Position numbers and translations under genes: made by a program
Notes under the pieces: model-generated
The model's database searches: none
What the model was told of the DNA's origin: nothing
The model's input: only the letters and a program-made list of their open reading frames with translations
Origin: Saprospiraceae bacterium
GTDB lineage: Bacteria > Bacteroidota > Bacteroidia > Chitinophagales > Saprospiraceae
Length of the DNA stretch: 64,000 nucleotides
Assembly: GCA_020627785.1 (NCBI GenBank)
Contig: JAHDGF010000010.1
Coordinates: 27,394-91,393 of the forward strand
Direction of reading: 5' to 3'
In this document: positions 1-64,000 of the stretch, piece by piece
Layout: every line of letters begins with the position of its first letter
Numbering within the stretch: the first letter of the stretch is position 1

Positions 1-1662
1 GGATATGGGAAAGGAGATAATATAGCCGTTGTGGCCTATGTCAATAGACCGGAATGGATCATAGCAGAAATTGCCTGTCAGTATATTGGAGCAATTAGTA
101 TTCCTCTTTATCCTACCATTAGTCCAGTAGAATATGAATATATACTAGAAGAAGCAGAAGTAAAGGCTGTATTTGTAGGTGGTCAGGATTTATATGAAAA
201 AGTGACTAAGGCACAACCCAATGTGCCTTCATTGAAAAATGTATATACATTCGATAAGTCATCAGGGCGCACTCATTGGGAATCTATTATGTCGGATGGT
301 AATTTTGAAGCTGTGGAGGCCTCTAAAGCTGAGGTTAAAAATGAAGACTTAGCTACAATTATATATACCTCAGGAACGACAGGAAATCCTAAAGGGGTTA
401 TGCTGACACACAAAAATATCATGAGTGTCGTCATTGAAACTTCGAAGGCCCTTCCAATTAAATTGGGACAAAAAGCACTAAGTTTCCTCCCTTTCTGCCA
501 TATATTCGAAAGAGCAGTATACTACTCATACCTAAATAAAGGGATCACTACATATTGCACAGGAACAGATAATCTTGGAGGAGACGAAGGAGATCTTCGG
601 TCAGTAGCACCTAATTTCTTTTCTACAGTTCCTAGGTTGCTTGAAAAAGTATATGAAAAGATTTATAATAAAGGTCTTGCTTTATCAGGCGCAAAGAAAA
701 AACTATTCTTTTGGGCATTGTCATTAACGGATGATTATGAAATAGGTAAAACCTACGGAGGTCTTGCGGGATTTAAAAGAAAAATTGCAGATAAGTTGAT
801 CTTCAGTAAATGGAGAGAAGCCTTGGGTGGTGAATTGGTAGCCATCGTTACAGGCGCAGCACCTTGTCCAGCAAAAATTGCCCGAGTATTTTCAGCAGCT
901 GGAGTACCTATCCTTGAAGGTTATGGTCTTACTGAAACCTCACCAACATTGACCGTTAATAGATATTATGACAACGAAGCTAAAATAGGTACGGTAGGTA
1001 CTACCATTGATTGCGTTGAATTATTCATTGATCCTAGTGAAGGAGACTATGCCGCAGGTGAAGGAGAAATTTTAGCCATGGGTGATGGAGTGATGACCGG
1101 TTACTACAAAAAACCAGATAAAACGGCGGAGGTATTCAAGGAAATTGATGGAAAGAAATGGTTCCGGACTGGTGATATCGGTAAATGGGTAGATGGTCCA
1201 GGAAACAAGAAGTATTTAAAAATTACTGACCGTAAAAAAGAACTATTAAAGACCAGTGGAGGTAAATACGTAGCTCCAGCTCCGATTGAAAGTCTTCTGA
1301 AAGAGAACTTTTTAGTAGAAAATGTCATGGTTGTTGGGGATGCGAGAAAATTTGTTTCCGCTTTAATCGTTCCATCTGAAGAAGTTCTGAAGGATTGGTG
1401 TGAAAATAACGATATCGCATATACAAATATGAATGAGGTATTGAAGAACGATAAAGTGATTGATTTATATCAAAGAGCAATCAATGATATAAACCCTAAT
1501 TTCAGTCACGTTGAGCAGATCAAAAAATTCTGCCTGATTGGAGAGAGCTGGGAGTCTGTGAAAGCAGATAATTCAACAGCAGAGTTGACGCCAACCATGA
1601 AGCTGAAAAGAAGAGTGATTAGAGAGAAATGGGGCGCGCAGATAGATGAAATGTATGGATAA
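1..1662 (+). CDS. Long-chain acyl-CoA synthetase (AMP-forming), 5' end missing
   Basis: Activates fatty acids to acyl-CoA through an acyl-AMP intermediate, at the cytoplasmic face of the inner membrane. The reading frame is open to the first base of the window (GYGKGDNIAV precedes the first possible start, a GTG at 31), so the true start lies outside. Family motifs are in order: P-loop YTSGTTGNPKG near base 364, the A5-type motif EGYGLTETSP near 916, the TGD motif WFRTGDIGKW near 1160 and the DRKKELLKTSGGKYVAP hinge near 1230. The 553 visible residues fit a FadD15-type enzyme of about 590 residues that lacks only the N-terminus. The physiological substrate chain length cannot be read from sequence. 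Family certain, exact substrate not. Confidence 0.93.
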   Translation, partial: GYGKGDNIAVVAYVNRPEWIIAEIACQYIGAISIPLYPTISPVEYEYILEEAEVKAVFVGGQDLYEKVTKAQPNVPSLKNVYTFDKSSGRTHWESIMSDGNFEAVEASKAEVKNEDLATIIYTSGTTGNPKGVMLTHKNIMSVVIETSKALPIKLGQKALSFLPFCHIFERAVYYSYLNKGITTYCTGTDNLGGDEGDLRSVAPNFFSTVPRLLEKVYEKIYNKGLALSGAKKKLFFWALSLTDDYEIGKTYGGLAGFKRKIADKLIFSKWREALGGELVAIVTGAAPCPAKIARVFSAAGVPILEGYGLTETSPTLTVNRYYDNEAKIGTVGTTIDCVELFIDPSEGDYAAGEGEILAMGDGVMTGYYKKPDKTAEVFKEIDGKKWFRTGDIGKWVDGPGNKKYLKITDRKKELLKTSGGKYVAPAPIESLLKENFLVENVMVVGDARKFVSALIVPSEEVLKDWCENNDIAYTNMNEVLKNDKVIDLYQRAINDINPNFSHVEQIKKFCLIGESWESVKADNSTAELTPTMKLKRRVIREKWGAQIDEMYG

Positions 1663-1665
1663 CAG

Positions 1666-1691
1666 GAAAGTAAGGCTAATTCCTGACTTTC
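1666..1691 (+). terminator. Possible weak terminator after the acyl-CoA synthetase
   Basis: A 10-bp stem with one mismatch (gaaagtaagg / cctgactttc) and a 6-base loop starts four bases after the stop codon. A T-run follows, but only about six bases further on, so termination strength is doubtful. Confidence 0.35.
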
Positions 1692-1865
1692 GTCAAATAT
1701 TTTTAAGTTTTAGGATGATTTTAGGGTCACATGGGCCCTAATTCTTACCCTAAATTGGGCTTTACTAGATTTCAGCGACATCTTTGTCGCAAGAGCTCAT
1801 TAATTTCTCGCATAGATTATTAGAATTGTTGGAGTATTAGCAATTTTGTAGCTTATAAAAATTCA

Positions 1866-4800
1866 ATGAATCATTTCATTATGAGGTACTTATATATATG
1901 TTCTTTCTTATTTGTTTCATTTGCCTTGAGCGCCCAAGAAATTAATTTCCAAAGAGCGTTTGAACTTGCGACTAGAGACATGCTACATGGCTCGATGTCT
2001 GTCTCGGCTGATGGTACATTTTTCAACATAAATTTGTTTGAAGATCCTATGGATAATGATCTCAAGAAATTTCATGTGACCAAACATACAGCGAAAGGAG
2101 ACCTCATGTGGGCTTTTGATTATAAGCTGGAGGGAGTATCTGAGGAGATTATATTTGACATGGATATTCTAGCGACAGAAGACAAAGGAGTTGTTTTTAC
2201 AGTGGCAGCCACAAGATTGAATGATGACCAAGAAACTTGGTTCACCGTTAAGTTGGATTCCGATGGAGTAGTTCAATGGACGCGTGAATTAGAGAGTGAC
2301 GATATGGTAGAGACTGATATTGATAATCTGGAAACAATTACAAGCTTTACCGCTGGGATGTGGTTGGGTTCTGATTTTGATGTAACTCTGCCGCTCGATG
2401 GGGCAGTTAAGGGTCTTTATTTAGCCGCAATAGATAATTTAGGAGGTGTGGATTGGGCTCAGGGATATACCATTGTAGACACGGTAGATTCAGAAGAAGT
2501 ATCCATTGATACCAAGTTTAAATCCTTAAGTAGATCAGAAGCCGATTTTACAACAGTGGTATGTGGTAATAACTTTGAGGGAGATACTAACTTTGGATAT
2601 GTCTCAAAGTTAGACGGAGAAGGTACCATCCTTTGGTCTAAGTCTTTCACCTTTCAAGATAGCCTTAATCCTGTGCATAACGTATTTGACATAGCAGCAG
2701 GGCCAGATAGTACAACTGTTATTGTAGGTGCTTTGGAGGACGCTTCCGCAAATATATTTCAACCTTTCATAGTAAAAGTAGACACCATCGGGGAAGTAAT
2801 GTGGGCCCAAGGTTTAAGCATTTCGGGAAACTTGCCTGTGGCGAGAAATACACAAGTAACCGTAGATAATGATGGGGGAATTGTTGTAGGTGGTAGATTA
2901 TTGCTTGGAGCTGATGCTTCAGATTATTTAGTAAGATATGATGCCGAGGGTGACCTAATTTATGAAAAAACTTATCCTAGGTTGGATAGTTGGATTTTTG
3001 ATCTGGAGTTTGGTGGTTTCCTTAGTGGAGGTGAATTACAATTTGTAGGAGATGGGTTTATGTATTCTGGGACTGCTATTAATTTCGCATCAGAAGAATC
3101 ATATCCTTTTGTAGTTAAGACGAATTTATTGTTGGAAGCAATGTGCGAAGAACAATTTATGACTGTTTCAGATACCCTTGAATTTGTATCAGATACATTA
3201 GAATGGTTTGCAGTAGATTATCTATTTCAAGACAGCGTTTCAGTTGATGTGGATACGACCATCAATTACAGCCTTCCTGTTTTAGTTTTGGCTGATATTC
3301 CATATTGCCCAGATGAAATCATTGATACCTTGCTTGTTGCCACTCAACCAGGTGCTATAAGCTATGAGTGGGAATCAGGAGAAACAACAGATACTTTAAG
3401 AGTAACAGAAGAAGGAGAATATATTGTCACGGTTACAATGGATACCTTGGAATGCTTTGTTATGTGCGACACCGCACTGATTTCAGTATTCGATCTTCCT
3501 TCAGTTGCCATCATTCCTAACTTCAGCCAATATTGTGAGGATGGAACCATTCCATTAGCCGCTTCTGGAAATGATGGACGACCTCCATTTTCTTTAGAGT
3601 GGTCTACCGGAGATGTTGATGTAAATCAGATCATCACCACTGAACTAGGACCATATTCAGTGACCATAACGGATGGATGTGGTAATACGGCTGCGAGTAC
3701 ATTTACGATAACAGATAATATATTGCCTCAACCGGTCGATCCTGTGATTGATTTTAATCAATCTTTCTTCTGTACAACTGGTCAATACCAAATTGCCATC
3801 TTGAACGCTAATGATTATACCAACATTGAATGGAGTACTGGTGAGACAGACGTTACTTCGATCATTGTTCCTGGCCCTGGAGAATATTCTGTTACAGCGA
3901 CCAATTGTTTAGAGGAAGTGACAGGATCAATTACTGCTGATGCATTTAGTGAGCTTGATCCTTTGGAGGTATCTTTTGAATCTAATAATGAGACCTTTTG
4001 TGAAACCATGACCTTCCCAATAGATTTGACCATTACCGGTGGCTCAGAAGTTTATACGATTGAATGGAGTACTGGACAGACAGAAGAAGACATTATAGTA
4101 CCTGGCATTGGTGAATACATTTATACAGTTACGGATGATTGTGATAACCAAGTCATTGACACTGTATTACTAGGAGAAGAACTCATACCTCCCCCTGTTG
4201 ATCCAATTTTAGAATTAAGTACGGACTCATTTTGTGATACAAATTTGTTTGGAATAAGCATTGCAAACGATGATGAGTTTACTGACATTCAATGGAGTAA
4301 TGGCCAATCTGATGTTACAAGCATTTTCCCAAGTGAGATAGGAGAATACATGGTTACTGCCTTAAGTTGTTTTCAAGTGGTAACGGCTCAGGTAAATATT
4401 GGTCCTAGTGCTATTCCAGAACCTGTTCAGCCGATATTAGATTTCAATATAGATTCTTTTTGTATCACTTCTTTTGCAGAAGTAGAATTGGTTAATGCTT
4501 CCGTTTATGAGTTCGAAGACATAATGTGGAGCAATGGACAGGTAGGAGCACCAAGTATTTTAGTCGGAGAATTGGGTGAATATACGGTCACCACCGAAGA
4601 TTGTAATCAGGAAGTAACTGCCTCAATCACAGTCACCTTAGAGGAGCAAGGGCCACCTCTTGAGTTTCCAAATACTTTTATGCCAAACTCAAGTGATGAT
4701 AACAATCGTTCATTTGGGCCATACGTACGATGTCCAAACCTGATCGAAAACTATGAGTTTAAAGTCTTTGATAGATGGGGGGCATTGATGCATGAAGCGG

Positions 4801-4940
4801 ATAGAGTTGAGGAAAGATGGAATGGTGTAGCTAATAATAAAAACCAACCCAATGATGTGTATTTCTGGTATGCTAGATATACAGGTCCAGATGGAGAAGT
4901 TTTATTAGAAGGAGATGTAACCCTCGTAACTCTGCCTTAA
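1866..4940 (+). CDS. Large secreted repeat protein with T9SS type B sorting domain
   Basis: Probable extracellular or cell-surface protein exported by Sec and then by the type IX secretion system. The N-terminus has a signal peptide (MRYLYICSFLFVSFALSAQ); an in-frame ATG at 1881 is as plausible a start as 1866. The first 430 or so residues look like a repeat-containing beta-propeller with WAQG and VKLD-type strands. From base 3360 six Ig/PKD-like modules of about 77 residues follow, each with an EWSTG/QWSNG motif and a GEYxVT motif. The last 90 residues (PNTFMPN, KVFDRWGALMHEA, WNGVANN, PNDVYFWYARYT) are the gliding-motility-associated C-terminal domain that directs type B T9SS export. No PorP/SprF gene lies next to it. 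The ligand is unknown. Confidence 0.85.
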   Translation: MNHFIMRYLYICSFLFVSFALSAQEINFQRAFELATRDMLHGSMSVSADGTFFNINLFEDPMDNDLKKFHVTKHTAKGDLMWAFDYKLEGVSEEIIFDMDILATEDKGVVFTVAATRLNDDQETWFTVKLDSDGVVQWTRELESDDMVETDIDNLETITSFTAGMWLGSDFDVTLPLDGAVKGLYLAAIDNLGGVDWAQGYTIVDTVDSEEVSIDTKFKSLSRSEADFTTVVCGNNFEGDTNFGYVSKLDGEGTILWSKSFTFQDSLNPVHNVFDIAAGPDSTTVIVGALEDASANIFQPFIVKVDTIGEVMWAQGLSISGNLPVARNTQVTVDNDGGIVVGGRLLLGADASDYLVRYDAEGDLIYEKTYPRLDSWIFDLEFGGFLSGGELQFVGDGFMYSGTAINFASEESYPFVVKTNLLLEAMCEEQFMTVSDTLEFVSDTLEWFAVDYLFQDSVSVDVDTTINYSLPVLVLADIPYCPDEIIDTLLVATQPGAISYEWESGETTDTLRVTEEGEYIVTVTMDTLECFVMCDTALISVFDLPSVAIIPNFSQYCEDGTIPLAASGNDGRPPFSLEWSTGDVDVNQIITTELGPYSVTITDGCGNTAASTFTITDNILPQPVDPVIDFNQSFFCTTGQYQIAILNANDYTNIEWSTGETDVTSIIVPGPGEYSVTATNCLEEVTGSITADAFSELDPLEVSFESNNETFCETMTFPIDLTITGGSEVYTIEWSTGQTEEDIIVPGIGEYIYTVTDDCDNQVIDTVLLGEELIPPPVDPILELSTDSFCDTNLFGISIANDDEFTDIQWSNGQSDVTSIFPSEIGEYMVTALSCFQVVTAQVNIGPSAIPEPVQPILDFNIDSFCITSFAEVELVNASVYEFEDIMWSNGQVGAPSILVGELGEYTVTTEDCNQEVTASITVTLEEQGPPLEFPNTFMPNSSDDNNRSFGPYVRCPNLIENYEFKVFDRWGALMHEADRVEERWNGVANNKNQPNDVYFWYARYTGPDGEVLLEGDVTLVTLP
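3360..4610 (+). repeat. Six tandem Ig/PKD-like modules of about 77 residues
   Basis: Repeat signatures of the form (I/L)(E/Q)WS(T/N)GxxD followed about 15 residues later by GEYxVT recur near bases 3361, 3598, 3829, 4060, 4291 and 4525, a period of 231-237 bases. The copies have diverged at DNA level but are clear in protein. Most contain a cysteine just after the GEYxVT strand. Confidence 0.8.
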
Positions 4941-4977
4941 TAGTTCTCAGCAATGAGACGGATATAAATTTCTACAC

Positions 4978-5937
4978 TTGCTTGATTTAATCATTGTCGG
5001 AGCAGGACCTGCTGGTCTTATCTGTGCCATCGAAGCTAAAAAGGCTGGTCTAAATTATTTGATTTTGGAGAAGGGATTACTGGTTAATTCTATCTACAAC
5101 TTTCCGACAAATATGACCTTCTTCTCTACCAGTAAAAAGCTAGAGGTGGCTGAGATTCCTTTCATTTCTCACAATGAAAAACCTACCCGTAAAGAGGCCT
5201 TAGAATATTATCGAAGACTGGCACATCATTATGAGTTAAGTATAAAATTCAAAGCAGAAGTTGAGTCATTGAATAAATTCGATGAATACATAGAAGTAAA
5301 AACTTCCGATAAAACTTATCAGTCAAAAAACATTGTCATTGCTACTGGCTTTTATGACACCCCTAGAACATTAAATGCCCCAGGGGCTGATCTGCCAAAA
5401 GTAAAGCACTACTACGATGATGCACATCCTTATATTGGAATGAAAGTTTTGGTGCTCGGTGGAGGAAATAGTGCCTGCGATGTCGCACTAGAAACCTGGG
5501 CCCACGGTGCCAAGGTTACAATGGCTGTGCGCAAACCAACTCTTTATTCAAAAGTAAAATATTGGATACTGCCAAACATAGAAAATCGGATTAAAGAAGG
5601 TTCAATCAAAGCATATTTCAATACGACGGTGTCTGAAATTCGGGAACGTGAAGTTGTTCTGAGTACTCCAGATGGTCCACTCATTCTTGAGAATGATTAT
5701 GTGTTAGCCATGATTGGTTATCAACCCGATTATAGATTGCTTGATCAGATCGGCGTGACATATAAAGAAAATGAAGACCTCATACCCAATTACAATTCCG
5801 AAACTTTTGAAACAAATATTTCCGGGGTTTATGTTGCTGGGGTTCTCAACGGCGGTCTGAAAACCAATAGTCTATTTATTGAAAACACCAGAGATCATGG
5901 AGAGAAGATTGTGAAAAATATCTTGGAACGTAGTTGA
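4978..5937 (+). CDS. YpdA-family FAD/NAD(P)-dependent oxidoreductase
   Basis: Cytoplasmic flavoprotein of the thioredoxin-reductase-like superfamily. It matches the YpdA/Bdr family (putative bacillithiol disulfide reductase) over its whole length of 319 residues. It has an N-terminal FAD dinucleotide fold (VGAGPAG, residues 7-13), the YpdA signature around YNFPTNMTFFSTSKKLE, a central NAD(P)H fold (VLGGGNSACDVALE) and a C-terminal FAD motif (GVYVAGVLNGG). The only possible start is TTG, because an in-frame stop lies 24 bases upstream. The Cys of the GGGPCG motif, catalytically important in Staphylococcus YpdA (Cys14), is Ala12 here. The thiol substrate is therefore uncertain. It probably shares a transcript with the lipoprotein gene 33 bases downstream. 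Confidence 0.85.
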   Translation: MLDLIIVGAGPAGLICAIEAKKAGLNYLILEKGLLVNSIYNFPTNMTFFSTSKKLEVAEIPFISHNEKPTRKEALEYYRRLAHHYELSIKFKAEVESLNKFDEYIEVKTSDKTYQSKNIVIATGFYDTPRTLNAPGADLPKVKHYYDDAHPYIGMKVLVLGGGNSACDVALETWAHGAKVTMAVRKPTLYSKVKYWILPNIENRIKEGSIKAYFNTTVSEIREREVVLSTPDGPLILENDYVLAMIGYQPDYRLLDQIGVTYKENEDLIPNYNSETFETNISGVYVAGVLNGGLKTNSLFIENTRDHGEKIVKNILERS

Positions 5938-5970
5938 TGACTATTTTGTTATAACTATAAATGAATAACA

Positions 5971-6492
5971 ATGAGGATAAGCCTTCTTTTATTAATAGCC
6001 TTCAGTGGATTCTTTTCCAACTGTGGAACCAATAGTAAGACTTTGAAATCTACCGAAAATGCAGTCGTTAATACGGATAAATTGAGTTACGAAATTGTGA
6101 TTACCAAAATTGTTGGCCATTCGGAACCAATTCCAACGCCTGAGTTGCGAATATATGATGTCAATTCTAGTTTGGATGGCATGGCATTAATGCATTCGGA
6201 GTTTGGGAAATGGTCGGAGGCTAAGGAAGGAAAGTATCAAGATAAGATTCAATCACTGATTTGGGATGGAGTAGTTTTCCCTTTTTCTGATGAAAAATTT
6301 AGGATTGTGGTTGATGGTTCAGAAACTAAGGAAGATTTCTTTGCATCCATCATCGCCTATGATTCTAATTTTTATTTAGCCTTTGAAGAAAGTCATCCTC
6401 ACAGGCAAGCGCTTGTAAATTATTTTACCACTAAATTAAGAGAGGTCAATTTAGAAGGAATGGATACTTCTATTTTTCAAAAGAAGAATTAG
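5971..6492 (+). CDS. Small predicted lipoprotein, unknown function
   Basis: I do not recognise the family. The 173-residue product starts with a hydrophobic signal (RISLLLLIAFSGFF) ending in SNC at Cys18, a weak lipobox that would allow lipid anchoring. The mature part is soluble, mixed alpha/beta, with no repeats. It lies 33 bases after the YpdA-like gene on the same strand and ends two bases before the convergent recG stop. It could also be a plain secreted protein if the lipobox is not used. Confidence 0.6.
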   Translation: MRISLLLLIAFSGFFSNCGTNSKTLKSTENAVVNTDKLSYEIVITKIVGHSEPIPTPELRIYDVNSSLDGMALMHSEFGKWSEAKEGKYQDKIQSLIWDGVVFPFSDEKFRIVVDGSETKEDFFASIIAYDSNFYLAFEESHPHRQALVNYFTTKLREVNLEGMDTSIFQKKN

Positions 6493-6494
6493 GC

Positions 6495-8603
6495 TTAGCT
6501 GATTCTTGCCCAATCTTTATTTTTTCTAAAATAATCCGCGAGGGCCTTGTGTAAAATTTCATTCTGCGGATGCTCGAGTAGGGGGTCATTGTCAAGAATC
6601 TGACGAGCAATGTTCCTTGCCGTTGAAACCAAGTTTTTATCTTCCACAAGACTCAAAAGTTCAAACCTTGCGATGCCACTTTGTTGTGTACCCATGATGT
6701 CACCCGGTCCCCTCAATCTTAAATCGGCCTCTGCAATCTTAAAACCATCGGTGGTGCCTACCATCGTCTGAATTCTTTCTTTTCCTACATTGGATATTTT
6801 TACACCGCTCATTAAAATACAGAAAGATTGTTCTGCACCTCTACCTACTCGGCCTCTTAATTGATGTAATTGACTCAATCCGAATCGCTCTGTATTTTCA
6901 ATGACCATAACCGAGGCATTGGGAACATTTACTCCAACTTCAATAACTGTCGTTGCCACCATAATCTGCGTCACCTTATCCACAAATCTTTTCATCTCCA
7001 TGTCTTTCTCTGCGGCCTTCATACGACCATGTACGACGCTTATTTGAAATTCAGGTGGCTTGAAAATGTCCCGCCATTGTTCGTAACCCTGTTGCAGATT
7101 TTGAAGATCTAAGGTTTCCGATTCTTCGATCAGAGGATAGACAACATAGATCTGCCGACCTTTCTTAATCTCTTCTCGCATGAATTCAATGAGCTGATAC
7201 CTTTTCGATTCATACATGTGCACGGTTTTCACCGGCTTACGACCCGGAGGAAGCTCATCGATAACAGAAACATCAAGATCGCCATAAACCGTCATTGCCA
7301 AAGTCCTAGGAATTGGTGTGGCAGTCATGACAAGTATGTGCGGGATAAGTTCTGGATTCTTGGTCCAAAGCTTAGATCGTTGCACCACTCCAAATCTATG
7401 TTGTTCATCTATCACTGCCAAACCTAGAGATTTAAAGACCACCGAGTCCTCCATTAATGCATGGGTACCGACAATGATTTGAAGCTCTCCATTTTTGAGA
7501 TAGTCTAAAACAATTTTTCGCTCCTTGCCTTTCACCGCTCCTGTTAAGAACCCGACACGTATTCCGGTGCCTTCTAGATACTCTTTTAAAGAAGTAAAAT
7601 GTTGTTGGGCCAGAATCTGCGTCGGTGCAAGCATCACTGCTTGATAACCATTGTCTAAAGCAATCAGCATGCACAGCAATGCGACCATGGTTTTACCTGA
7701 GCCTACATCCCCTTGTAGCATGCGGTTCATCTGATATTTACTTCCTAGGTCCGCACGTATTTCCTTGATGACCCGCTTCTGTGCATTGGTCAATTCAAAG
7801 GGAAGTTTCGTATTGTAGAAATTGGTAAAGTTGTCTCCGATCTTATCAAAGATTGGTCCTCTGAATTTAAGTTTACGTTTATGTTTGCTGTAAAGCATGG
7901 ATAATTGAAAGAAGAAGATTTCATTAAATTTCAATCGTTGAATGCTCTCATTCACCTCATCCATGGATTTAGGTGCGTGAATTTTTATTAAGGCCTCATA
8001 GCGAGGAAGCAATCCCATCCGCGAAGTGATATAGCTTGGCAGATTTTCTGGAATTTCACTGGCTCTCAGTTCGCTAAGGATTGTTCGGATGATTCGTTTT
8101 CGAGCCTTGGAGTCAATCCCAATTTTCGTTAATTTTTCCGTGGAAGAATATACGGGATCAAGAGTGGGTAGGCCAGCAGAATTGTTTCCAGTGATCATTT
8201 CCATTTCAGGATGCGAAATTGTTTTCTTCCCTTTAAAAACCGTAAGTCTTCCATAGATAGAAAATTCAGCATCAGGGACGAGCATTTTGACCACCCAAGA
8301 AACGCCTTTAAACCAGACAAGTTCAATGTATCCAGTTTTGTCTTTGGCTATGGCGACCAGTCGTTTTTGTCGTTGGCCTTTTATCTCTTTGATGCTTGTC
8401 AATTTTGCCTTGAGCAAAACATATTCACCCTCTCGCCCAATATCAGAGATGTTAGAGAAATTTGTTTTATCAACATACCGAAAGGGATAGCTGAAGATCA
8501 GATCTTCCGCGGTACGAAAGCCGAGTTCCTCAGTCATCAGCTTGCCTCTGTGCGGGCCAATGCCCTTAATGAATTCTATCGGTCTGTCGAGAATATTTCC
8601 CAT
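6495..8603 (-). CDS. recG: ATP-dependent DNA helicase RecG
   Basis: Superfamily 2 helicase that reverses stalled replication forks and processes branched recombination intermediates. The N-terminal wedge/OB region begins with KGIGPHRGKLM. The helicase core shows motif I GDVGSGKT, the DEQH box VIDEQHRFG, motif III MTATPIPRT, motif V ATTVIEVGVNVPNA and motif VI QLRGRVGRG. The C-terminal RecG signature (LRLRGPGDIMGTQQSG) is intact. At 702 residues the length is normal. It is transcribed alone, convergent with the small lipoprotein gene and divergent from rbfA. Confidence 0.97.
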   Translation of the reverse strand: MGNILDRPIEFIKGIGPHRGKLMTEELGFRTAEDLIFSYPFRYVDKTNFSNISDIGREGEYVLLKAKLTSIKEIKGQRQKRLVAIAKDKTGYIELVWFKGVSWVVKMLVPDAEFSIYGRLTVFKGKKTISHPEMEMITGNNSAGLPTLDPVYSSTEKLTKIGIDSKARKRIIRTILSELRASEIPENLPSYITSRMGLLPRYEALIKIHAPKSMDEVNESIQRLKFNEIFFFQLSMLYSKHKRKLKFRGPIFDKIGDNFTNFYNTKLPFELTNAQKRVIKEIRADLGSKYQMNRMLQGDVGSGKTMVALLCMLIALDNGYQAVMLAPTQILAQQHFTSLKEYLEGTGIRVGFLTGAVKGKERKIVLDYLKNGELQIIVGTHALMEDSVVFKSLGLAVIDEQHRFGVVQRSKLWTKNPELIPHILVMTATPIPRTLAMTVYGDLDVSVIDELPPGRKPVKTVHMYESKRYQLIEFMREEIKKGRQIYVVYPLIEESETLDLQNLQQGYEQWRDIFKPPEFQISVVHGRMKAAEKDMEMKRFVDKVTQIMVATTVIEVGVNVPNASVMVIENTERFGLSQLHQLRGRVGRGAEQSFCILMSGVKISNVGKERIQTMVGTTDGFKIAEADLRLRGPGDIMGTQQSGIARFELLSLVEDKNLVSTARNIARQILDNDPLLEHPQNEILHKALADYFRKNKDWARIS

Positions 8604-8732
8604 TCAGCCGTAAATATAAAGAACGGTTGATGGTAATCTAAGTCTACTCAGCAGGATATTTAGCCTTTCGGCAAATGTGAAGACTTATATCTGATGATTG
8701 CCATATCCTCCAATTTTATTCATTCAATTACT

Positions 8733-8740
8733 TAACTTTG
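8733..8740 (+). promoter_or_regulatory. -7 box of rbfA promoter (TAACTTTG)
   Basis: Matches the Bacteroidota -7 consensus TAnnTTTG. It ends only four bases before the rbfA ATG, so the transcript would be leaderless or nearly so. No convincing TTTG -33 box is visible. Confidence 0.5.
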
Positions 8741-8744
8741 CGTC

Positions 8745-9122
8745 ATGGCAGAATCCAAGAGACAGCAACAGGTAGGGTCGATCATAAAGAGGCATTTCAG
8801 TACGGTTTTAATGAATGAAGGACCTAATATTTATAAAAATGTATTAGTAACCGTGACGAATGTGGTTATGTCCTCTGATTTGGGTCTCGCCAAAATCTAC
8901 CTATCTATTTTTGGTACAGAGAACAAGCAGGAGATTATTCTGGAATTAGAGCAGAACATTGTGTTATTACGCCAACAGCTCGCTCGGAGAATTAAGAGTC
9001 ATGTACGCCGGATACCTGATATTGATGTTTATTTAGACGAGACCTTGGATGAGATGTATAGACTACGTGGAGTTTTTGGCCAATTGCGTGATAATAACAT
9101 GATGGGTAAAGAGGAAGAATAA
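8745..9122 (+). CDS. rbfA: Ribosome-binding factor A
   Basis: Small KH-fold protein that binds the 30S subunit during late 16S rRNA maturation and cold adaptation. The 125 residues match RbfA throughout: an N-terminal helix (RQQQVGSIIKRHFSTVL), the VTVTNVVMSSDLGLAKIYLSIFG strand-helix region and the closing VRRIPDIDVYLDETLDEMYR segment typical of the family. ATG is preferred because the TAACTTTG box ends four bases upstream. purA follows after 96 bases with its own -7 box, so co-transcription is not required. Confidence 0.95.
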   Translation: MAESKRQQQVGSIIKRHFSTVLMNEGPNIYKNVLVTVTNVVMSSDLGLAKIYLSIFGTENKQEIILELEQNIVLLRQQLARRIKSHVRRIPDIDVYLDETLDEMYRLRGVFGQLRDNNMMGKEEE

Positions 9123-9181
9123 AAATTTGACAACAGTCAAATATAAATTTCTTTTAATACCTCCTCTATAAGGCATATTTC

Positions 9182-9189
9182 TATCTTTG
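9182..9189 (+). promoter_or_regulatory. -7 box of purA promoter (TATCTTTG)
   Basis: Perfect TAnnTTTG element 29 bases before the purA ATG, giving a predicted start of transcription near 9195 and a short leader. The -33 region is not clear. Confidence 0.55.
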
Positions 9190-9218
9190 ACCTTTAAATA
9201 ACTTATCAAAAAAAGCTA

Positions 9219-10484
9219 ATGGCTTTAGATGTTTTATTAGGTCTGCAATGGGGAGATGAAGGGAAAGGGAAAATTGTTGATTATCTAGCGAATCAATATG
9301 ATATAATTGCAAGATTTCAAGGAGGTCCAAATGCAGGACACACCATAGTTATCGGTTCAGATAAATATGTTTTACACACCATACCATCCGGGATTTTTAG
9401 ACCCGATGTTCAGAATCTGATAGGAAACGGCGTTGTTGTTGACCCAATCATTCTTGCCAAAGAAATACGAGGTCTTCGCGAAGCTGGTCTTAAGATGGAG
9501 AATTTACTGATCTCATCCAAAGCTCACCTTATATTACCAACCCATAGATGGTTAGATGCAGCCTCTGAAGCTGCGAAAGGAGATGCCAAAATTGGTTCGA
9601 CACTTAAAGGTATCGGGCCGACTTACATGGATAAGACTGGAAGGAATGGACTTAGAATTGGTGATATTAATGCAGGCACATTTAAAGAAAAATATAACAA
9701 CTTAAGTTCCAAGCATCAGCAACTTTTGGAGATCTATCCATCGGTTGATTTTAAATATGAAGAAGAAAAGGCAAAGTGGTTTGAAGCGATTGAGGAGATT
9801 AGTTGGATTCCAGTAGTTGATTGTCAGTACTATGTGAATGATGCATTAAAATCAGGAAAGAAGATTTTAGCGGAAGGAGCGCAAGGGTCAATGTTGGATA
9901 TTGATTTTGGTACATACCCGTATGTGACCTCATCAAATACAGTTACTTCAGGGGTGTGCACTGGCTTAGGTGTAGCTCCTAAGAATGTAGGTAAGGTGCT
10001 AGGAATTACGAAGGCCTATTGTACCAGAGTCGGTAGTGGTCCATTCCCGACAGAGTTAAATGATGAAATGGGTGAAAAACTCAGGGCTTTAGGGAAAGAA
10101 TTTGGTGCAACTACAGGTAGACCAAGAAGATGTGGTTGGATTGATATTCCGCAGTTGAAATATACCATCATGATCAATGGGGTAGATAGCCTTTGTGTTA
10201 CCAAGTTGGATATACTTAATGAATTTGATGTCATTAAAATAGCGAAGCATTATACCATTGATGGAAAACAGACAGATCAATTACCTTATGATTTGACCGG
10301 TGCAGATATTAAAATTGACTTTGATGAAATGCCAGGTTGGAAAGTGGATCTAGAGGATATCAATGATCTTTCGGATCTACCTCAAGCTGCCAAAGACTTT
10401 ATTGCAGAAATCGAAAGGCTCTTAGAAGTGCCCGTGAATTTTGTTTCTAAAGGTCCCGAACGAAGAAATTTACTCGTAAGATAA
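9219..10484 (+). CDS. purA: Adenylosuccinate synthetase
   Basis: Catalyses the GTP-dependent joining of IMP and aspartate to adenylosuccinate, the first committed step to AMP. The motifs are complete: QWGDEGKGK with the catalytic Asp near residue 13, GGPNAGHTI with the catalytic His, the GSTLKGIGPTY loop, KTGRNGLRIGD, and GATTGRPRRCGW near residue 298. The 421 residues fit the family. It has its own promoter box and is followed by the convergent AraC-type gene, with no terminator hairpin that I can see in the 86-base gap. Confidence 0.98.
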   Translation: MALDVLLGLQWGDEGKGKIVDYLANQYDIIARFQGGPNAGHTIVIGSDKYVLHTIPSGIFRPDVQNLIGNGVVVDPIILAKEIRGLREAGLKMENLLISSKAHLILPTHRWLDAASEAAKGDAKIGSTLKGIGPTYMDKTGRNGLRIGDINAGTFKEKYNNLSSKHQQLLEIYPSVDFKYEEEKAKWFEAIEEISWIPVVDCQYYVNDALKSGKKILAEGAQGSMLDIDFGTYPYVTSSNTVTSGVCTGLGVAPKNVGKVLGITKAYCTRVGSGPFPTELNDEMGEKLRALGKEFGATTGRPRRCGWIDIPQLKYTIMINGVDSLCVTKLDILNEFDVIKIAKHYTIDGKQTDQLPYDLTGADIKIDFDEMPGWKVDLEDINDLSDLPQAAKDFIAEIERLLEVPVNFVSKGPERRNLLVR

Positions 10485-10570
10485 TCGACCTCAATTATTC
10501 TTAGGAAGAGCCCTTTGTAACTTTATTAGTTTTTAGATTGGAGTATAAATTGGATGAAATATTTTAGATT

Positions 10571-11482
10571 TTAATTCGAGTTGTATTGCTCTCTATATTC
10601 TGATGGACTCATCCCTTCTTTCTTTTTGAATAACCTTGAAAAATACTGTGGATATTCAAATCCGAGATCATAGGCTACATCTGAAATACTTTTATTAGGT
10701 TTCAAAAGAATATTCTTAGCCTCATTTACTAAATATAATTGCAAATGCTCACTAGCTGTCTTGCCCGTTTCTTTTTTGAGTGAGTCACTCAAATATCTCT
10801 GAGAAACATGCAATTCGTTTGCTAATTGTTGAATATTAGGTATTCCATTTAATCTGAGTTTACCCGATTCAAAATGTTGTGTTAGTTGTTTACTGAGTTG
10901 TTCCAACAAATTGTTAGATATTTCTTTTCTGTTAATGAATTGTCTTTCATAAAATCGGTTGGCATATTTTAGTAAGGTTACTAAATGGGAAATTATAATG
11001 TCTTTACTAAATGAATCTTGGTTATTGAAATATTCGATTTCAATTTGTTGAGCGATAGATTCCATTAATTGTTCTTCCTTAGGGGATAGATGTAAGGCTT
11101 CATTTACGGAGTAGGAAAAGAAACCATACTTTTTAATTTGACCGGCTAATGGTGTGCCTTTGATAAAATCCTCATGAAAATTTATTGAAAAGCCCTTTTG
11201 TTCAAAGACAACGCTACTATCCCATTGCAATACTTGTCTTGGCGCAATAAAAATTAATGCGCCATTTGTAAAGTCAAATTTTGTTCGTCCATAACTTAAA
11301 TTCCCTTTGACTATTTTTTTTAGGCTTATACTGTAGCAGTCATTTGTAATTGGAGGTGAACTCTCTCTCGGACAAGGAAGGTAATTTTCTTCTGTGGCAC
11401 ACAGAACACTAAACATCGGGTGCTCGGGACGTGGTAGTTGCATATATTCAAAATATGCTGATAGTGTTTTAAAATGCTCCAT
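10571..11482 (-). CDS. AraC-family transcriptional regulator
   Basis: DNA-binding regulator of 303 residues. The N-terminal two thirds is a cupin-like sensing domain. The C-terminal 100 residues hold two helix-turn-helix units: one around IQQLANELHVSQRYLSDSLKK, and one around ISDVAYDLGFEYPQYFSRLFKK followed by the family motif GMSPSEYR. I place the start at the ATG at 11482 (MEHFKTLSAYF), 11 bases after the bestrophin gene. A longer frame back to 11584 would overlap that gene and adds low-complexity residues. Co-directional placement at the end of the SDR-bestrophin cluster suggests that it controls those genes. The effector is unknown. Confidence 0.88.
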   Translation of the reverse strand: MEHFKTLSAYFEYMQLPRPEHPMFSVLCATEENYLPCPRESSPPITNDCYSISLKKIVKGNLSYGRTKFDFTNGALIFIAPRQVLQWDSSVVFEQKGFSINFHEDFIKGTPLAGQIKKYGFFSYSVNEALHLSPKEEQLMESIAQQIEIEYFNNQDSFSKDIIISHLVTLLKYANRFYERQFINRKEISNNLLEQLSKQLTQHFESGKLRLNGIPNIQQLANELHVSQRYLSDSLKKETGKTASEHLQLYLVNEAKNILLKPNKSISDVAYDLGFEYPQYFSRLFKKKEGMSPSEYREQYNSN

Positions 11483-11493
11483 GCTGTTTTTTA

Positions 11494-12528
11494 TTACATT
11501 AATACTCCATTCTTGGCTTCCACTTTCGGTGGTAGATCTTTTTCTCCAAGCATTTCTCTGAGGTCTATTTCTATCACCCTGCATAAAGACATCATAGGAA
11601 TATCATTTGCCATCCCTTGAAATGGATTTTCTGAATAATCTCCGATTACTTCCATCATTACATAAACCCATCCGATGAGTGCGGTAATTGGAATTGAAAG
11701 CCATAATCCCCAGTCTGCAATTTTCATTAATTCTGGAATCATGCTAAACGGAAGAAGTATAACAAAGATAGCGACAAAATATCTGCTCATATTTGCATAC
11801 TGTCTAGGCAAAGGAAATTTTTTAATCCTTTCATTTTTACCTTGCAGGGTATAAAAGCTTCTCAATAAATCTTCCAATTGTGTATGTCTGAAATCATCAA
11901 TCAGATTTTGTGCTCTCAATTTAGTGAGATCTCTAGATTGTTCGTTGATTATTTGGGTTGCTGTGTTCACGTGATTAATCAGACGGTCATGTTCATTTTC
12001 GGGTAGAAATAATTTTAGCTCTGTTCTTGTTATTTCATCGTCCACCAAACCTATTCCAAATTTTTCTTGATAGTAACTTGCTCTTTTTCCTATGTGTCCT
12101 TTTTGATTGGCGTGTTCCCAAGGTGTTGCTACTAAAAGTTGACTTCTATGCGCATACAGCCATGCAAAATGCCTATAAATTAATCTCCTTTTAATTTCGT
12201 GAAGTTCAGAATCAGTTACTACCTTCTCTCTAAACAGATTGGTAATATAACCATCAACCATCATTCCCCAGGCTCTACTTTCGTTGATAATGCCTCCCCA
12301 GATTTTTCTTGCCTCCCACATTCGATCATAGGCTTGATTATTTTTGAAACCTACATAAAAGGCAACTGCTGTACCAATAACAGATAAAGGAAGCCAAGGT
12401 ATGTTGATGGAAATAATATTAAAGTGATACAATAATGCGATGATTGTCATCATTGTAGTCAACCAAATGATATGAAACCCCGTCCATACGATTAAATCAA
12501 TAAGCCTTATTCCTTTGGTTATTATCAT
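11494..12528 (-). CDS. Bestrophin-like (RFP-TM) membrane channel protein
   Basis: Inner-membrane protein of the bacterial bestrophin family (older name UPF0187), homologues of which form pentameric ion channels. The N-terminus has the first membrane hairpin (LIVWTGFHIIWLTTMMTIIALL, then IPWLPLSVIGTAVAFYVGFKNNQAYDRMWEARK, the most conserved stretch). A second pair of membrane segments lies near residues 225-275. A soluble helical region and the conserved GDYSENPFQG loop, corresponding to the belt region of bestrophins, follow. The 344-residue length is slightly above the usual 300. Ion selectivity cannot be predicted. The next gene upstream in the cluster is a 4-TM protein 32 bases away. Confidence 0.88.
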   Translation of the reverse strand: MIITKGIRLIDLIVWTGFHIIWLTTMMTIIALLYHFNIISINIPWLPLSVIGTAVAFYVGFKNNQAYDRMWEARKIWGGIINESRAWGMMVDGYITNLFREKVVTDSELHEIKRRLIYRHFAWLYAHRSQLLVATPWEHANQKGHIGKRASYYQEKFGIGLVDDEITRTELKLFLPENEHDRLINHVNTATQIINEQSRDLTKLRAQNLIDDFRHTQLEDLLRSFYTLQGKNERIKKFPLPRQYANMSRYFVAIFVILLPFSMIPELMKIADWGLWLSIPITALIGWVYVMMEVIGDYSENPFQGMANDIPMMSLCRVIEIDLREMLGEKDLPPKVEAKNGVLM

Positions 12529-12560
12529 GTTTTATGGATTGTAAATTTCGTTGTTGCTAT

Positions 12561-13073
12561 TTAATTTTTTACTTCCTTACTTACTAATACGAGCTGCTCG
12601 TGATAGTCTTCAATTCTGGAATTTGCGTTATTGTCAACCAATAGGATGACAACCATCATGGCTATTGTTGTAATACTGATTGCTCTCCATGAAGGCTTGT
12701 CAAGAAAGATAATCAATAACGAAGCAAGGACAATTATAATTGGAATGATTTTGAAAACAATGTTTTGATATTCTCCCATTGATTTTTCGGTCCGGATAAT
12801 TTCGGACTGGACGAAGGCTTGGGCGTCATTTTTATATGCCTCAGTGAAGCTTGTAATTCTTGACTTATTCGCAATGAATATTCCAATACCAACGGTTGAA
12901 ATTAAAATGCCTGCCACAAGCATCGGAATAATAAATGCCTTAGCAACTTCAGACTTTCCTAACTGCCAGAACCCGATACTACCAACTAAGAATAGTAACC
13001 CGAAAAAAATAAAAAATTGAGAAGAAAAAACTTCTGCCTTTGCCCAATCTGTCGCCGCTTTTAAAATTTCCAT
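12561..13073 (-). CDS. Four-TM membrane protein, unknown function
   Basis: The 170-residue protein has four predicted membrane segments (near residues 20-38, 46-68, 105-125 and 131-147). The loop between TM2 and TM3 is about 35 residues and soluble (SRITSFTEAYKNDAQAFVQ), and there is a charged C-terminal tail. I do not recognise a named family. It sits between the SDR gene (24 bases) and the bestrophin gene (32 bases) on the same strand, so it is probably co-transcribed with both and could assist the channel or respond to the same stimulus. Confidence 0.75.
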   Translation of the reverse strand: MEILKAATDWAKAEVFSSQFFIFFGLLFLVGSIGFWQLGKSEVAKAFIIPMLVAGILISTVGIGIFIANKSRITSFTEAYKNDAQAFVQSEIIRTEKSMGEYQNIVFKIIPIIIVLASLLIIFLDKPSWRAISITTIAMMVVILLVDNNANSRIEDYHEQLVLVSKEVKN

Positions 13074-13097
13074 GAATTGATGTTTTGTTTTTATGAC

Positions 13098-14051
13098 TTA
13101 TATATTCCATTTAAAATCAGTCGCATCTTCTGAGACCTCCCATAGTTTTGTGGCGACTTTTTTATCCTTAGCGTGTGGCTTTAAATCGCATTCCCCGACA
13201 GGTCCTGTCCATTGAAGCTTACCTGTTGGTCCATAATAGGCCTTCTGATTTAAGTTTTCTTCTGCTTCCACGGCACACATTACTTCTGGGAAGGAACCTT
13301 TTTCTGCAGTTTGCACCAATGGAGTCTTAGACATAATGCCGAATAAGATTCTATCTCTTAACCCTCCGCTATTTTTAATAAGCGAGGTTGCTGAAGAACC
13401 TGGATGGCATACGTACACTTTGACATTCTTATTTGCATCCTTAATTCTGTCTTGTAATTCATACCCAAACATCATTTGAGCTAATTTACTATGGCAATAG
13501 GTTTTCATGGGATTATAGTTTTTGTCCCAATTCATATCGTCAAACTGAATATTTTTTAATCCCATTTTATATCCTTCACTGCCGACAATTATGATTCGAC
13601 CTTTGGACTCTTCCAATTTTTCAAAGAGCATTCCATTCAACAGGAAATGACCATAATGATTTACCCCCAAGTGACTTTCAAAACCATCTTTTGTAAACTC
13701 TTGTTTAGGTACCTGAGCAATGGCAGCATTACAGATTAATCCATCAATTTTAGCTACCTTATTAATTACTTCGTTTGCTGCCGAACGGACGGATGAAAGA
13801 TTAGCTAAATCCATTTTTATAAATGAAACTTTGGTACTTCCTCTTAAATCCTTTTTAATATCACCGATTGCTTTCTGAGATTTTTCTTCATTTCGATTAA
13901 GCATGATGACCTCAGCTCCTTTACTTAATAGTATTTTTGAGGCTTCAAGTCCAGTACCTGAATTAGCCCCCGTGATGAGATAAGTGTTTCCACTTAAGTT
14001 TCCTATTCTTTCAGGTTTCCAACCTTCTTTACCAAATTGATTCGAACTCAT
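13098..14051 (-). CDS. Short-chain dehydrogenase/reductase (retinol dehydrogenase / POR-like)
   Basis: NAD(P)-dependent oxidoreductase with a Rossmann fold. The cofactor motif TGANSGTG lies near residue 28, an Arg at the end of strand 2 (LNRNEEKS) favours NADP, NAA is at NAAIAQVP, and the catalytic Ser (VGSEGYK) and Tyr-Lys pair (YCHSK) are in place. The C-terminal part (GPTGKLQWTGPVG) resembles the protochlorophyllide-reductase/WW-oxidoreductase branch rather than FabG. At 317 residues it is full length. It is the first gene of a minus-strand cluster with the 4-TM protein, bestrophin and AraC regulator. The substrate is unknown. Confidence 0.87.
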   Translation of the reverse strand: MSSNQFGKEGWKPERIGNLSGNTYLITGANSGTGLEASKILLSKGAEVIMLNRNEEKSQKAIGDIKKDLRGSTKVSFIKMDLANLSSVRSAANEVINKVAKIDGLICNAAIAQVPKQEFTKDGFESHLGVNHYGHFLLNGMLFEKLEESKGRIIIVGSEGYKMGLKNIQFDDMNWDKNYNPMKTYCHSKLAQMMFGYELQDRIKDANKNVKVYVCHPGSSATSLIKNSGGLRDRILFGIMSKTPLVQTAEKGSFPEVMCAVEAEENLNQKAYYGPTGKLQWTGPVGECDLKPHAKDKKVATKLWEVSEDATDFKWNI

Positions 14052-14238
14052 TTTTAAATGTATTATTTAAAGTAATTGTATAAAGATAGAGCAGTATTGA
14101 TTGATACCCGTATACTATTTTTCGAATCATGGATATTTTTTTGCAGCCATGAAGTTCTGCGAACTATGAAGAAATGCTTAAGTTCTATGGTAGGCTAAAT
14201 AAATAATTGTTTTATAAGTCTTTCAAGTCCAAAATTTT

Positions 14239-14799
14239 CTATAATTCATCATGCATTTCATTTAGCAATTTTAATTCTTTAGGAATTGAAATCACCTTTA
14301 TAATTATCAACCCAATAAAGACGATCGTGGATGACCAGAGAATGTATTGATACATTCCATCTGAAACATTGAGTTTAAAGACCGGGAGTAAGGAAATAAA
14401 AGCAAGTATATAAATGGCCATGATAATGGGGGTGACCATAAAGTGAATGAGCTTTCTTGTCTTTATGAATTTGGTTAAGCTTAGCGCAAATTTATTTACC
14501 TCCAAAGTGGGGTTAAGTTTTGTTGTTTCTAGGATGCTCCAGATTTCGAAGAGTATTCTAATGAATAGAGATGCAGACATTAGAATTAATCCATTTTTTA
14601 GTAATTCAAAACTTGCCTTTGGTTGTAAGAACAAAAAGGTTAGTAAAATTGCAATTGTTATTCCAAGGATAACTGGTGCTATGAGTTGATCTCTTTTCAA
14701 ATGTGAAAGTTTTGACTCGAGTTTTGACAAGTCTAATGTTGGTTTATTTTCAAATTTTTGACCTTGCCAATTTGATTTTAAATCTTCAAATGATTTCAT
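14239..14799 (-). CDS. Four-TM membrane protein encoded after an ECF sigma factor
   Basis: The 186-residue product starts with a charged N-terminal region (MKSFEDLKSNWQGQ ... SKLESKLSHLKRD) of about 36 residues that would face the cytoplasm. Four membrane segments follow near residues 38-58, 65-88, 118-140 and 150-172. Its ATG overlaps the sigma-factor TGA by four bases (ATGA), so the two are translationally coupled. That position and topology make it a candidate membrane-bound partner or anti-sigma factor, though no classical zinc anti-sigma motif (HxxxCxxC) is present. Function is inferred from context only. Confidence 0.7.
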   Translation of the reverse strand: MKSFEDLKSNWQGQKFENKPTLDLSKLESKLSHLKRDQLIAPVILGITIAILLTFLFLQPKASFELLKNGLILMSASLFIRILFEIWSILETTKLNPTLEVNKFALSLTKFIKTRKLIHFMVTPIIMAIYILAFISLLPVFKLNVSDGMYQYILWSSTIVFIGLIIIKVISIPKELKLLNEMHDEL

Positions 14800-15281
14800 T
14801 CCATTACAAGTTTAGAAAGTGTTTTTTTAATTCGTAGAATCCGAACTCTAATGGCCTCATGTGTCATGCCCATAATTGACGCAATTTCTTTCTGAGGAAT
14901 TGATTCTAATTCTAATAATATGATTGACTTATTTTTTGAGTCAAGCTTGTTAATGCATTCATACATCTTTCTGATTCTCGCTTCTAATACAATTTTGTCT
15001 TCAACTGACCCAGAGGATGGTTTTGGTGTTTTAATATTTTTAGAGTCTCTTAAATACAAAAGGCAAGTATTTATAGCAATTCTAAAGATCCATGTTGAAA
15101 TCTTTGATTTAGCTTCAAAGTTGTCCAGGTGTCGCCATATTTTTATGAATACTTCTTGGGTTAAGTCTTTGGCTATTTCATTGTTCCCATTGACATACCC
15201 CAAACATATTCTCATGACCTTGTTGTAATGCTCATCATACAATTGGGTAAACAGCACATTCTTGTTATTAGACTTATTCAC
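14796..15281 (-). CDS. ECF-type RNA polymerase sigma factor
   Basis: Sigma-70 family factor of 161 residues with only regions 2 and 4. Region 2 includes the core-binding and -10 recognition helices (GNNEIAKDLTQEVFIKIWRH and STWIFRIAINTCLLYLRD). Region 4 is a helix-turn-helix (IPQKEIASIMGMTHEAIRVRI). It starts with GTG, eight bases inside the end of the hydrolase gene, and ends in an ATGA overlap with the membrane-protein gene. The three genes form one tight operon. The regulon is unknown. Confidence 0.92.
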   Translation of the reverse strand: MNKSNNKNVLFTQLYDEHYNKVMRICLGYVNGNNEIAKDLTQEVFIKIWRHLDNFEAKSKISTWIFRIAINTCLLYLRDSKNIKTPKPSSGSVEDKIVLEARIRKMYECINKLDSKNKSIILLELESIPQKEIASIMGMTHEAIRVRILRIKKTLSKLVME

Positions 15282-16122
15282 TCAGAATATTTTTTACAAT
15301 TTGTTCTAACCATTCTGGTTCGTCGTACATAATGAAATGTGCTGAATTTTCTGCATACTCAATTCTGTAGTTAGGCAATTGTTTGTATTGTTCTGATATA
15401 GTTTTACTTACTGCGATTTTCCCATATGGTTTGATGGCCGCAATTATATTTACTGGTACTTTGATTTCCTGTAAAGAATTTCGAAGATCTAATTTTAATA
15501 GGTCAGTATAACCATAAACATAAGTCTTTCTATCTGCCTTTTGAATCCACCTTGAGATTTTCCCTTGATATGTTTGATCAAGTACCATTGTTGAAGACAT
15601 TTGGTTGATCATTTGATTAAACTCATCAGACGGCATTTTCATCATCAGTTCGTTCTGAGGGTTCTTATGACTTATCATGTCACTGCTAAAATTTGGGATC
15701 ATTAACGCACCGACAGAAGCTAAACCATCTACTGAAATAATTTGGTTAATGGGGACCACTTTTTCAGTTGCGAGCCATAAGGCTAATGTTCCGCCTAAAC
15801 TGTGACCAATTATGGTCGGAGTTATTTCTTGATTTAAAATATACCTTCCAATTTCATCTTTTACGTTTTGAAGCCAAGGACCTTCGATTGGGGGTACATC
15901 ATTGAAGCCAGCATAACTTACAACATGACAAGTGTGGTCTTTCGATAATTCATCAACTAGTATATTCCATACTTCACCTGGGCAGCCAAACCCAGGGAGG
16001 AATATAAGATCTGAACCTTCTCCTTTTACCTCAATTTTAATTGGTGAATTTTGAGCAAGAAGTTGTATGGAAATTATAGATATGGCAATTGTAGCGTAAA
16101 TCCATCTAATATGATTTTTCAT
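15274..16122 (-). CDS. Secreted alpha/beta-hydrolase
   Basis: Serine hydrolase with an N-terminal signal peptide (ATIAISIISIQLLAQ), so probably periplasmic. The fold shows the oxyanion segment LPGFGCPGEVW, the nucleophile elbow GHSLGG and a C-terminal catalytic His in ENSAHFIMYDEPEW. At 282 residues it is a standard single-domain enzyme with a helical lid. It is the promoter-proximal gene of the hydrolase-sigma-membrane protein operon and overlaps the sigma gene by eight bases. The substrate is unknown; an ester, lactone or amide are all possible. Confidence 0.88.
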   Translation of the reverse strand: MKNHIRWIYATIAISIISIQLLAQNSPIKIEVKGEGSDLIFLPGFGCPGEVWNILVDELSKDHTCHVVSYAGFNDVPPIEGPWLQNVKDEIGRYILNQEITPTIIGHSLGGTLALWLATEKVVPINQIISVDGLASVGALMIPNFSSDMISHKNPQNELMMKMPSDEFNQMINQMSSTMVLDQTYQGKISRWIQKADRKTYVYGYTDLLKLDLRNSLQEIKVPVNIIAAIKPYGKIAVSKTISEQYKQLPNYRIEYAENSAHFIMYDEPEWLEQIVKNILSE

Positions 16123-16184
16123 CTTTTTATTAGATTAGATACAAGAACTACAAAATGTTACATCTTAGGAAGATAATTTTTTAC

Positions 16185-16754
16185 TTAGCCAATATTTGAC
16201 TTCACAATTTGTATAGAAATGGCCAGTAGTATTATCCCAAATACTTTTCTCATCGTATTTATGGTACTATTGGATAGTTTCATAGACATCCAATCTACCG
16301 ATCTCAGGACAGCAAATATGATCACTGCATTGATTAGAATTCCTACGAGGATGCTGTAATTGTCATACTCCGCTTTTAGGGAAATGATTGTAGTCATAGT
16401 TCCTGCTCCTGCTAATAGTGGGAAAGCAATAGGAACAATAGATCCTGAAGTTTCTCCAGATTCTTGATCATCTTCTTTGAATATTTTTATTCCAAGAATC
16501 ATCTCAAGACCTATAAAGAACATAACTAATGATCCAGCAATCGCGAATGAGGAAGTATCAATACCGAACAAGCCAAGTATCGACGAACCAAAAAAGAGGA
16601 AGGCGATCATAATGGTCGCTGAAATCAAGGTGACAACGGCAACATTGAATTTGATTCCATCCTTTTTCATTCCAATAATGATAGGCACATTACCAAGCAT
16701 ATCAATCACTGAGAAAAGAATGAGAGTTACGGATAGTATTGCTGTAGTGTTCAT
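16185..16754 (-). CDS. MarC-family integral membrane protein
   Basis: Inner-membrane protein of 189 residues with six predicted membrane segments and the family signatures FSVIDMLGNVPI near the N-terminus and PIAFPLLAGAGTMTTII in the middle. MarC was named for a multiple-antibiotic-resistance link that was later not supported; amino-acid export has been proposed for relatives. It is divergent from the Lrp-type regulator over a 137-base AT-rich gap, a layout in which the regulator may control it. Confidence 0.88.
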   Translation of the reverse strand: MNTTAILSVTLILFSVIDMLGNVPIIIGMKKDGIKFNVAVVTLISATIMIAFLFFGSSILGLFGIDTSSFAIAGSLVMFFIGLEMILGIKIFKEDDQESGETSGSIVPIAFPLLAGAGTMTTIISLKAEYDNYSILVGILINAVIIFAVLRSVDWMSMKLSNSTINTMRKVFGIILLAISIQIVKSNIG

Positions 16755-16891
16755 GAGTATATAATTTCGTTGTTAAGACTCAAAAATATACCTATTTGAT
16801 GTATAATGACTCGATTTTATAAATACTAAGTCAATATTTATTTAATTAATTTATTTTTGAGTCATATTTAACATCAATTATATTATAATCT

Positions 16892-17362
16892 ATGTCCGAA
16901 ATTAAACTTGACCCTTTTGATGTAAGAATCATTAAAGAATTGACAGAGGAGGCCAGAATACCGATGATAAAGCTGGCTGAAAAACTCAAAGTATCTAATA
17001 CTTTGGTGCATCAAAGAGTGCGTAAATTAAAGGAGGCTGGAATTCTGAAGAATGCAACTTATAGGCTTGATCCTTTAACGCTTGGTTATGAAACCTCTGC
17101 ATATACGCAGATAATGCTGACCAATGCAAAAGCCATTAGAAAGGTAGAAAAGGAGCTTGAAAAGATTCCTGAAATTGTAGAATGTGTCAATATATCAGGT
17201 CGCTATGAATTGTTGGTACACATATATGCAGAAAACAATAGAGCGCTTAGGGACATTATTTATTTAAAGATTCAATCCCTGGAGGAAGTTGAAGGCACCA
17301 ACACAACTTTTGCCTTTGAGACTGCCTTTAGAAGAAATGTGCCAGTTGAGATAGGAATGTAA
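16892..17362 (+). CDS. Lrp/AsnC-family transcriptional regulator
   Basis: Amino-acid-responsive DNA-binding protein of 156 residues. The N-terminal winged helix-turn-helix includes IKLAEKLKVSNTLVHQRVRKLKEAGI. The C-terminal RAM (ACT-like) domain that binds amino acids and forms octamers spans about residues 70-150 (YTQIMLTNAKAIRKVEKEL, VNISGRYELLVHIYAEN). It is divergent from marC, an arrangement common when an Lrp protein regulates an amino-acid exporter. The effector is not predictable. Confidence 0.92.
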   Translation: MSEIKLDPFDVRIIKELTEEARIPMIKLAEKLKVSNTLVHQRVRKLKEAGILKNATYRLDPLTLGYETSAYTQIMLTNAKAIRKVEKELEKIPEIVECVNISGRYELLVHIYAENNRALRDIIYLKIQSLEEVEGTNTTFAFETAFRRNVPVEIGM

Positions 17363-17410
17363 CCTCAGCCTTTGGACAATTTCATATATTGAGGTCTAAA
17401 ACATGGTGAC

Positions 17411-18094
17411 TTGTATAGAGTTCTAACGCCCATATTATTCTTAATACTTATTAGCCTCTTCTTTGTGAGCGCTTGTTCAAGAAGTGGTTCGTCAGATCGT
17501 CCGGAAGGGAGTATAGTGGTGAACGAAGTAAGCACTCAGGAAAGTACCGCAAGTTCGGATAGTAGAGAGGCGTGGCAAAAGCCAAGTTTGATTATGAACA
17601 AGATGGGAAACTTGTCGGACCGAGTCATTGCAGATATTGGAGCTGGGACTGGTTACTTTGCCTTTAGATTATTGGCTCAGGCAAAAAAAGTGATAGCTAT
17701 TGAAATCGATCAAGAAATGATCGAGCTTATGAATAGCCTTGCGGTGACAATTCCAGATGCCTCTAGGCAAAAATTTGAAACTCGATTATCTAAACCGGAT
17801 GATCCCAATTTAAAACCTGGAGAAGTTGATGATATTTTAATAGTAAATGTGATAGGTTATATTGAAGACAGAGCTACCTATTTATCTAAATGTAAAGAGG
17901 CGCTTAGCGCAAATGGAGTCATTCACATTGTCGATTATAAAGTAAAGAGACTACCAATTGAAGCTCCAGACTACTCTAATAGGGTATACATTCATTTACT
18001 CGAGGAAGAATTAGAGGCAACTGGGTTTACAAACATAACTACTGACGATACTTCGCTCGAATATCAATATATAATTCAGGCGAGTCTAGAATAA
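17411..18094 (+). CDS. Class I SAM-dependent methyltransferase with lipoprotein signal
   Basis: A methyltransferase of 227 residues whose N-terminus is a lipoprotein signal (VLTPILFLILISLFFVSAC, lipobox VSAC). A Rossmann-type SAM fold follows: motif I ADIGAGTGYFAFRL, an acidic end of strand 2 (IAIEID) and the DDILIVNVIGYIEDRATYL and GVIHIVDYKVKRLP strands. TTG is the only reasonable start that gives the complete signal. SAM is not known to be available outside the cytoplasm, so lipid anchoring in the envelope is puzzling. The signal may be real, giving a different ligand, or the protein may stay on the cytoplasmic face. The substrate is unknown. Confidence 0.75.
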   Translation: MYRVLTPILFLILISLFFVSACSRSGSSDRPEGSIVVNEVSTQESTASSDSREAWQKPSLIMNKMGNLSDRVIADIGAGTGYFAFRLLAQAKKVIAIEIDQEMIELMNSLAVTIPDASRQKFETRLSKPDDPNLKPGEVDDILIVNVIGYIEDRATYLSKCKEALSANGVIHIVDYKVKRLPIEAPDYSNRVYIHLLEEELEATGFTNITTDDTSLEYQYIIQASLE

Positions 18095-18291
18095 AATTGA
18101 AGCATTGATTCATCGCCTTTTTTATTGGACGCAACATATCATACTTCAATATCGCCCAGCCACTGTTCGAAAACGAACAACATTAAAAAAGATTCTATAT
18201 GTAGTAAATTGAATTACAGGAATTTAATTCTTGGCATTCTCATTGAACTATGTGAATAGACAATAATTTATTAATACCATATTTAAAAATT

Positions 18292-18828
18292 ATGAAAGCC
18301 ATTCAATTCATCGTCTATTTACTTATTCTTTCTACTTCATTTGCGCAAGCACAAAAGAACAATAACAATGACCAACAAAGAACCATTGAAATCAACAATT
18401 CAAAAGGAGAACTCATCATCTCTTTCGAAAATAGTGTGATCACGGAATTCACAGTTAATGATGAACCCATTGCCAAGGAGCGATATAAGGAGTATCAAGA
18501 AATTATTAATGATTTTTCAGATGAAGAAATTTCAGATTCAAGCCATTTAAATTCTATCGAAGATACTTCGGATGAGAATGCAGAACTTCGGGAATCGATG
18601 GTTGATTACTTATTGAATGCTGGAGTAATTATGTCATCAACGAAGTATAACATCCAGCTTAGAAAGGAATACCTCAAGGTGAACAAAAAGAATATCTCAA
18701 GTGAGCTTCATGAAGAATGCCTTAATTTTTTTGAGGAAATCTATGGCCATACACTTAACTCAAGGAGTACGGTTGTATTTAAAAAATCAAAAAATAATTC
18801 TAGTTCTTCCATTAACATACAAATGTAA
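18292..18828 (+). CDS. Secreted hypothetical protein
   Basis: Unrecognised 178-residue protein with a clear signal peptide ending at FAQAQ. The mature part starts with an Asn/Asp-rich stretch, then a short beta region (GELIISFENSVITEFTVND), an acidic helical middle and a Ser/Lys-rich tail. It stands alone between the methyltransferase gene and a strong terminator. It is predicted to be periplasmic or outer-membrane associated. No homologue or motif suggests a role. Confidence 0.6.
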   Translation: MKAIQFIVYLLILSTSFAQAQKNNNNDQQRTIEINNSKGELIISFENSVITEFTVNDEPIAKERYKEYQEIINDFSDEEISDSSHLNSIEDTSDENAELRESMVDYLLNAGVIMSSTKYNIQLRKEYLKVNKKNISSELHEECLNFFEEIYGHTLNSRSTVVFKKSKNNSSSSINIQM

Positions 18829-18850
18829 ATTCGTTTTAAGCGAAAGAACA

Positions 18851-18888
18851 AAAGACCTCTTGAGATTCATTATCCAAGAGGTCTTTTT
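18851..18888 (+). terminator. Strong rho-independent terminator
   Basis: Perfect 12-bp stem (aaagacctcttg / caagaggtcttt) with a 12-base loop, followed by a T-run on the plus strand. The A-run on the left arm means that it can also act for the convergent dacB-type operon on the minus strand, whose last stop is about 50 bases away. Confidence 0.9.
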
Positions 18889-18940
18889 TATTGATTCTTA
18901 ACTGCGATAAATTTCTAACTAAACCATTTGAGAATTCGGT

Positions 18941-20401
18941 TCAATTATACCTATAGATGTAATCGACCATTTTTTCAACACGGGCGCGCATCACTTTATA
19001 TTTTACATCATAACCGTTGATCATGATGCAGAAAGTTTTCCATCGACCTTCTTTGTCCTGCATAATACCTGTGTAGGTGCAGACTCGATTCATAGACCCA
19101 CTTTTCATCCAGACCTTTCCTCTGGCGGGTGAGACTCGAAGTAGTCCGGCGACGGTACCTTCAAATCCTGCTCTTGGTAATTGATCACAGATGTAGTCAG
19201 TTCCATCCTTTAATGCTATTTTCTGTAAAAACTCAGCCAATAAATTACTGCTTACATTATTTCTTGCGGATAGTCCAGCACCATCTTCCATGTGCAAGGC
19301 CTTAGAATCAATTTTTAATTTTTTAAGCATGTTTTTAATGGCTGCAATTCCATTTTGGCCACTGGCTTCACCATGGTATTTTTTTCCCATTGACTTCAAA
19401 ATGGCTTCGCAGTAAAGGTTGTTACTTTTAAAATTGGCTCTCCTTGATATGTCTTTTAAGAAAGGGGAAGATACTTTAACAATCGCCTTTCGTTTACTTT
19501 TACCTGGAGCAGAAAAGGCAGTATCATAACCTTCTGTTTTAATTTCTTTTTTGCGTAACTCCTCGTTAAGAGTGAAGGCAGCAAACATTGGAGGATCAGG
19601 AATAGAACCACCGATTCTAAAATTGCCATCACCTTGAGGAATGGTACCGACAATTCTTTTTTCATAATTGTATGGTCCACCAAAAATATAGGCCTGATCG
19701 CCCGTATGTGCACTATCAACTTCAAGCTCGTTGGAAAATTTAAGCCCAGGGATATACGGGTCATGGTAATTTATCTTTGGTCGTCGTCCAACTACTCCAC
19801 GCTTATTAAAGTAGATGTTGTATTGATTCTCATTGATATTAATACCCCAAGCTCCTGTTGCATAATAATTCCCTAAATCATTCCATTGCCAAGAGGGTGA
19901 AATCGGAAAGCTATTGAATTGAGATTCATCGGCGATGATTTTCCCATCAATGCATGTGATTCCTTCTTCTGCAATCGCTTCTGCAAGTCTCTTGAATAGT
20001 TTTTGATATGCCATTTCTGGCTTAAATTTCCCCGAACCAAAAGTAGGATCTCCATTACCTTCTAAGTATACGTTGCCTTGAAGTGTTCCATCATTTTCAA
20101 TATAGCCATCATAACTTAGGGTCGTGGTATACTGAAAGGTGTCGCTTAATATTTCTAAAGCACTGAGTGTGGTGAGGATCTTTAAGGAAGAGGCTGGGAT
20201 GATGGACATGTTAGGGTTTACGCCGGCAACTAAATCTCCAGTTTCCAAATCAAGAACCGAAATGCTTACAGATGCATAGTCAAATTCAGACGAAAGTAAA
20301 AGTCGATCGATCTTGTTTTGCGTATTTGAGCTTTGTGTAAAACTCAAATTTGCCGAAAGGCTAAGCAACAAAAGAATAAAAATCCTAAGCCTTAATTTCA
20401 T
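18941..20401 (-). CDS. dacB: D-alanyl-D-alanine carboxypeptidase/endopeptidase (peptidase S13, DacB type)
   Basis: Penicillin-binding protein that trims and cuts peptidoglycan cross-links in the periplasm. I start it at the ATG at 20401 because this puts the signal peptide (LRLRIFILLLLSLSANLSF) at the N-terminus; an open frame extends further upstream. Active-site motifs are the nucleophile SSLK (in IPASSLKILTT), an SxN-type motif SARN (in LSARNNVSSNLLAEFL) and KSG (in VWMKSGSMNRV). The family's characteristic extra domain sits between the first two motifs. Length is 486 residues. The start overlaps the end of the aspartoacylase-like gene by 17 bases, so it appears to be the last gene of the rimK operon. 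Confidence 0.9.
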   Translation of the reverse strand: MKLRLRIFILLLLSLSANLSFTQSSNTQNKIDRLLLSSEFDYASVSISVLDLETGDLVAGVNPNMSIIPASSLKILTTLSALEILSDTFQYTTTLSYDGYIENDGTLQGNVYLEGNGDPTFGSGKFKPEMAYQKLFKRLAEAIAEEGITCIDGKIIADESQFNSFPISPSWQWNDLGNYYATGAWGININENQYNIYFNKRGVVGRRPKINYHDPYIPGLKFSNELEVDSAHTGDQAYIFGGPYNYEKRIVGTIPQGDGNFRIGGSIPDPPMFAAFTLNEELRKKEIKTEGYDTAFSAPGKSKRKAIVKVSSPFLKDISRRANFKSNNLYCEAILKSMGKKYHGEASGQNGIAAIKNMLKKLKIDSKALHMEDGAGLSARNNVSSNLLAEFLQKIALKDGTDYICDQLPRAGFEGTVAGLLRVSPARGKVWMKSGSMNRVCTYTGIMQDKEGRWKTFCIMINGYDVKYKVMRARVEKMVDYIYRYN

Positions 20402-21350
20402 AGCCAATATGGAAAAGTGCATCTCCTTGATTGACCACAGAGGCATTGTTGTGTCCGATAATATATCCTTCATATTTAGAAGTAACTGTTACAGATTTTG
20501 TACCGAATGGATCATAAATCATTCCTATGGGTTCCCCAACTTTTACAAAGGTGCCAGAGGATTGTGACCAAATAAACATCCCAGAAAAGGGCGCTCTAAG
20601 CCAACTTGTTTTTTTGATCGTTATTACTTTATAATCAGGTTCTTGGGTTTTTTCTTCGACCATTTTAAAATGTTTCAAAACGCGAAGTATTCCTTTTATT
20701 CCTACGTCTATTGAATACCCATCTAGTCTTATAGATTCACCTCCTTCAAATACAATCGATGGAATATTTAAATCCCTGCAAGCCTTTCTGAAGGAATGGG
20801 AGATGACAGTGTTTTCTATAAGAAACGGCGACTTGAAAACATCGGCTAACTTTCTTGACACATCATAACCTTTTGTGTATCTAACTTGAGGATAATTATA
20901 ACGGGAGGCACCGCCTGTATGAAAGTCAATCGCATAGTCAACAAAAGGTAATATTTTTTTGGTAAGTGTACGTGCCACTCGACTAGCCAGTGATCCTGAA
21001 GTACTTCCTGGGAAACTTCTATTTACATCTTTTCCGTCCGGCACCTCTCTTGAGAAATTTATAAAACCATAGACATTTAATAACGGTATGGCAATGATGG
21101 TTCCTTTTATAATTGTCCCAAGTCGGTTTTCAGCAATGGTCCTGCGTACAATTTCAACACCATTGACCTCATCCCCATGAATTCCTCCTAGGAGTAAAAC
21201 GGTAGGACCTTCTTCTTTACCTCTCATGATGTGCGCAACGATATTAATTCTAGTATCAGATGGTAATCGCCCTACATTGATTGAAATAATTTTGGATTCA
21301 CCAGGCATTATTTCTGCCTTCTCTATAACTATCTTTTTGGCTTGACTCAT
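20385..21350 (-). CDS. Succinylglutamate desuccinylase/aspartoacylase-family hydrolase
   Basis: Zinc-dependent hydrolase of the M14-like AstE/aspartoacylase family, 321 residues. Metal and catalytic residues are visible: LLGGIHGDEVNGVE (His and Glu zinc ligands) and DFHTGG (third ligand), plus Glu in IVFEGGESIRL. The C-terminal beta region (SWLRAPFSGMFIW, GEPIGMIYDPFG) is typical of the branch usually found next to RimK. Its start codon shares one base with the rimK stop (TAATG), so it is probably translationally coupled to it. A role in removing or trimming amino-acid conjugates is likely; the substrate is unproven. Confidence 0.88.
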   Translation of the reverse strand: MSQAKKIVIEKAEIMPGESKIISINVGRLPSDTRINIVAHIMRGKEEGPTVLLLGGIHGDEVNGVEIVRRTIAENRLGTIIKGTIIAIPLLNVYGFINFSREVPDGKDVNRSFPGSTSGSLASRVARTLTKKILPFVDYAIDFHTGGASRYNYPQVRYTKGYDVSRKLADVFKSPFLIENTVISHSFRKACRDLNIPSIVFEGGESIRLDGYSIDVGIKGILRVLKHFKMVEEKTQEPDYKVITIKKTSWLRAPFSGMFIWSQSSGTFVKVGEPIGMIYDPFGTKSVTVTSKYEGYIIGHNNASVVNQGDALFHIGYEIKA

Positions 21351-22231
21351 TATTTTTTATTAGTATCCCTCTCGATCATGGCCACAATTTTACCTGCGAT
21401 ATCGTTTCTTGTTGTCGTTTCTATTCCTTCCAATCCAGGGGAAGCATTGACCTCTAAAATCATTGGACCTTTTTTAGATCTCAGCATGTCAACTCCTGCT
21501 ATCTTCAAGCCTAAGATTTTTGCAGCTTTTAAAGCTGTTTGTGCTTCTATGTCTGAAATCGGTTCTACGTTGGCAGTAGCTCCTCTATGTAAATTAGATC
21601 TAAATTCGCCCTCCTTTGCTTGACGTTTCATGGTTCCTTCAATGTTGCCATCTACAATAAAAACTCTAATGTCAGCACCGCCTGCTTCTTCGATAAACTC
21701 CTGTACAAAAACCTTACTCTTTGATTTGGCGAAAGCCTCCATGATGGACGTCGCCTGCTTATGAGAATGAGCTAATATTACACCTAAGCCATGTGTGCCG
21801 TTTACCAATTTTACAATCGCCCGATCATCCTCCAGTTCATTCATTAAATCATCGAAGAATAATGAATTATTAGATAACAGCGATTTTGGAATCATTAAGC
21901 CATGGGATGATAGGATCTGCATCGAAGCTATCTTATTTCTTGCTTCCAATAAAGGGGAAGGCCCTAAGGTACTATAAACACCTGCTGCCTCAAATTGTCT
22001 GATAATCTGTGCCCCATAAGCCGTATGTCCTGCACCGATTCTAGGAATGATGGCATCTATGTTCTGAAGCGTCTGCCCGTGATAAATAATTTTGGGGTTT
22101 TCTGAATCTATGACAATGTCACAATTTACATAATCAATGACACGCACGTAATGATGTGCTCTACGAGCCGCCTGAACCAGACTTTGTGTGCTATAAAGTG
22201 CCGGATTTCTTGATAATACTGCAATGTTCAT
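21350..22231 (-). CDS. rimK: RimK-family ATP-grasp glutamate ligase
   Basis: ATP-grasp enzyme that in E. coli adds glutamates to the C-terminus of ribosomal protein S6 and can make poly-alpha-glutamate. The N-terminal RimK domain (MNIAVLSRNPALYSTQSL, AIIPRIGAGHTAYGAQIIRQFE) is followed by the ATP-grasp core: VKLVNGTHGLGVILA, FVQEFIEEAGGADIRVFIV, and metal ligands in MILEVNASPGLEGIE. At 293 residues the length matches E. coli RimK. It is the first of three overlapping genes (rimK, aspartoacylase-like, dacB). Confidence 0.93.
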   Translation of the reverse strand: MNIAVLSRNPALYSTQSLVQAARRAHHYVRVIDYVNCDIVIDSENPKIIYHGQTLQNIDAIIPRIGAGHTAYGAQIIRQFEAAGVYSTLGPSPLLEARNKIASMQILSSHGLMIPKSLLSNNSLFFDDLMNELEDDRAIVKLVNGTHGLGVILAHSHKQATSIMEAFAKSKSKVFVQEFIEEAGGADIRVFIVDGNIEGTMKRQAKEGEFRSNLHRGATANVEPISDIEAQTALKAAKILGLKIAGVDMLRSKKGPMILEVNASPGLEGIETTTRNDIAGKIVAMIERDTNKK

Positions 22232-22376
22232 TACGGCCTTGAATTTAAGCGTTATTGAATAAAAATCAATATAGGATCTCAGGAAGGTTGATGAAAGTCA
22301 TTCTAAACTGTCAACTATTGTAAATTTATTATTTACTAATTACAATTTAATATTTATTGCATTGTATCTTTCAAGA

Positions 22377-23675
22377 ATGAGCAGTTCTACAATTCTTATT
22401 GACGATAAAAAGACCATTACCGCTTGGGCTTTTTTTGATTGGGCCAATTCTGCCTATTCTTTGGTGATTTCTACAGCAGTCTTTCCCATTTATTTTTTGG
22501 CGATTGCTCCAGACTCTATTAACTTTTTAGGGAATACTTATACAGATTCATCCATCTATTCATTTGTTGTTTCCTTTTCTTATTTATTGGTGGCTGTTTT
22601 GTCACCCATACTTTCTGGGATCGCTGATTATGGAGGTAAACGAATGTGGTTTTTAAAACTTTTTACAACCATGGGCGCCCTTGGTTGTGGTACACTCTAT
22701 TTTTTTGATAGCGATCAATATCTCTGGCTTGGTGTAAGTGCCTTTGCCTTAGGTACAATAGGATATGCGGGTAGCTTGGTGTTTTATAATTCTTACTTGC
22801 CCCAGATTGCCTCAGAAGAACAATACGATCGAGTAAGTGCTAAGGGCTACTCCTATGGATATGTAGGTTCCGTTTTACTTTTGATTGTCATTTTGGCCAT
22901 GGTACAAAAGCCTGATTGGTTTGGAATAACACAAGAAGGCCAAGGTGCTAGAATCGGATTTTTTCTAGTAGGACTGTGGTGGATTTTGTTTGCACAAATT
23001 ACCTTTCGGAAAATGCCTAAAGATTCTAAAGAGAAAATGGAATCAGGAATCATTGGGAAGGGATTTAGAGAATTGAGTGGGACTTTCAAAAAAGTTGTCA
23101 AAGACATAAATGTTAGACGTTTTCTGTTGTCATTTTTATTCTTTTCCGCTGGGGTGAATACCATTATCTATGTAGCAACCATTTTTGCCGAACAAGAAAT
23201 AGGATTTGAAACTGCCGAATTAATTATGTTGGTTTTGATCCTGCAATTGGTAGCAGTTGTAGGTGCTATCTTCTTTGCCTTTGTTTCAAAAAAACTAGGA
23301 AATAAAACTGCTTTACTAATTCAGATTATTATATGGATGGTCATCTGTATTGTTGCATTTTTCACCGATGGAAAGACCGTATTTTATATGCTGGTGGGCG
23401 TGGTAGGATTAGTCTTGGGCGGTATACAATCGCTTGCTCGAAGCAGTTATACTAAATTACTGGATGAAGAGGTTGATGATTTATCATCATACTATAGTTT
23501 TTATGATGTTCTATTTAAAATATCCATTGTGGGTGGTACCTTCTTATTTGGGTTTATAGAATACATTACGAAAGATATCCGATACAGTGTACTTTCTCTT
23601 GGGGTATTGTTTTTGGTTGGACTAGTAATTTTAATGGGCGTAAACTTTGGCCAGCAAAATAAAGTGGCGCAATAG
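22377..23675 (+). CDS. MFS transporter, UMF1 / Atg22-like family
   Basis: Inner-membrane transporter of 432 residues with about 12 membrane segments. The N-terminal AWAFFDWANSAYSLVISTAVFPIYF is the UMF1 signature, and the second half has GLVLGGIQSLARSSYTKLL, also diagnostic. Relatives are related to the yeast vacuolar amino-acid effluxer Atg22, but the bacterial substrates are unknown. I place the start at the ATG at 22377; a TTG 15 bases upstream is possible but falls beside a sequence resembling a -7 box (TATCTTTC). It stands alone, divergent from rimK. Confidence 0.9.
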   Translation: MSSSTILIDDKKTITAWAFFDWANSAYSLVISTAVFPIYFLAIAPDSINFLGNTYTDSSIYSFVVSFSYLLVAVLSPILSGIADYGGKRMWFLKLFTTMGALGCGTLYFFDSDQYLWLGVSAFALGTIGYAGSLVFYNSYLPQIASEEQYDRVSAKGYSYGYVGSVLLLIVILAMVQKPDWFGITQEGQGARIGFFLVGLWWILFAQITFRKMPKDSKEKMESGIIGKGFRELSGTFKKVVKDINVRRFLLSFLFFSAGVNTIIYVATIFAEQEIGFETAELIMLVLILQLVAVVGAIFFAFVSKKLGNKTALLIQIIIWMVICIVAFFTDGKTVFYMLVGVVGLVLGGIQSLARSSYTKLLDEEVDDLSSYYSFYDVLFKISIVGGTFLFGFIEYITKDIRYSVLSLGVLFLVGLVILMGVNFGQQNKVAQ

Positions 23676-23722
23676 AAGGAAATTGAAGTTTTATAGAGTC
23701 TTTTGATTTTTCAATGTATTGA

Positions 23723-24574
23723 CTAATCAATGCAATTATCTTCAGTTTCTAGAACTAGGTTCGAAAACGCATATTGCTCCGTTAGCCTTATGGAGAAATC
23801 TACTGGTAAGTCAATTTCTTCTGCCATTTTGAATTCATTATTTTCTATTTTGAATCCATTAATTTTTGTGCGTTGTTGATTGGGTACATAGAAAACTTTC
23901 TCGCCATTCAATTCAGTTAAAGCCGACAAACATAGATTACGTTCGCCAATCCCATGATTACTATATTCTCCGACTTGATCTAAGGTCTCCAGTTTTCCTT
24001 GATTCATTGTTGCAAACTTTAGAATACCACCAATGTGTGGTGTCTGGATCCAAACAATTTCAATCTGACCATCATCGGTAATGTCTTGGATTGTCACAAG
24101 GTTCAACCACTTATTGGATACACCTATTTCTTCCGTGTATGCATATTCTTTAATTGTTCCTTGTTCTAATTTGTAAATAACAATCGCTGCTCCAAGGTCT
24201 CTTTGCGAACGGATGGTTATGAATTCTAAATCCCCATCTTGATCTACATCGAAAAGTCTCGGTCGTATATCTTCAAAAACATATTCCTCAGCCAATTCCA
24301 ATTCATAAAAAATACTATCCTTGACAATAACCAGCTGTTCGGCTTCTATGTCATCACCTAAGATTCCATGTGGGTATTTGGTTGTTGGATTGGTGTATTG
24401 CGCATAAATACTTCCGTCTGAACTTATTGAAATTTCTTGTTCGGGAAGTTGGTCGTAATTATCTGTGAGCTGAATAAGAATGCTTGGGTCTTCAACAGGA
24501 ATCTCTGGAAAGTCTATTGAATCTTCACAAGAGATCAAAAGCAATAAAAGAAAAATATTGATTCTTCTAAACAT
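23723..24574 (-). CDS. Predicted surface lipoprotein with FG-GAP/VCBS-like repeats
   Basis: A 283-residue lipoprotein: signal FRRINIFLLLLLIS then Cys, followed at once by acidic residues (CEDSIDFPE). Such acidic stretches after the lipid-anchored Cys resemble the surface-export signal described in some Bacteroidota. The mature domain has calcium-loop motifs (DVDQDGDLEFITI and DITDDGQIEIVWI) of the FG-GAP/VCBS type found in beta-propeller and adhesin-like proteins. It is co-directional with the beta-helix lipoprotein 34 bases upstream. The ligand is unknown. Confidence 0.7.
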   Translation of the reverse strand: MFRRINIFLLLLLISCEDSIDFPEIPVEDPSILIQLTDNYDQLPEQEISISSDGSIYAQYTNPTTKYPHGILGDDIEAEQLVIVKDSIFYELELAEEYVFEDIRPRLFDVDQDGDLEFITIRSQRDLGAAIVIYKLEQGTIKEYAYTEEIGVSNKWLNLVTIQDITDDGQIEIVWIQTPHIGGILKFATMNQGKLETLDQVGEYSNHGIGERNLCLSALTELNGEKVFYVPNQQRTKINGFKIENNEFKMAEEIDLPVDFSIRLTEQYAFSNLVLETEDNCID

Positions 24575-24608
24575 GGATTTTTCTTCTTAATAAATTGGGG
24601 TAGGATTC

Positions 24609-26087
24609 TTAAAGCTTAAACTCATAACAGCCTACATCGTATTGACCATCATCTCTTACAATGCCATCTTTGTCTATTGAAAAGAATGGAAGATTTTTTC
24701 CTGCATCAATTGGTGCAGACAAAGTATCCAAATGGAAGTCATTATTTTCCATGTCAATGAAGAGCGTATCCTTGGGAGGATTATTTAGGCAATTTTCGCA
24801 GTTATTAAAAAACGTAGGCCATGCATCTTCTTCTAGTAATTCGTTCACCTGAACAAAACAATTTTCAAATCTAAAATCAAAATCATCCTCCGTATCTCTA
24901 GACCAGTCTGATAGTAATATTTCATCTGAATCATTCCCTAGGATGAGACAATTCCTAAAAGTCGCTTTTAAGTCTGCAAGCAGAGGCGGCTCTAAACACA
25001 ATTGATCAACACATTGAAAATTAGATAAACTAATGGCTTCGTCCTGATTGTCGTAATTTATAATGCTACAGTTATTGAATTCATAATTTCCTCCAAGAGC
25101 CATTTGTATTCCTGACAGACCATTGTTGTGAAGTAAGCAATTTTCAGCGTATATATTTGCCTGGCGGCCAAGAATTCCTGTCCCGGCGGTATGCGAGAAT
25201 TCGCAATTATATAATGAGGCGGATGCTAGGGAATCAACTCTTATCCCAACAGCTGATTGACTGATGGTTGTATGCTCAAGTATATTTCCTTGGCTGAGTG
25301 GTCCGATAACAATCCCCGAATATTGTCCACGAGTAAACTCAAAATCTTCTTCCAGCCTATCAGAAAATATAGTGACTGGTTCATCTGCCGTTCCACGAGA
25401 TTGTAAATTGGCTGTTTCGGTGAAGAAAAGTAGACCTCCAGTGTACACACCCAGTTGATTGAAGGCGACTCCTCCATGAATATAAACCTCAGTACCTGGT
25501 GGTAGAACTAATGTACAAGAATCAATTAAGAGTGTCCCGTAAATAACATAGGGCCGTGGATCATCGAAGGGAAACTCTCCTAGATTGCAGGATAGAATAT
25601 TAATACCGCTGGGCCCTTCATGGCCTGTAAAATAGACAGCATTCTGGCCCCATGCTTCTAGTAGCACAGATTTTTCATTACCTCCAGTGGTTATGTGTAA
25701 GAAATCTTCAATGATATATGGACTTGCTTCTAATGGCTGCTCCGGATCTATTGTTGCCTCCACGAAAATATACACACTATCCCGGGCAGGAATCTCAAGA
25801 CCTTGAAAGTCATTAGAGAGGTGACCGTCTATGTTTAGTCTGAAATAATTCGTAGAATTCTCTAATCGAATATCATCAATGATGATGGTTCCGTCTTGAT
25901 CGTTGTAAAGTTTGATAAATTTGGTCGTGGTGCCAATTTCAGTAAAGACCGTATCGAAGGTCAATGTATCCAGCGAGGTTCTCACACTTACATCTTGGCC
26001 TTCAAAATAGTTATCCTCTCGACAAGAGGATACAAATATTATCAGCGCTGCCAAAACCACAAATCCTAAGTAAATCCGATCCTTCAT
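24609..26087 (-). CDS. Right-handed beta-helix lipoprotein
   Basis: A 492-residue lipoprotein with signal LGFVVLAALIIFVSSC and an acidic stretch just after the Cys (CREDNYFEGQD), suggesting display on the cell surface. The first third has Ig-like beta strands (LTFDTVFTEIGTTTKFIKLYN). The middle (residues 210-400) is a parallel beta-helix with Asn/Cys ladders (AENCLLHNNGLSGIQM, FNNCSIINY, FRNCLILGNDSDEIL). The C-terminus (IDAGKN, DVGCYEF) is the usual end of Bacteroidota polysaccharide-lyase-like beta-helix proteins, but no catalytic motif is evident. It probably forms an operon with the FG-GAP-like lipoprotein. Confidence 0.82.
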   Translation of the reverse strand: MKDRIYLGFVVLAALIIFVSSCREDNYFEGQDVSVRTSLDTLTFDTVFTEIGTTTKFIKLYNDQDGTIIIDDIRLENSTNYFRLNIDGHLSNDFQGLEIPARDSVYIFVEATIDPEQPLEASPYIIEDFLHITTGGNEKSVLLEAWGQNAVYFTGHEGPSGINILSCNLGEFPFDDPRPYVIYGTLLIDSCTLVLPPGTEVYIHGGVAFNQLGVYTGGLLFFTETANLQSRGTADEPVTIFSDRLEEDFEFTRGQYSGIVIGPLSQGNILEHTTISQSAVGIRVDSLASASLYNCEFSHTAGTGILGRQANIYAENCLLHNNGLSGIQMALGGNYEFNNCSIINYDNQDEAISLSNFQCVDQLCLEPPLLADLKATFRNCLILGNDSDEILLSDWSRDTEDDFDFRFENCFVQVNELLEEDAWPTFFNNCENCLNNPPKDTLFIDMENNDFHLDTLSAPIDAGKNLPFFSIDKDGIVRDDGQYDVGCYEFKL

Positions 26088-26125
26088 ATACTTATAATAG
26101 CTGTACTGCCTAATTTATTGTTGTT

Positions 26126-26824
26126 TCAATCGTTAAAGATAAAGAATCCAAAACCACCAGGGTCGCGTAGGATGATATTATCCACCTTATTGTCTGCATT
26201 AAAGACCGTTATCTCTTCAGTAATCGCTATTTCTTTCTCCTGAATTAACGGAATAATCTCGTCATTTTTACCTCCATTAAAGTAACTAAAAGAAGGATTG
26301 AAAAATAGGTGTGGACAATTGTTAGGGACCATCAACCCAATGCCCATTTTCTGGTCATTTTCTAAGCTAATCCATCCCTGTTCAATGCTTCCCATCACTA
26401 TTTTAAAGCCTAAGATTTTATAGATTGCTATGGATAATTCAATATTCCCTGATTCTAGACTTAAACCTGCAAAGTTCCCTAAAATTGATTTTGAAGGCAT
26501 TGCTGGGGGAGTTAGAGTAGGAGCCTCAGATTCTAATAAGTAGACCCAAGAATTACTCGGATCTGCGAAAGCATAACCACTCTCTATCTGATGTACTTTA
26601 CACAGTTTTTCTATTTCTGAAACGACCTTAGTCCAAGAATCTGCATAAAACCTTAGACCTGCACGAGCAATTCTTTCAAAATTAATAAAGATTATCTGGC
26701 CTCCTTCGTAAAAAACCTGAGGATGATTAACATCCTGCTTAAATTCTAATCTTTGAAAAAATTCTATACTTTCTTGTAAATTCGGTGTGACGGTCTGAAA
26801 AAAGCCGATCATATTACCTTTCAT
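26126..26824 (-). CDS. VOC-fold (glyoxalase-like) protein
   Basis: Small protein of 232 residues made of two vicinal-oxygen-chelate-like halves (FFQTVTPNLQESIEFFQRLEF at the N-terminus and FAGLSLESGNIELSIAIYKILGF in the middle). Each half resembles the beta-alpha-beta-beta-beta unit of glyoxalase-like proteins. The usual metal-binding His/Glu set is incomplete, so it may bind a ligand rather than catalyse. The ATG at 26824 is chosen over an upstream TTG at 26845. It is divergent from the glycosyltransferase operon. Confidence 0.7.
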   Translation of the reverse strand: MKGNMIGFFQTVTPNLQESIEFFQRLEFKQDVNHPQVFYEGGQIIFINFERIARAGLRFYADSWTKVVSEIEKLCKVHQIESGYAFADPSNSWVYLLESEAPTLTPPAMPSKSILGNFAGLSLESGNIELSIAIYKILGFKIVMGSIEQGWISLENDQKMGIGLMVPNNCPHLFFNPSFSYFNGGKNDEIIPLIQEKEIAITEEITVFNADNKVDNIILRDPGGFGFFIFND

Positions 26825-26863
26825 TTTGTCCAATTCAGTACACAATATAGAAAAGCTTTAAAT

Positions 26864-26871
26864 TACATTTG
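26864..26871 (+). promoter_or_regulatory. -7 box of the glycosyltransferase operon (TACATTTG)
   Basis: Perfect TAnnTTTG match 11 bases before the ATG of the first glycosyltransferase gene, in the short divergent gap with the VOC-fold gene. The leader would be only a few bases long. Confidence 0.55.
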
Positions 26872-26882
26872 TCAAGCCTAAT

Positions 26883-27572
26883 ATGAAGCCAATAATTGAC
26901 GTAATCATTCCTGCTTACAATGAGGAAGAATCCATTGCTAAGGTTATCCGAGATATTCCGATGGATTGGGTAAGAGAAGTCATTGTCTGTAACAACAATA
27001 GTTCGGATAATACAGCAGAGGTTGCTGAATCAGCAGGAGCAACAGTAGTTTTTCAGCCGATTCCTGGATATGGAAGTGCGTGCTTGAAGGGCATGGAACA
27101 CGTGGCAGCGAAGGAAGATACTCCAGACATACTGGTTTATCTCGATGGAGACTATTCTGACCATCCAGAAGAATTACCAATGTTGATTCAACCAATTATG
27201 GAAGAGGAGATAGATTTGGTGATTGGCTCAAGAGCGATGGGTCATTTGGAAAAAGGTGCGATGATGCCTCAACAAGTTTTTGGAAATTGGTTGGCTACTA
27301 ATTTGATTCGTTTTTTCTATAAATACGAATTTACAGATCTGGGTCCATTTCGAGCCATTCGATATGATCGGCTGATGGAAATAGAGATGGAAGATCCAGA
27401 TTTTGGTTGGACAGTGGAGATGCAAGTAAAGGCGGCGAAATTTAAACTGAAGTGTAAAGAGATTCCAGTGAGCTATCGAAAGCGAATTGGGGTTTCTAAA
27501 GTTTCGGGTACAGTAAAAGGGACCATATTGGCTGGACACAAAATAATATGGACCATATTTAAATTACTATAA
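26883..27572 (+). CDS. Family 2 glycosyltransferase, dolichol-phosphate-mannose-synthase-like
   Basis: Cytoplasmic GT-A enzyme of 229 residues with no membrane segments. Its motifs are IIPAYNEEESI at the N-terminus, CNNNSSDNTAEVA, the catalytic DxD region VYLDGDYSDHPEEL and the acceptor-side IGSRAMG and DLGPFRAIR. This is the polyprenyl-phosphate sugar synthase type, which loads a sugar on a lipid carrier. It is followed after nine bases by a cellulose-synthase-like enzyme and then a GT-C-type membrane transferase, which could use the lipid-linked sugar. The sugar is unknown. Confidence 0.88.
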   Translation: MKPIIDVIIPAYNEEESIAKVIRDIPMDWVREVIVCNNNSSDNTAEVAESAGATVVFQPIPGYGSACLKGMEHVAAKEDTPDILVYLDGDYSDHPEELPMLIQPIMEEEIDLVIGSRAMGHLEKGAMMPQQVFGNWLATNLIRFFYKYEFTDLGPFRAIRYDRLMEIEMEDPDFGWTVEMQVKAAKFKLKCKEIPVSYRKRIGVSKVSGTVKGTILAGHKIIWTIFKLL

Positions 27573-27581
27573 TTAATTCAA

Positions 27582-29084
27582 GTGACGGCGGAATTTATTC
27601 AAGGACTAGGATACTTTGTTTTTATCATTTATGTAATAGGGTTAATCTTCATTACAATTTTTTGCCTGATGCAATTTCATCTATTGCTAAAGTATAAAAC
27701 CAAAACCCGTGAAGGAGATCACATAAAAGGTTCAGATGATTTCCTACCCAAGGTCGCCATACAACTACCCATATTCAACGAGCAGTTTGTTGTCGAAAGA
27801 TTAATCGATAATATTTGCAAATTAGATTACCCAAAGGATAAATTACAGATACACATTCTGGATGATTCTACGGATGAAACAGTTGCGATCACAGCGGCAA
27901 AAGTACAAGAGTATAAGGCCAAAGGATTTGATATCGAACAAATTACTAGGGAAGACCGAACGGGATATAAAGCAGGAGCACTAAAGGCGGGAATGAAATT
28001 TTTAGACGCGGATTATGTAGCCATATTTGATGCGGACTTTATGCCCGAACCAGATTTTTTAAAGCAAACCATGCCTTTCTTTGAAAATAATCAAGTGGGA
28101 GTCGTTCAGACAAGATGGGGGCACATAAACCAAGATTATTCTCTATTGACTGAACTGCAAGCCTTTCAGTTAAACGTTCACTTTACCGTCGAACAAAGAG
28201 GCAGATACGCTGGAAATTTTTTGTTGCAATTTAACGGGACTGCAGGTGTCTGGAGAGTAAAATGTATTGAAGAAGCCGGTGGATGGGAAGCAGATACCTT
28301 GACTGAAGATCTTGACCTAAGCTATCGAGCACAGTTGAAAGGCTGGGAGATTTTGTTTTTAGAAGATGTATTAGCACCAGCAGAATTACCTGCGGAAATC
28401 CATGGGCTTAAATCCCAACAGTTTAGATGGATGAAGGGTGGGGCGGAAACTGCTCGAAAAATGTTACCTACCGTATGGAAATCCGATCTAAGTTTAATGG
28501 AGAAATTTCATGCGACCTCTCACTTGATGAGTAGTAGTGTTTTTCTTTTCGTTTTTCTGATAGGTGTGTTTAGTGTGCCATTGGTATTCCTATTAGGTAA
28601 TACAAGCATTGATTTAAATTATTTGTCTGTGTTCATGATTGCTCTTTTATCAATCATAATAATTTACTTCGTGGCCAATGTTCAAACAGCTTGGACTAAA
28701 GAATCACCGGTTAAGAATGTGCTCAAGTTTCTTTTCCTTTTTCCAATCTTTCTTTCCTTATCGATGGGCTTATCTCTACATAATTCCATCGCGGTTATTC
28801 AAGGATATTTAGGGAAGAAATCTGCGTTCATCCGTACGCCGAAGTTCAATATTGTGAACCTAAAAGACTCTTTTAAAAAGACGAGATATAGAGATACCAA
28901 GATTTCATTTGTAACAATTATGGAGGGGTTACTTTCACTTTATTTCTTTACTGCGGTTTTCTTCTCTATAAAGCTGAACATCACATCTATGGTTATTTAT
29001 CATTTAGCATTAGCTTTAGGGTTTGGAACCATATTTTTCTTGTCTATTAGACATATGCAAACTCAGAAAGCACCTAAGAAGTGA
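27582..29084 (+). CDS. Processive family 2 glycosyltransferase (CslA / cellulose-synthase-like)
   Basis: Membrane-embedded beta-glycan-synthase-like enzyme of 500 residues. There is one N-terminal membrane segment (YFVFIIYVIGLIFITIFCLM), a GT-A domain with LPIFNEQFVVERLID, HILDDSTDE, FDADFMPEPDFL, the TEDLDLSYR acid motif and QQFRWMKGG (the QxxRW motif of processive enzymes), then about four C-terminal membrane segments. It starts with GTG nine bases after the first transferase gene and ends in a GTGA overlap with the next. It resembles plant CslA mannan synthases and bacterial relatives. The polymer is unknown. Confidence 0.9.
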   Translation: MTAEFIQGLGYFVFIIYVIGLIFITIFCLMQFHLLLKYKTKTREGDHIKGSDDFLPKVAIQLPIFNEQFVVERLIDNICKLDYPKDKLQIHILDDSTDETVAITAAKVQEYKAKGFDIEQITREDRTGYKAGALKAGMKFLDADYVAIFDADFMPEPDFLKQTMPFFENNQVGVVQTRWGHINQDYSLLTELQAFQLNVHFTVEQRGRYAGNFLLQFNGTAGVWRVKCIEEAGGWEADTLTEDLDLSYRAQLKGWEILFLEDVLAPAELPAEIHGLKSQQFRWMKGGAETARKMLPTVWKSDLSLMEKFHATSHLMSSSVFLFVFLIGVFSVPLVFLLGNTSIDLNYLSVFMIALLSIIIIYFVANVQTAWTKESPVKNVLKFLFLFPIFLSLSMGLSLHNSIAVIQGYLGKKSAFIRTPKFNIVNLKDSFKKTRYRDTKISFVTIMEGLLSLYFFTAVFFSIKLNITSMVIYHLALALGFGTIFFLSIRHMQTQKAPKK

Positions 29085-30424
29085 AGCCACTGGCGGGAAT
29101 AGCCTCCATCATTTATCTGATTTCAATTTACTTTATTTCTGCTCATTGTAAGCAGTCAGATTTCTTTATTATTTTTCCAATCTATTCAATTGCTTTTGCC
29201 TCCTTTGTTTATCTGTTGTACAAGGCTGAAGAACTTAATTTTAAGGTATTGATTGGACTTGGAATTTTGTTACGAATCATACTCGTTTTTAATTTTCCTA
29301 ATTTGTCAGATGACATTTATCGGTTCTATTGGGATGGAATTTTATGGTGGACCGAAATCCATCCATTCGATTATTTACCGAGTGAACTGATGAAGCTTAG
29401 AAGCCTACCTGATAACAGGCTTGAGACTGTTTTCCCCTTGCTGAATTCACCGGAGTACTATACCATTTATCCTCCTTTTTGTCAGATAATTTTTAGCCTT
29501 TCGGCAAAGGTAGGATTAGGTGTAAAGGGTAGTGCCATCTTTCTAAAGTCAATTTATTTTCTTGCTGACCTTATGGTTTTATGGGCGCTCTCTTTACTAT
29601 TGAAGAGATTAGATTTATCTCCTAAATTATCTCTCCTGTATTTCTTAAATCCCTTGATAATTTTAGAATTGGTCGGTAATATTCATGCGGAAGTTTTAAT
29701 GGTTTGCTTCACACTTTGGACGGCATACTTTCTATTTAAAGAGAAATATATTGCTGCTGGTTTAATGTACAGCATGTCCATCTCTTCGAAAATTTTACCA
29801 CTCATGTTTGGGCCATTAATTCTTTTCTATCTCTGGCGAAAAAAGGAAGGCCTCAGTTTTTTCATAAGTTCTGGACTCAGTTTGCTAGCATTATTTGGAC
29901 TAATGTTGGTGGGTAGTGATGTGGGGCATTTGTTGTCATCTATAAATTTGTATTTCCAAAGCTTTGAATTCAATGCAAGCCTTTATTATTTCTTCCGGTG
30001 GCTAGGATTTATCATGTATGATTATAACCGGATTGCATTCATTGGTCCAGCCTTGGCAATGTTTAGTTTGCTTGTAATTCTTGGCATATCCTGGAAAATT
30101 TTGAGCCACAAGATAAGTGAGAGTAGAACCTTGGAGCACCATTTTCTCAAAGCCATTGCTTTTATATTTTGTACTTATTTATTGTGTACTACGACTGTTC
30201 ATCCTTGGTATCTCAGTCTACCCCTGGCTTTTGCTATTTTTTCTGCTCAATTGCGCATCCCAATACTATTATGGACTTTTCTAATCTTTCTTTCATATTC
30301 CGCTTATGACACGGATCCAGTGCAAGAGCATGGCATCATATTATTTATAGAATATGGGCTATTATTTCTAGTAGCTTGGTTGACTTATCGAGGTACCTTG
30401 ACATTTGACCTCGAGTCAGATTAA
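29081..30424 (+). CDS. Integral membrane GT-C glycosyltransferase (polyprenol-phosphate-mannose-dependent-like)
   Basis: A 447-residue protein with about 10-12 membrane segments. The first large loop holds LSDDIYRFYWDG, the acidic motif of GT-C mannosyltransferase-like proteins in which the Asp pair acts in catalysis. It starts with GTG inside the stop of the preceding gene (GTGA), so it is translationally coupled. Such enzymes take sugars from lipid carriers at the outer face of the inner membrane, which fits the first gene of the operon. The product is probably a surface glycan or glycolipid. Confidence 0.82.
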   Translation: MKPLAGIASIIYLISIYFISAHCKQSDFFIIFPIYSIAFASFVYLLYKAEELNFKVLIGLGILLRIILVFNFPNLSDDIYRFYWDGILWWTEIHPFDYLPSELMKLRSLPDNRLETVFPLLNSPEYYTIYPPFCQIIFSLSAKVGLGVKGSAIFLKSIYFLADLMVLWALSLLLKRLDLSPKLSLLYFLNPLIILELVGNIHAEVLMVCFTLWTAYFLFKEKYIAAGLMYSMSISSKILPLMFGPLILFYLWRKKEGLSFFISSGLSLLALFGLMLVGSDVGHLLSSINLYFQSFEFNASLYYFFRWLGFIMYDYNRIAFIGPALAMFSLLVILGISWKILSHKISESRTLEHHFLKAIAFIFCTYLLCTTTVHPWYLSLPLAFAIFSAQLRIPILLWTFLIFLSYSAYDTDPVQEHGIILFIEYGLLFLVAWLTYRGTLTFDLESD

Positions 30425-30559
30425 AATCATTTTTCAATCTAGTATAAAGCAACTCGAAGTCTTAATGCTTAGATCACGGCTTGTAAATCCTTCGATACAG
30501 TTTATATTCGGAGATTCTCCATTCAATTTTATTATCTTCAAATAAATCAAAGTTTAATA

Positions 30560-31666
30560 ATGAAGATCGATCAAATTGAAATTATTCCAATACAGATTAA
30601 ATTGACGGAACCCTTTGTGATTTCGAAAGGGCCATTAACACATGCTCGGAATACCATTGTGAGAATATATGCAGATGGACAAGTAGGAGTAGGAGAGTGC
30701 TGCCCTTACCGAACGATACATGGAGAAACACAACAAGGCACAGTCGCAGCTGGGAAAGATTTGGCGGAATTACTTATTGGGAAGGATGCGAGAGAAATAA
30801 GAAGCTTGATAAAAATTATTGACAAAGCCCTTGCAGGAAATGCTTCTATAAAGTGTGCCATTGATATGGCTTTATATGATTTGAATGCCAAGGCTGTTGG
30901 CTTACCTCTGTATCGTTACCTGCAGGGAGACAATGACAAAGAGATATATACTGACATGACGGTCAGTTTATTAGAAAAGTCTGTGATGGCTAAGAAGGCT
31001 AGAAAGTATGTGGACGATGGTTTTCCTTTTCTTAAGGTAAAGCTTGGAAAAAATGCGGATGACGATATTGAAAGAATGGTTGCCATAAGAAAAGAGGTCG
31101 GTATGGACATCCCAATCAGGATTGATGCTAATCAAGGATGGAATTATTTTGAAGCCTCTCGTGCACTTGATGGCATGGCTTCATTAAATATTCAACATTG
31201 TGAAGCTCCTGTTGCAGCAGGTGATTTTATTGGTAGGGAAAAATTAAGAGCCGAAAGTCCTATTCCAATTATGGGGGATGAATCAGTATTCAGCCATCAA
31301 GATGCTTATAGAAATTTAGCCATTGATGCGATTGATCTTATAAATATCAAGTTGGGTAAGTCAGGCGGAATATGTCATGCCATGAAGATCGCTTCGATTG
31401 CTCAAGCGGCAGGAGTATATTGTCAGGTTGGCTCTTTTTCAGAAACGCGTTTGGGTATTTCTGCCTTAGTACATTATTCGATGGCATGGGATAATATCAT
31501 TTATTATGACCTAGACAGTCCTTTAATGCAATCAGAAAATCCTGTCAATGGCGGAATGGTCTACCATAAGGACTGGAAGGTTACAGTTGACGAAACACCT
31601 GGTATTGGTTGTGATTTCGACGCTAAGTTCTTGGATAGATTTGAAAGGATAGAAGTGAAAGGGTAG
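30560..31666 (+). CDS. Enolase-superfamily enzyme (mandelate racemase / muconate lactonizing type)
   Basis: Metal-dependent lyase or epimerase of 368 residues. The N-terminal capping domain (IPIQIKLTEPFVISKG) is followed by a TIM barrel with the catalytic Lys pair in FLKVKLGKN, metal ligands in RIDANQGWN, HCEAPV and IMGDESV, and the second-side Lys in NIKLGKSGG. These residues match the MLE subgroup, which includes dipeptide epimerases and o-succinylbenzoate synthases. The C-terminal specificity strand (VGSFSETRLGIS) does not name a substrate. It is monocistronic, 135 bases after the glycosyltransferase operon. Confidence 0.87.
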   Translation: MKIDQIEIIPIQIKLTEPFVISKGPLTHARNTIVRIYADGQVGVGECCPYRTIHGETQQGTVAAGKDLAELLIGKDAREIRSLIKIIDKALAGNASIKCAIDMALYDLNAKAVGLPLYRYLQGDNDKEIYTDMTVSLLEKSVMAKKARKYVDDGFPFLKVKLGKNADDDIERMVAIRKEVGMDIPIRIDANQGWNYFEASRALDGMASLNIQHCEAPVAAGDFIGREKLRAESPIPIMGDESVFSHQDAYRNLAIDAIDLINIKLGKSGGICHAMKIASIAQAAGVYCQVGSFSETRLGISALVHYSMAWDNIIYYDLDSPLMQSENPVNGGMVYHKDWKVTVDETPGIGCDFDAKFLDRFERIEVKG

Positions 31667-31693
31667 GCCAGTTTTTTGAGTATGGCGCAAAAA

Positions 31694-31720
31694 AAATCCC
31701 GACACAATGTGCCGGGATTT
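31694..31720 (-). terminator. Terminator of the gldLMN transcript
   Basis: A 12-bp stem with one mismatch (aaatcccgacac / gtgccgggattt) around a 3-base loop. Read on the minus strand it is followed by a run of eight Ts, so it mainly ends the gldLMN transcript about 23 bases after the gldN stop. It may also act weakly for the enolase-superfamily gene on the plus strand. Confidence 0.88.
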
Positions 31721-31742
31721 ATATAATTTGTTTGAGCTTATT

Positions 31743-32612
31743 TTAATAAGTCCAAAGATCGTGTTCAAAGTTGAAAAGCTCTGCTTTAATTTTCTCCGAT
31801 TCTAACAAACGGTCAACGCCAGCATTTTCATAGTTATCATAAAGATCAGAAATTCTTAAATCAAGAGAATTCGATCTTTTAAAGATATAGCTCGCAAAGA
31901 ATCTTTGCTCGAATAGATCATACCAAGACATTGGAGGTAAATCATTGAAGTCGTTAAATACTCTGTACTTCGCAAAATGTCTTCTTGCTTCTGGATAGTA
32001 AACGTGAAATAAAGGTAAAGTATACTTGAACTCCAATGTTTCATTGTCATACTCATCCTTCAATGGAGTGATGCCTAAGATTCTTGACTTAAGAACAGAA
32101 GCTTCCTCATCGAAGAACCATACTTCTTTAATTCTGTACTGCTTAATATCTTCCGCATTGATTTCACTCGCAACGATTTCAATTTTTTCCTCGTAAGTAT
32201 CATAATCAAATACAGTAGTAGTATCGATGCTATTAAGAGTTCCTTCTACTTCATCGATTGTCATCGGTTCAGTGAAGCCTTCATCTTTAAATACAACGAT
32301 ATCACCATTCTGTGCTAATTCTCTGATAACATCAAAGAAAGGCTTTTCAGGATACTTGAAAGGAAGATTCATCTTCTCTCTTGTATCAATGACTCTCCAT
32401 ATTCTTTTTTCCCACCCGATATCTGCTTCTCTAATTGGTTCGTAATCGATAATCATACTTTCTTCCGTAAGAGTTCTCTTTACGATTCCATCAATGTACG
32501 TATCTTCTAAAGGAATACTACCTTCAAATAGACCAGTTTCAGTTTCTTCTTGAGCTGATACCATTAAGGCAACAGAAGCAAGTAAGAACGAGAAAAGAAA
32601 TTTAAGTTTCAT
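31743..32612 (-). CDS. gldN: Type IX secretion / gliding motility protein GldN
   Basis: Periplasmic T9SS protein (PorN in Porphyromonas) that forms a ring with GldK below the outer membrane. The N-terminus is a signal peptide (FLFSFLLASVALMVSA). The body shows family features such as YIDGIVKRTLTEESMIIDYEPIRE, DIGWEKRIWRVIDTREKMN and YRIKEVWFFDEEASVLKSRILGI. Length, 289 residues, is slightly below that of Flavobacterium GldN. It is the last gene of gldLMN, 28 bases after gldM, and is closed by a terminator. Confidence 0.95.
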   Translation of the reverse strand: MKLKFLFSFLLASVALMVSAQEETETGLFEGSIPLEDTYIDGIVKRTLTEESMIIDYEPIREADIGWEKRIWRVIDTREKMNLPFKYPEKPFFDVIRELAQNGDIVVFKDEGFTEPMTIDEVEGTLNSIDTTTVFDYDTYEEKIEIVASEINAEDIKQYRIKEVWFFDEEASVLKSRILGITPLKDEYDNETLEFKYTLPLFHVYYPEARRHFAKYRVFNDFNDLPPMSWYDLFEQRFFASYIFKRSNSLDLRISDLYDNYENAGVDRLLESEKIKAELFNFEHDLWTY

Positions 32613-32640
32613 GATCTTTGGATTTATTGTGTTTAACTTA

Positions 32641-34248
32641 TTATCTGATTTTGAATACCATTCCTCCTAAATCTCTCGCAGCAGCATCACCAGGACACTT
32701 ACATTTGATGTCTTCAAAGAAATAAGTATCAGTTGCTTTCGCTTTCTTCATCATTGCTTGAGAGTCAGCAGTAAACTTACCACCTTTGTTGACTACAACT
32801 TGCGGATCCTGTCTTTTAGGTACTCTTACAAGTCTGAAACCAGCAATGTTACATTTTGCATCAAAGTCAAAACCTTTTAAGATAGGAAATACACCTGGCT
32901 GAATTTTAAACTCACCACTTGGCATTCCTCCACCTCTTGATTTTGAAAGCATTGGTACAGGATCAGGAATTCTTTTTACTCTAAAGTCTTTAGAAGCATT
33001 CATTCCTGGAGCTGATACATTTACTTTAGCAAATTCTCCTTTCTTAGTTGGAGTCTTCACTTTTACATTAAACGTACCATCTGCATTTTTATTGATGGAT
33101 CCTCCACCAGCACCACCCATGCTTACCTTTACTTCAGATGAAGATACACCGGCAGCTGAAACCTCAATTGGGTTATCAACACCTATGTAGAATACATTCA
33201 TCTTAGTAGGGGAGATGGCTACTGATCTTTCTCCAACCTCAAATGAGAATTCTTTTTTGAAGCTCTGAACTTCTCCTGTTACAGGGTTAGTCAAAGAAGC
33301 ACTCGCTGTATATCTTTTGACTCCAACACCAGAAGCTTTTGTTTCATAAACAGCAACTCCTTCCTTGTTTGTAGGAAGTGTTTTACCATTTACAGAAACA
33401 TTAATACCAGTATTTGAATCTGCAGAAGCTGCAGCACTTAAAAAGATTTCTGATTTGTAAGTTTCACCGTTAATGATGTAAGACTTTTCTGGAGCTGATA
33501 CAACCGTGTATTTATCAATAACTACATCAGTTGTCGTTCCTACTTTACCTGCTAGGTAATTTAAGAATGCACTTTCAGAAGATTTTACATCATTTTTAAA
33601 CTTAGAGAATATTGGAAGTACTGCTTGAACTGGCATGTGACTAAAGTTAAAGTGTTGCCAGCTTGGCTTTCCTTTTTTCTCCCAAGTTGTATCATCTATT
33701 TGAATAGAAAGACTTTTTGCGAATTCCTCAGTTTCGTTGATCGGTGTTTCAGGATCATCTTCAACAAGAGCCATCATCGCATTCTTGTACTCAATTAATT
33801 TATTTTTGAGTTCTTCTCCTTTACTTCCAACACCATCTCCAGCTGGTCCATCAACCAACCATCGTGTCGTAACATCGAAGTTCTTTTTTCCGATTAATTC
33901 ATCTGTTTGGGCTCCTGTTTCAGGATCAGGTACATAACCTCCTGATCTGGAGATCAATGAATCTGAAATACCCTGAAGGTAGTTAGCCATATCCGCAGAC
34001 AATTGTCTTCCTGGATCGATTAAATCGGCATATTTGGCCAATGAGGCTTTTTTCTTTGCACCATCTCTAATAGCAGCTGGTAAGGCGCTATTTCCTTGAT
34101 CCAATGCTTTGTTGGATTTTACCAAGCCTTTGTCAACCATTTTAAAGGCGTTGAAGATCTCTGCAGATACATTCAAGGCCAACAGCGCTGTTAATACCAA
34201 ATACATGATATTAATCATCAACTGCCTGGGTTCCTTAGGTATAGACAT
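32641..34248 (-). CDS. gldM: Type IX secretion / gliding motor protein GldM
   Basis: Inner-membrane protein with a long periplasmic arm that couples the GldL proton motor to the outer-membrane ring. The N-terminus PKEPRQLMINIMYLVLTALLALNVS is the single membrane helix and the most conserved part of the family. An alpha-helical domain (residues 35-220) and three beta domains follow, the last two rich in Gly-Gly and repeated KVKTPTKKGEF-type strands. Length 535 residues is normal. It lies 35 bases after gldL and 28 bases before gldN. Confidence 0.96.
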   Translation of the reverse strand: MSIPKEPRQLMINIMYLVLTALLALNVSAEIFNAFKMVDKGLVKSNKALDQGNSALPAAIRDGAKKKASLAKYADLIDPGRQLSADMANYLQGISDSLISRSGGYVPDPETGAQTDELIGKKNFDVTTRWLVDGPAGDGVGSKGEELKNKLIEYKNAMMALVEDDPETPINETEEFAKSLSIQIDDTTWEKKGKPSWQHFNFSHMPVQAVLPIFSKFKNDVKSSESAFLNYLAGKVGTTTDVVIDKYTVVSAPEKSYIINGETYKSEIFLSAAASADSNTGINVSVNGKTLPTNKEGVAVYETKASGVGVKRYTASASLTNPVTGEVQSFKKEFSFEVGERSVAISPTKMNVFYIGVDNPIEVSAAGVSSSEVKVSMGGAGGGSINKNADGTFNVKVKTPTKKGEFAKVNVSAPGMNASKDFRVKRIPDPVPMLSKSRGGGMPSGEFKIQPGVFPILKGFDFDAKCNIAGFRLVRVPKRQDPQVVVNKGGKFTADSQAMMKKAKATDTYFFEDIKCKCPGDAAARDLGGMVFKIR

Positions 34249-34283
34249 TTATATATTATTTTTTAATTAGGAATGGGTTATAA

Positions 34284-34868
34284 CTAAGAAGCAGGTCCTT
34301 TCATTGCACTTAGTACATTTCCATATACTGAGTTTAATCCAGAAAGGTTTCTGTTCAATGAAGCCAAGTTCTCTTGGTAGATTTTAGTATCCTCTACAGT
34401 CTCATTCAATGAAGCCATCGCATCATTCATTTTGCTGTAGAAATTACCCATTGCCTCAATCTGCTGTCCAGTCTGCTGAAAGTCAACTTCTTGAAGTGCT
34501 TTCAATGACCCTAAGCTCTTAGACATCATTTGTAATTCGTCTAACATTCCTCCTAATCTTCCTTCTACAACGTCCGGATCTAAACTTCTCGGAGCGCCTG
34601 AAGATTCTCCAGCTGTAAGTGGTGTAATCGCCGCACCATACTTATCTAGTCCTGGATATAATTTTTCCCAATAGTAATCTTTGTCTGGACCAATAAGTCC
34701 TAAAAATGCGAATAGAATTGCTTCAACAACTAGTCCAACCGTAATCATCATTCCACCCCAAGGGTAAGAGTTAATTTTTCCAAGTGCTCCCAACATTACC
34801 GCTGAGGCTCCAAGACCAATGATCAGGTTTTTAAAGTATTTGAAGCCTTTAGATTTTAACAAGCTCAT
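34284..34868 (-). CDS. gldL: Type IX secretion / gliding motor protein GldL
   Basis: Inner-membrane stator-like protein that uses the proton gradient to drive T9SS and gliding. Two membrane helices lie at the N-terminus (LIIGLGASAVMLGALGKI and GGMMITVGLVVEAILFAFLGL). Glu49 in the second helix is at the position of the essential glutamate of Flavobacterium GldL. The cytoplasmic tail (residues 100-190) is a predicted coiled coil with Gln/Met/Asn-rich heptads. The 194-residue length is close to the family's. A strong hairpin separates it from gldK upstream. Confidence 0.95.
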   Translation of the reverse strand: MSLLKSKGFKYFKNLIIGLGASAVMLGALGKINSYPWGGMMITVGLVVEAILFAFLGLIGPDKDYYWEKLYPGLDKYGAAITPLTAGESSGAPRSLDPDVVEGRLGGMLDELQMMSKSLGSLKALQEVDFQQTGQQIEAMGNFYSKMNDAMASLNETVEDTKIYQENLASLNRNLSGLNSVYGNVLSAMKGPAS

Positions 34869-34954
34869 TTTGTAGTTAATTTAAAAGTTATAAATGCTTA
34901 ATAGTAGTACGTGTAAATAAATCAGTACCGTCGGGATGTTGAATATTTCGTATA

Positions 34955-34992
34955 AAAATGAGAGGATAATACATAGCTTATCCTCTCATTTT
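34955..34992 (-). terminator. Perfect 15-bp terminator-like hairpin between gldK and gldL
   Basis: The arms aaaatgagaggataa and ttatcctctcatttt match over all 15 bp with an 8-base loop. Read on the minus strand it starts four bases after the gldK stop and ends in a short T-run (CATTTTTATA). It should end or reduce transcription from gldK into gldLMN, or protect the gldK 3' end. Confidence 0.85.
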
Positions 34993-34995
34993 CGA

Positions 34996-36237
34996 CTAAA
35001 AGTCGTTGATAGATCTTCCTAAGAAAGTAAGAGCACATCTAAATCCTACATAAGATTTAGTTGTATCCTGGTATTCCCAGTGTCTAGTACCAGTCTGCAA
35101 GAAGTAAGCTACATCTTTCCATGATCCACCTCTAATAACTTTTCTCTTAAAGTTAGCAGGATCATCTTCTTTTGCATCATACTTAAGATCTGGATTTAAA
35201 TCATGTACATGTGAATAGGCATTAGGATGGTATGCACTCTCTGTCCATTCAGCTACGTTTCCAGCCATGTTGTATAGCCCGTAGTCATTGGCAAAGTATG
35301 CATCCGCCTTCACAGTATATAGACCCCCATCTTCTGGGTAGTTTCCTCTTCCTGGTTTGAAATTAGCCAATAAACATCCTTTGGCATTTCTCACATAGTA
35401 ACCACCCCATGGATATGGAGCCATTTCTCTACCACCTCTGGCAGCATACTCCCACTCTGATTCTGTAGGTAGTCTAAATTCTTCACTATTTGGTTCTGCT
35501 TCTCCTCTGAATGAGTTCCAAAGCTGTGTTCTCCAATGAGTAAAAGCCTTTGCCTGCTTCCAGTTTACACCTACAACCGGGTAATCATCAAAAGATGGGT
35601 GCCAGAAATAGTTTCTTGTGTAAGGCTCATTGTATGAATAAGCAAAGTCTCTAATCCAAACAAGTGTATCTGGAAAGATTTCCACTGACTCTTCTTCTAT
35701 TAGGTTAGATCTAACGCTAGAAGTCTTATCATGTGCAGCTTTTTTCCAGTCTATCCACTGATATTTGTATTCGTATTGCTTGGTGTCTAATTCTCGCTTT
35801 CCATTGAGCATCATATCACCTTCATAATACATTTCATCCAAATCTTCAGATGAATAATCCAATTCGTATTCCCAGTCCAACTGTTCGTTGCCGAAGTCAT
35901 CTTCTTTGAAATCACCCATGATCGTGTGAGCTATAGAATCTCTAACCCAGTGCACAAACTGACGATATTCGTTGTTGGTAACCTCAGTATCGTCCATGTA
36001 GAACCCCTGAATTGAAATGGATTTTGGTTTCTGTGTGTACGTGTTGAATACATCTTGATCAGATTGACCAATGTGTAAAGTACCAGAAGGAACATATACC
36101 ATCCCATAAGGATTGATTCCGTTCCATGTAGGTCTGTCCATGACCCCTACTAATTGTCCTGATTCATCTCTGCCGCATGATGTAAGTAACAATACAACGA
36201 CTAAAAATGAAAATAGCGAAATGATATTTTTTCTCAT
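34996..36237 (-). CDS. gldK: Type IX secretion lipoprotein GldK
   Basis: Outer-membrane lipoprotein (PorK) that makes the T9SS ring with GldN. The ATG at 36237 gives a proper lipoprotein signal (RKNIISLFSFLVVVLLLTSC); a TTG seven codons upstream is less likely. The mature protein is a formylglycine-generating-enzyme-like (SUMF1) domain: VPSGTLHIGQSDQD, MDDTEVTNNEYRQFV, VNWKQAKAFTHW, RLPTESEWEYAARGG, GNVAEWTES and VIRGGSWKD. The Cys pair used by true formylglycine enzymes is not seen, as expected for a structural protein. A TATATTTG box lies 53 bases upstream. Confidence 0.95.
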   Translation of the reverse strand: MRKNIISLFSFLVVVLLLTSCGRDESGQLVGVMDRPTWNGINPYGMVYVPSGTLHIGQSDQDVFNTYTQKPKSISIQGFYMDDTEVTNNEYRQFVHWVRDSIAHTIMGDFKEDDFGNEQLDWEYELDYSSEDLDEMYYEGDMMLNGKRELDTKQYEYKYQWIDWKKAAHDKTSSVRSNLIEEESVEIFPDTLVWIRDFAYSYNEPYTRNYFWHPSFDDYPVVGVNWKQAKAFTHWRTQLWNSFRGEAEPNSEEFRLPTESEWEYAARGGREMAPYPWGGYYVRNAKGCLLANFKPGRGNYPEDGGLYTVKADAYFANDYGLYNMAGNVAEWTESAYHPNAYSHVHDLNPDLKYDAKEDDPANFKRKVIRGGSWKDVAYFLQTGTRHWEYQDTTKSYVGFRCALTFLGRSINDF

Positions 36238-36289
36238 CGTCCCAGATCGATTTTCCAAGTTAATTATTTGCCTAAAAACTAAATGTATG

Positions 36290-36297
36290 CAAATATA
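36290..36297 (-). promoter_or_regulatory. -7 box of the gldK promoter (TATATTTG on the minus strand)
   Basis: Perfect TAnnTTTG match upstream of gldK, giving a leader of about 47 bases before the ATG at 36237. It indicates that gldK starts its own transcript rather than relying on read-through from the PorP/SprF gene. Confidence 0.55.
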
Positions 36298-36416
36298 AAA
36301 TTATAATCCAATTATAGAACATATAATCTTATACTGCATAAGCCTAATTACCCAATATAAACGCAACATTCGCTCATCTATTTCACAAATAGAAATAAAT
36401 TCTAATGCTTAATTGC

Positions 36417-37388
36417 TTAAAGGTCTCTAGGGTTGTAAATTATCCGTGGTGGTAACCCTGTATTTATAATTTTATTCAAATTATATTTAAAAATTACCTC
36501 ATGGCTACCTTCTGTTTGACTTTTTAAACTAGAAAGGCCTAAATCATAAGAGTAAGCCAAGGTATAATGCTTGTTGAATTGAATTCCTGAAATGATTCCC
36601 AAGGATTCAATAGAGTTTGTTCCCCAACCACGTATGTTTATACCTCCAAAAATATTGCCATAATTACAAAGCACCCCAAGATTCAATTGAAGGTTTTTAA
36701 GGTTTGTTAGGACCATCATATTAGGTCTAATTGTAATATTCTCGTCTACTTTATATCGGTAATCGGAGATTAAGGTAATGACACTGGTACTTTCGTACGT
36801 CAGATTTCCAAAATTTACCCCAGCGTTAAAAAAATCATCCAATTGTAATCCAGTTGTCAAATTTTCATACTGCCATAATACACTCAACGCCCAAGTTGGT
36901 CTGATTCCATTGATGGTAGTATTGGGTAATAGAGGATCGTTGTGGATTATTCCTCCTCCTGGTTCGTAAGTACCCGTAGGTGTAATTATTTGATCACCAC
37001 CCAATACTTTTTGTTCGAAACCCAATGAAGCACCTCCGCTGAAAAGACCTACGCTGGTTTGAAATACAATATTGTAGGATAGTTTTAATGATCTATTGGT
37101 CTCAATTCCCAATTCCTCTTGCTCAAATAATATCCCAGCACCACCATTAAGAAAGTATATCGGAAGGTGCATGTTTAAATGCAGATATTTTGGACCTCCA
37201 GTTACTGGTGTCCACTGAGATCTATACATCAAAGTGCTGCTCAAACTTCTGTCAAAACCGGCAAAGGCCTGAACATTCTGATATGGATTGAGCACATGCA
37301 TGGTTGATATGCCCGAACGTTGACCACTCAGGTGGTACAACGAAAACACTAAAAATGATATGGATAATATTAATTTTCTCACTTTCAA
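36417..37388 (-). CDS. PorP/SprF-family type IX secretion outer-membrane protein
   Basis: Outer-membrane beta-barrel that assists export or anchoring of T9SS cargo, especially type B. It has a signal peptide (LILSISFLVFSLYHLSG) and family features: MHVLNPYQNVQAFAGFDRSLS, LMYRSQWTPVTGGPKYLHLN and repeated amphipathic strands ending near YTLAYSYDLGLSSLKSQTEGSHEVIFKYNL. Length 323 residues is typical. The start is TTG at 37388, or possibly GTG two codons later. It lies upstream of gldK on the same strand but is separated by 179 bases holding the gldK promoter box. Confidence 0.9.
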   Translation of the reverse strand: MKVRKLILSISFLVFSLYHLSGQRSGISTMHVLNPYQNVQAFAGFDRSLSSTLMYRSQWTPVTGGPKYLHLNMHLPIYFLNGGAGILFEQEELGIETNRSLKLSYNIVFQTSVGLFSGGASLGFEQKVLGGDQIITPTGTYEPGGGIIHNDPLLPNTTINGIRPTWALSVLWQYENLTTGLQLDDFFNAGVNFGNLTYESTSVITLISDYRYKVDENITIRPNMMVLTNLKNLQLNLGVLCNYGNIFGGINIRGWGTNSIESLGIISGIQFNKHYTLAYSYDLGLSSLKSQTEGSHEVIFKYNLNKIINTGLPPRIIYNPRDL

Positions 37389-37483
37389 CTTGCTTAAAGA
37401 TAATCCGTCAGCAGTGTTTATTCAACCTTTCGGTCAAATGAACTAGCTATTAACCTTTAATCAGACTTAATTGTCAGAGAAAT

Positions 37484-38251
37484 TTATGGAATTGTAATCA
37501 ATTGCTGGTCGTAGGCAACACGCACATTTGGCGGAAGCATGGCTGATATACCATCATGCGTTCCAAAATTATGGCTGATATGGGTTAGAAAGGTCTGCCT
37601 GGGTTTCACCAGCTCCACAAGTTCAAGGACATCGCTTAAAGACATATGTGAATGATGTTCCTCTAATCTTAATGCTCCTATGACTAACACTTCTAGATTA
37701 TGTAACTTTTGTATTTCTGAGGCTTCAATGGATTTAATGTCCGTTACATAAGCAAAGTCATTTACCCTAAAAGCTAATATGGGTAGCTTACCATGCCATA
37801 TTTTAATTACTTGAATTGCCACATCCTGGATTTTAACATCCTCAGTATCTATGATATTGGTTTCCAATCTTGGCGCTCCAGGATAGGGCGAAGGCCCAAA
37901 AGCATAATCAAATTTTGATCTTATCACTTTTATGACTCTTTCATTTGCGTAAAGCGGAAGCACCTTTTTCTGTAAAAAATTGATTGGACGGATATCATCT
38001 AGACCAATAATGTGGTCATTGTGCTCATGAGTCACTAGAATGGCGTCTACTTCAGTAATTTTATTCTTGAGGAGCTGTTGCCGGAGGTCAGGCGAAGTAT
38101 CAATGAGAATTTTTAACCCTGTATCTAAGGTGATATGAACCGAAACTCGAAGTCTTTCATCCTTTGGATTGTTTGAGGTACATACCTCACACTTGCATCC
38201 AACCACTGGAATGCCTTGAGAAGTGCCCGTTCCGAGTATTTTTATTTTCAA
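37484..38251 (-). CDS. MBL-fold hydrolase, PhnP-like
   Basis: Metallo-beta-lactamase-fold phosphodiesterase-like enzyme of 255 residues. The metal site is clear: the THEHNDHI motif near residue 75, with downstream His residues in EEHHSHMSLSD and FLTHISHNFGTHDG. An N-terminal Cys cluster (VGCKCEVCTS) is the structural zinc site of the PhnP branch. No phosphonate genes are nearby, so a general cyclic-phosphodiester or nucleotide-repair role is more likely. The start is TTG; an in-frame stop lies just upstream. It follows the small hypothetical gene by 10 bases and is probably co-transcribed with it. Confidence 0.88.
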   Translation of the reverse strand: MKIKILGTGTSQGIPVVGCKCEVCTSNNPKDERLRVSVHITLDTGLKILIDTSPDLRQQLLKNKITEVDAILVTHEHNDHIIGLDDIRPINFLQKKVLPLYANERVIKVIRSKFDYAFGPSPYPGAPRLETNIIDTEDVKIQDVAIQVIKIWHGKLPILAFRVNDFAYVTDIKSIEASEIQKLHNLEVLVIGALRLEEHHSHMSLSDVLELVELVKPRQTFLTHISHNFGTHDGISAMLPPNVRVAYDQQLITIP

Positions 38252-38261
38252 TCAATATCTT

Positions 38262-38552
38262 CTAAGCAACCATGCTTTTAGTGAAGATATTCAATTTTAA
38301 TACTTTTTGAAGTGTTTCTTGATTTTCCTCTCCTAGCTCTACAGGTTTTAGTTCTAGGGCTCGTATTATATCAATAAGGGTATTTATTCTTGCTTTAACG
38401 TCAAAAAACTTATTAATTATAATCACATTCGAATCGTTTACAATACAATATCCCGATTTAAAATTGCCTCGTTCATAACGAACGACATATTTTAATTCAC
38501 GTAGTAATGACTCAAGTTTTTTTAACGTACTTTTGGATTTTCCTAAACTCAT
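38262..38552 (-). CDS. Small conserved hypothetical protein
   Basis: A 96-residue soluble protein resembling an uncharacterised family that I recall from Bacteroidota genomes. The helical N-terminus (KSKSTLKKLESLLRELKYVV) is followed by RYERGNFKSGYCIVNDSNVIIINKFFDVKARINTL, a small alpha/beta core. ATG at 38552 is preferred because a perfect TATATTTG -7 box covers 38574-38581 and would contain the alternative TTG. It shares the transcript with the PhnP-like hydrolase gene. Function unknown. Confidence 0.8.
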   Translation of the reverse strand: MSLGKSKSTLKKLESLLRELKYVVRYERGNFKSGYCIVNDSNVIIINKFFDVKARINTLIDIIRALELKPVELGEENQETLQKVLKLNIFTKSMVA

Positions 38553-38573
38553 ATCTCTTTTATCGCTTGAGAG

Positions 38574-38581
38574 CAAATATA
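38574..38581 (-). promoter_or_regulatory. -7 box TATATTTG (minus strand)
   Basis: Perfect TAnnTTTG match 21 bases upstream of the small hypothetical gene's ATG; it drives the two-gene unit with the PhnP-like hydrolase and decides the start-codon choice. Confidence 0.55.
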
Positions 38582-38612
38582 GCGAATTTCAATATATATA
38601 CAATTTAAGAAT

Positions 38613-39227
38613 ATGTTGATAAAAACTTTTTTTGTAAATGCCTTTTGCTTGATTTTATTATCAGCAAGCTTATCAGCACAGCAAGGATTTGATCTATGGG
38701 CTGTCGGTGGATTCAATGCTGCACAAATTGCAGGTGATGGCCTCGCCGGTTATGATAAGATTGGATTTCAGGCAGGATTAAAATTGGCCTACCCACTTGA
38801 AGATAAATGGGAGCTTGATTTAGAAATTTTATTCGCCCAAAAAGGCAGTCGTGCCAGTACAGCTCAATTACTAATGGGTTCAAGACAGACGACAAGTTTA
38901 GATTACTTGGAATTACCAGTGTATGTTACATACAATGATTGGTATCAAGAAAGTGAGGGATATTATAAGGTAGGTCTCCATGCTGGATTATCAGCAGGCT
39001 ACCTGTTCTCAGCCAAGACTAGAAATTCTCTAGTCGTAGATCAGTTAGAAAATTTTAAAGATTTCGATTATAGTGCGATCATTGGTGCTTTTTATGCATT
39101 TAATAAAAGATGGTCAGTTACTGTTCGATATACCAATTCATTTATTAAAATTTATAAAAACGAAAACCTTACCACAGAGGGACTGTTAAATTTTTTGTGG
39201 ACCTTCAGAGCGGATTTTCGTTTTTAA
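38613..39227 (+). CDS. Outer-membrane beta-barrel protein (PorT-like)
   Basis: A 204-residue protein with signal peptide (FFVNAFCLILLSASLSAQ) and an eight-strand-type beta-barrel pattern: GFDLWAVGGFNAAQIAGDGL, KIGFQAGLKLAYPLEDKWELDLEILFAQKGS, YLELPVYVTYN, YYKVGLHAGLSAGYLF, AIIGAFYAFNKRWSVTVRYTNS and a final FRADFRF ending in Phe. This is the common outer_membrane_beta-barrel/PorT family of Bacteroidota. It lies 12 bases before a lipoprotein gene and is probably co-transcribed with it. Specific role unknown. Confidence 0.82.
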   Translation: MLIKTFFVNAFCLILLSASLSAQQGFDLWAVGGFNAAQIAGDGLAGYDKIGFQAGLKLAYPLEDKWELDLEILFAQKGSRASTAQLLMGSRQTTSLDYLELPVYVTYNDWYQESEGYYKVGLHAGLSAGYLFSAKTRNSLVVDQLENFKDFDYSAIIGAFYAFNKRWSVTVRYTNSFIKIYKNENLTTEGLLNFLWTFRADFRF

Positions 39228-39239
39228 AAGCCTTTTACA

Positions 39240-39767
39240 ATGAAATTTATACACTTATTAATATTGGCAACAAGCTTAATATTTTTATCCTGTGGTGGAG
39301 ATGCGGCTAAAGCTAAAGCGCCCGCCAGTACTCCAAAAACAGCAAAAGCTCCAGGACCTCCAAATAGAACAAAAAAACTACCTAAGAATTCAGTAGAGCT
39401 GACCAGTGTACCTCCAGATATAATCAGAGATCTCTGGAATAATTGTACCTACATAGATTACATATTTCACACCCTTCCTTTCAGTATGAGTCAGGATGAG
39501 CAAACGAGCATTAGAGCAAACTTATCCTATATTGCTGGTGAAGCCCAGCCTTACATTCCAGGTGATTGTAAATCAATCGCCAGACAGATGTTCCATATTA
39601 ATGGGGAAATAGTTTTGGAAGCGGATGTCTATTTATCTGAAACTTGTCAGTTTTATGTTTTCGTAGAAAACGAAAAACCAGTCTACGCTAATAAAATGAC
39701 TCCCGAAGCATTAGAATTCTTTTCTTCCATGTTTAATCAAGCGAACAAGAAGCAGCCAGGGCAATAG
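39240..39767 (+). CDS. Small lipoprotein, unknown function
   Basis: Lipoprotein of 175 residues with signal FIHLLILATSLIFLSC followed by a Lys/Ala/Pro-rich linker (KAKAPASTPKTAKAPGPPNR) that would span from the membrane. The globular part has three Cys (NNCTYID, PGDCKSI, SETCQFYVF) and a mixed alpha/beta pattern. It is flanked closely by the beta-barrel gene (12 bases) and the Ppx/GppA gene (8 bases). No family recognised. Confidence 0.7.
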   Translation: MKFIHLLILATSLIFLSCGGDAAKAKAPASTPKTAKAPGPPNRTKKLPKNSVELTSVPPDIIRDLWNNCTYIDYIFHTLPFSMSQDEQTSIRANLSYIAGEAQPYIPGDCKSIARQMFHINGEIVLEADVYLSETCQFYVFVENEKPVYANKMTPEALEFFSSMFNQANKKQPGQ

Positions 39768-39775
39768 TAGATTAA

Positions 39776-40690
39776 ATGCATGAAGAAACATTTGCTGCCA
39801 TTGATTTAGGGACCAATACTTTCCATATTCTTATAGCAAAGAAGATAAAAGAAAGTCCAAATTTTGAGGTGGTATTTAAGGAGAGGCATTATGTCTATCT
39901 AGGACGTAGCGGTGTCGGAAAGATTTCAGAAGAAAGCTTCCAATTAGGAATTAAAACCATTGATACATTTAAATCCTATCTGCAAAAATATAAGGTAGAT
40001 AAATATAAGATGCATGGCACGGCAGCTCTTAGGTCTGCCTCGAATGGCAGACAATTCGTTTCTGAGGTTAAAGAGAAAACTGATTTAGAGATTGAAATCA
40101 TTGAAGGGGAGCGAGAAGCAGATCTCATCTTCAAAGGTGTTCAGGCATTTCTTGGTAAAATTGACGGAAGCAATCTTATTATGGATATCGGAGGAGGAAG
40201 TGTTGAATTCATCCACTTTGATTCTCAAGGCAAAAGATGGGCTTCATCATTTAAGGTTGGTATCTCAGTTCTTTACAATGCCTTCCAGAAATCAGATCCT
40301 ATAAACAAGGTTGAGTTAAATCACCTTCATGAGTTTTTAGATGAGCAACTCCAACCACTAGTTACCTATTTTAAAGATAAAGAAGTGGATAATTTAATTG
40401 GCTCAGCCGGAAGCTTTGAAGTAGTTGTTGGAATATTGCAAGAAAGAATTGATAAAGATATCTCTGAGGGATTTAGTAAGGCAAGTGTGGTGAAAGTGTA
40501 TGATGAAGTCCTTCCTTTAAGCTATGAAGAAAGACTTTCATATCCGGGAATCCCTGAGCCAAGAGCTAGACTTATTCCTATTGGTTTGATACTAATAGAA
40601 TACATCTTAAGAACATTAAATATTGATCGAGTAGTTATATCTCCTTATGCTCTAAAAGAAGGCGTTATTTCCGAGCTTGTCCAATCTTAA
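39776..40690 (+). CDS. Ppx/GppA-family exopolyphosphatase-like protein
   Basis: Actin-like-fold phosphatase that may hydrolyse polyphosphate or pppGpp. The ATP/phosphate loops AAIDLGTNTFHILIA, GTAALRSASNG, MDIGGGSVEFI and NLIGSAGSFEVV are all present. It is 304 residues long, so it consists only of the two Ppx domains and lacks the C-terminal HD-like domain of long Ppx enzymes. Eight bases separate it from the lipoprotein gene. It ends one base before the convergent GIN-domain gene. Confidence 0.9.
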   Translation: MHEETFAAIDLGTNTFHILIAKKIKESPNFEVVFKERHYVYLGRSGVGKISEESFQLGIKTIDTFKSYLQKYKVDKYKMHGTAALRSASNGRQFVSEVKEKTDLEIEIIEGEREADLIFKGVQAFLGKIDGSNLIMDIGGGSVEFIHFDSQGKRWASSFKVGISVLYNAFQKSDPINKVELNHLHEFLDEQLQPLVTYFKDKEVDNLIGSAGSFEVVVGILQERIDKDISEGFSKASVVKVYDEVLPLSYEERLSYPGIPEPRARLIPIGLILIEYILRTLNIDRVVISPYALKEGVISELVQS

Positions 40691-40691
40691 A

Positions 40692-41375
40692 TTAAATTTT
40701 TCGCACAGATCCTCCAGAGTATTTGCCAACGTTTAAATCTACTTCTTCAGGATCTCCATCATACTTTACAGAGCCACCAGAAGAGGCAGAGGCAACGAGT
40801 TTTTGGCTAACAAAAATACTGGTGCTTGCTCCACTAGAAGCACTAATTGTTACCTCTTCGCTGATAAGATCTAAACCTTTAAAATATGCACCTGAACTAG
40901 AGCTGCAACTGAATTTATTGGTGATTCCTTCCAGTACAATATGTGCTCCGGAACTCACGCTGAGGGATGAGCTATCCGTGTATATGTCTAAATCAATAGA
41001 AGCTCCACTTGAGGCTGAAATATTTATTTCATCGCTTGTGATACATTCGTCAGACTTTACGGAAGCTCCGGAGCTTACTTTTATTTTTTCAATCTCTTTA
41101 AAGTAAAGATCAACTTTTGCGGTTCTGTTATTTCCTTTTCCACTTTTCCAAGAGATTTTTAAAGCATCTCCATGCACTTCGGTTTTTAATTGATCTAAGC
41201 TTTTTGCGGAAGTTTCAATAAATGCTTTGGTTTCATCACTGTTTATTAATGTTACCTGAATTCCAGCACTTGCACTTAAATCTTTAAATGCTTCCAACGA
41301 CCTCCATTCCGATTTTTGGGCATTTAATGCTTGCGCAAATGTGAGTAAAACTAAAAACTGAAACATCCATTTCAT
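40692..41375 (-). CDS. Secreted GIN-domain (DUF2807) beta-helix protein
   Basis: A 227-residue protein with signal peptide (FQFLVLLTFAQALNAQ) and a DUF2807 beta-helix. The domain shows a ladder of (V/A)SSGAS motifs: KVSSGASVK, SASSGASIDL, SVSSGAHIVL, SSSSGAYFKG, SASSGASTSI, SASSGGSVKY, spaced about 18-22 residues. It is predicted to be periplasmic or surface-bound. Family members are common in Bacteroidota, but their function is unknown. The TAATTTTG box lies four bases before the ATG. Confidence 0.87.
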   Translation of the reverse strand: MKWMFQFLVLLTFAQALNAQKSEWRSLEAFKDLSASAGIQVTLINSDETKAFIETSAKSLDQLKTEVHGDALKISWKSGKGNNRTAKVDLYFKEIEKIKVSSGASVKSDECITSDEINISASSGASIDLDIYTDSSSLSVSSGAHIVLEGITNKFSCSSSSGAYFKGLDLISEEVTISASSGASTSIFVSQKLVASASSGGSVKYDGDPEEVDLNVGKYSGGSVRKI

Positions 41376-41379
41376 GCAC

Positions 41380-41387
41380 CAAAATTA
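41380..41387 (-). promoter_or_regulatory. -7 box TAATTTTG (minus strand) of the GIN-domain gene
   Basis: TAnnTTTG match ending four bases before the ATG at 41375, predicting a leaderless or near-leaderless mRNA. Confidence 0.5.
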
Positions 41388-41439
41388 AACTAGTAAAAGA
41401 TAAATATCAATCTTTCAAACACCATATTGTCCAAACGAC

Positions 41440-41447
41440 TAAATTTG
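41440..41447 (+). promoter_or_regulatory. -7 box TAAATTTG of the PLP-enzyme gene
   Basis: TAnnTTTG match ending seven bases before the ATG at 41455, again predicting a very short or absent leader. Confidence 0.5.
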
Positions 41448-41454
41448 CAGCTCA

Positions 41455-42669
41455 ATGGAACGCAGATCATTTGTACAGTTATTACTAGGGAGCCCATTAA
41501 TAGGGGAACTTTCAACACTGAAAGGTCTGCAAGAAAGTCCTGTGAAATTTTGGAAAAAACTCCGTAAACAGTATCCAGATTCCTCCTCAGATTGGTTGAA
41601 TTTTAATAATGGTAGTGCAGGCATGGTCTCTAGCCTAGTACTAAAGGCATATAAGGACAACCTTGATTTAATGAATCAAACACCTCCTTATTATTATTTA
41701 ATTGATGCTTCAGAGCAGATTGAAGAGTTGAAGAACGGGCTTGCTTCTGTAATAGAAACGAGCGGTGACAACATCTCCATTTTACGGAATACGACGGAGG
41801 CTATTAATTATGTCACTCAAGGAATTGTATTAAAAGAAGGTGTTCAAATCTTAGCTGCGAGTCATGATTATCCTTACGCTGTAAATTGTCTAAATCGTAC
41901 GGCAGAAAGAACAAATTCTACGTTAAAGGTTATTGAATTACCGATGCCATGTTCTGAAGATCAGATTTTGAGTACCTATGAATCTCATCTTAAGGATAAC
42001 ACCTCATTGTTGCTTTTGACGGCACAGACCCATAGAGAAGGACAAATATTGCCGATAAAAAAACTCATCGCGTTGGCGAAAAAGTACAACGCACTAACCT
42101 TGGTTGATGGTGCCCATTCCTATGGTCAATACCCACATTCAGTCTTGGATTGGGATTGCGATTTTTATTGCACAAGTCTGCATAAATGGTTTGGTGCTCC
42201 CCATGGATCTGGAATACTATACATTAAAAAGGATAAGATAAAAGAAGTAAAAGGACCGGTATCTTGTCCAAAACCATTTGCACCCAAAATGGATAAATTC
42301 ACCTACATAGGAACCCGCTCTTTTGCTCAAGAAATTGCTTTAGCTGCCAGCTTAGAATTATTTAATTCGATAGGAATCCAGAATAAATTTGACCGGTATA
42401 AAGAAATGACTAAATATTGGTCTGATGCCTTATCTGAGAATAAGAATATAGAAATTATTAAAGCTGAAAATTACGGGGCGATTGCAAGTTTTAATGTTGG
42501 AGGGAAGGCAACTCCTTTTAGAGACTATTTGAAAAAAAATAAAATCCATCTTAAAACGGTCAGGTCACCGATTGCAAATCGAACAAGTTACAGGGTTTCG
42601 CCTGGTATATATCACAATCATAAAGATTTAGATAGATTTATTAATGTAGTAAATGAATACAGAATATGA
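41455..42669 (+). CDS. Class V aminotransferase-like PLP enzyme with a Tat-type N-terminus
   Basis: PLP-dependent fold-type I enzyme of 404 residues, related to isopenicillin-N epimerase and cysteine desulfurase-like enzymes. The cofactor site is clear: Asp in TLVDGAHSYGQYP and the Schiff-base Lys in TSLHKWFGAPHGSG. The N-terminus MERRSFVQLLLGSPLIG has a twin-arginine-like RRSF followed by a hydrophobic stretch, so the folded enzyme may be exported by Tat. This is a prediction, as the hydrophobic region is short. Its stop overlaps the start of the membrane-protein gene (ATGA). Substrate unknown. Confidence 0.87.
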   Translation: MERRSFVQLLLGSPLIGELSTLKGLQESPVKFWKKLRKQYPDSSSDWLNFNNGSAGMVSSLVLKAYKDNLDLMNQTPPYYYLIDASEQIEELKNGLASVIETSGDNISILRNTTEAINYVTQGIVLKEGVQILAASHDYPYAVNCLNRTAERTNSTLKVIELPMPCSEDQILSTYESHLKDNTSLLLLTAQTHREGQILPIKKLIALAKKYNALTLVDGAHSYGQYPHSVLDWDCDFYCTSLHKWFGAPHGSGILYIKKDKIKEVKGPVSCPKPFAPKMDKFTYIGTRSFAQEIALAASLELFNSIGIQNKFDRYKEMTKYWSDALSENKNIEIIKAENYGAIASFNVGGKATPFRDYLKKNKIHLKTVRSPIANRTSYRVSPGIYHNHKDLDRFINVVNEYRI

Positions 42670-43487
42670 TTGAGTGGTTCAAACAACATCGGTGGGCCAA
42701 TCTAGTTTTCTTATTTGTTTATGTCGCACTTGTCATTCTTCCGCATGAATGGGTAGGGTTGAAGATCAATGGAATTTTTAAAAGCATGGGTCGACAAAAA
42801 TATGATCAACTCATTCTTATTGGGAGTGTGATTCTTTTGTCTCTAATCATAATTGCCATCGCGAAAAAATTGATTTCTCACGCACACAGATCTTTGCTGA
42901 TTTTCTTTTTTGCTTTAACGATACTTTTTATCTATTTAGTAAATAGCTATTTATTTGTTGTGAACATTGAATCCGTTCACTATGTCCAGTATGCTGTAGC
43001 TGCTATGATTATTTTCCCTTTGTTTAATTCATATTATGCCACATTATTTTGGGCAACTTTGATGGGAGTGGTTGATGAATCATACCAGTATTTTATCCTG
43101 GCTCCTGAGCGTACGGACTACTTTGATATCAACGATGTTATCACTAACTTTTTAGGGGTAGCTTTTGGACTTTTATTATTGAAGACACTTGGTATAAAAG
43201 CAGATAGAAAAGATGTCCATGTACTTAAAAAGTGGGTTTTAATTCCCACGATTATATTAGTAGCTTTTGTCGGGATATTGCTAGCTACCAGTGTACTTAG
43301 TGTAGGGCCATCTGATGACACCTACAATCTAGTTAGGGTAGCTCCTCCTGGATTTTGGTCTACGGTCCATCCTAATGTAACATACCATGTTGTCAAACCG
43401 TTAGAGGGTGTGATTTATATGTTGCTATTGTTTGGAATCTATTCTATTCCTTTTAGATCAGAGACTAAGCTTGAAGAAATGAATTGA
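42666..43487 (+). CDS. VanZ-like integral membrane protein
   Basis: A 273-residue protein with about seven membrane segments. The segment near residues 139-165 (DESYQYFILAPERTDYFDIND, then NFLGVAFG) has the D/E-xxQ, R, D and N-xxG features of VanZ-like proteins. VanZ gives low-level teicoplanin resistance in enterococci, but most relatives have unknown roles. It is translationally coupled to the PLP enzyme (ATGA) and overlaps the convergent enoyl-CoA hydratase gene by 23 bases at its 3' end. Confidence 0.75.
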   Translation: MIEWFKQHRWANLVFLFVYVALVILPHEWVGLKINGIFKSMGRQKYDQLILIGSVILLSLIIIAIAKKLISHAHRSLLIFFFALTILFIYLVNSYLFVVNIESVHYVQYAVAAMIIFPLFNSYYATLFWATLMGVVDESYQYFILAPERTDYFDINDVITNFLGVAFGLLLLKTLGIKADRKDVHVLKKWVLIPTIILVAFVGILLATSVLSVGPSDDTYNLVRVAPPGFWSTVHPNVTYHVVKPLEGVIYMLLLFGIYSIPFRSETKLEEMN

Positions 43488-44217
43488 TAGCATTCTTTGA
43501 AGCCTCGCTTAAAACTAGACGACCAGATATTTCTGCTCTTTGCTCCAATAGTTCATTCCAGTGTTCTGTGCCTTCCCAAAAAACTTTTTTCAAATCAATT
43601 AAAGCTTCTTCATTGTAGCTATTAAATTTTTCAATGAGAGTATCTAGGTATTCATTCATTTGCGCAAGCGAATCAAAAGCCTCATGAAATAATCCATGGT
43701 CCTTAGCCCATGCTGCAGTCTGCCACTCATCGGGTGTAAGCGCCATTTTGCTAAATGCAGAAAAACCAACTTTGCGTTCAACAGCAGGTCCGATTACAAA
43801 TGGTCCGATTCCTACCGCAAGTTCACTCAATCGTATACTTGCCCATTTTGTTGCCAAACAATAATCCGCTGCAGAAGCTAATCCAACACCACCGCCCACT
43901 GCTTTTCCTTGCACTAACATTATAACAAGTTTACTGCAACTTCTTATTGCATTTATGACGCGAGCAAATCCCATGAAGAATTCTTTTCCTTGGGGCAAAG
44001 ATTCTATGGAGGAAAGTTCTGTGAAGCTTGCGCCTGCGCAGAATGTCCGTTCACCACGGCTTTTAATGACCATAAATTTTACCTCTTCATTGCGATCGCA
44101 GTCTTCAATTGTTTCTTTTAATTCGCGCAATAAGTTACCTGGTAGAGAATTATGTGCAGGATGATAGAACTCTATTGTACCGACTCCATTCTCTGTTTTT
44201 AATGTGACTTCGCCCAC
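43465..44217 (-). CDS. Enoyl-CoA hydratase/isomerase family protein
   Basis: Crotonase-fold enzyme of 250 residues. The oxyanion-hole strands are FCAGASFTEL and VQGKAVGGGVGLASAADY, and a Glu in LSELAVGIGPFVIG sits where the hydratase catalytic Glu164 lies. The second catalytic Glu is not obvious, so isomerase or another crotonase reaction is possible. It starts with GTG. It is monocistronic and overlaps the end of the VanZ-like gene on the other strand. A role in fatty-acid or branched-chain acyl-CoA degradation is likely. Confidence 0.88.
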   Translation of the reverse strand: MGEVTLKTENGVGTIEFYHPAHNSLPGNLLRELKETIEDCDRNEEVKFMVIKSRGERTFCAGASFTELSSIESLPQGKEFFMGFARVINAIRSCSKLVIMLVQGKAVGGGVGLASAADYCLATKWASIRLSELAVGIGPFVIGPAVERKVGFSAFSKMALTPDEWQTAAWAKDHGLFHEAFDSLAQMNEYLDTLIEKFNSYNEEALIDLKKVFWEGTEHWNELLEQRAEISGRLVLSEASKNAINSFLQA

Positions 44218-44254
44218 GTTTTTGGTTTTTAATTAGACGATAAAGATACTATTG

Positions 44255-44262
44255 TACTTTTG
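44255..44262 (+). promoter_or_regulatory. -7 box TACTTTTG of the NUMOD4/HNH gene
   Basis: TAnnTTTG match 67 bases before the chosen ATG, in the divergent gap with the enoyl-CoA hydratase gene. It lies just before a potential TTG start at 44264, which argues that translation begins at the ATG at 44330. Confidence 0.5.
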
Positions 44263-44329
44263 ATTGTATTACGGAAGTTTTATATTTAAAGTATCTTTTA
44301 AAAGAGATAACCCTAAAAAAACAATTGTA

Positions 44330-44893
44330 ATGCCCCAAATTGACAATCTTCGTGAAGAAGAGTGGTCACTGCTTAGTTTTGAAAAAAAGACTAAGAGTAA
44401 GGACTACTTTATCTCGAATCATGGTCGGTTGAAGTCAGTAGATAAAAATACTGGCAATGAAAGACTCATGAAAAGTTCTAATACCAAAAGAGGCTATCCT
44501 AAGGTTAGTTTAAAACTTGATGGTGGACATGAAAGTGTTTACATCCACAAAGCAGTAGCACAACATTTCGTAAAACAAAATTCTGAAGAAGATCAATTTA
44601 TAATCCACTCAGATTATAACCGATCTAACAATCAATCTTCAAACCTTCAATGGGTGTCTGAAGAAGGACAAAAAGAATACATTAAAAAAAGAGGAGTCAT
44701 CTTTGAATACAAGAAAAATGTAGGAGGAGGTTACTTTAAGTTAACTGCAGCTAAGGTCGCCCTCATTAAAAAGGCACTAAATAATGGCAAAACTCGTAAG
44801 AAAATGCTTGCCAAAAGATTTGGTGTTACCTCGACTCAGATCAAAAGAATTGAAAGAGGAGAAAATTGGGGGCATGTGAAAGCTGCAGACTGA
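44330..44893 (+). CDS. NUMOD4 / HNH-like DNA-binding protein with C-terminal HTH
   Basis: A 187-residue protein with the architecture of a free-standing homing-endonuclease relative. The NUMOD4 motif (EEEWSLLSFEKKTKSKDYFI, then SNHGRLKS) is at the N-terminus. An HNH-like unit follows (IHKAVAQHFVKQ, IIHSDYNRSNNQSSNLQW), keeping the central His and Asn residues but with Ile in place of the usual Asn before the His. The last 50 residues form a helix-turn-helix (TRKKMLAKRFGVTSTQIKRIERG). The start is ATG at 44330. No intron or phage gene is near. It could be a domesticated nuclease or a regulator. Confidence 0.75.
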   Translation: MPQIDNLREEEWSLLSFEKKTKSKDYFISNHGRLKSVDKNTGNERLMKSSNTKRGYPKVSLKLDGGHESVYIHKAVAQHFVKQNSEEDQFIIHSDYNRSNNQSSNLQWVSEEGQKEYIKKRGVIFEYKKNVGGGYFKLTAAKVALIKKALNNGKTRKKMLAKRFGVTSTQIKRIERGENWGHVKAAD

Positions 44894-44940
44894 TCGTCTA
44901 AAAATGTGAAGGGTAGTTAAAGAAAAGCTGATTAGCTTAT

Positions 44941-44948
44941 TACCTTTG
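44941..44948 (+). promoter_or_regulatory. -7 box TACCTTTG of the beta-CASP gene
   Basis: TAnnTTTG match ending five bases before the ATG at 44954; a leaderless or near-leaderless mRNA is predicted. Confidence 0.5.
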
Positions 44949-44953
44949 TTTAC

Positions 44954-46372
44954 ATGGTATTGAAATTTAATGGTGCAGCACGCACAGTAACAGGGAGTTG
45001 TCATCTAATCACCTTAGATGACGGATTCAAAATATTGCTTGATTGTGGATTGTTTCAAGGGGAAGGAAAGCCTAAAGAAACTTGGAAATTGAATAATAAG
45101 TGGTTTTTTGATCCAGCAACCATTGATGTTGTTATTTTATCTCATTCTCACATTGATCATACAGGCCGCCTACCAAAGCTATTTAAAGATGGATTTAGAG
45201 GAAAGGTGTACTGTACCCATGCTACCCGTAGCCTTGCTGCTATAATGCTGCTTGATTCTGCCAAGATTCAAGAATATGATGCAGCATACTATAATAAACG
45301 TCAAGCGAAGAAGAGAAAGAAAAAGGATAGAACCACTAGAATACCACTCTATGAATCAATTCATGTAGCTCCTACCATGAATTTATTCACAGCACATTCA
45401 TATGAACAGTGGTTTAACATACATCCAAAGGTGAAGGCAATCTTTACGGATGCTGGACATATATTGGGGAGTTCTTGCGTTACTTTGAAAATTAAGGAAG
45501 GCAAGAAGAAAATCACCCTTGGGTTTACAGCAGATATCGGACGTCCAAACAGACCAATATTAAGAGATCCAGCTCCAATGCCACCGGCAGATTACGTAAT
45601 ATGCGAATCTACTTATGGAGATAAAGACCACGAATCACCTCCCCAGCAAGCAGATACCTTTCTCAAAATTATTCAGGATACCTGTGTCAAAAGAAAAGGT
45701 AAATTGATTATTCCAGCATTTTCTGTAGGTCGAACCCAAGAAATCGTTTACATGTTGGATCAAATGGAAACGAAGGGCGTTTTACCGAAAATACCTGTCT
45801 ATGTTGATAGTCCTTTGGCCATAAATGCAACCACCGTATTTGGAGCTCATCCGGAATGTTATGATGATTCATTAAACGAGTATTTATTGATTGATCCCAA
45901 CCCTTTTGGATTCAATACGTTAAATTATGTAAGAGATGCGAATGAATCCAAAGCATTAAATGGTAAAAAAGAGCCTTGTATCATTATCAGTTCTTCAGGA
46001 ATGGCAAATGCAGGTCGGGTAAAACACCATCTGCGCAATAATGTCGAAGATCCTAATGTTACCATACTTATAGTTGGATATTGCTCTCCTTCTACCCCAG
46101 GAGGCAAATTAAGAGCAGGTGTGGAAACCATTCGATTGTTTGGTGAAGAATTGAAAGTTAATGCAAAAGTTAAGGTAATGGACTCTTTCTCTGCACATGC
46201 CGACCAGTCAGAAATGATAGACTTTCTACAGGTGCACAAAAAGAAACTTAAGAAGTTATTTCTAGTTCATGGTGAATACGATACACAAAAAGCATTTAAA
46301 TATAAATTGGTCGGGGAAGGTTACAAGAAAATTGAAATCCCAGACATTGGATTTGAATATGATATTAACTAG
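44954..46372 (+). CDS. MBL / beta-CASP RNA metallohydrolase
   Basis: Zinc-dependent nuclease of 472 residues, related to CPSF73 and to bacterial YSH1-like enzymes. The MBL metal motif SHSHIDHTGRLPKL lies near residue 61, a second ligand is in TDAGHILGSS, and the DIGRPNRPILRDP loop follows. The beta-CASP module spans residues 200-370 (LIIPAFSVGRTQEIVYML, ISSSGMANAGRVKHHL). The C-terminal RMMBL segment has DSFSAHADQSEM and LVHGE. All catalytic groups are intact. It is probably cytoplasmic and RNA-processing. It stands just after the NUMOD4/HNH gene but has its own -7 box. Confidence 0.92.
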   Translation: MVLKFNGAARTVTGSCHLITLDDGFKILLDCGLFQGEGKPKETWKLNNKWFFDPATIDVVILSHSHIDHTGRLPKLFKDGFRGKVYCTHATRSLAAIMLLDSAKIQEYDAAYYNKRQAKKRKKKDRTTRIPLYESIHVAPTMNLFTAHSYEQWFNIHPKVKAIFTDAGHILGSSCVTLKIKEGKKKITLGFTADIGRPNRPILRDPAPMPPADYVICESTYGDKDHESPPQQADTFLKIIQDTCVKRKGKLIIPAFSVGRTQEIVYMLDQMETKGVLPKIPVYVDSPLAINATTVFGAHPECYDDSLNEYLLIDPNPFGFNTLNYVRDANESKALNGKKEPCIIISSSGMANAGRVKHHLRNNVEDPNVTILIVGYCSPSTPGGKLRAGVETIRLFGEELKVNAKVKVMDSFSAHADQSEMIDFLQVHKKKLKKLFLVHGEYDTQKAFKYKLVGEGYKKIEIPDIGFEYDIN

Positions 46373-46377
46373 CTACT

Positions 46378-47892
46378 ATGCTTAAAGCAAATAAGGCTTT
46401 TCTTTTTATTTTTTGTTTGGCTACGCTAGCTTCTTGCGTAGATCCTGACTATTATAAAATTGAAATTCCTGCACCTACTCCCGATGTAGCCATCCCACTT
46501 GTAAAACTTAATGCTACCGTAGGTGAACTTGCTGATAGTGCTTTAGATAATACTAGAATCTCAATTGATGATGAAGGTCGGGTAACCATCTTCTACGAAG
46601 GTGAAATTATTAAAAGACAGTCAATAGAAGTTTTTCCTCCAGTTCCTTGGTTTGATGATTTTCCCATAGCTGATACCGTAGCTCCTCTTCCATTACCCAT
46701 TGACAGTACGTTCTTAATTGAAAAGGCAATTTTTAAAGAAAGTCTTGTCTTTTTTAAGTTTATAAATTCAGGCTTTGAGGATTTAAGCATTGAATTAACC
46801 ATGCCAGAGTTAACAAAAGATGGAATGGTTTTTCAGCACAATTTTGAAATGCCAGCTAGTGGCACAGGCGATAATTTTTTCCAATCTGAAATCATCAGCT
46901 TGGATGGGTATGTTGCAAATACTACTGACAATAAGATATTTTTTAATTACGATGCAAGAACACCAGATGGAACTAGGGTAGTTCTTGATGAAGCCTACAT
47001 GAATATTGACGTGTTGAGATTTTCATACATGGAAGGCTTTTTTGGTGAACGTGTTTTTAATCTAACAGGCAGCGCAATCCCAATTGGAATTTTTAATAAT
47101 TGGTTGTCCGGTGGCTTCAGTTTTGATAAACCTGAACTAACAGTAAGTGTTGACAATTCCTTTGGATTTCCAGTCACCACTTTTTTTAGTCGACTTGATT
47201 TCAATACCTTATCCGGTGATATTTTTGAAATCGAATCAGACATCTTAAATGATGGGATCGTTTTTGGATATCCGACTACAGCAGAATCAGGAACTGTAAA
47301 GTCTACAAGTTTTAATATAACCCCCGATAACTCCAACATAGAAGAAATATTTAATGAGAAGGCTACTCAATTAAATTATGACATTGAGGCTATAGCAAAT
47401 CCAGATGGCGAAACAGTGATTGGTTTTTTTGAGGAAAGTTCATTTTTTACAATTAATGCTGCTGTTGAAGTGCCTTTGCATACCAGGATCGATGATTTAG
47501 TTTTAACCGAAGAATTTGAAGTAGAGATCCAAGATTTTGAAAATATAAATTCAGGAGAATTGTTGGTGGCCATAAATAATGGGCTCCCTCTAGCTACCGA
47601 TCTTCAGATATTGTTTGAAGCCGAAACAGGAACATTTCAAGATTTACTTTTAAATGGCTCCTGGACCAGTATTAATCCAAGTGATCAAATTGGTGAACCT
47701 GCTGAAGCTCAAGAACAACAAGTATTTATTTACGAAATAGATGCTGATAATTGGGAGCAAATCAGCACAACAAATAAAGTCCGTGTCAATCTGCGCTTAA
47801 ATACTACTGGTAGCGATCAAGGAGAATTTATATGGATTTATGATTACCATGGAATCAACATAAGTATAAGCGCGAAAATTGATCAGCAATGA
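46378..47892 (+). CDS. Large lipoprotein, unknown function
   Basis: A 504-residue lipoprotein with signal NKAFLFIFCLATLASC and an acidic start to the mature chain (CVDPDYYKIE). The rest is beta-rich, with several similar strands (FKFINSGFEDLSIELTMPEL, FSYMEGFFGERVFNLTGSA) and no Cys. It starts five bases after the beta-CASP gene and overlaps the following outer-membrane protein gene by four bases (ATGA), so those two are very probably partners in the outer membrane. No named family recognised. Confidence 0.72.
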   Translation: MLKANKAFLFIFCLATLASCVDPDYYKIEIPAPTPDVAIPLVKLNATVGELADSALDNTRISIDDEGRVTIFYEGEIIKRQSIEVFPPVPWFDDFPIADTVAPLPLPIDSTFLIEKAIFKESLVFFKFINSGFEDLSIELTMPELTKDGMVFQHNFEMPASGTGDNFFQSEIISLDGYVANTTDNKIFFNYDARTPDGTRVVLDEAYMNIDVLRFSYMEGFFGERVFNLTGSAIPIGIFNNWLSGGFSFDKPELTVSVDNSFGFPVTTFFSRLDFNTLSGDIFEIESDILNDGIVFGYPTTAESGTVKSTSFNITPDNSNIEEIFNEKATQLNYDIEAIANPDGETVIGFFEESSFFTINAAVEVPLHTRIDDLVLTEEFEVEIQDFENINSGELLVAINNGLPLATDLQILFEAETGTFQDLLLNGSWTSINPSDQIGEPAEAQEQQVFIYEIDADNWEQISTTNKVRVNLRLNTTGSDQGEFIWIYDYHGINISISAKIDQQ

Positions 47893-49172
47893 AAATTTTA
47901 AGTACAATCGTTTGGCTTTTTATGTTCAGTCTTTCGATTCATGGCCAAGATAATTGGTCAACATTCTGGACTAATTCTTTTCATCCAGCCTTAGATACTG
48001 TTGATTTCAAATTAAAAGTATCTCCAGCAAATTTTTTAGTTGATGTCACTTCAAGTTATAAGATTGATGAAATTACGGATGAGCTTGAAACCACTAGACT
48101 TTTAAATTGGGGGAAATTACTAGGTGAGACCAAGGAAAAAAATGGAGTCTTTGGTCAGTTAGCTATGAATATTTTGAGCACTGAATTAAGAGTAAAAGAT
48201 TGGACCTTTTTCGGAGGATTTGGCGCAAGATCAGAAGCCAATGTAGATATGGATGGTCCAGCCGTGCGATTTGTGATTGGAGGAAATGCAGGTGGCTTGG
48301 ATGCAACAACAAGCATTGCTCCTGATATAAACTATACTTCTTGGTATCAGTTTTATGCTGGAGCCCAAAAGCACTTCGAACGATTAACTGCAGGACTAAA
48401 CTTGAAGCTAGTTGATGGAGTTGAGCACTTGTATTTTCGAGGTGGCTACGATATAAGTACCAGTGATATTTTTGATGAAATAAGAATTAATCGGGAAGTA
48501 CTAATTCAATCTACAAGTCTATTTAGATTTAAAGGAGTAGAAGACATAGACTTTCTCACAACGCTGCCTTTTAGAGATGCGATTGGATTTGATAATGTAG
48601 GATTGTTGGCTGATTTATTTGCTAGCTATAAAATGGGTAAAAATGAGTTCAGTGTATTTGTAGGAGATATAGGTGCTATCAATTGGTCGCAAAAAGGAAG
48701 AACTTATGAATATGAAGCCTTGGGTGAAACCAACTACACTGGGGTTGATCTTTCAGACGCATTCGGAAATGAGTTCATCTTTAATCTCCAAGACACCGTA
48801 GAAAATATATTAGGTTTAGAGCAGACGGACACTGATTCCTATTCAAGTAGTCTCCTGACTAAACTTCAATTAAGGTACATTTATAGTCACGATGAAAAGA
48901 CTTCTTTTGGTGCAAGAACTCTATTTGCGTTAAGCGGTGAATATAATTACTTCAGGGTAAATCTATTCATGAATCAACAGTTGACAAGATGGTTGGATGC
49001 TTCTGTGATTTATAGCTTTGATAGATACTCGGAGGCAAATTTAGGTTTGTCCGCAAGAGTAAAATTAAAGAGATTTGACCTAGGTGTTTCTAGCCAAAAT
49101 GTGTTGGCACTGATCGACCCATATAGATATCGATTGTCTAATGTTCAGATAACCACACAGCTAAAAATTTAG
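47889..49172 (+). CDS. Outer-membrane beta-barrel protein, DUF5723-like
   Basis: A 427-residue protein with signal peptide (ILSTIVWLFMFSLSIHG) and alternating amphipathic strands to a final VQITTQLKI, as expected for a large beta-barrel. Early features (FHPALDTVDFKLKVSPANFLVDVTSSYKI and FGGFGARSEANVDM) resemble the DUF5723 family of Bacteroidota. Translation is coupled to the lipoprotein gene (ATGA). Function unknown. Fatty-acid-transporter-like or scaffold roles are possible. Confidence 0.75.
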   Translation: MKILSTIVWLFMFSLSIHGQDNWSTFWTNSFHPALDTVDFKLKVSPANFLVDVTSSYKIDEITDELETTRLLNWGKLLGETKEKNGVFGQLAMNILSTELRVKDWTFFGGFGARSEANVDMDGPAVRFVIGGNAGGLDATTSIAPDINYTSWYQFYAGAQKHFERLTAGLNLKLVDGVEHLYFRGGYDISTSDIFDEIRINREVLIQSTSLFRFKGVEDIDFLTTLPFRDAIGFDNVGLLADLFASYKMGKNEFSVFVGDIGAINWSQKGRTYEYEALGETNYTGVDLSDAFGNEFIFNLQDTVENILGLEQTDTDSYSSSLLTKLQLRYIYSHDEKTSFGARTLFALSGEYNYFRVNLFMNQQLTRWLDASVIYSFDRYSEANLGLSARVKLKRFDLGVSSQNVLALIDPYRYRLSNVQITTQLKI

Positions 49173-49412
49173 GGTTTATAATTCAGAGTGTTCTAGTAAA
49201 TGTTAATATCCTTGTTTCCCAAAATTTAGGATGATTCCTGATTGAATGCCTGCTGTGTGCCAGATTGGATTAAAGTAGAAGAAAGAAAGCTACTGCACTC
49301 CGTCTATGATTAAACGCTTTTTCAAAACATAGAAATTCACTCAACTGATTTAGATACAAGCGAAGAATTGTATTTTGCATCATTATAAGTTTTATAAACC
49401 TAAAATAAGTTA
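49173..49412. other. Non-coding gap, nothing recognised
   Basis: The 240-base gap between the DUF5723-like gene and the peroxiredoxin gene contains only short open frames, no tRNA-like fold and no strong hairpin. A promoter for the downstream gene is likely, but no perfect TAnnTTTG box is visible. Confidence 0.5.
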
Positions 49413-50117
49413 ATGCGCATATTTGAAATTGGAATTATTTTTCTCAGCCTTCTCCTAATTTATTCTTGTGGCAATCCTAAGGAAAGTGATAAATCTGTGG
49501 TTGTAGAAAAAAAATCCGAATCAATAGAAAATCCAATAACGGCTGAAGAGGACTTGACTAAATATGGCATTGCAAATAATCCTGCGAATGTTCTAGGAGG
49601 GCTTAAGGCCGGAGATAAAGCTCCTGGATTTAAAATGTTAGATCAAGATGGTAAAGAACAAAGCTTAGAAACAACCTTACTTGATGGTCCTGTACTGTTG
49701 GTTTTTTTAAGAGCAGAATGGTGTTCATTCTGCGTAAGACACTTACAAGAGTTCCAAGATAATATTCAAGAGATTCATGATGCGGGTGATGTAAAGGTGA
49801 TTGCGGTAAGTCCGCAGAAAAGGTCCTTCATGCAAAAATTTCATTTTGAAAATAATTTATCATTCCCAATACTACATGATGAAGATCATTCTGTAATGAA
49901 AGATTATAAAGTGTTTTTTCATGTGACTGACAAGTACAATGATTACATAGAAAAAGCGAAGGGGAATAGAATTGAGGTATTTAATGGAGATACAGAACCT
50001 GTCATGCCAATACCTGCAACTTATCTTATTGATCAAGATCAAACCGTTAAGTATGTGCACTATGACCCCGACTATAAAAAAAGGTCAAATGTGAAAGAGT
50101 TAATATCATTGCTTTGA
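49413..50117 (+). CDS. Peroxiredoxin/redoxin-like lipoprotein
   Basis: Thioredoxin-fold protein of 234 residues with a lipoprotein signal (IGIIFLSLLLIYSC) and a charged linker. The AhpC/TSA-like domain has FLRAEWCSFCVRHLQEF with a CxxC pair, KVIAVSPQKRSF, FPILHDEDHSVMKDYKV, and the cis-Pro loop MPIPATYLID. Two Cys in CxxC suggest a thiol-disulfide reductase or a peroxiredoxin of the envelope. The end overlaps the lpxH start (TTGA), so the two are co-transcribed. Confidence 0.85.
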   Translation: MRIFEIGIIFLSLLLIYSCGNPKESDKSVVVEKKSESIENPITAEEDLTKYGIANNPANVLGGLKAGDKAPGFKMLDQDGKEQSLETTLLDGPVLLVFLRAEWCSFCVRHLQEFQDNIQEIHDAGDVKVIAVSPQKRSFMQKFHFENNLSFPILHDEDHSVMKDYKVFFHVTDKYNDYIEKAKGNRIEVFNGDTEPVMPIPATYLIDQDQTVKYVHYDPDYKKRSNVKELISLL

Positions 50118-50869
50118 GTCTTGAAAAATCATACACCGGTAATATATTCCTAGCTTCAGATTTCCATCTTGGAATTGATGCTAAGCAAACATCTAAAGAA
50201 CGGGAGCTTAAGATTGTCGCCTGGCTTTCTTCTATTGAAGAAAAAGCCGATCTTATAATTTTACTCGGTGACATCTTTGATTATTGGTTTGAATATTCAT
50301 CAGTGGTCCCTCGGGGATTTTCACATTTTTGGGCAAAGATTAGAAACTTGCGCGATGCAGGGATTCCGATTATTTTTTTTACTGGGAATCATGATATGTG
50401 GATGTTTGACTATAGTGAAAAAGAATATGGAATTCCAATTTTGGTGGATCCTACAGTATTTGAATTTAACGGGTTGAAGGTATTGCTCCATCATGGTGAT
50501 GGACTTGGACCGGGGGATCATGGATATAAATTTATCAAAGCTATTTTTCGAAATAAAATATGTCAGTTTTTCTTTGCCAGATTGCATCCAAATTTAGGCT
50601 TATGGCTTATGCGAAAATTTTCACATACTAGTCGAGCCATGGATAAAGAGGAAGGTTTTGATGTAAACAAAGAAAGGTTGGTGCAGTATTGTGAATCTGA
50701 GATTTCTAAAAACGATTACGATTTTTTAATTTTTGGACATCGTCATTTGATGATTAATCATTTGCTTTCCAATGGCAAAAGTCGTTATATAAATTTAGGC
50801 GAGTGGCTATGGAATTCTAATTATGCCTCATTTACAGAGCAGGGCTTTAAACTTTCCCAATATGAGTAG
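50114..50869 (+). CDS. lpxH: UDP-2,3-diacylglucosamine diphosphatase-like (LpxH)
   Basis: Calcineurin-like phosphatase of lipid A synthesis that makes lipid X from UDP-diacylglucosamine. Metal motifs are SDFHLG, LLGDIFDYWFE, FTGNHDMWMFD, HHGDGLGPGD and FGHRHLM. The core has the LpxH helical cap (KICQFFFARLHPNLGLWLMRKFS). It starts with TTG within the stop of the peroxiredoxin gene and is 251 residues long. Eight bases overlap with the next lipoprotein gene. Confidence 0.9.
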   Translation: MSLEKSYTGNIFLASDFHLGIDAKQTSKERELKIVAWLSSIEEKADLIILLGDIFDYWFEYSSVVPRGFSHFWAKIRNLRDAGIPIIFFTGNHDMWMFDYSEKEYGIPILVDPTVFEFNGLKVLLHHGDGLGPGDHGYKFIKAIFRNKICQFFFARLHPNLGLWLMRKFSHTSRAMDKEEGFDVNKERLVQYCESEISKNDYDFLIFGHRHLMINHLLSNGKSRYINLGEWLWNSNYASFTEQGFKLSQYE

Positions 50870-51653
50870 ATCAATAATTTTATTGTGTTTTCTAATTTCA
50901 TGTACGCCCAAACTTTTAGAGAACAAATCTGTAGACCTGACGTCAGAAGATTATACGCATATTGGATTGGACGTTTTAGGTCAGACCTACATGTATTCAG
51001 AAGTAGAGTTGATTAAAAATTCAATCACTCAAGATACCACCTGGAGTTTTACCTCAAAGGGAACAGAGTCTCTCAGCCACATCTCTTTTACCAATCCCAA
51101 TAAGCTCACAATCTTTGTAAAAGATAGCCAAGAACTTTGGATCTTAGATTCTACCCTGAGCTTAATTGAAGAAATTGATCTAATAAGATTTGATAAGGGT
51201 GATATCGGTTTTGCCACACGTTTGATTGACAACAGGATATTAATATACAGTCGTTCGAGAAGACAACTTTTTAAGTACAATCACGATCGGAATCTAGTCT
51301 ATGAGACAGATGTCTTATGGGATCTTGAAGGAGAAGTAATCGATCTCGTGCAAAGTGATGATCAATATGTTTTGCTAACGGATACTGGGCAGCTTTTGCT
51401 CTTTGATGATTATGGGAATTTTATGCGAGAGTTGATTCTTGATCAGAAAAAAAGTCCCATCAGTTTAGCGAATAATCGTTTATATTATTTCGACAATGAG
51501 GGGGGGGATTTCAACTATATAAACCTTAATGATCCCATTGTTGAGAAGCAAAGATTGATGATTCAATTAGAGGAGAACATTGATGACTTTGTCATCGGCC
51601 AGAATAAATTGTACTTTTTGAGAGACTCAGAAATTTTTCGAAAGTCTTTTTGA
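50862..51653 (+). CDS. Lipoprotein with beta-propeller-like strands
   Basis: A 263-residue lipoprotein. The ATG at 50862 gives a short signal with lipobox (SRSIILLCFLISC). An upstream frame would overlap lpxH much further and is rejected. The body has repeated strands such as ELWILDSTLSLIEEIDLIRF, RILIYSRSRRQLFKYN and GQLLLFDDYGNFMRELIL, which suggest a beta-propeller. It overlaps the lpxH stop by eight bases. It ends one base before the convergent frr gene. Function unknown. Confidence 0.7.
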   Translation: MSRSIILLCFLISCTPKLLENKSVDLTSEDYTHIGLDVLGQTYMYSEVELIKNSITQDTTWSFTSKGTESLSHISFTNPNKLTIFVKDSQELWILDSTLSLIEEIDLIRFDKGDIGFATRLIDNRILIYSRSRRQLFKYNHDRNLVYETDVLWDLEGEVIDLVQSDDQYVLLTDTGQLLLFDDYGNFMRELILDQKKSPISLANNRLYYFDNEGGDFNYINLNDPIVEKQRLMIQLEENIDDFVIGQNKLYFLRDSEIFRKSF

Positions 51654-51654
51654 A

Positions 51655-52218
51655 TTAGACGGTAAGAATGTCTTTTTCTTTGGCAGCCACTAGATTATCT
51701 ATAGCTCCACTGAATTTTTTAACGAGCCCATCAATTTCAGATTCTTTCTTTTTGCCAGCATCTTCTGGGTAGCCATCTTTGACTTCTTTTTTAATGAAAT
51801 CCATCCATTTATGTCTTTCATTTCTGATGCCGACTTTGGCTTTTTCGGACTCACTTTTCACTTGCTTTACCAAATCTTTTCTTCTTTCTTCAGTTAAAGC
51901 GGGAATTATGATTCTTACAAATTCTCCATCATTCATTGGCGTCAGACCTAAGTTTGCAGCAAAGATTGCTTGCTCAATATTAGCCAATAGGGATTTTTCC
52001 CAAGGCTGAATACTTAAGGTTTTCCCATCAGGAGTTCCAATGTTGGAAACTTGACTCAAAGGAGTAGGCGTTCCATAATAATCGACCATGATACCATCTA
52101 ACATGGATACTGAAGCTTTACCAGCTCTAATTTTGGTAAGTTCTCCTTTAAAGTGTTCTACCGCTTTTTCAAAATTTGCGGAAGCGATCGAATTAATATT
52201 AGATATATCCATTTCCAT
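51655..52218 (-). CDS. frr: Ribosome recycling factor
   Basis: Releases ribosomes from mRNA after termination, together with EF-G. The 187 residues cover the whole tRNA-mimic fold: AVEHFKGELTKIRAGKASVSMLDGI with the conserved RAGKA, VDYYGTPTPLSQVSNIG, LTEERRKDLVKQVK, VGIRNERHKWMD and the final helix. In many bacteria pyrH lies upstream, but it is absent here. A TATATTTG box lies 24 bases upstream. Confidence 0.97.
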   Translation of the reverse strand: MEMDISNINSIASANFEKAVEHFKGELTKIRAGKASVSMLDGIMVDYYGTPTPLSQVSNIGTPDGKTLSIQPWEKSLLANIEQAIFAANLGLTPMNDGEFVRIIIPALTEERRKDLVKQVKSESEKAKVGIRNERHKWMDFIKKEVKDGYPEDAGKKKESEIDGLVKKFSGAIDNLVAAKEKDILTV

Positions 52219-52241
52219 AGGTCTAAATTTTAGGTCAGGCT

Positions 52242-52249
52242 CAAATATA
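52242..52249 (-). promoter_or_regulatory. -7 box TATATTTG of the frr promoter (minus strand)
   Basis: Perfect TAnnTTTG match just downstream of the terminator of the YugP-like gene, so frr is transcribed from its own promoter. Confidence 0.55.
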
Positions 52250-52257
52250 AAAAAATA

Positions 52258-52287
52258 GTGAGTTTCCTACGTACATAAGAAACTCAC
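52258..52287 (-). terminator. Terminator of the serS-YugP transcript
   Basis: Perfect 9-bp stem (gtgagtttc / gaaactcac) with a 12-base loop, followed on the minus strand by TATTTTTTTATA. It lies 21 bases after the YugP-like stop and just before the frr promoter box. Confidence 0.85.
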
Positions 52288-52307
52288 CAATTTTATTTTG
52301 TTGTCAA

Positions 52308-52997
52308 TTATCTCTGTGAGCCCATATATTTAAGCAAGAAATAAAAGAATAAAGTCAAGGCAGATAGCGCTTGAACTAAGTAGGTCATTGCTGCCCAAGT
52401 AAGTGCGTCCTTTGCACCGTCATAATTTGCACCCATGGTAGTACCTGATTCATCAAGCCATAAGAGTGCTCTTCGACTTGCGTCAAATTCTACAGGTAGC
52501 GTAATCAAGCTAAATAGAGCAGTAACTCCAAATGTAATGACCAATGCAAGCATGATGTAAGGTCCACCCACAGACGAGGCAATACCAAACATAGCTGCCA
52601 TAAATAAGAACTGTTGAAGCTTACTAGAAATATTTACCATTGGGACCAGTTTCGATCTTAGGGTAAGCATGCTGTATGCTTCTGCGTGTTGTACGGCATG
52701 TCCACACTCGTGAGCTGCAACCGCTGCTGCAGAAACGTGTCGACCATTGTAAACATCAGGACTAAGAGAAATGGTTTTAGATAATGGATTGTAGTGGTCT
52801 GTAAGCATTCCTTGCCCTTGAACAATCTTTACATCATTAATTCCAAAGTGACTGAGCATGTTCTGAGCTATTTGAGCTCCACTTTCTCCATTTTCAGTCG
52901 GCATTGAAGAGTATCGTGCAAATTTTGATTTTAAGCGTCCGCTAACTAGCCAACCAATGCCGGCGAAGGCGCCAATAATCATATAATATGCCATCAT
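52308..52997 (-). CDS. Membrane zinc metallopeptidase, YugP family
   Basis: Inner-membrane protease-like protein of 229 residues. The zinc motif is AVAAHECGHAVQHAEAY (HExxH class). There is one N-terminal membrane segment (YYMIIGAFAGIGWLVSG) and two or three more from residue 130 to the C-terminus. The GVTALFSLITLPVEFDASRRAL and TYLVQALSAL segments are family signatures. It follows serS by 23 bases and is the last gene before a strong terminator. Physiological substrate unknown. Confidence 0.9.
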   Translation of the reverse strand: MMAYYMIIGAFAGIGWLVSGRLKSKFARYSSMPTENGESGAQIAQNMLSHFGINDVKIVQGQGMLTDHYNPLSKTISLSPDVYNGRHVSAAAVAAHECGHAVQHAEAYSMLTLRSKLVPMVNISSKLQQFLFMAAMFGIASSVGGPYIMLALVITFGVTALFSLITLPVEFDASRRALLWLDESGTTMGANYDGAKDALTWAAMTYLVQALSALTLFFYFLLKYMGSQR

Positions 52998-53020
52998 AGT
53001 TTTAAGTGTTTTTACTTTAA

Positions 53021-54298
53021 TTAAATGGTTTCAAATTTTGTATAAGGAACCAGTACAGCAGGAATTTTTATTCCGTTTTCAGTTTGATTATTCTCTAAGA
53101 CTGCAGCAATGATTCTAGCAAGAGCTAAGGCACTCCCGTTAAGGGTGTGCGCCAATTGAGTTTTACCATTGCTGTCTTTGTATCTACACTTCAGACGGTT
53201 GCTTTGGTAAGCCTCAAAATTGGAAACAGAGCTGACTTCTAGCCATCTTTGCTGGGCTGCTGAAAATACCTCAAAATCGTAAGTCAAGGCAGAGACGAAT
53301 CCAATGTCTCCACCACATAAACGCAAGATTCGGTAGGGCAGTTCCAGTTTTTCCAAGATTTGCGCAACATGTTTGACCATTTCATCCAAGGTACTGTATG
53401 AATTTTCTGGTTTTGTGATCTGCACAATCTCCACTTTATCAAATTGGTGAACCCTATTCAGTCCTTTTACATGCGCTCCGTAACTACCAGCTTCTCTTCT
53501 GAAGCAAGGTGTATGTCCTGTCAATTTCACTGGAAATTCCTCCTCTTTGACGATCACATCCCTGTAAATATTGGTAATTGGCACCTCTGCCGTTGGAATC
53601 AAATAGAAATCATCCTTCGTAGCATGGTACATTTGGCCTTCTTTATCCGGTAATTGCCCAGTAGCCATGGCTGATTGTTCATTGACTAAAAGAGGTGGTA
53701 TAATTTCCTCATATCCCGCGGCAGCAGCTTCATCTAAGAAAAAGTTGATTAAAGCTCTTTCAAGCTTTGCTCCTTTTCCTCTAAATAGAGGGAAACCAGC
53801 ACCAGTAATTTTAACGCCCAACTCAAAATCAATTAAGTTATGTTTTGTTGCTAGTTCCCAATGGGGTAGCGCACCTTCAGGTAGTGATGGCATATCTTTA
53901 GTCCAGTCTTGAACTACCTCGTTATCCTCATCCGTTGATCCAGCCGGAACAGAAGAATGGGCGATGTTTGGTACTTCTAGAAGCAAGTCCGTCAATTGTT
54001 TATTTACAGTTCTCATCTCTTCTTCTGCAGCTTTAATGACATCTTTAAGGCTTGCAATTTCACTTTTTGCAGCCTCAGCCTCCTCTTTCTTGCCTTCTCG
54101 CATCAACATCCCAATCTGCTTACTTGCCGAATTTACCTTCGATAAATTCTCATCATTAGAGGTTTGAAGCTTTCTTCTTTGATCATCTAAGGAAATAATA
54201 TCATCTAAAATTGATAGTTTTTCCTCGGGCCAATTCCTTGTTTTTAAACTCGCGATGACCCGCTCTTTCTCTTCTCGAATCTGCCTAGTTAGTAGCAT
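53021..54298 (-). CDS. serS: Seryl-tRNA synthetase
   Basis: Class II aminoacyl-tRNA synthetase of 425 residues. The N-terminal 110 residues form the long antiparallel coiled-coil arm (LQTSNDENLSKVNSASKQIG ... EEEMRTVNKQLTDLLLE) that binds the tRNA variable arm. Motif 2 (TPCFRREAGSYGAHVKGLNR) and motif 3 (LNGSALALARIIAAVLE) are complete. It has a perfect TAACTTTG box upstream and shares a transcript with the YugP-like peptidase. Confidence 0.98.
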   Translation of the reverse strand: MLLTRQIREEKERVIASLKTRNWPEEKLSILDDIISLDDQRRKLQTSNDENLSKVNSASKQIGMLMREGKKEEAEAAKSEIASLKDVIKAAEEEMRTVNKQLTDLLLEVPNIAHSSVPAGSTDEDNEVVQDWTKDMPSLPEGALPHWELATKHNLIDFELGVKITGAGFPLFRGKGAKLERALINFFLDEAAAAGYEEIIPPLLVNEQSAMATGQLPDKEGQMYHATKDDFYLIPTAEVPITNIYRDVIVKEEEFPVKLTGHTPCFRREAGSYGAHVKGLNRVHQFDKVEIVQITKPENSYSTLDEMVKHVAQILEKLELPYRILRLCGGDIGFVSALTYDFEVFSAAQQRWLEVSSVSNFEAYQSNRLKCRYKDSNGKTQLAHTLNGSALALARIIAAVLENNQTENGIKIPAVLVPYTKFETI

Positions 54299-54335
54299 TT
54301 GTCGTTGTTTAATGCGATTATTGAATAATTGACCG

Positions 54336-54343
54336 CAAAGTTA
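54336..54343 (-). promoter_or_regulatory. -7 box TAACTTTG of the serS promoter (minus strand)
   Basis: Perfect TAnnTTTG match 38 bases upstream of the serS ATG, within the divergent serS-rho gap. Confidence 0.55.
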
Positions 54344-54488
54344 TCAAATTTGTTTTTCAATATATTTATTATTACATTTGCATTGAATCATTTAAGCTGG
54401 ATTTCTAAAGCTATTCACATATCTTCTTTGATTCATTCCGAGTAAAATTTCAATTTATTTAGTCCACACAAGTACATACCTACATTTT

Positions 54489-56165
54489 ATGTTTGACATA
54501 TTGCAGCTTAATGAGATGCTAATGCCCGAATTAAAGGAATTAGCAGAGAGCATTGGTTTAAAGAAGTATAAAAGTCTGAGCAAACAAGATCTTATCTATA
54601 GAATCTTAGACCAGCAGGCAATCAATGGTAATCCTGATACAGGAGCCGATAAAGAGGCCAAACCAGCCACTAAGCCAAAAACAAGAAGAACTTCAAGAAA
54701 AATAAAGGAAGAAGATGCAGAGATTGTTGCTGAAACAGTTCCTGAAGTAGAAAGTAAACCAGCTCCAGCAAAAAGAACGGCAAAGCCAAAGGCTAAGGAA
54801 AATGGAGCTAGAGACAAAGCAAAGAGAGATAACGGGAAGAGAGAAAATAATAGAGAAAACAATACTGCAAGGGACACTAACTCTAATAGAGATAATAAGT
54901 CCAAGGATAGAAACCAGCGGTCTGACAATAAAGAAAGAACCCCAAGGGACAATAACAACAATAATCGAAGAGATAATAACCGAAGAAAAGAAAATAAGCC
55001 GAAAGAAGAGGCAGTAGATGCTAAGTATAAGTTTTCAGTAGATGTAGACGCGATTGTAGAAGGAAATGGAATCTTAGAAATGATGTCTGATGGTTATGGT
55101 TTCTTAAGATCTTCAGACTATAATTACTTGTCAAGTCCGGATGATATTTACGTTTCGCCTTCGCAAATAAAGTTGTTTGGATTAAAGACAGGAGATAGTG
55201 TACAAGGGGCTATTCGTCCTCCAAAAGAAGGTGAAAAATACTTTGCATTATTAAGGGTTTCAATGATTAATGGACTTTCTCCGGCTCAAATTAGAGAGAG
55301 AGTTCCTTTTGATTACATAACTCCATTATTCCCAGAAGAAAAATTTACCCTTACCTCTCATCCAGCGGGCAAGGATTATGGAAATAGATTAATTGATTTA
55401 TTTGCTCCTATTGGTAAAGGACAGAGAGGTTTAATTGTGGCACAGCCAAAAACCGGTAAGACCTTTTTACTTAAGGATATAGCAAATGCAATTGCTAAGA
55501 ATCATCCAGAATGTTATATGATGGTCCTTCTAATAGATGAAAGACCAGAGGAGGTAACGGATATGCAGCGAAGTGTAAATGCTGAGGTTATTGCCTCAAC
55601 TTTTGATATGCCTGCAGACAACCACGTAAGAGTGGCTAACATTGTCATAGAAAAGGCGAAAAGAATGGTCGAAAGTGGGCATGATGTAATCATCCTTCTT
55701 GACTCAATTACTAGATTGGCCAGAGCATACAATACCGTGGCTCCATCTTCTGGTAAGGTTCTTTCAGGAGGTGTTGAAGCTAATGCTTTACAAAAGCCTA
55801 AGAAATTCTTTGGTGCAGCAAGAAATATTGAAAACGGTGGTTCATTGACCATCTTAGCAACTGCATTGACAGATACAGGGTCCAAAATGGATGAAGTTAT
55901 CTTTGAAGAGTTTAAGGGAACTGGTAACATGGAATTGCAGCTTGATCGAGGCTTGGCCAATAAGAGAATGTATCCAGCCATTGACTTTACTAGATCAAGT
56001 ACAAGAAGAGAAGAATTGCTTCTAGATGAGGCTACTTTAAAGAGAATGTTCATTTTGCGAAAGCATTTAGCTGATATGAAACCAGATGAAGCCTATGAAT
56101 TCTTGAGAAAGCATATGGTAGGAACTAGCAGCAATGAAGAATTTATTGTTTCAATGAATGGCTAA
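54489..56165 (+). CDS. rho: Transcription termination factor Rho, with long disordered insert
   Basis: RNA-dependent ATPase that ends transcription. The N-terminal helix domain ([20 protein letters not shown]) is followed by about 130 residues rich in Lys, Arg, Asn, Asp and Glu (bases 54620-55015; for example [20 protein letters not shown]) that should be unfolded. The cold-shock-like RNA-binding domain ([20 protein letters not shown]) and ATPase core are intact: [17 protein letters not shown], the RNA-binding Q and R loops ([21 protein letters not shown]) and the [11 protein letters not shown] segment. At 558 residues the length fits Bacteroidota Rho. Divergent from serS. Confidence 0.97.
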
Positions 56166-56191
56166 ATGTTGGAATTATCCCAAGTTTAGAT

Positions 56192-56199
56192 TACTTTTG
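56192..56199 (+). promoter_or_regulatory. Promoter of rpmH (TTG ... TACTTTTG)
   Basis: A perfect -7 box TACTTTTG with a TTG at 56169-56171, 20 bases upstream, close to the Bacteroidota arrangement of TTTG, 19 bases, TAnnTTTG. It is the most complete promoter in the window and lies 44 bases before the rpmH ATG. Confidence 0.65.
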
Positions 56200-56243
56200 C
56201 ATCACTTTAGAAGTATCTGAGGACAAATAAATAGACTATTACG

Positions 56244-56399
56244 ATGAAAAGGACTTATCAACCTTCCAATAAAAAGAGAAAAAACAAACACGGATTTAGG
56301 GCTAGAATGGCTACTAAAAACGGTAGGAAGGTATTGGCAAGAAGAAGAGCTAAAGGCAGACATAAACTAACAGTGTCTGACGAAATGCACGTAAAATAG
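56244..56399 (+). CDS. rpmH: Ribosomal protein L34
   Basis: A 51-residue, highly basic protein of the large ribosomal subunit. The sequence starts [20 protein letters not shown] and continues [20 protein letters not shown], the invariant L34 pattern, with the KLTVSDE ending typical of Bacteroidota. The ribosomal protein lies 36 bases before rnpA, the almost universal rpmH-rnpA pair. The start ATG is fixed by the family's MKRT N-terminus. Confidence 0.97.
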
Positions 56400-56435
56400 G
56401 CCTTCTTAGCCTATTTTTGGTTTCCCGCTACACAT

Positions 56436-56849
56436 ATGAAATTTAAAGCTACTCTTTCCTCAGATGAGAGGTTAAAGAGTGTAAAACGGATTGAATACTT
56501 GTTTGAAAAGAAGCAAGTCCTCTTCCGACACCCATTTAAGGTATACTACGCCTTTACGCCTCTCGATCATCAATCAACATGGCTGCGGTTAAAATTTGGG
56601 ATAAGTATTCCCAAGGCCCTCGTGAAAAAGGCAGTCCAGAGAAATAGACTTAAAAGAGTAGTTCGAGAAGCTTATCGTCTAAATAAACCCTCTTTTCTTG
56701 AAGATCATCACCAACATCAGTTCTTGTGCGAACTATTTTTTATTTACATAGATAAGACTGGAAGTGAAGAACACATTGAGAAATCTATGATAAGGCTTTT
56801 TGAAGAGCTCGGACAAGCTCTAATCCAAGAAAGTGAGAAGAAGGTCTAA
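56436..56849 (+). CDS. rnpA: Ribonuclease P protein component
   Basis: Protein subunit of RNase P, which trims the 5' leader of tRNA precursors. At 137 residues it shows the N-terminal SSDERLKSVKRIEYLFEKK, the beta-strand FGISIPKALVKKAVQRNRLK and the RNR motif with KRVVREAYRLNK that contacts RNA. rpmH lies upstream. The usual downstream yidD/yidC genes are absent; instead its last four bases overlap the end of the convergent aroQ gene. Confidence 0.95.
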   Translation: MKFKATLSSDERLKSVKRIEYLFEKKQVLFRHPFKVYYAFTPLDHQSTWLRLKFGISIPKALVKKAVQRNRLKRVVREAYRLNKPSFLEDHHQHQFLCELFFIYIDKTGSEEHIEKSMIRLFEELGQALIQESEKKV

Positions 56850-57271
56850 GGTTTCTGATCAAGCCACTCAATGGCTTCTTTATACCCAGCTAATCCCTTT
56901 CCGATCACATGATAAGGGCATACTGCCGATAGGTAGGAGTGTTTTCTGTAAGGTTCCCGATTGGAAATATCTGAGATATGAACCTCAACAACTGGCGTGT
57001 CAATTGCTTTTATAGCGTCAGCAATCGAAATAGAGGTGTGCGTATAGCCTCCAGCATTCAAGACAATTCCTTGAAAATGGAAACCAACCTCATGGAGTTT
57101 GTCGATAATACCCCCTTCATGGTTGGTTTGATGATAGGTTAATGAAAGTTGAGGAAAATCCTCAACTAGTTCACTGAAATAACTTTTGAAATCTTGAGAG
57201 CCATAAATTTCTGGCTCTCTTCGTCCAAGAAGATTTAGATTAGGTCCATTTAGAATTAGAATATTTTTCAT
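56846..57271 (-). CDS. aroQ: Type II 3-dehydroquinate dehydratase
   Basis: Third step of the shikimate pathway. The 141-residue dodecameric-type enzyme shows ILNGPNLNLLGRREPEIYG with the catalytic Tyr, HQTNHEGGIIDKLHE, the GIVLNAGGYTHTSISIADAI catalytic His loop and VVEVHISDISNREPYRKHSY. It starts two bases after the recQ stop, so it is probably in the recQ transcript. It ends convergent with rnpA. Confidence 0.97.
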   Translation of the reverse strand: MKNILILNGPNLNLLGRREPEIYGSQDFKSYFSELVEDFPQLSLTYHQTNHEGGIIDKLHEVGFHFQGIVLNAGGYTHTSISIADAIKAIDTPVVEVHISDISNREPYRKHSYLSAVCPYHVIGKGLAGYKEAIEWLDQKP

Positions 57272-57273
57272 GC

Positions 57274-59490
57274 CTAATTGGCCATATCACTGATAAACTT
57301 GATACGAACAATCTTGATTTCCTCTTCTGTTATATCATCCTCTTCAAGTTCAGCTAAAGCTGCTTCCACTGAGTCGGAATCCGCCTCTTTATAATAATCG
57401 TAGATCTCTTCAACGATATCTTCATCTAAGTTTTGGTCTAAGTAATACCCAATGCGAAGTTTTGTACCTGAATGAACAATCATGTACATTTCTTCAAGAA
57501 GATCATCGACACTTACTTTCATATTTTCAGCAATGGTTTCGAAAGGAACCTTCCGGTCAATGGCCTGTATAATATGAACTTTGTTTTTGGACTTATTTGC
57601 AACTTGCTTTATGACATAATCTTCCGGTCGTTCGATGTTGTTGGTTTCAACATACTCTTTGATTTCTCTAATAAAAGCTGTGGCGTATTTTTGGGCCTTA
57701 CCTTTACTTACTCCAGAAATATTCATCATGTCTTCAAGGCTGATCGGATACCAAGTAGCCATGTCTTGAAGTGAAGGTTCGGAAAATACAACCCATGGCT
57801 GAACTCCTAGTCTTTTAGCTTCAGACTTTCGTAAGCTCTTAAGTAAAGTCAATAAGGTATTATCCAAAGCGGCTCCACCGCTTGCATCTACTACCACATC
57901 CTCATCTCCTGTCTTAGAATAGTCTCTATTAATAGGAATCATAATAGAGGTCGGATTTTCGAGATAGTCCTTTCCTTTGGCTGTAAGCTTTAAAAGTCCG
58001 TATTGTTCAATTTCCTTGAATATGAAATTGTTTAATATAGCCTGTCTGATGATTGAATGCCAGAATAGGATTTCTTTATCCTTACCGTTGGCAAAGGCGG
58101 CATTTTTATTGAAATTAAATTCCTTGATTTCCTTCGAATTAATTCCAGCAGTAAAATCTGCAATCAATTTTACGCCATAGTTCTGATTTAGAATCTCAAT
58201 GTTCTTCAAGACCTTGTGCATTTCATCTTGGACCTCTTGTTTTTCTCTTGGGTCCTTGCAGTTATCACACATTTTGTCACACCCTTCATCATCAAACTCC
58301 TCTCCGAAGTAATGAAGTAGATATTTTCGTCTACATGCAGAGGTTTCTGAATAAGCAATAATCTCATCCATTAACTGAAGTGATAATTCACGCTCAGATA
58401 CTGGTTTATCTTTTAAGAATTTTTCAAGTCTAAGAATATCCTTGTAAGAGTAAAATGCCAAACATTTCGAGACAACACCATCTCTGCCGGCTCTACCTGT
58501 TTCTTGATAGTAGTTTTCTATACTTTTTGGAATGTCATAGTGAATTACAAAACGTACATCTGGTTTATCAATACCCATTCCGAAGGCAATGGTGGCTACA
58601 ATGACATCCAACTCTTCCATTAAAAATTCGTCCTGGACTCGGCTTCTTGATTTACCATCCATTCCTGCATGATAGGCTTGAGCATTGATACCATTTACTT
58701 GCAGGAGTTGAGCTACTTCTTCTGTAGTCTTTCTTGCTTGAACATAAATGATTCCAGATTGGCCAGGGGTCGATTTAATGTACTGAACAATTTCTTTCAT
58801 GGTTTGAGCCTTATTATTCTTTGGCCTAATTTCATAAAAGAGATTATCTCTGTTGAAAGATGAAACAAAGACATTTGCGTTCTTCATTTCAAGATTCTTA
58901 AGAATGTCAGATTTTACCTTAGGTGTAGCCGTTGCAGTCAAGGCAATGATTGGAATATCTTTCGATATATCATCAATCATCTGACGAATTTTACGGTATT
59001 CCGGTCTGAAGTCGTGGCCCCATTCTGAAATACAATGAGCTTCGTCTACTGCAACGAAAGATACATTGGCATTTCTGAAGAAATCTCGATTTTCATCTTT
59101 GGTCAAAGTCTCTGGGGCTATAAATAGGACTTTGGTATCTCCGTTCATAATGTCTTCCTTCACTTGTTTCATCTGCGTCTTATTCAACGAAGAATTTAAG
59201 AAGTGAGCGACCTTATTGCTAGAGCTATAACCTCTGATTGAGTCTACCTGATTTTTCATCAAGGCAATGAGAGGCGATATAACCAAGGCACAGCCTGGTA
59301 TCATCAGTGCTGGCAATTGATAGCAGAGTGACTTACCTCCACCTGTTGGCATAATGACAAAAGTGTCCCTTTTATCTAAAATGCTTTCAATAACCTGCTC
59401 CTGGTTAAGTTTGAATTCATCAAATCCGAAGTGCTCCTTTAGGGCGCCTCGAACATCAAACGCTTTAAGTTCAAGCGTATCTACGTCCAT
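57274..59490 (-). CDS. recQ: ATP-dependent DNA helicase RecQ
   Basis: 3'-5' helicase of recombination and fork repair, 738 residues. Motif I MPTGGGKSLCYQLP, DEAH-type VDEAHCISEWGHDFRPEY, motif III LTATATPKV, motif VI QETGRAGRDG. The RecQ-C zinc site uses Cys in ACRRKYLLHYFGE, then CDKMCDNC. A winged helix domain (residues 420-520), an HRDC domain (LRKSEAKRLGVQPWVVFSEP) and about 100 extra C-terminal residues with acidic helices follow, as in long Bacteroidota RecQ proteins. aroQ follows closely. Confidence 0.97.
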   Translation of the reverse strand: MDVDTLELKAFDVRGALKEHFGFDEFKLNQEQVIESILDKRDTFVIMPTGGGKSLCYQLPALMIPGCALVISPLIALMKNQVDSIRGYSSSNKVAHFLNSSLNKTQMKQVKEDIMNGDTKVLFIAPETLTKDENRDFFRNANVSFVAVDEAHCISEWGHDFRPEYRKIRQMIDDISKDIPIIALTATATPKVKSDILKNLEMKNANVFVSSFNRDNLFYEIRPKNNKAQTMKEIVQYIKSTPGQSGIIYVQARKTTEEVAQLLQVNGINAQAYHAGMDGKSRSRVQDEFLMEELDVIVATIAFGMGIDKPDVRFVIHYDIPKSIENYYQETGRAGRDGVVSKCLAFYSYKDILRLEKFLKDKPVSERELSLQLMDEIIAYSETSACRRKYLLHYFGEEFDDEGCDKMCDNCKDPREKQEVQDEMHKVLKNIEILNQNYGVKLIADFTAGINSKEIKEFNFNKNAAFANGKDKEILFWHSIIRQAILNNFIFKEIEQYGLLKLTAKGKDYLENPTSIMIPINRDYSKTGDEDVVVDASGGAALDNTLLTLLKSLRKSEAKRLGVQPWVVFSEPSLQDMATWYPISLEDMMNISGVSKGKAQKYATAFIREIKEYVETNNIERPEDYVIKQVANKSKNKVHIIQAIDRKVPFETIAENMKVSVDDLLEEMYMIVHSGTKLRIGYYLDQNLDEDIVEEIYDYYKEADSDSVEAALAELEEDDITEEEIKIVRIKFISDMAN

Positions 59491-59626
59491 GGTATGATTA
59501 CGTTATGGTGTTATTTTAAATATACTAAATTTACAAGACTAATTCTCCAAGATTGGGAGACAATCTTACCTTAAACTGGTATTTTGCTTAGGGAATTGAA
59601 AGGGAAAGGTAGTTCTAAATGTTACT

Positions 59627-60574
59627 ATGAATATACAAACGATTGCAGAACAAATCATTGATTTAGAGCTAAAAACCATTGGTTTGTTAAAAAATAGCAT
59701 TACTAAAGACCTAAACGAATCAATTGCGACAATATTACAATCCAAAGGAAGATTAGTTGTCTCTGGAGTTGGTAAAAGTGCTCTTGTCGGACAAAAGATG
59801 GTAGCCACATTTAACAGCACTGGAACACCTGCTTTGTATATGCATGCTGCTGACGCAATGCACGGAGATTTAGGAATGATTGGTACTGAAGATGTGCTCC
59901 TCATCATCTCTAAAAGTGGAGAAACAGAGGAGATCAAACGCATGATGCCTACCATTAAATCTTTTGGCAATAAGATCATTGCTATGGTTTGTGAAACCAA
60001 TTCAACTTTAGCAAAAGCTGCAGATTATGTCTTGCATACACCAATCGAAAGAGAAGCAGATCCTTTTGATCTGATCCCAACAGCATCCTCTATCTCACAG
60101 ACAGCCATGGGACATGTTCTGGCGATCTGCCTGTTGACATCCAGAGGTTTTTCGAAAGACCATTTTGCACGGTTTCATCCAGGTGGTATGATAGGGAAAT
60201 CGCTGCTCATGCAAGCCAAGGACCTGTGCAGTCAAGATCAGCCGCCTATGGTTCAAGTAGGAGATGATCTAAATAAAGTTATTGTGGAAATATCCAATAA
60301 GAGATTAGGTGCAACTGCAGTATTAGACGATGAAAACTTGGTAGGAATAATAACGGATGGCGATCTGAGAAGAATGCTTCAGAAAGGTTATTCAAAAACG
60401 ATTACGGCCAAAGAATTAATGTCTAGTAATCCTAAAACTATATCTAGTGAAACATTGATTGCTGAAGCATTTTCAATCTTGAAAGAAAAAAATATATCTC
60501 AACTCTTGGTACTTGAAAATGGTAAATATTTAGGGGTCCTGCACATTCATGCAATTCTAGATGAAGGTTTTTAA
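59627..60574 (+). CDS. kdsD: Arabinose-5-phosphate isomerase (KpsF/GutQ/KdsD family)
   Basis: Converts ribulose-5-phosphate to arabinose-5-phosphate, the precursor of Kdo in lipopolysaccharide. The SIS domain (residues 1-200) shows VVSGVGKSALVGQKMVATFN, the DAMHGDLGMI active-site loop with the catalytic His, and ISKSGETEEI. Two CBS domains follow, the second ending in LLVLENGKYLGVLHIHAIL. Length 315 residues is typical. It stands alone and its stop overlaps the convergent PD40 gene by four bases. Confidence 0.92.
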   Translation: MNIQTIAEQIIDLELKTIGLLKNSITKDLNESIATILQSKGRLVVSGVGKSALVGQKMVATFNSTGTPALYMHAADAMHGDLGMIGTEDVLLIISKSGETEEIKRMMPTIKSFGNKIIAMVCETNSTLAKAADYVLHTPIEREADPFDLIPTASSISQTAMGHVLAICLLTSRGFSKDHFARFHPGGMIGKSLLMQAKDLCSQDQPPMVQVGDDLNKVIVEISNKRLGATAVLDDENLVGIITDGDLRRMLQKGYSKTITAKELMSSNPKTISSETLIAEAFSILKEKNISQLLVLENGKYLGVLHIHAILDEGF

Positions 60575-61890
60575 TTTTTGTTTAACTCAAAAACCATTCG
60601 GTCAATATTCTGCCTGGTATGAATGAAATTCCAATCTGAGACATACCCTTCTTTTTTCACCAATAAGAATATTTGTTTGTTAGGTGGTAGGTTTATTTCT
60701 ACTGATCCACTTTGATTAGAATTATAACTGTAGGATTCAGCGGTGTTTCTTGCCAATACTTCCAAAAGTTGTAAATCAGAATTGTTATTCACCTGCTCTA
60801 GAAAATTAGTTGCTTGGGTTCCTTCAAAAACGAAAACTTGAAGTTCAGCATCATTCAATGAAGTCTTTGATTGTTTATTTTTTATAATGACTTCTAAAGA
60901 ATTCTCATTTGTAATATTTCCAATATTTTCATTTGATCTTTCGCCCGAATCTAATTCTATTTCTTCTGAAAGATTGAGTTCTGAAAAAAGCACCTCATAT
61001 AAGTCATCTTTACCAACACCACCACTTCTATTAGAGCTAAAAAACACTCTATTTTTTTCTTTAGAGATAACCAATCCAAAATCATCTTTAACTGAGTTTA
61101 TAGGGTAGGGTAGTCTATTTTTAGATTCTATTTGGCCAAGCTCATTTAACCTGGCATAATATATATCCATCCCGTTACCGTCTTTAATGTCTGAAGCGTA
61201 GAATAGGTGATTGTCGCCGTACAAAAATGGAAACCAATCGTTCCCTTCAGTATTTGTGGTTTCGCCTAAATTCTGAGGAGTGTTCCATGTTCCATTTACC
61301 TTTTCAGAAAGGTATAAATCCATTTTCCCTTTACCTCCATCTAGAGTTGAAGCAAAAACCATCTTATCTCCTAAAGCGTTTACAGCTGGATGACAAAAAT
61401 TATCTCCACTATTACAAAACCCAACTTTCTGAATATTTTCCCAATTGCCTTTTGAATAGACCGCCATGTAAATCTGTAAAAGGTGTCTCCCAAACTGATC
61501 AATCACTGCCTCACTTCCTTCTGTATGTGCACGGGTAAAATAAAGTACGTTTGAACTTGGATCCCAAGAAATAGGCCCTTCATGAAATCTACTATTTAAG
61601 CCACTCGCAAAAATGAAATTTTTATCAAAATCTTCGGTAGTTAATGAAGCTTTGATGTCAAAGTAAGGTGAAGAGTTTTTACCACTAACTCTTCCCTTTT
61701 TTTGTACTCCAATATAAATTAAATAGTCACTCCAGATGTATGGACTGAATTCTTCATCAACAGTATTTACTGCTGCTAAATTTCTTACGGAAGCTTCTGA
61801 CCAAAATGAAGTAGAAGAAAAGTTAGACGACTGACAAAATACATTTGCCACGAGCGCCATTCCTATGAATGTCAAACAAAATTTCACCAT
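60571..61890 (-). CDS. PD40 beta-propeller protein of a type IX secretion unit, without OmpA domain
   Basis: A secreted protein of 439 residues with a signal peptide (FCLTFIGMALVANVFC). Several PD40/WD40-like blades are visible: EEFSPYIWSDYLIYIG, GPISWDPSSNVLYFTRA, HPAVNALGDKMVFAST, DWFPFLYGDNHLFYAS, DFGLVISKEKNRVFFSSNR. The last 110 residues (SLNDAELQVFVFEGTQATN, GSVEINLPPNKQIFLLVKKE) match the regulatory beta-sandwich that normally precedes an OmpA peptidoglycan-binding domain, which is absent. The ATG immediately follows the PorP/SprF stop (TAAATG), so the genes are coupled. Confidence 0.85.
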   Translation of the reverse strand: MVKFCLTFIGMALVANVFCQSSNFSSTSFWSEASVRNLAAVNTVDEEFSPYIWSDYLIYIGVQKKGRVSGKNSSPYFDIKASLTTEDFDKNFIFASGLNSRFHEGPISWDPSSNVLYFTRAHTEGSEAVIDQFGRHLLQIYMAVYSKGNWENIQKVGFCNSGDNFCHPAVNALGDKMVFASTLDGGKGKMDLYLSEKVNGTWNTPQNLGETTNTEGNDWFPFLYGDNHLFYASDIKDGNGMDIYYARLNELGQIESKNRLPYPINSVKDDFGLVISKEKNRVFFSSNRSGGVGKDDLYEVLFSELNLSEEIELDSGERSNENIGNITNENSLEVIIKNKQSKTSLNDAELQVFVFEGTQATNFLEQVNNNSDLQLLEVLARNTAESYSYNSNQSGSVEINLPPNKQIFLLVKKEGYVSDWNFIHTRQNIDRMVFELNKN

Positions 61891-62850
61891 TTAATAATAC
61901 CTAGGGTTAATGATTATATTGGCTTTGTTCTTTTTATTAAATCTATAGTTGGCTATTAATTCTATAGTCCCATTCGAAACTTCTCTCAGGTCGCTCATGG
62001 TGATGTCATAGGATAACCCAAAAAACATCTGATTGGATGATTGAAGGCCGAGAATAAGGTCGATGGATTCAACAGGGCTTACCACAGAACCTCCCGAACT
62101 GTAGTTGGCTCCAATGTGGAATTTTTCTGCTAAGATTCCAATCACAGATAATTCGTATTGAATATTTCCGACTTCCGGAACAGTTAATAAAAGCTGTGGC
62201 GTTAATTCAAAATTCGGACTAACATCAAATCTTGCCCCACCCATTATGTATATGAGTCTCGATTCAACAGCAACCAAAGTATCTAAGTTCATATCGTCAA
62301 AATCGATGTCCGCTTTAGATAACCTAGGAACTGAAACTCCAGCAAAAAATCCTTCTTGTCTGAAATATACTCCTGCTCCTAAATTGAAAATCATTTTTGT
62401 ATAAAGATTTGGATCAACTGCTGGATCGTTAGCCCAACCATTAGGTGGTCGCAATTTAGGATCAGACCAATCTGCTTTAAATTGTCTTATGGATGTATTT
62501 AATCCAAAAGCAAGTGAGCCACTTCCCATTGGTATTCTGTAAGAATAAATTCCTTGCAAAGAAGTACGTCCAAAAATTGCAATATCTGTTTTGTCAATGT
62601 GAAGACCTAGACCTAATTTTTGATCGAAGGAAGGAAAATTCAAACTAGCCGAGAAACGAACTGGTGAACCATCAAGTCCTAACCATTGATTTCTATAAAT
62701 GGCATTAAGACTAATATGCTCATGAACACCAGCATACCCCGGATTAAATCCAAGTTTATCATACGCAAATTGAGTAAAGAGCACGTCTTGCTGTGCGCCC
62801 AATCTGATGAATGAAAATACCAATATGCTTATGATCCAAATCCCTCTCAT
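61891..62850 (-). CDS. PorP/SprF-family type IX secretion outer-membrane protein
   Basis: Outer-membrane barrel that serves type B T9SS cargo. Signal peptide (GIWIISILVFSFIRLGAQ) and the family signature: DVLFTQFAYDKLGFNPGYAG, LNAIYRNQWLGLDGSPVRF, LGLGLHIDKTDIAIFGRTSLQGIYSY, and final strands ELIANYRFN. It is 319 residues long. It lies three bases after the cargo gene stop and directly before the PD40 gene, the usual cargo-SprF-propeller order. It probably partners that specific cargo. Confidence 0.95.
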   Translation of the reverse strand: MRGIWIISILVFSFIRLGAQQDVLFTQFAYDKLGFNPGYAGVHEHISLNAIYRNQWLGLDGSPVRFSASLNFPSFDQKLGLGLHIDKTDIAIFGRTSLQGIYSYRIPMGSGSLAFGLNTSIRQFKADWSDPKLRPPNGWANDPAVDPNLYTKMIFNLGAGVYFRQEGFFAGVSVPRLSKADIDFDDMNLDTLVAVESRLIYIMGGARFDVSPNFELTPQLLLTVPEVGNIQYELSVIGILAEKFHIGANYSSGGSVVSPVESIDLILGLQSSNQMFFGLSYDITMSDLREVSNGTIELIANYRFNKKNKANIIINPRYY

Positions 62851-62853
62851 GCT

Positions 62854-64000
62854 TTATAATTCTATAATGATGAAACCTGTCTCAGGCGTCTCATTGTTTT
62901 TCTTAAAAGTATAATAGTAAGTTCCGACTGGTAATATTTCACCACCAAATAAACCCTGCCAATCATTTTGATAATCATCACTTTCAAAGACTAAAGATCC
63001 AGTTGCACTAAAAATCTTTAAGTCAACAACATCTGACGCAACTAAACAAGGAATTACAAAATCGTCGTTAATCCCATCGCCATTTGGTGTGATTACGGCA
63101 GGTGGCAAACACCCTCCAGTTCCTGTACCTGTGTCTTGATTATCTAAATCAATTTCTATGGTTGCTTGATCGCAAATGTCTGGACAATTTTCACTACATA
63201 TCTCATAGGTATAAATGAAAGTCCCATCTAAGTCGCTCGGATCCAAAATGGCTAAACCATTGGTAAAGACCAATGGTGGATTATCCGGAAGCGTAGAAAT
63301 TGAAACCTGAACCTCACCTTCAAATACATCATTCTCTAAAATATCTAAGGTCGTTTGATTATTCCCAGTTACGATGTAGGAATCATTATTTGCAGTCACC
63401 TCTTCAAGGACAATAATGTTGAGTGTGTCAGTTCCAAAGTCTCCACAAACTTCATTGTTAGAAGTTAATACAAGACTGCCTTCTCCAAAATCAAAAATGT
63501 TTAAAATAATGGAGTTATTTATCTGACTTTGAATTTCCAAATTTGAACCAATTACCTCAATACTTGTCTCTACTTGATTAGGGATTTCTATAAAAATCTG
63601 TTCTATACTTAATTCACATAATTCTAAATCATCGGTTACGAAGACTGCTTGCGCAGGAATTTCTTCTACAATTATCGTTAGGTTGCTTGGTGATTCAGAT
63701 TCACATCCGTTTAAACTAGCAGCCACTTGGAAAATATAAAAACCAGGATCAAGATTACTAAGATTAAGTCCAGTAAAATTCCCATCAAGTGAGGTCGCTA
63801 ATACAAATCCTTCATCATTGTAAAGTACATATTCAAGGGTAGGGTCATCTTGAATAAAATCTACTAGATCAACTTCTTCTAATTCGTTTTGGCAGAATCT
63901 AAATTCATTTGGATTTAATTCTGGAGCCTCTGGTCCTGTTATAATAGAAACAACGAACGGTTCTGAAAAATCGGAAACACATCCATCAATCGTTGCTTGT
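62854..64000 (-). CDS. T9SS type B cargo protein, 5' end beyond the window
   Basis: C-terminal part of a large secreted, adhesin-like protein. The frame stays open to the last base of the window, reading back through residues such as FSEPFVVSIITGPEAPELNP. An apparent start at 63726 is only a GTG inside the coding sequence. Visible are several Ig-like/PKD-like repeats with Cys-containing ends (FRFCQNE, NLTIIVEEIPAQAVF), a VCBS-like DILENDVFEGEVQVSI stretch, and a C-terminal sorting domain (LPPAVITPNGDGINDDFVI, LKIFSATGSLVFESDDY, VGTYYYTFKK). SprF and the propeller follow directly. More than 380 residues are seen. The ligand is unknown. Confidence 0.9.
   Translation of the reverse strand, partial: QATIDGCVSDFSEPFVVSIITGPEAPELNPNEFRFCQNELEEVDLVDFIQDDPTLEYVLYNDEGFVLATSLDGNFTGLNLSNLDPGFYIFQVAASLNGCESESPSNLTIIVEEIPAQAVFVTDDLELCELSIEQIFIEIPNQVETSIEVIGSNLEIQSQINNSIILNIFDFGEGSLVLTSNNEVCGDFGTDTLNIIVLEEVTANNDSYIVTGNNQTTLDILENDVFEGEVQVSISTLPDNPPLVFTNGLAILDPSDLDGTFIYTYEICSENCPDICDQATIEIDLDNQDTGTGTGGCLPPAVITPNGDGINDDFVIPCLVASDVVDLKIFSATGSLVFESDDYQNDWQGLFGGEILPVGTYYYTFKKNNETPETGFIIIEL

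Follow-up and report, generated by a model that had tools for sequence, protein, structure and literature searches.

For the T9SS and gliding, gldKLMN is usually treated as one core operon. The gldK-N/porK-N genes are described as co-transcribed (PMC5790014), porPKLMN of Porphyromonas gingivalis as polycistronic at least in part (PMC4800418), and gldKLMN of F. columnare as a predicted operon (PMC5879114). The window, by which we mean the whole 64-kb stretch of Saprospiraceae DNA analyzed here, shares the gene order gldK-L-M-N with the operons of Flavobacterium and P. gingivalis, but differs from them in having a conserved hairpin between gldK and gldL, to which another clade adds a promoter-like box. 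What does a hairpin do at this position, inside a supposed single operon?

The gldK, gldL, gldM and gldN genes had been recognized from the sequence, and NCBIfam models agree with all four identities (Table 1); for gldK, the translation scanned was taken from the TTG at 36258. NCBIfam also places a PorP/SprF-family gene upstream of gldK. The canonical terminator after gldN indicates that such signals are in use in the gldKLMN gene set.

Table 1. Features of the gldKLMN locus, listed in the direction of transcription.
Feature	Position	Strand	Details
TATATTTG, putative -7 promoter box of gldK	36290..36297	minus	kept in 5/5 genus members read
gldK leader TAGGCAAATAATTAACTTGGAAAATCGATCTGGGACG	36235..36271	minus	nearly invariant in 5/5 genus members
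gldK, T9SS ring lipoprotein	34996..36234	minus	NCBIfam TIGR03525, 577.6 bits (cut-off 350); stop codon TAG at 34998-34996
Hairpin, perfect 15-bp stem with 8-nt loop	34955..34992	minus	core GAGGATAA/TTATCCTC, A/U-rich foot AAAA/TTTT; 5' arm AAAATGAGAGGATAA (34992-34978), loop (34977-34970), 3' arm TTATCCTCTCATTTT (34969-34955)
T-run TTTTT at the hairpin foot, then ATACG	34954..34958	minus	weak U-tract
AT-rich stretch, then CATCCC (34938-34933)	34933..34948	minus	just past the hairpin
GCATTTATAACTT	34885..34897	minus	identical in 4/4 genus gaps; overlaps TAACTTTT (34890-34883)
gldL, first gene past the hairpin	34284..34868	minus	NCBIfam TIGR03513, 101.9 bits (cut-off 68.3)
gldM	32641..34248	minus	NCBIfam TIGR03517, 251.7 bits (cut-off 180)
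gldN, GldK's ring partner	31743..32612	minus	NCBIfam TIGR03523, 168 bits (cut-off 85.9)
Canonical terminator after gldN	31694..31720	minus	12 pairs, 6 G-C, 3-nt loop, then TTTTT

A perfect stem closing an 8-base loop had been predicted after gldK, and it holds up: all 15 pairs are Watson-Crick, only 4 of them G-C, and on the minus strand the trinucleotide TCG (3 nt) separates the hairpin from the stop codon. The RNA folds at -21.2 kcal/mol (z -5.95), and none of 200 shuffles folded equally well. No other perfect stem of at least 12 bp with a loop of 3-8 nt occurs within the window, and in 20 dinucleotide-shuffled windows the longest stems of this kind measured 9-11 bp. A relaxed rule (11 or more pairs, one mismatch allowed, loop of at most 20 nt) identified five hairpins in the window, four of them intergenic. 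Further strong intergenic hairpins lie at 18848-18889 and 52258-52287, one between convergent gene ends and the other between two minus-strand genes. The combination AGGAT..ATCCT is near its chance frequency in the window (7 occurrences against 3.9 expected; as many in 6 of 100 shuffles).

The T-run expected beside the stem was only partly borne out. TTTTT does occur at the hairpin foot, but four of its five T's belong to the stem, base-paired to AAAA in the 5' arm, which leaves almost no free U-tract; the foot counts 6 T's of 8 only when its A/U pairs are opened. A consensus terminator scan that reported the site after gldN did not call the gldK hairpin. Rfam 15 gave no match at the hairpin, with three chance-level matches (E<=1) elsewhere in 31.0-38.5 kb, and no match at the gathering score in the loci of 20 relatives.

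Comparing the gldK-gldL gap among relatives, a check put forward with the original prediction, strengthened the case for the hairpin. Six genomes of the genus were searched and five carried gldK (G003 gave only weak hits, the best at 1e-14); in all five, a hairpin folds a few nucleotides past the gldK stop. Our strict rule for a strong stem, namely 12 or more Watson-Crick pairs with no more than one mismatch and at least 3 G-C pairs, admitted four of the five and excluded G002. With the arms anchored by hand on GGAT, an anchoring that leans toward structure (MAFFT on whole hairpins had misaligned two rows), 98.2% of the cells in the 11-pair core were paired against 48.0-67.5% in slid-partner controls, 5 of the 11 pairs had changed on both sides, and the covariation score was 0.536 against 0.064-0.222 for slid versions. 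None of 500 shuffles equaled the observed paired percentage or covariation score; at least as many both-side changes were seen in 24 of them, and at least as many pair types in 352. The hairpin is maintained in the genus by compensating changes. In the four members measured its loop ranges from 8 to 20 nt (11 in G004, 14 in G005, 20 in G001), so that the stem has been kept and the loop has not. Most genus members have a U-rich foot, and the GGAT core recurs in the hairpins of G074, placed together with the genus in a starred 11-row tree group, and of the named MAG L245 (gldK 78% identical).

Across the family, gldK was found in 116 of 120 genomes, and a strong hairpin between -6 and +60 nt from the gldK stop in 62 of 125 loci, a set to which the order search also contributed members of the genus and the family. 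The hairpin is absent in several near genera, and G113, the nearest tree row outside the genus, has none after gldK; in other families of the order, clear long stems were seen in 2 of 20 gaps with a readable gldL start (L154 and L155). Setting aside the 7 loci without a readable gldL start left 118 family gaps, with a median length of 231 nt when a strong hairpin was present (n=60) and 132 nt when it was not (n=58). In a survey of 65 loci, window included (4 of 69 were left out because one of the four genes was missing), a strong hairpin within 60 nt past the stop followed gldK in 33, gldL in 2, gldM in 20 and gldN in 54. Such hairpins prefer gene ends and occur more often at the end of gldK than in the gldL-gldM gap, where they are rare; the 20 of 65 in the gldM-gldN gap are the counterpoint, and the window's own gldM-gldN gap has no strong hairpin.

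The hairpins after gldK are distinguishable from those after gldN. In the 65-locus survey, 24 of 33 gldK hairpins versus 51 of 54 gldN hairpins had five or more T's among the 8 bases of the foot window; six or more were present in 30 of 67 versus 57 of 73 under a slightly looser hairpin rule. The median loop was 6 for gldK and 4 for gldN-end hairpins. GGATR in the 5' arm marked 29/67 gldK hairpins versus 3/73 at gldN ends (the looser rule again), and GGATR..YATCC marked 28/62 gldK hairpins versus 1/115 other strong hairpins at the same loci. Many gldK hairpins therefore have a sequence signature besides their shape. The last comparison also rules out the GGAT stem as a general terminator motif.

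Because its U-tract is weaker than those at gldN ends, we read the hairpin as the element that forms the 3' end of the gldK mRNA, most likely as an incomplete intrinsic terminator, and we hold this view with moderate confidence. The hairpin probably gives gldK an RNA end of its own within genes that are commonly regarded as a single operon. A role at the gldK 3' end, through termination or protection, had been suggested originally and is the reading that best accommodates both the preference for gene ends and the conservation in relatives. Intrinsic terminators with an A/U-paired foot share with the gldK hairpin a stem right past a stop codon, a U-rich 3' foot facing an A-tract, and the gene-end location. 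Unlike intrinsic terminators, it has only 4 G-C pairs and nearly no free U-tract, its congeners have larger loops, its GGATR core is recurrent, and it lies within a supposed single operon. The weak U-tract also counts against our reading, as do the missing scan call, the loops of G004, G005 and G001, the hairpin-free G113 and half of the family loci, the hairpins that follow gldM within the gene set, and the want of a convincing gldL promoter in the window; loops of 11, 14 and 20 nt are unlike those of textbook terminators.

In the mechanism that we envisage, the GAGGATAA/TTATCCTC stem with its A/U foot would form in the RNA as polymerase leaves gldK, a fraction of polymerases would halt there, and the hairpin would then shield the gldK 3' end. 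The gldLMN mRNA would arise from read-through and perhaps from a weak promoter directly past the hairpin. With only 3 nt between stop codon and stem, the 5' arm should be masked by a ribosome that completes gldK, and read-through could thus be favored while gldK is under translation. The ratio of GldK ring to GldLM motor that the hairpin had been proposed to set is a poor fit to the locus: gldN, which encodes the ring partner, lies downstream with gldLM, so the hairpin fails to part ring from motor. PorN/GldN is presented as the ring partner of PorK/GldK, with a 33-fold PorK-PorN ring, in PMC12421860.

The hairpin might instead be a non-terminating processing or stability element in one gldKLMN transcript, where a nuclease would cut nearby and the stem would protect the gldK portion, so that gldK and gldLMN would decay at different rates. 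We consider this somewhat unlikely. A weak U-tract and loops that are larger and more variable than at gldN ends would suit it, as would co-transcription of gldK-N/porK-N as an operon (so described in PMC5790014), and the excess of GGATR over gldN-end hairpins suggests more than a generic terminator. The gene-end position and the U-rich foot in most genus members nevertheless fit termination better, and so does the promoter-like box that lies downstream of the hairpin in another clade.

That the inverted repeat acts as DNA, as a palindromic site for a regulator of gldL, is quite improbable. A core of GGATR...YATCC recurring in the hairpins of many genera is what such a site might offer, but the spacing of its half-sites varies with the loop (8 to 20 nt in the genus), and the flanking pairs change in a pair-preserving manner, as RNA pairing predicts.

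TAnnTTTG is the Bacteroidota -7 consensus, and the TATATTTG box predicted upstream of gldK was found in place (Table 1). Above this box the sequence diverges among the five genus members in which the leader TAGGCAAATAATTAACTTGGAAAATCGATCTGGGACG is nearly invariant. For gldL, no convincing promoter was found in the window. The AT-rich stretch past the hairpin is a possible gldL promoter or start region; all 4 of the genus gaps readable through to gldL retain its CATCCC. The weak gldL promoter of the original prediction, TAACTTTT, fared less well: the bases right after the conserved GCATTTATAACTT differ among the four genus gaps (TT, AA, TA, AT), so the TTT is not kept and TAACTTTT is not preserved as a -7 box. 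A comparable TTAACTT lies in the gldK leader, past the TATATTTG box. A leader TTAACTAAC was seen in 24 of the 118 family gaps, 23-87 nt (median 29) before gldL and, in the examples carrying both, downstream of the ECF-type box described below. We therefore read the weak gldL box as leader; for GCATTTATAACTT/TAACTTTT, a leader element is likelier than a promoter.

In another clade, the gldK-gldL gap holds a pair of blocks, GTWACYTTT-N11-CRTTA, which we take to be ECF-promoter-like. It occurred in 32 of 118 family gaps, always with a spacer of 11 although 7-14 were permitted, and in 32 of the 60 gaps with a strong hairpin versus none of the 58 without; 50 shuffles gave a mean of 0.08 and at most 1. 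A named set of 79 loci, many from the same species as the family set, which it partly overlaps (L314 was left out of 80), contained 17 strong hairpins and 11 boxes, one of which (L256) had no strong hairpin. Searching whole genomes found exact copies in 13 of 18 chosen, with 0-4 per strand for a reversed-pattern control, so single hits can be chance; G000, G001, G004 and G005 of the window's genus had no exact copy.

Twenty box sites away from gldL were fetched. Four precede orthologous ECF sigma genes (L173, L178, L181 and L192) that are 56-62% identical to one another, a class assignment that comes from a general match of two of the proteins to NCBIfam and Pfam ECF/sigma-70 models. Two more precede GldN-like genes, two GldM-like genes (one the C-terminal part only) and two WG-repeat-like genes, as labeled from reading of translations and pairwise BLAST; the remaining ten had no recurring gene downstream, and of these one is located within an ORF. 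The box was also noted before genes in L176, L177, L188 and L190. In G095, seven box sites resemble one repeat: five identical copies and one variant of the box-like GTTACTTTTCTTTTATACATCGTTA, at six sites that were not fetched, are perhaps a repeated element. Upstream of 29 sigma genes (from the best 30 of 51, one having too little upstream sequence), the strict box was present in 10 and the strict or relaxed box in 23, against 0 and 3 in reversed controls. Judging from these placements, the box probably marks an ECF sigma gene set, apparently self-regulating, together with GldM/GldN-like genes.

This sigma factor has orthologs in 51 of the 120 family genomes (the weakest at E 1.3e-34, with the next hits at 1.7e-20 or weaker), and relatives at E below 1e-40 in 4 of 28 tested genomes of other families. 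At E<=1e-15, no ortholog was found in G000, G001, G002, G003, G004 or G005, the six genomes of the window's genus. Among the 113 genomes with both kinds of data, those with the ortholog had a strong hairpin in 45/51 cases, a strict box in 27/51 and a relaxed box in 36/51, versus 10/62, 2/62 and 4/62 of those without it. Even by the relaxed pattern, 15 of the 51 lack a box, and 6 lack a strong hairpin; a strict gldK-gldL box without the ortholog occurs in G112 (87% complete), G014 (91%) and G310 (99%).

All 50 ECF-bearing tree rows fall in one 70-row group (support 83; 65 of its rows in a starred group), and the overall association of hairpin and ECF factor is therefore mostly that of one clade. 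As many independent events it did not stand: on the GldL+GldM tree, with values averaged, 9 independent pairs gave 3.1 in the same direction versus 1.0 in the opposite one (median p 0.625); the corresponding figures for the box were 3.5 versus 1.0 (median p 0.5). Inside the group, a looser hairpin rule counted 45 rows with both, 6 with the hairpin only, 5 with the ECF factor only and 10 with neither (Fisher 6.7e-5, a statistic that ignores kinship), which hints at joint loss. The window's genus lies outside the group. The hairpin may be older than the sigma system or may have spread apart from it. A second recurrent hairpin was observed in the gldM-gldN gap, with the form TAATAGTGCAC..CGTTA..GTGCACTTTTACA or GTTGGTTGTT..CGTTA..AACAACCAAC (L076, L081, L089, L091, L098; L109, L132, L134, L141); strong hairpins occupied this gap in 18 of 33 ECF genomes versus 2 of 31 others.

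For about four in ten family genomes, we tentatively propose, as a near-even call, that a terminator hairpin with a GGATR core splits gldLMN from gldK and that gldLMN has its own promoter, served through the box GTWACYTTT-N11-CRTTA by a dedicated ECF sigma factor that would regulate itself and drive GldM/GldN-like genes as well. The window's genus keeps a related hairpin without that sigma factor. Extending this arrangement to the window's genome, where the hairpin would insulate gldK from a separate ECF-dependent gldLMN promoter, is very improbable: the high frequency of hairpins in genomes with the sigma ortholog and the confinement of the box to gaps with a hairpin speak for it, but the box is absent from this genome and three more of the genus, none of the six has the ortholog, and the tree places the genus outside the group holding every ECF-bearing row. 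At a completeness of 90.64%, only a diverged box/sigma pair in the missing part of the genome could rescue it. That the hairpin is a functionless chance palindrome, as its absence from several near genera might suggest, is hardly credible given chance stems of only 9-11 bp, the fold z-score and the compensating changes in the genus.

The association of an ECF sigma factor with T9SS promoters has a precedent in P. gingivalis, where SigP of the PorXY-SigP system is so linked (PMC4800418, PMC8265659); in PMC4800418, SigP bound upstream of porP, not porK, and another motif is proposed. The system of the other clade differs in that its box precedes gldL and the sigma gene itself; in the six genomes searched of the window's genus, no ortholog of that clade's sigma factor was found. 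In a partial survey of the open-licence literature, neither a terminator between gldK and gldL nor an ECF promoter in front of gldL came to our notice. If our readings are correct, the ring lipoprotein gene would be controllable separately from the motor and ring-partner genes in Saprospiraceae, a family reported to be highly abundant in wastewater plants (PMC9304909). Besides PorXY-SigP, there would then be a second route by which an ECF factor is wired to T9SS and gliding genes, and T9SS regulation would become testable through a short DNA motif of fixed spacing and one sigma gene.
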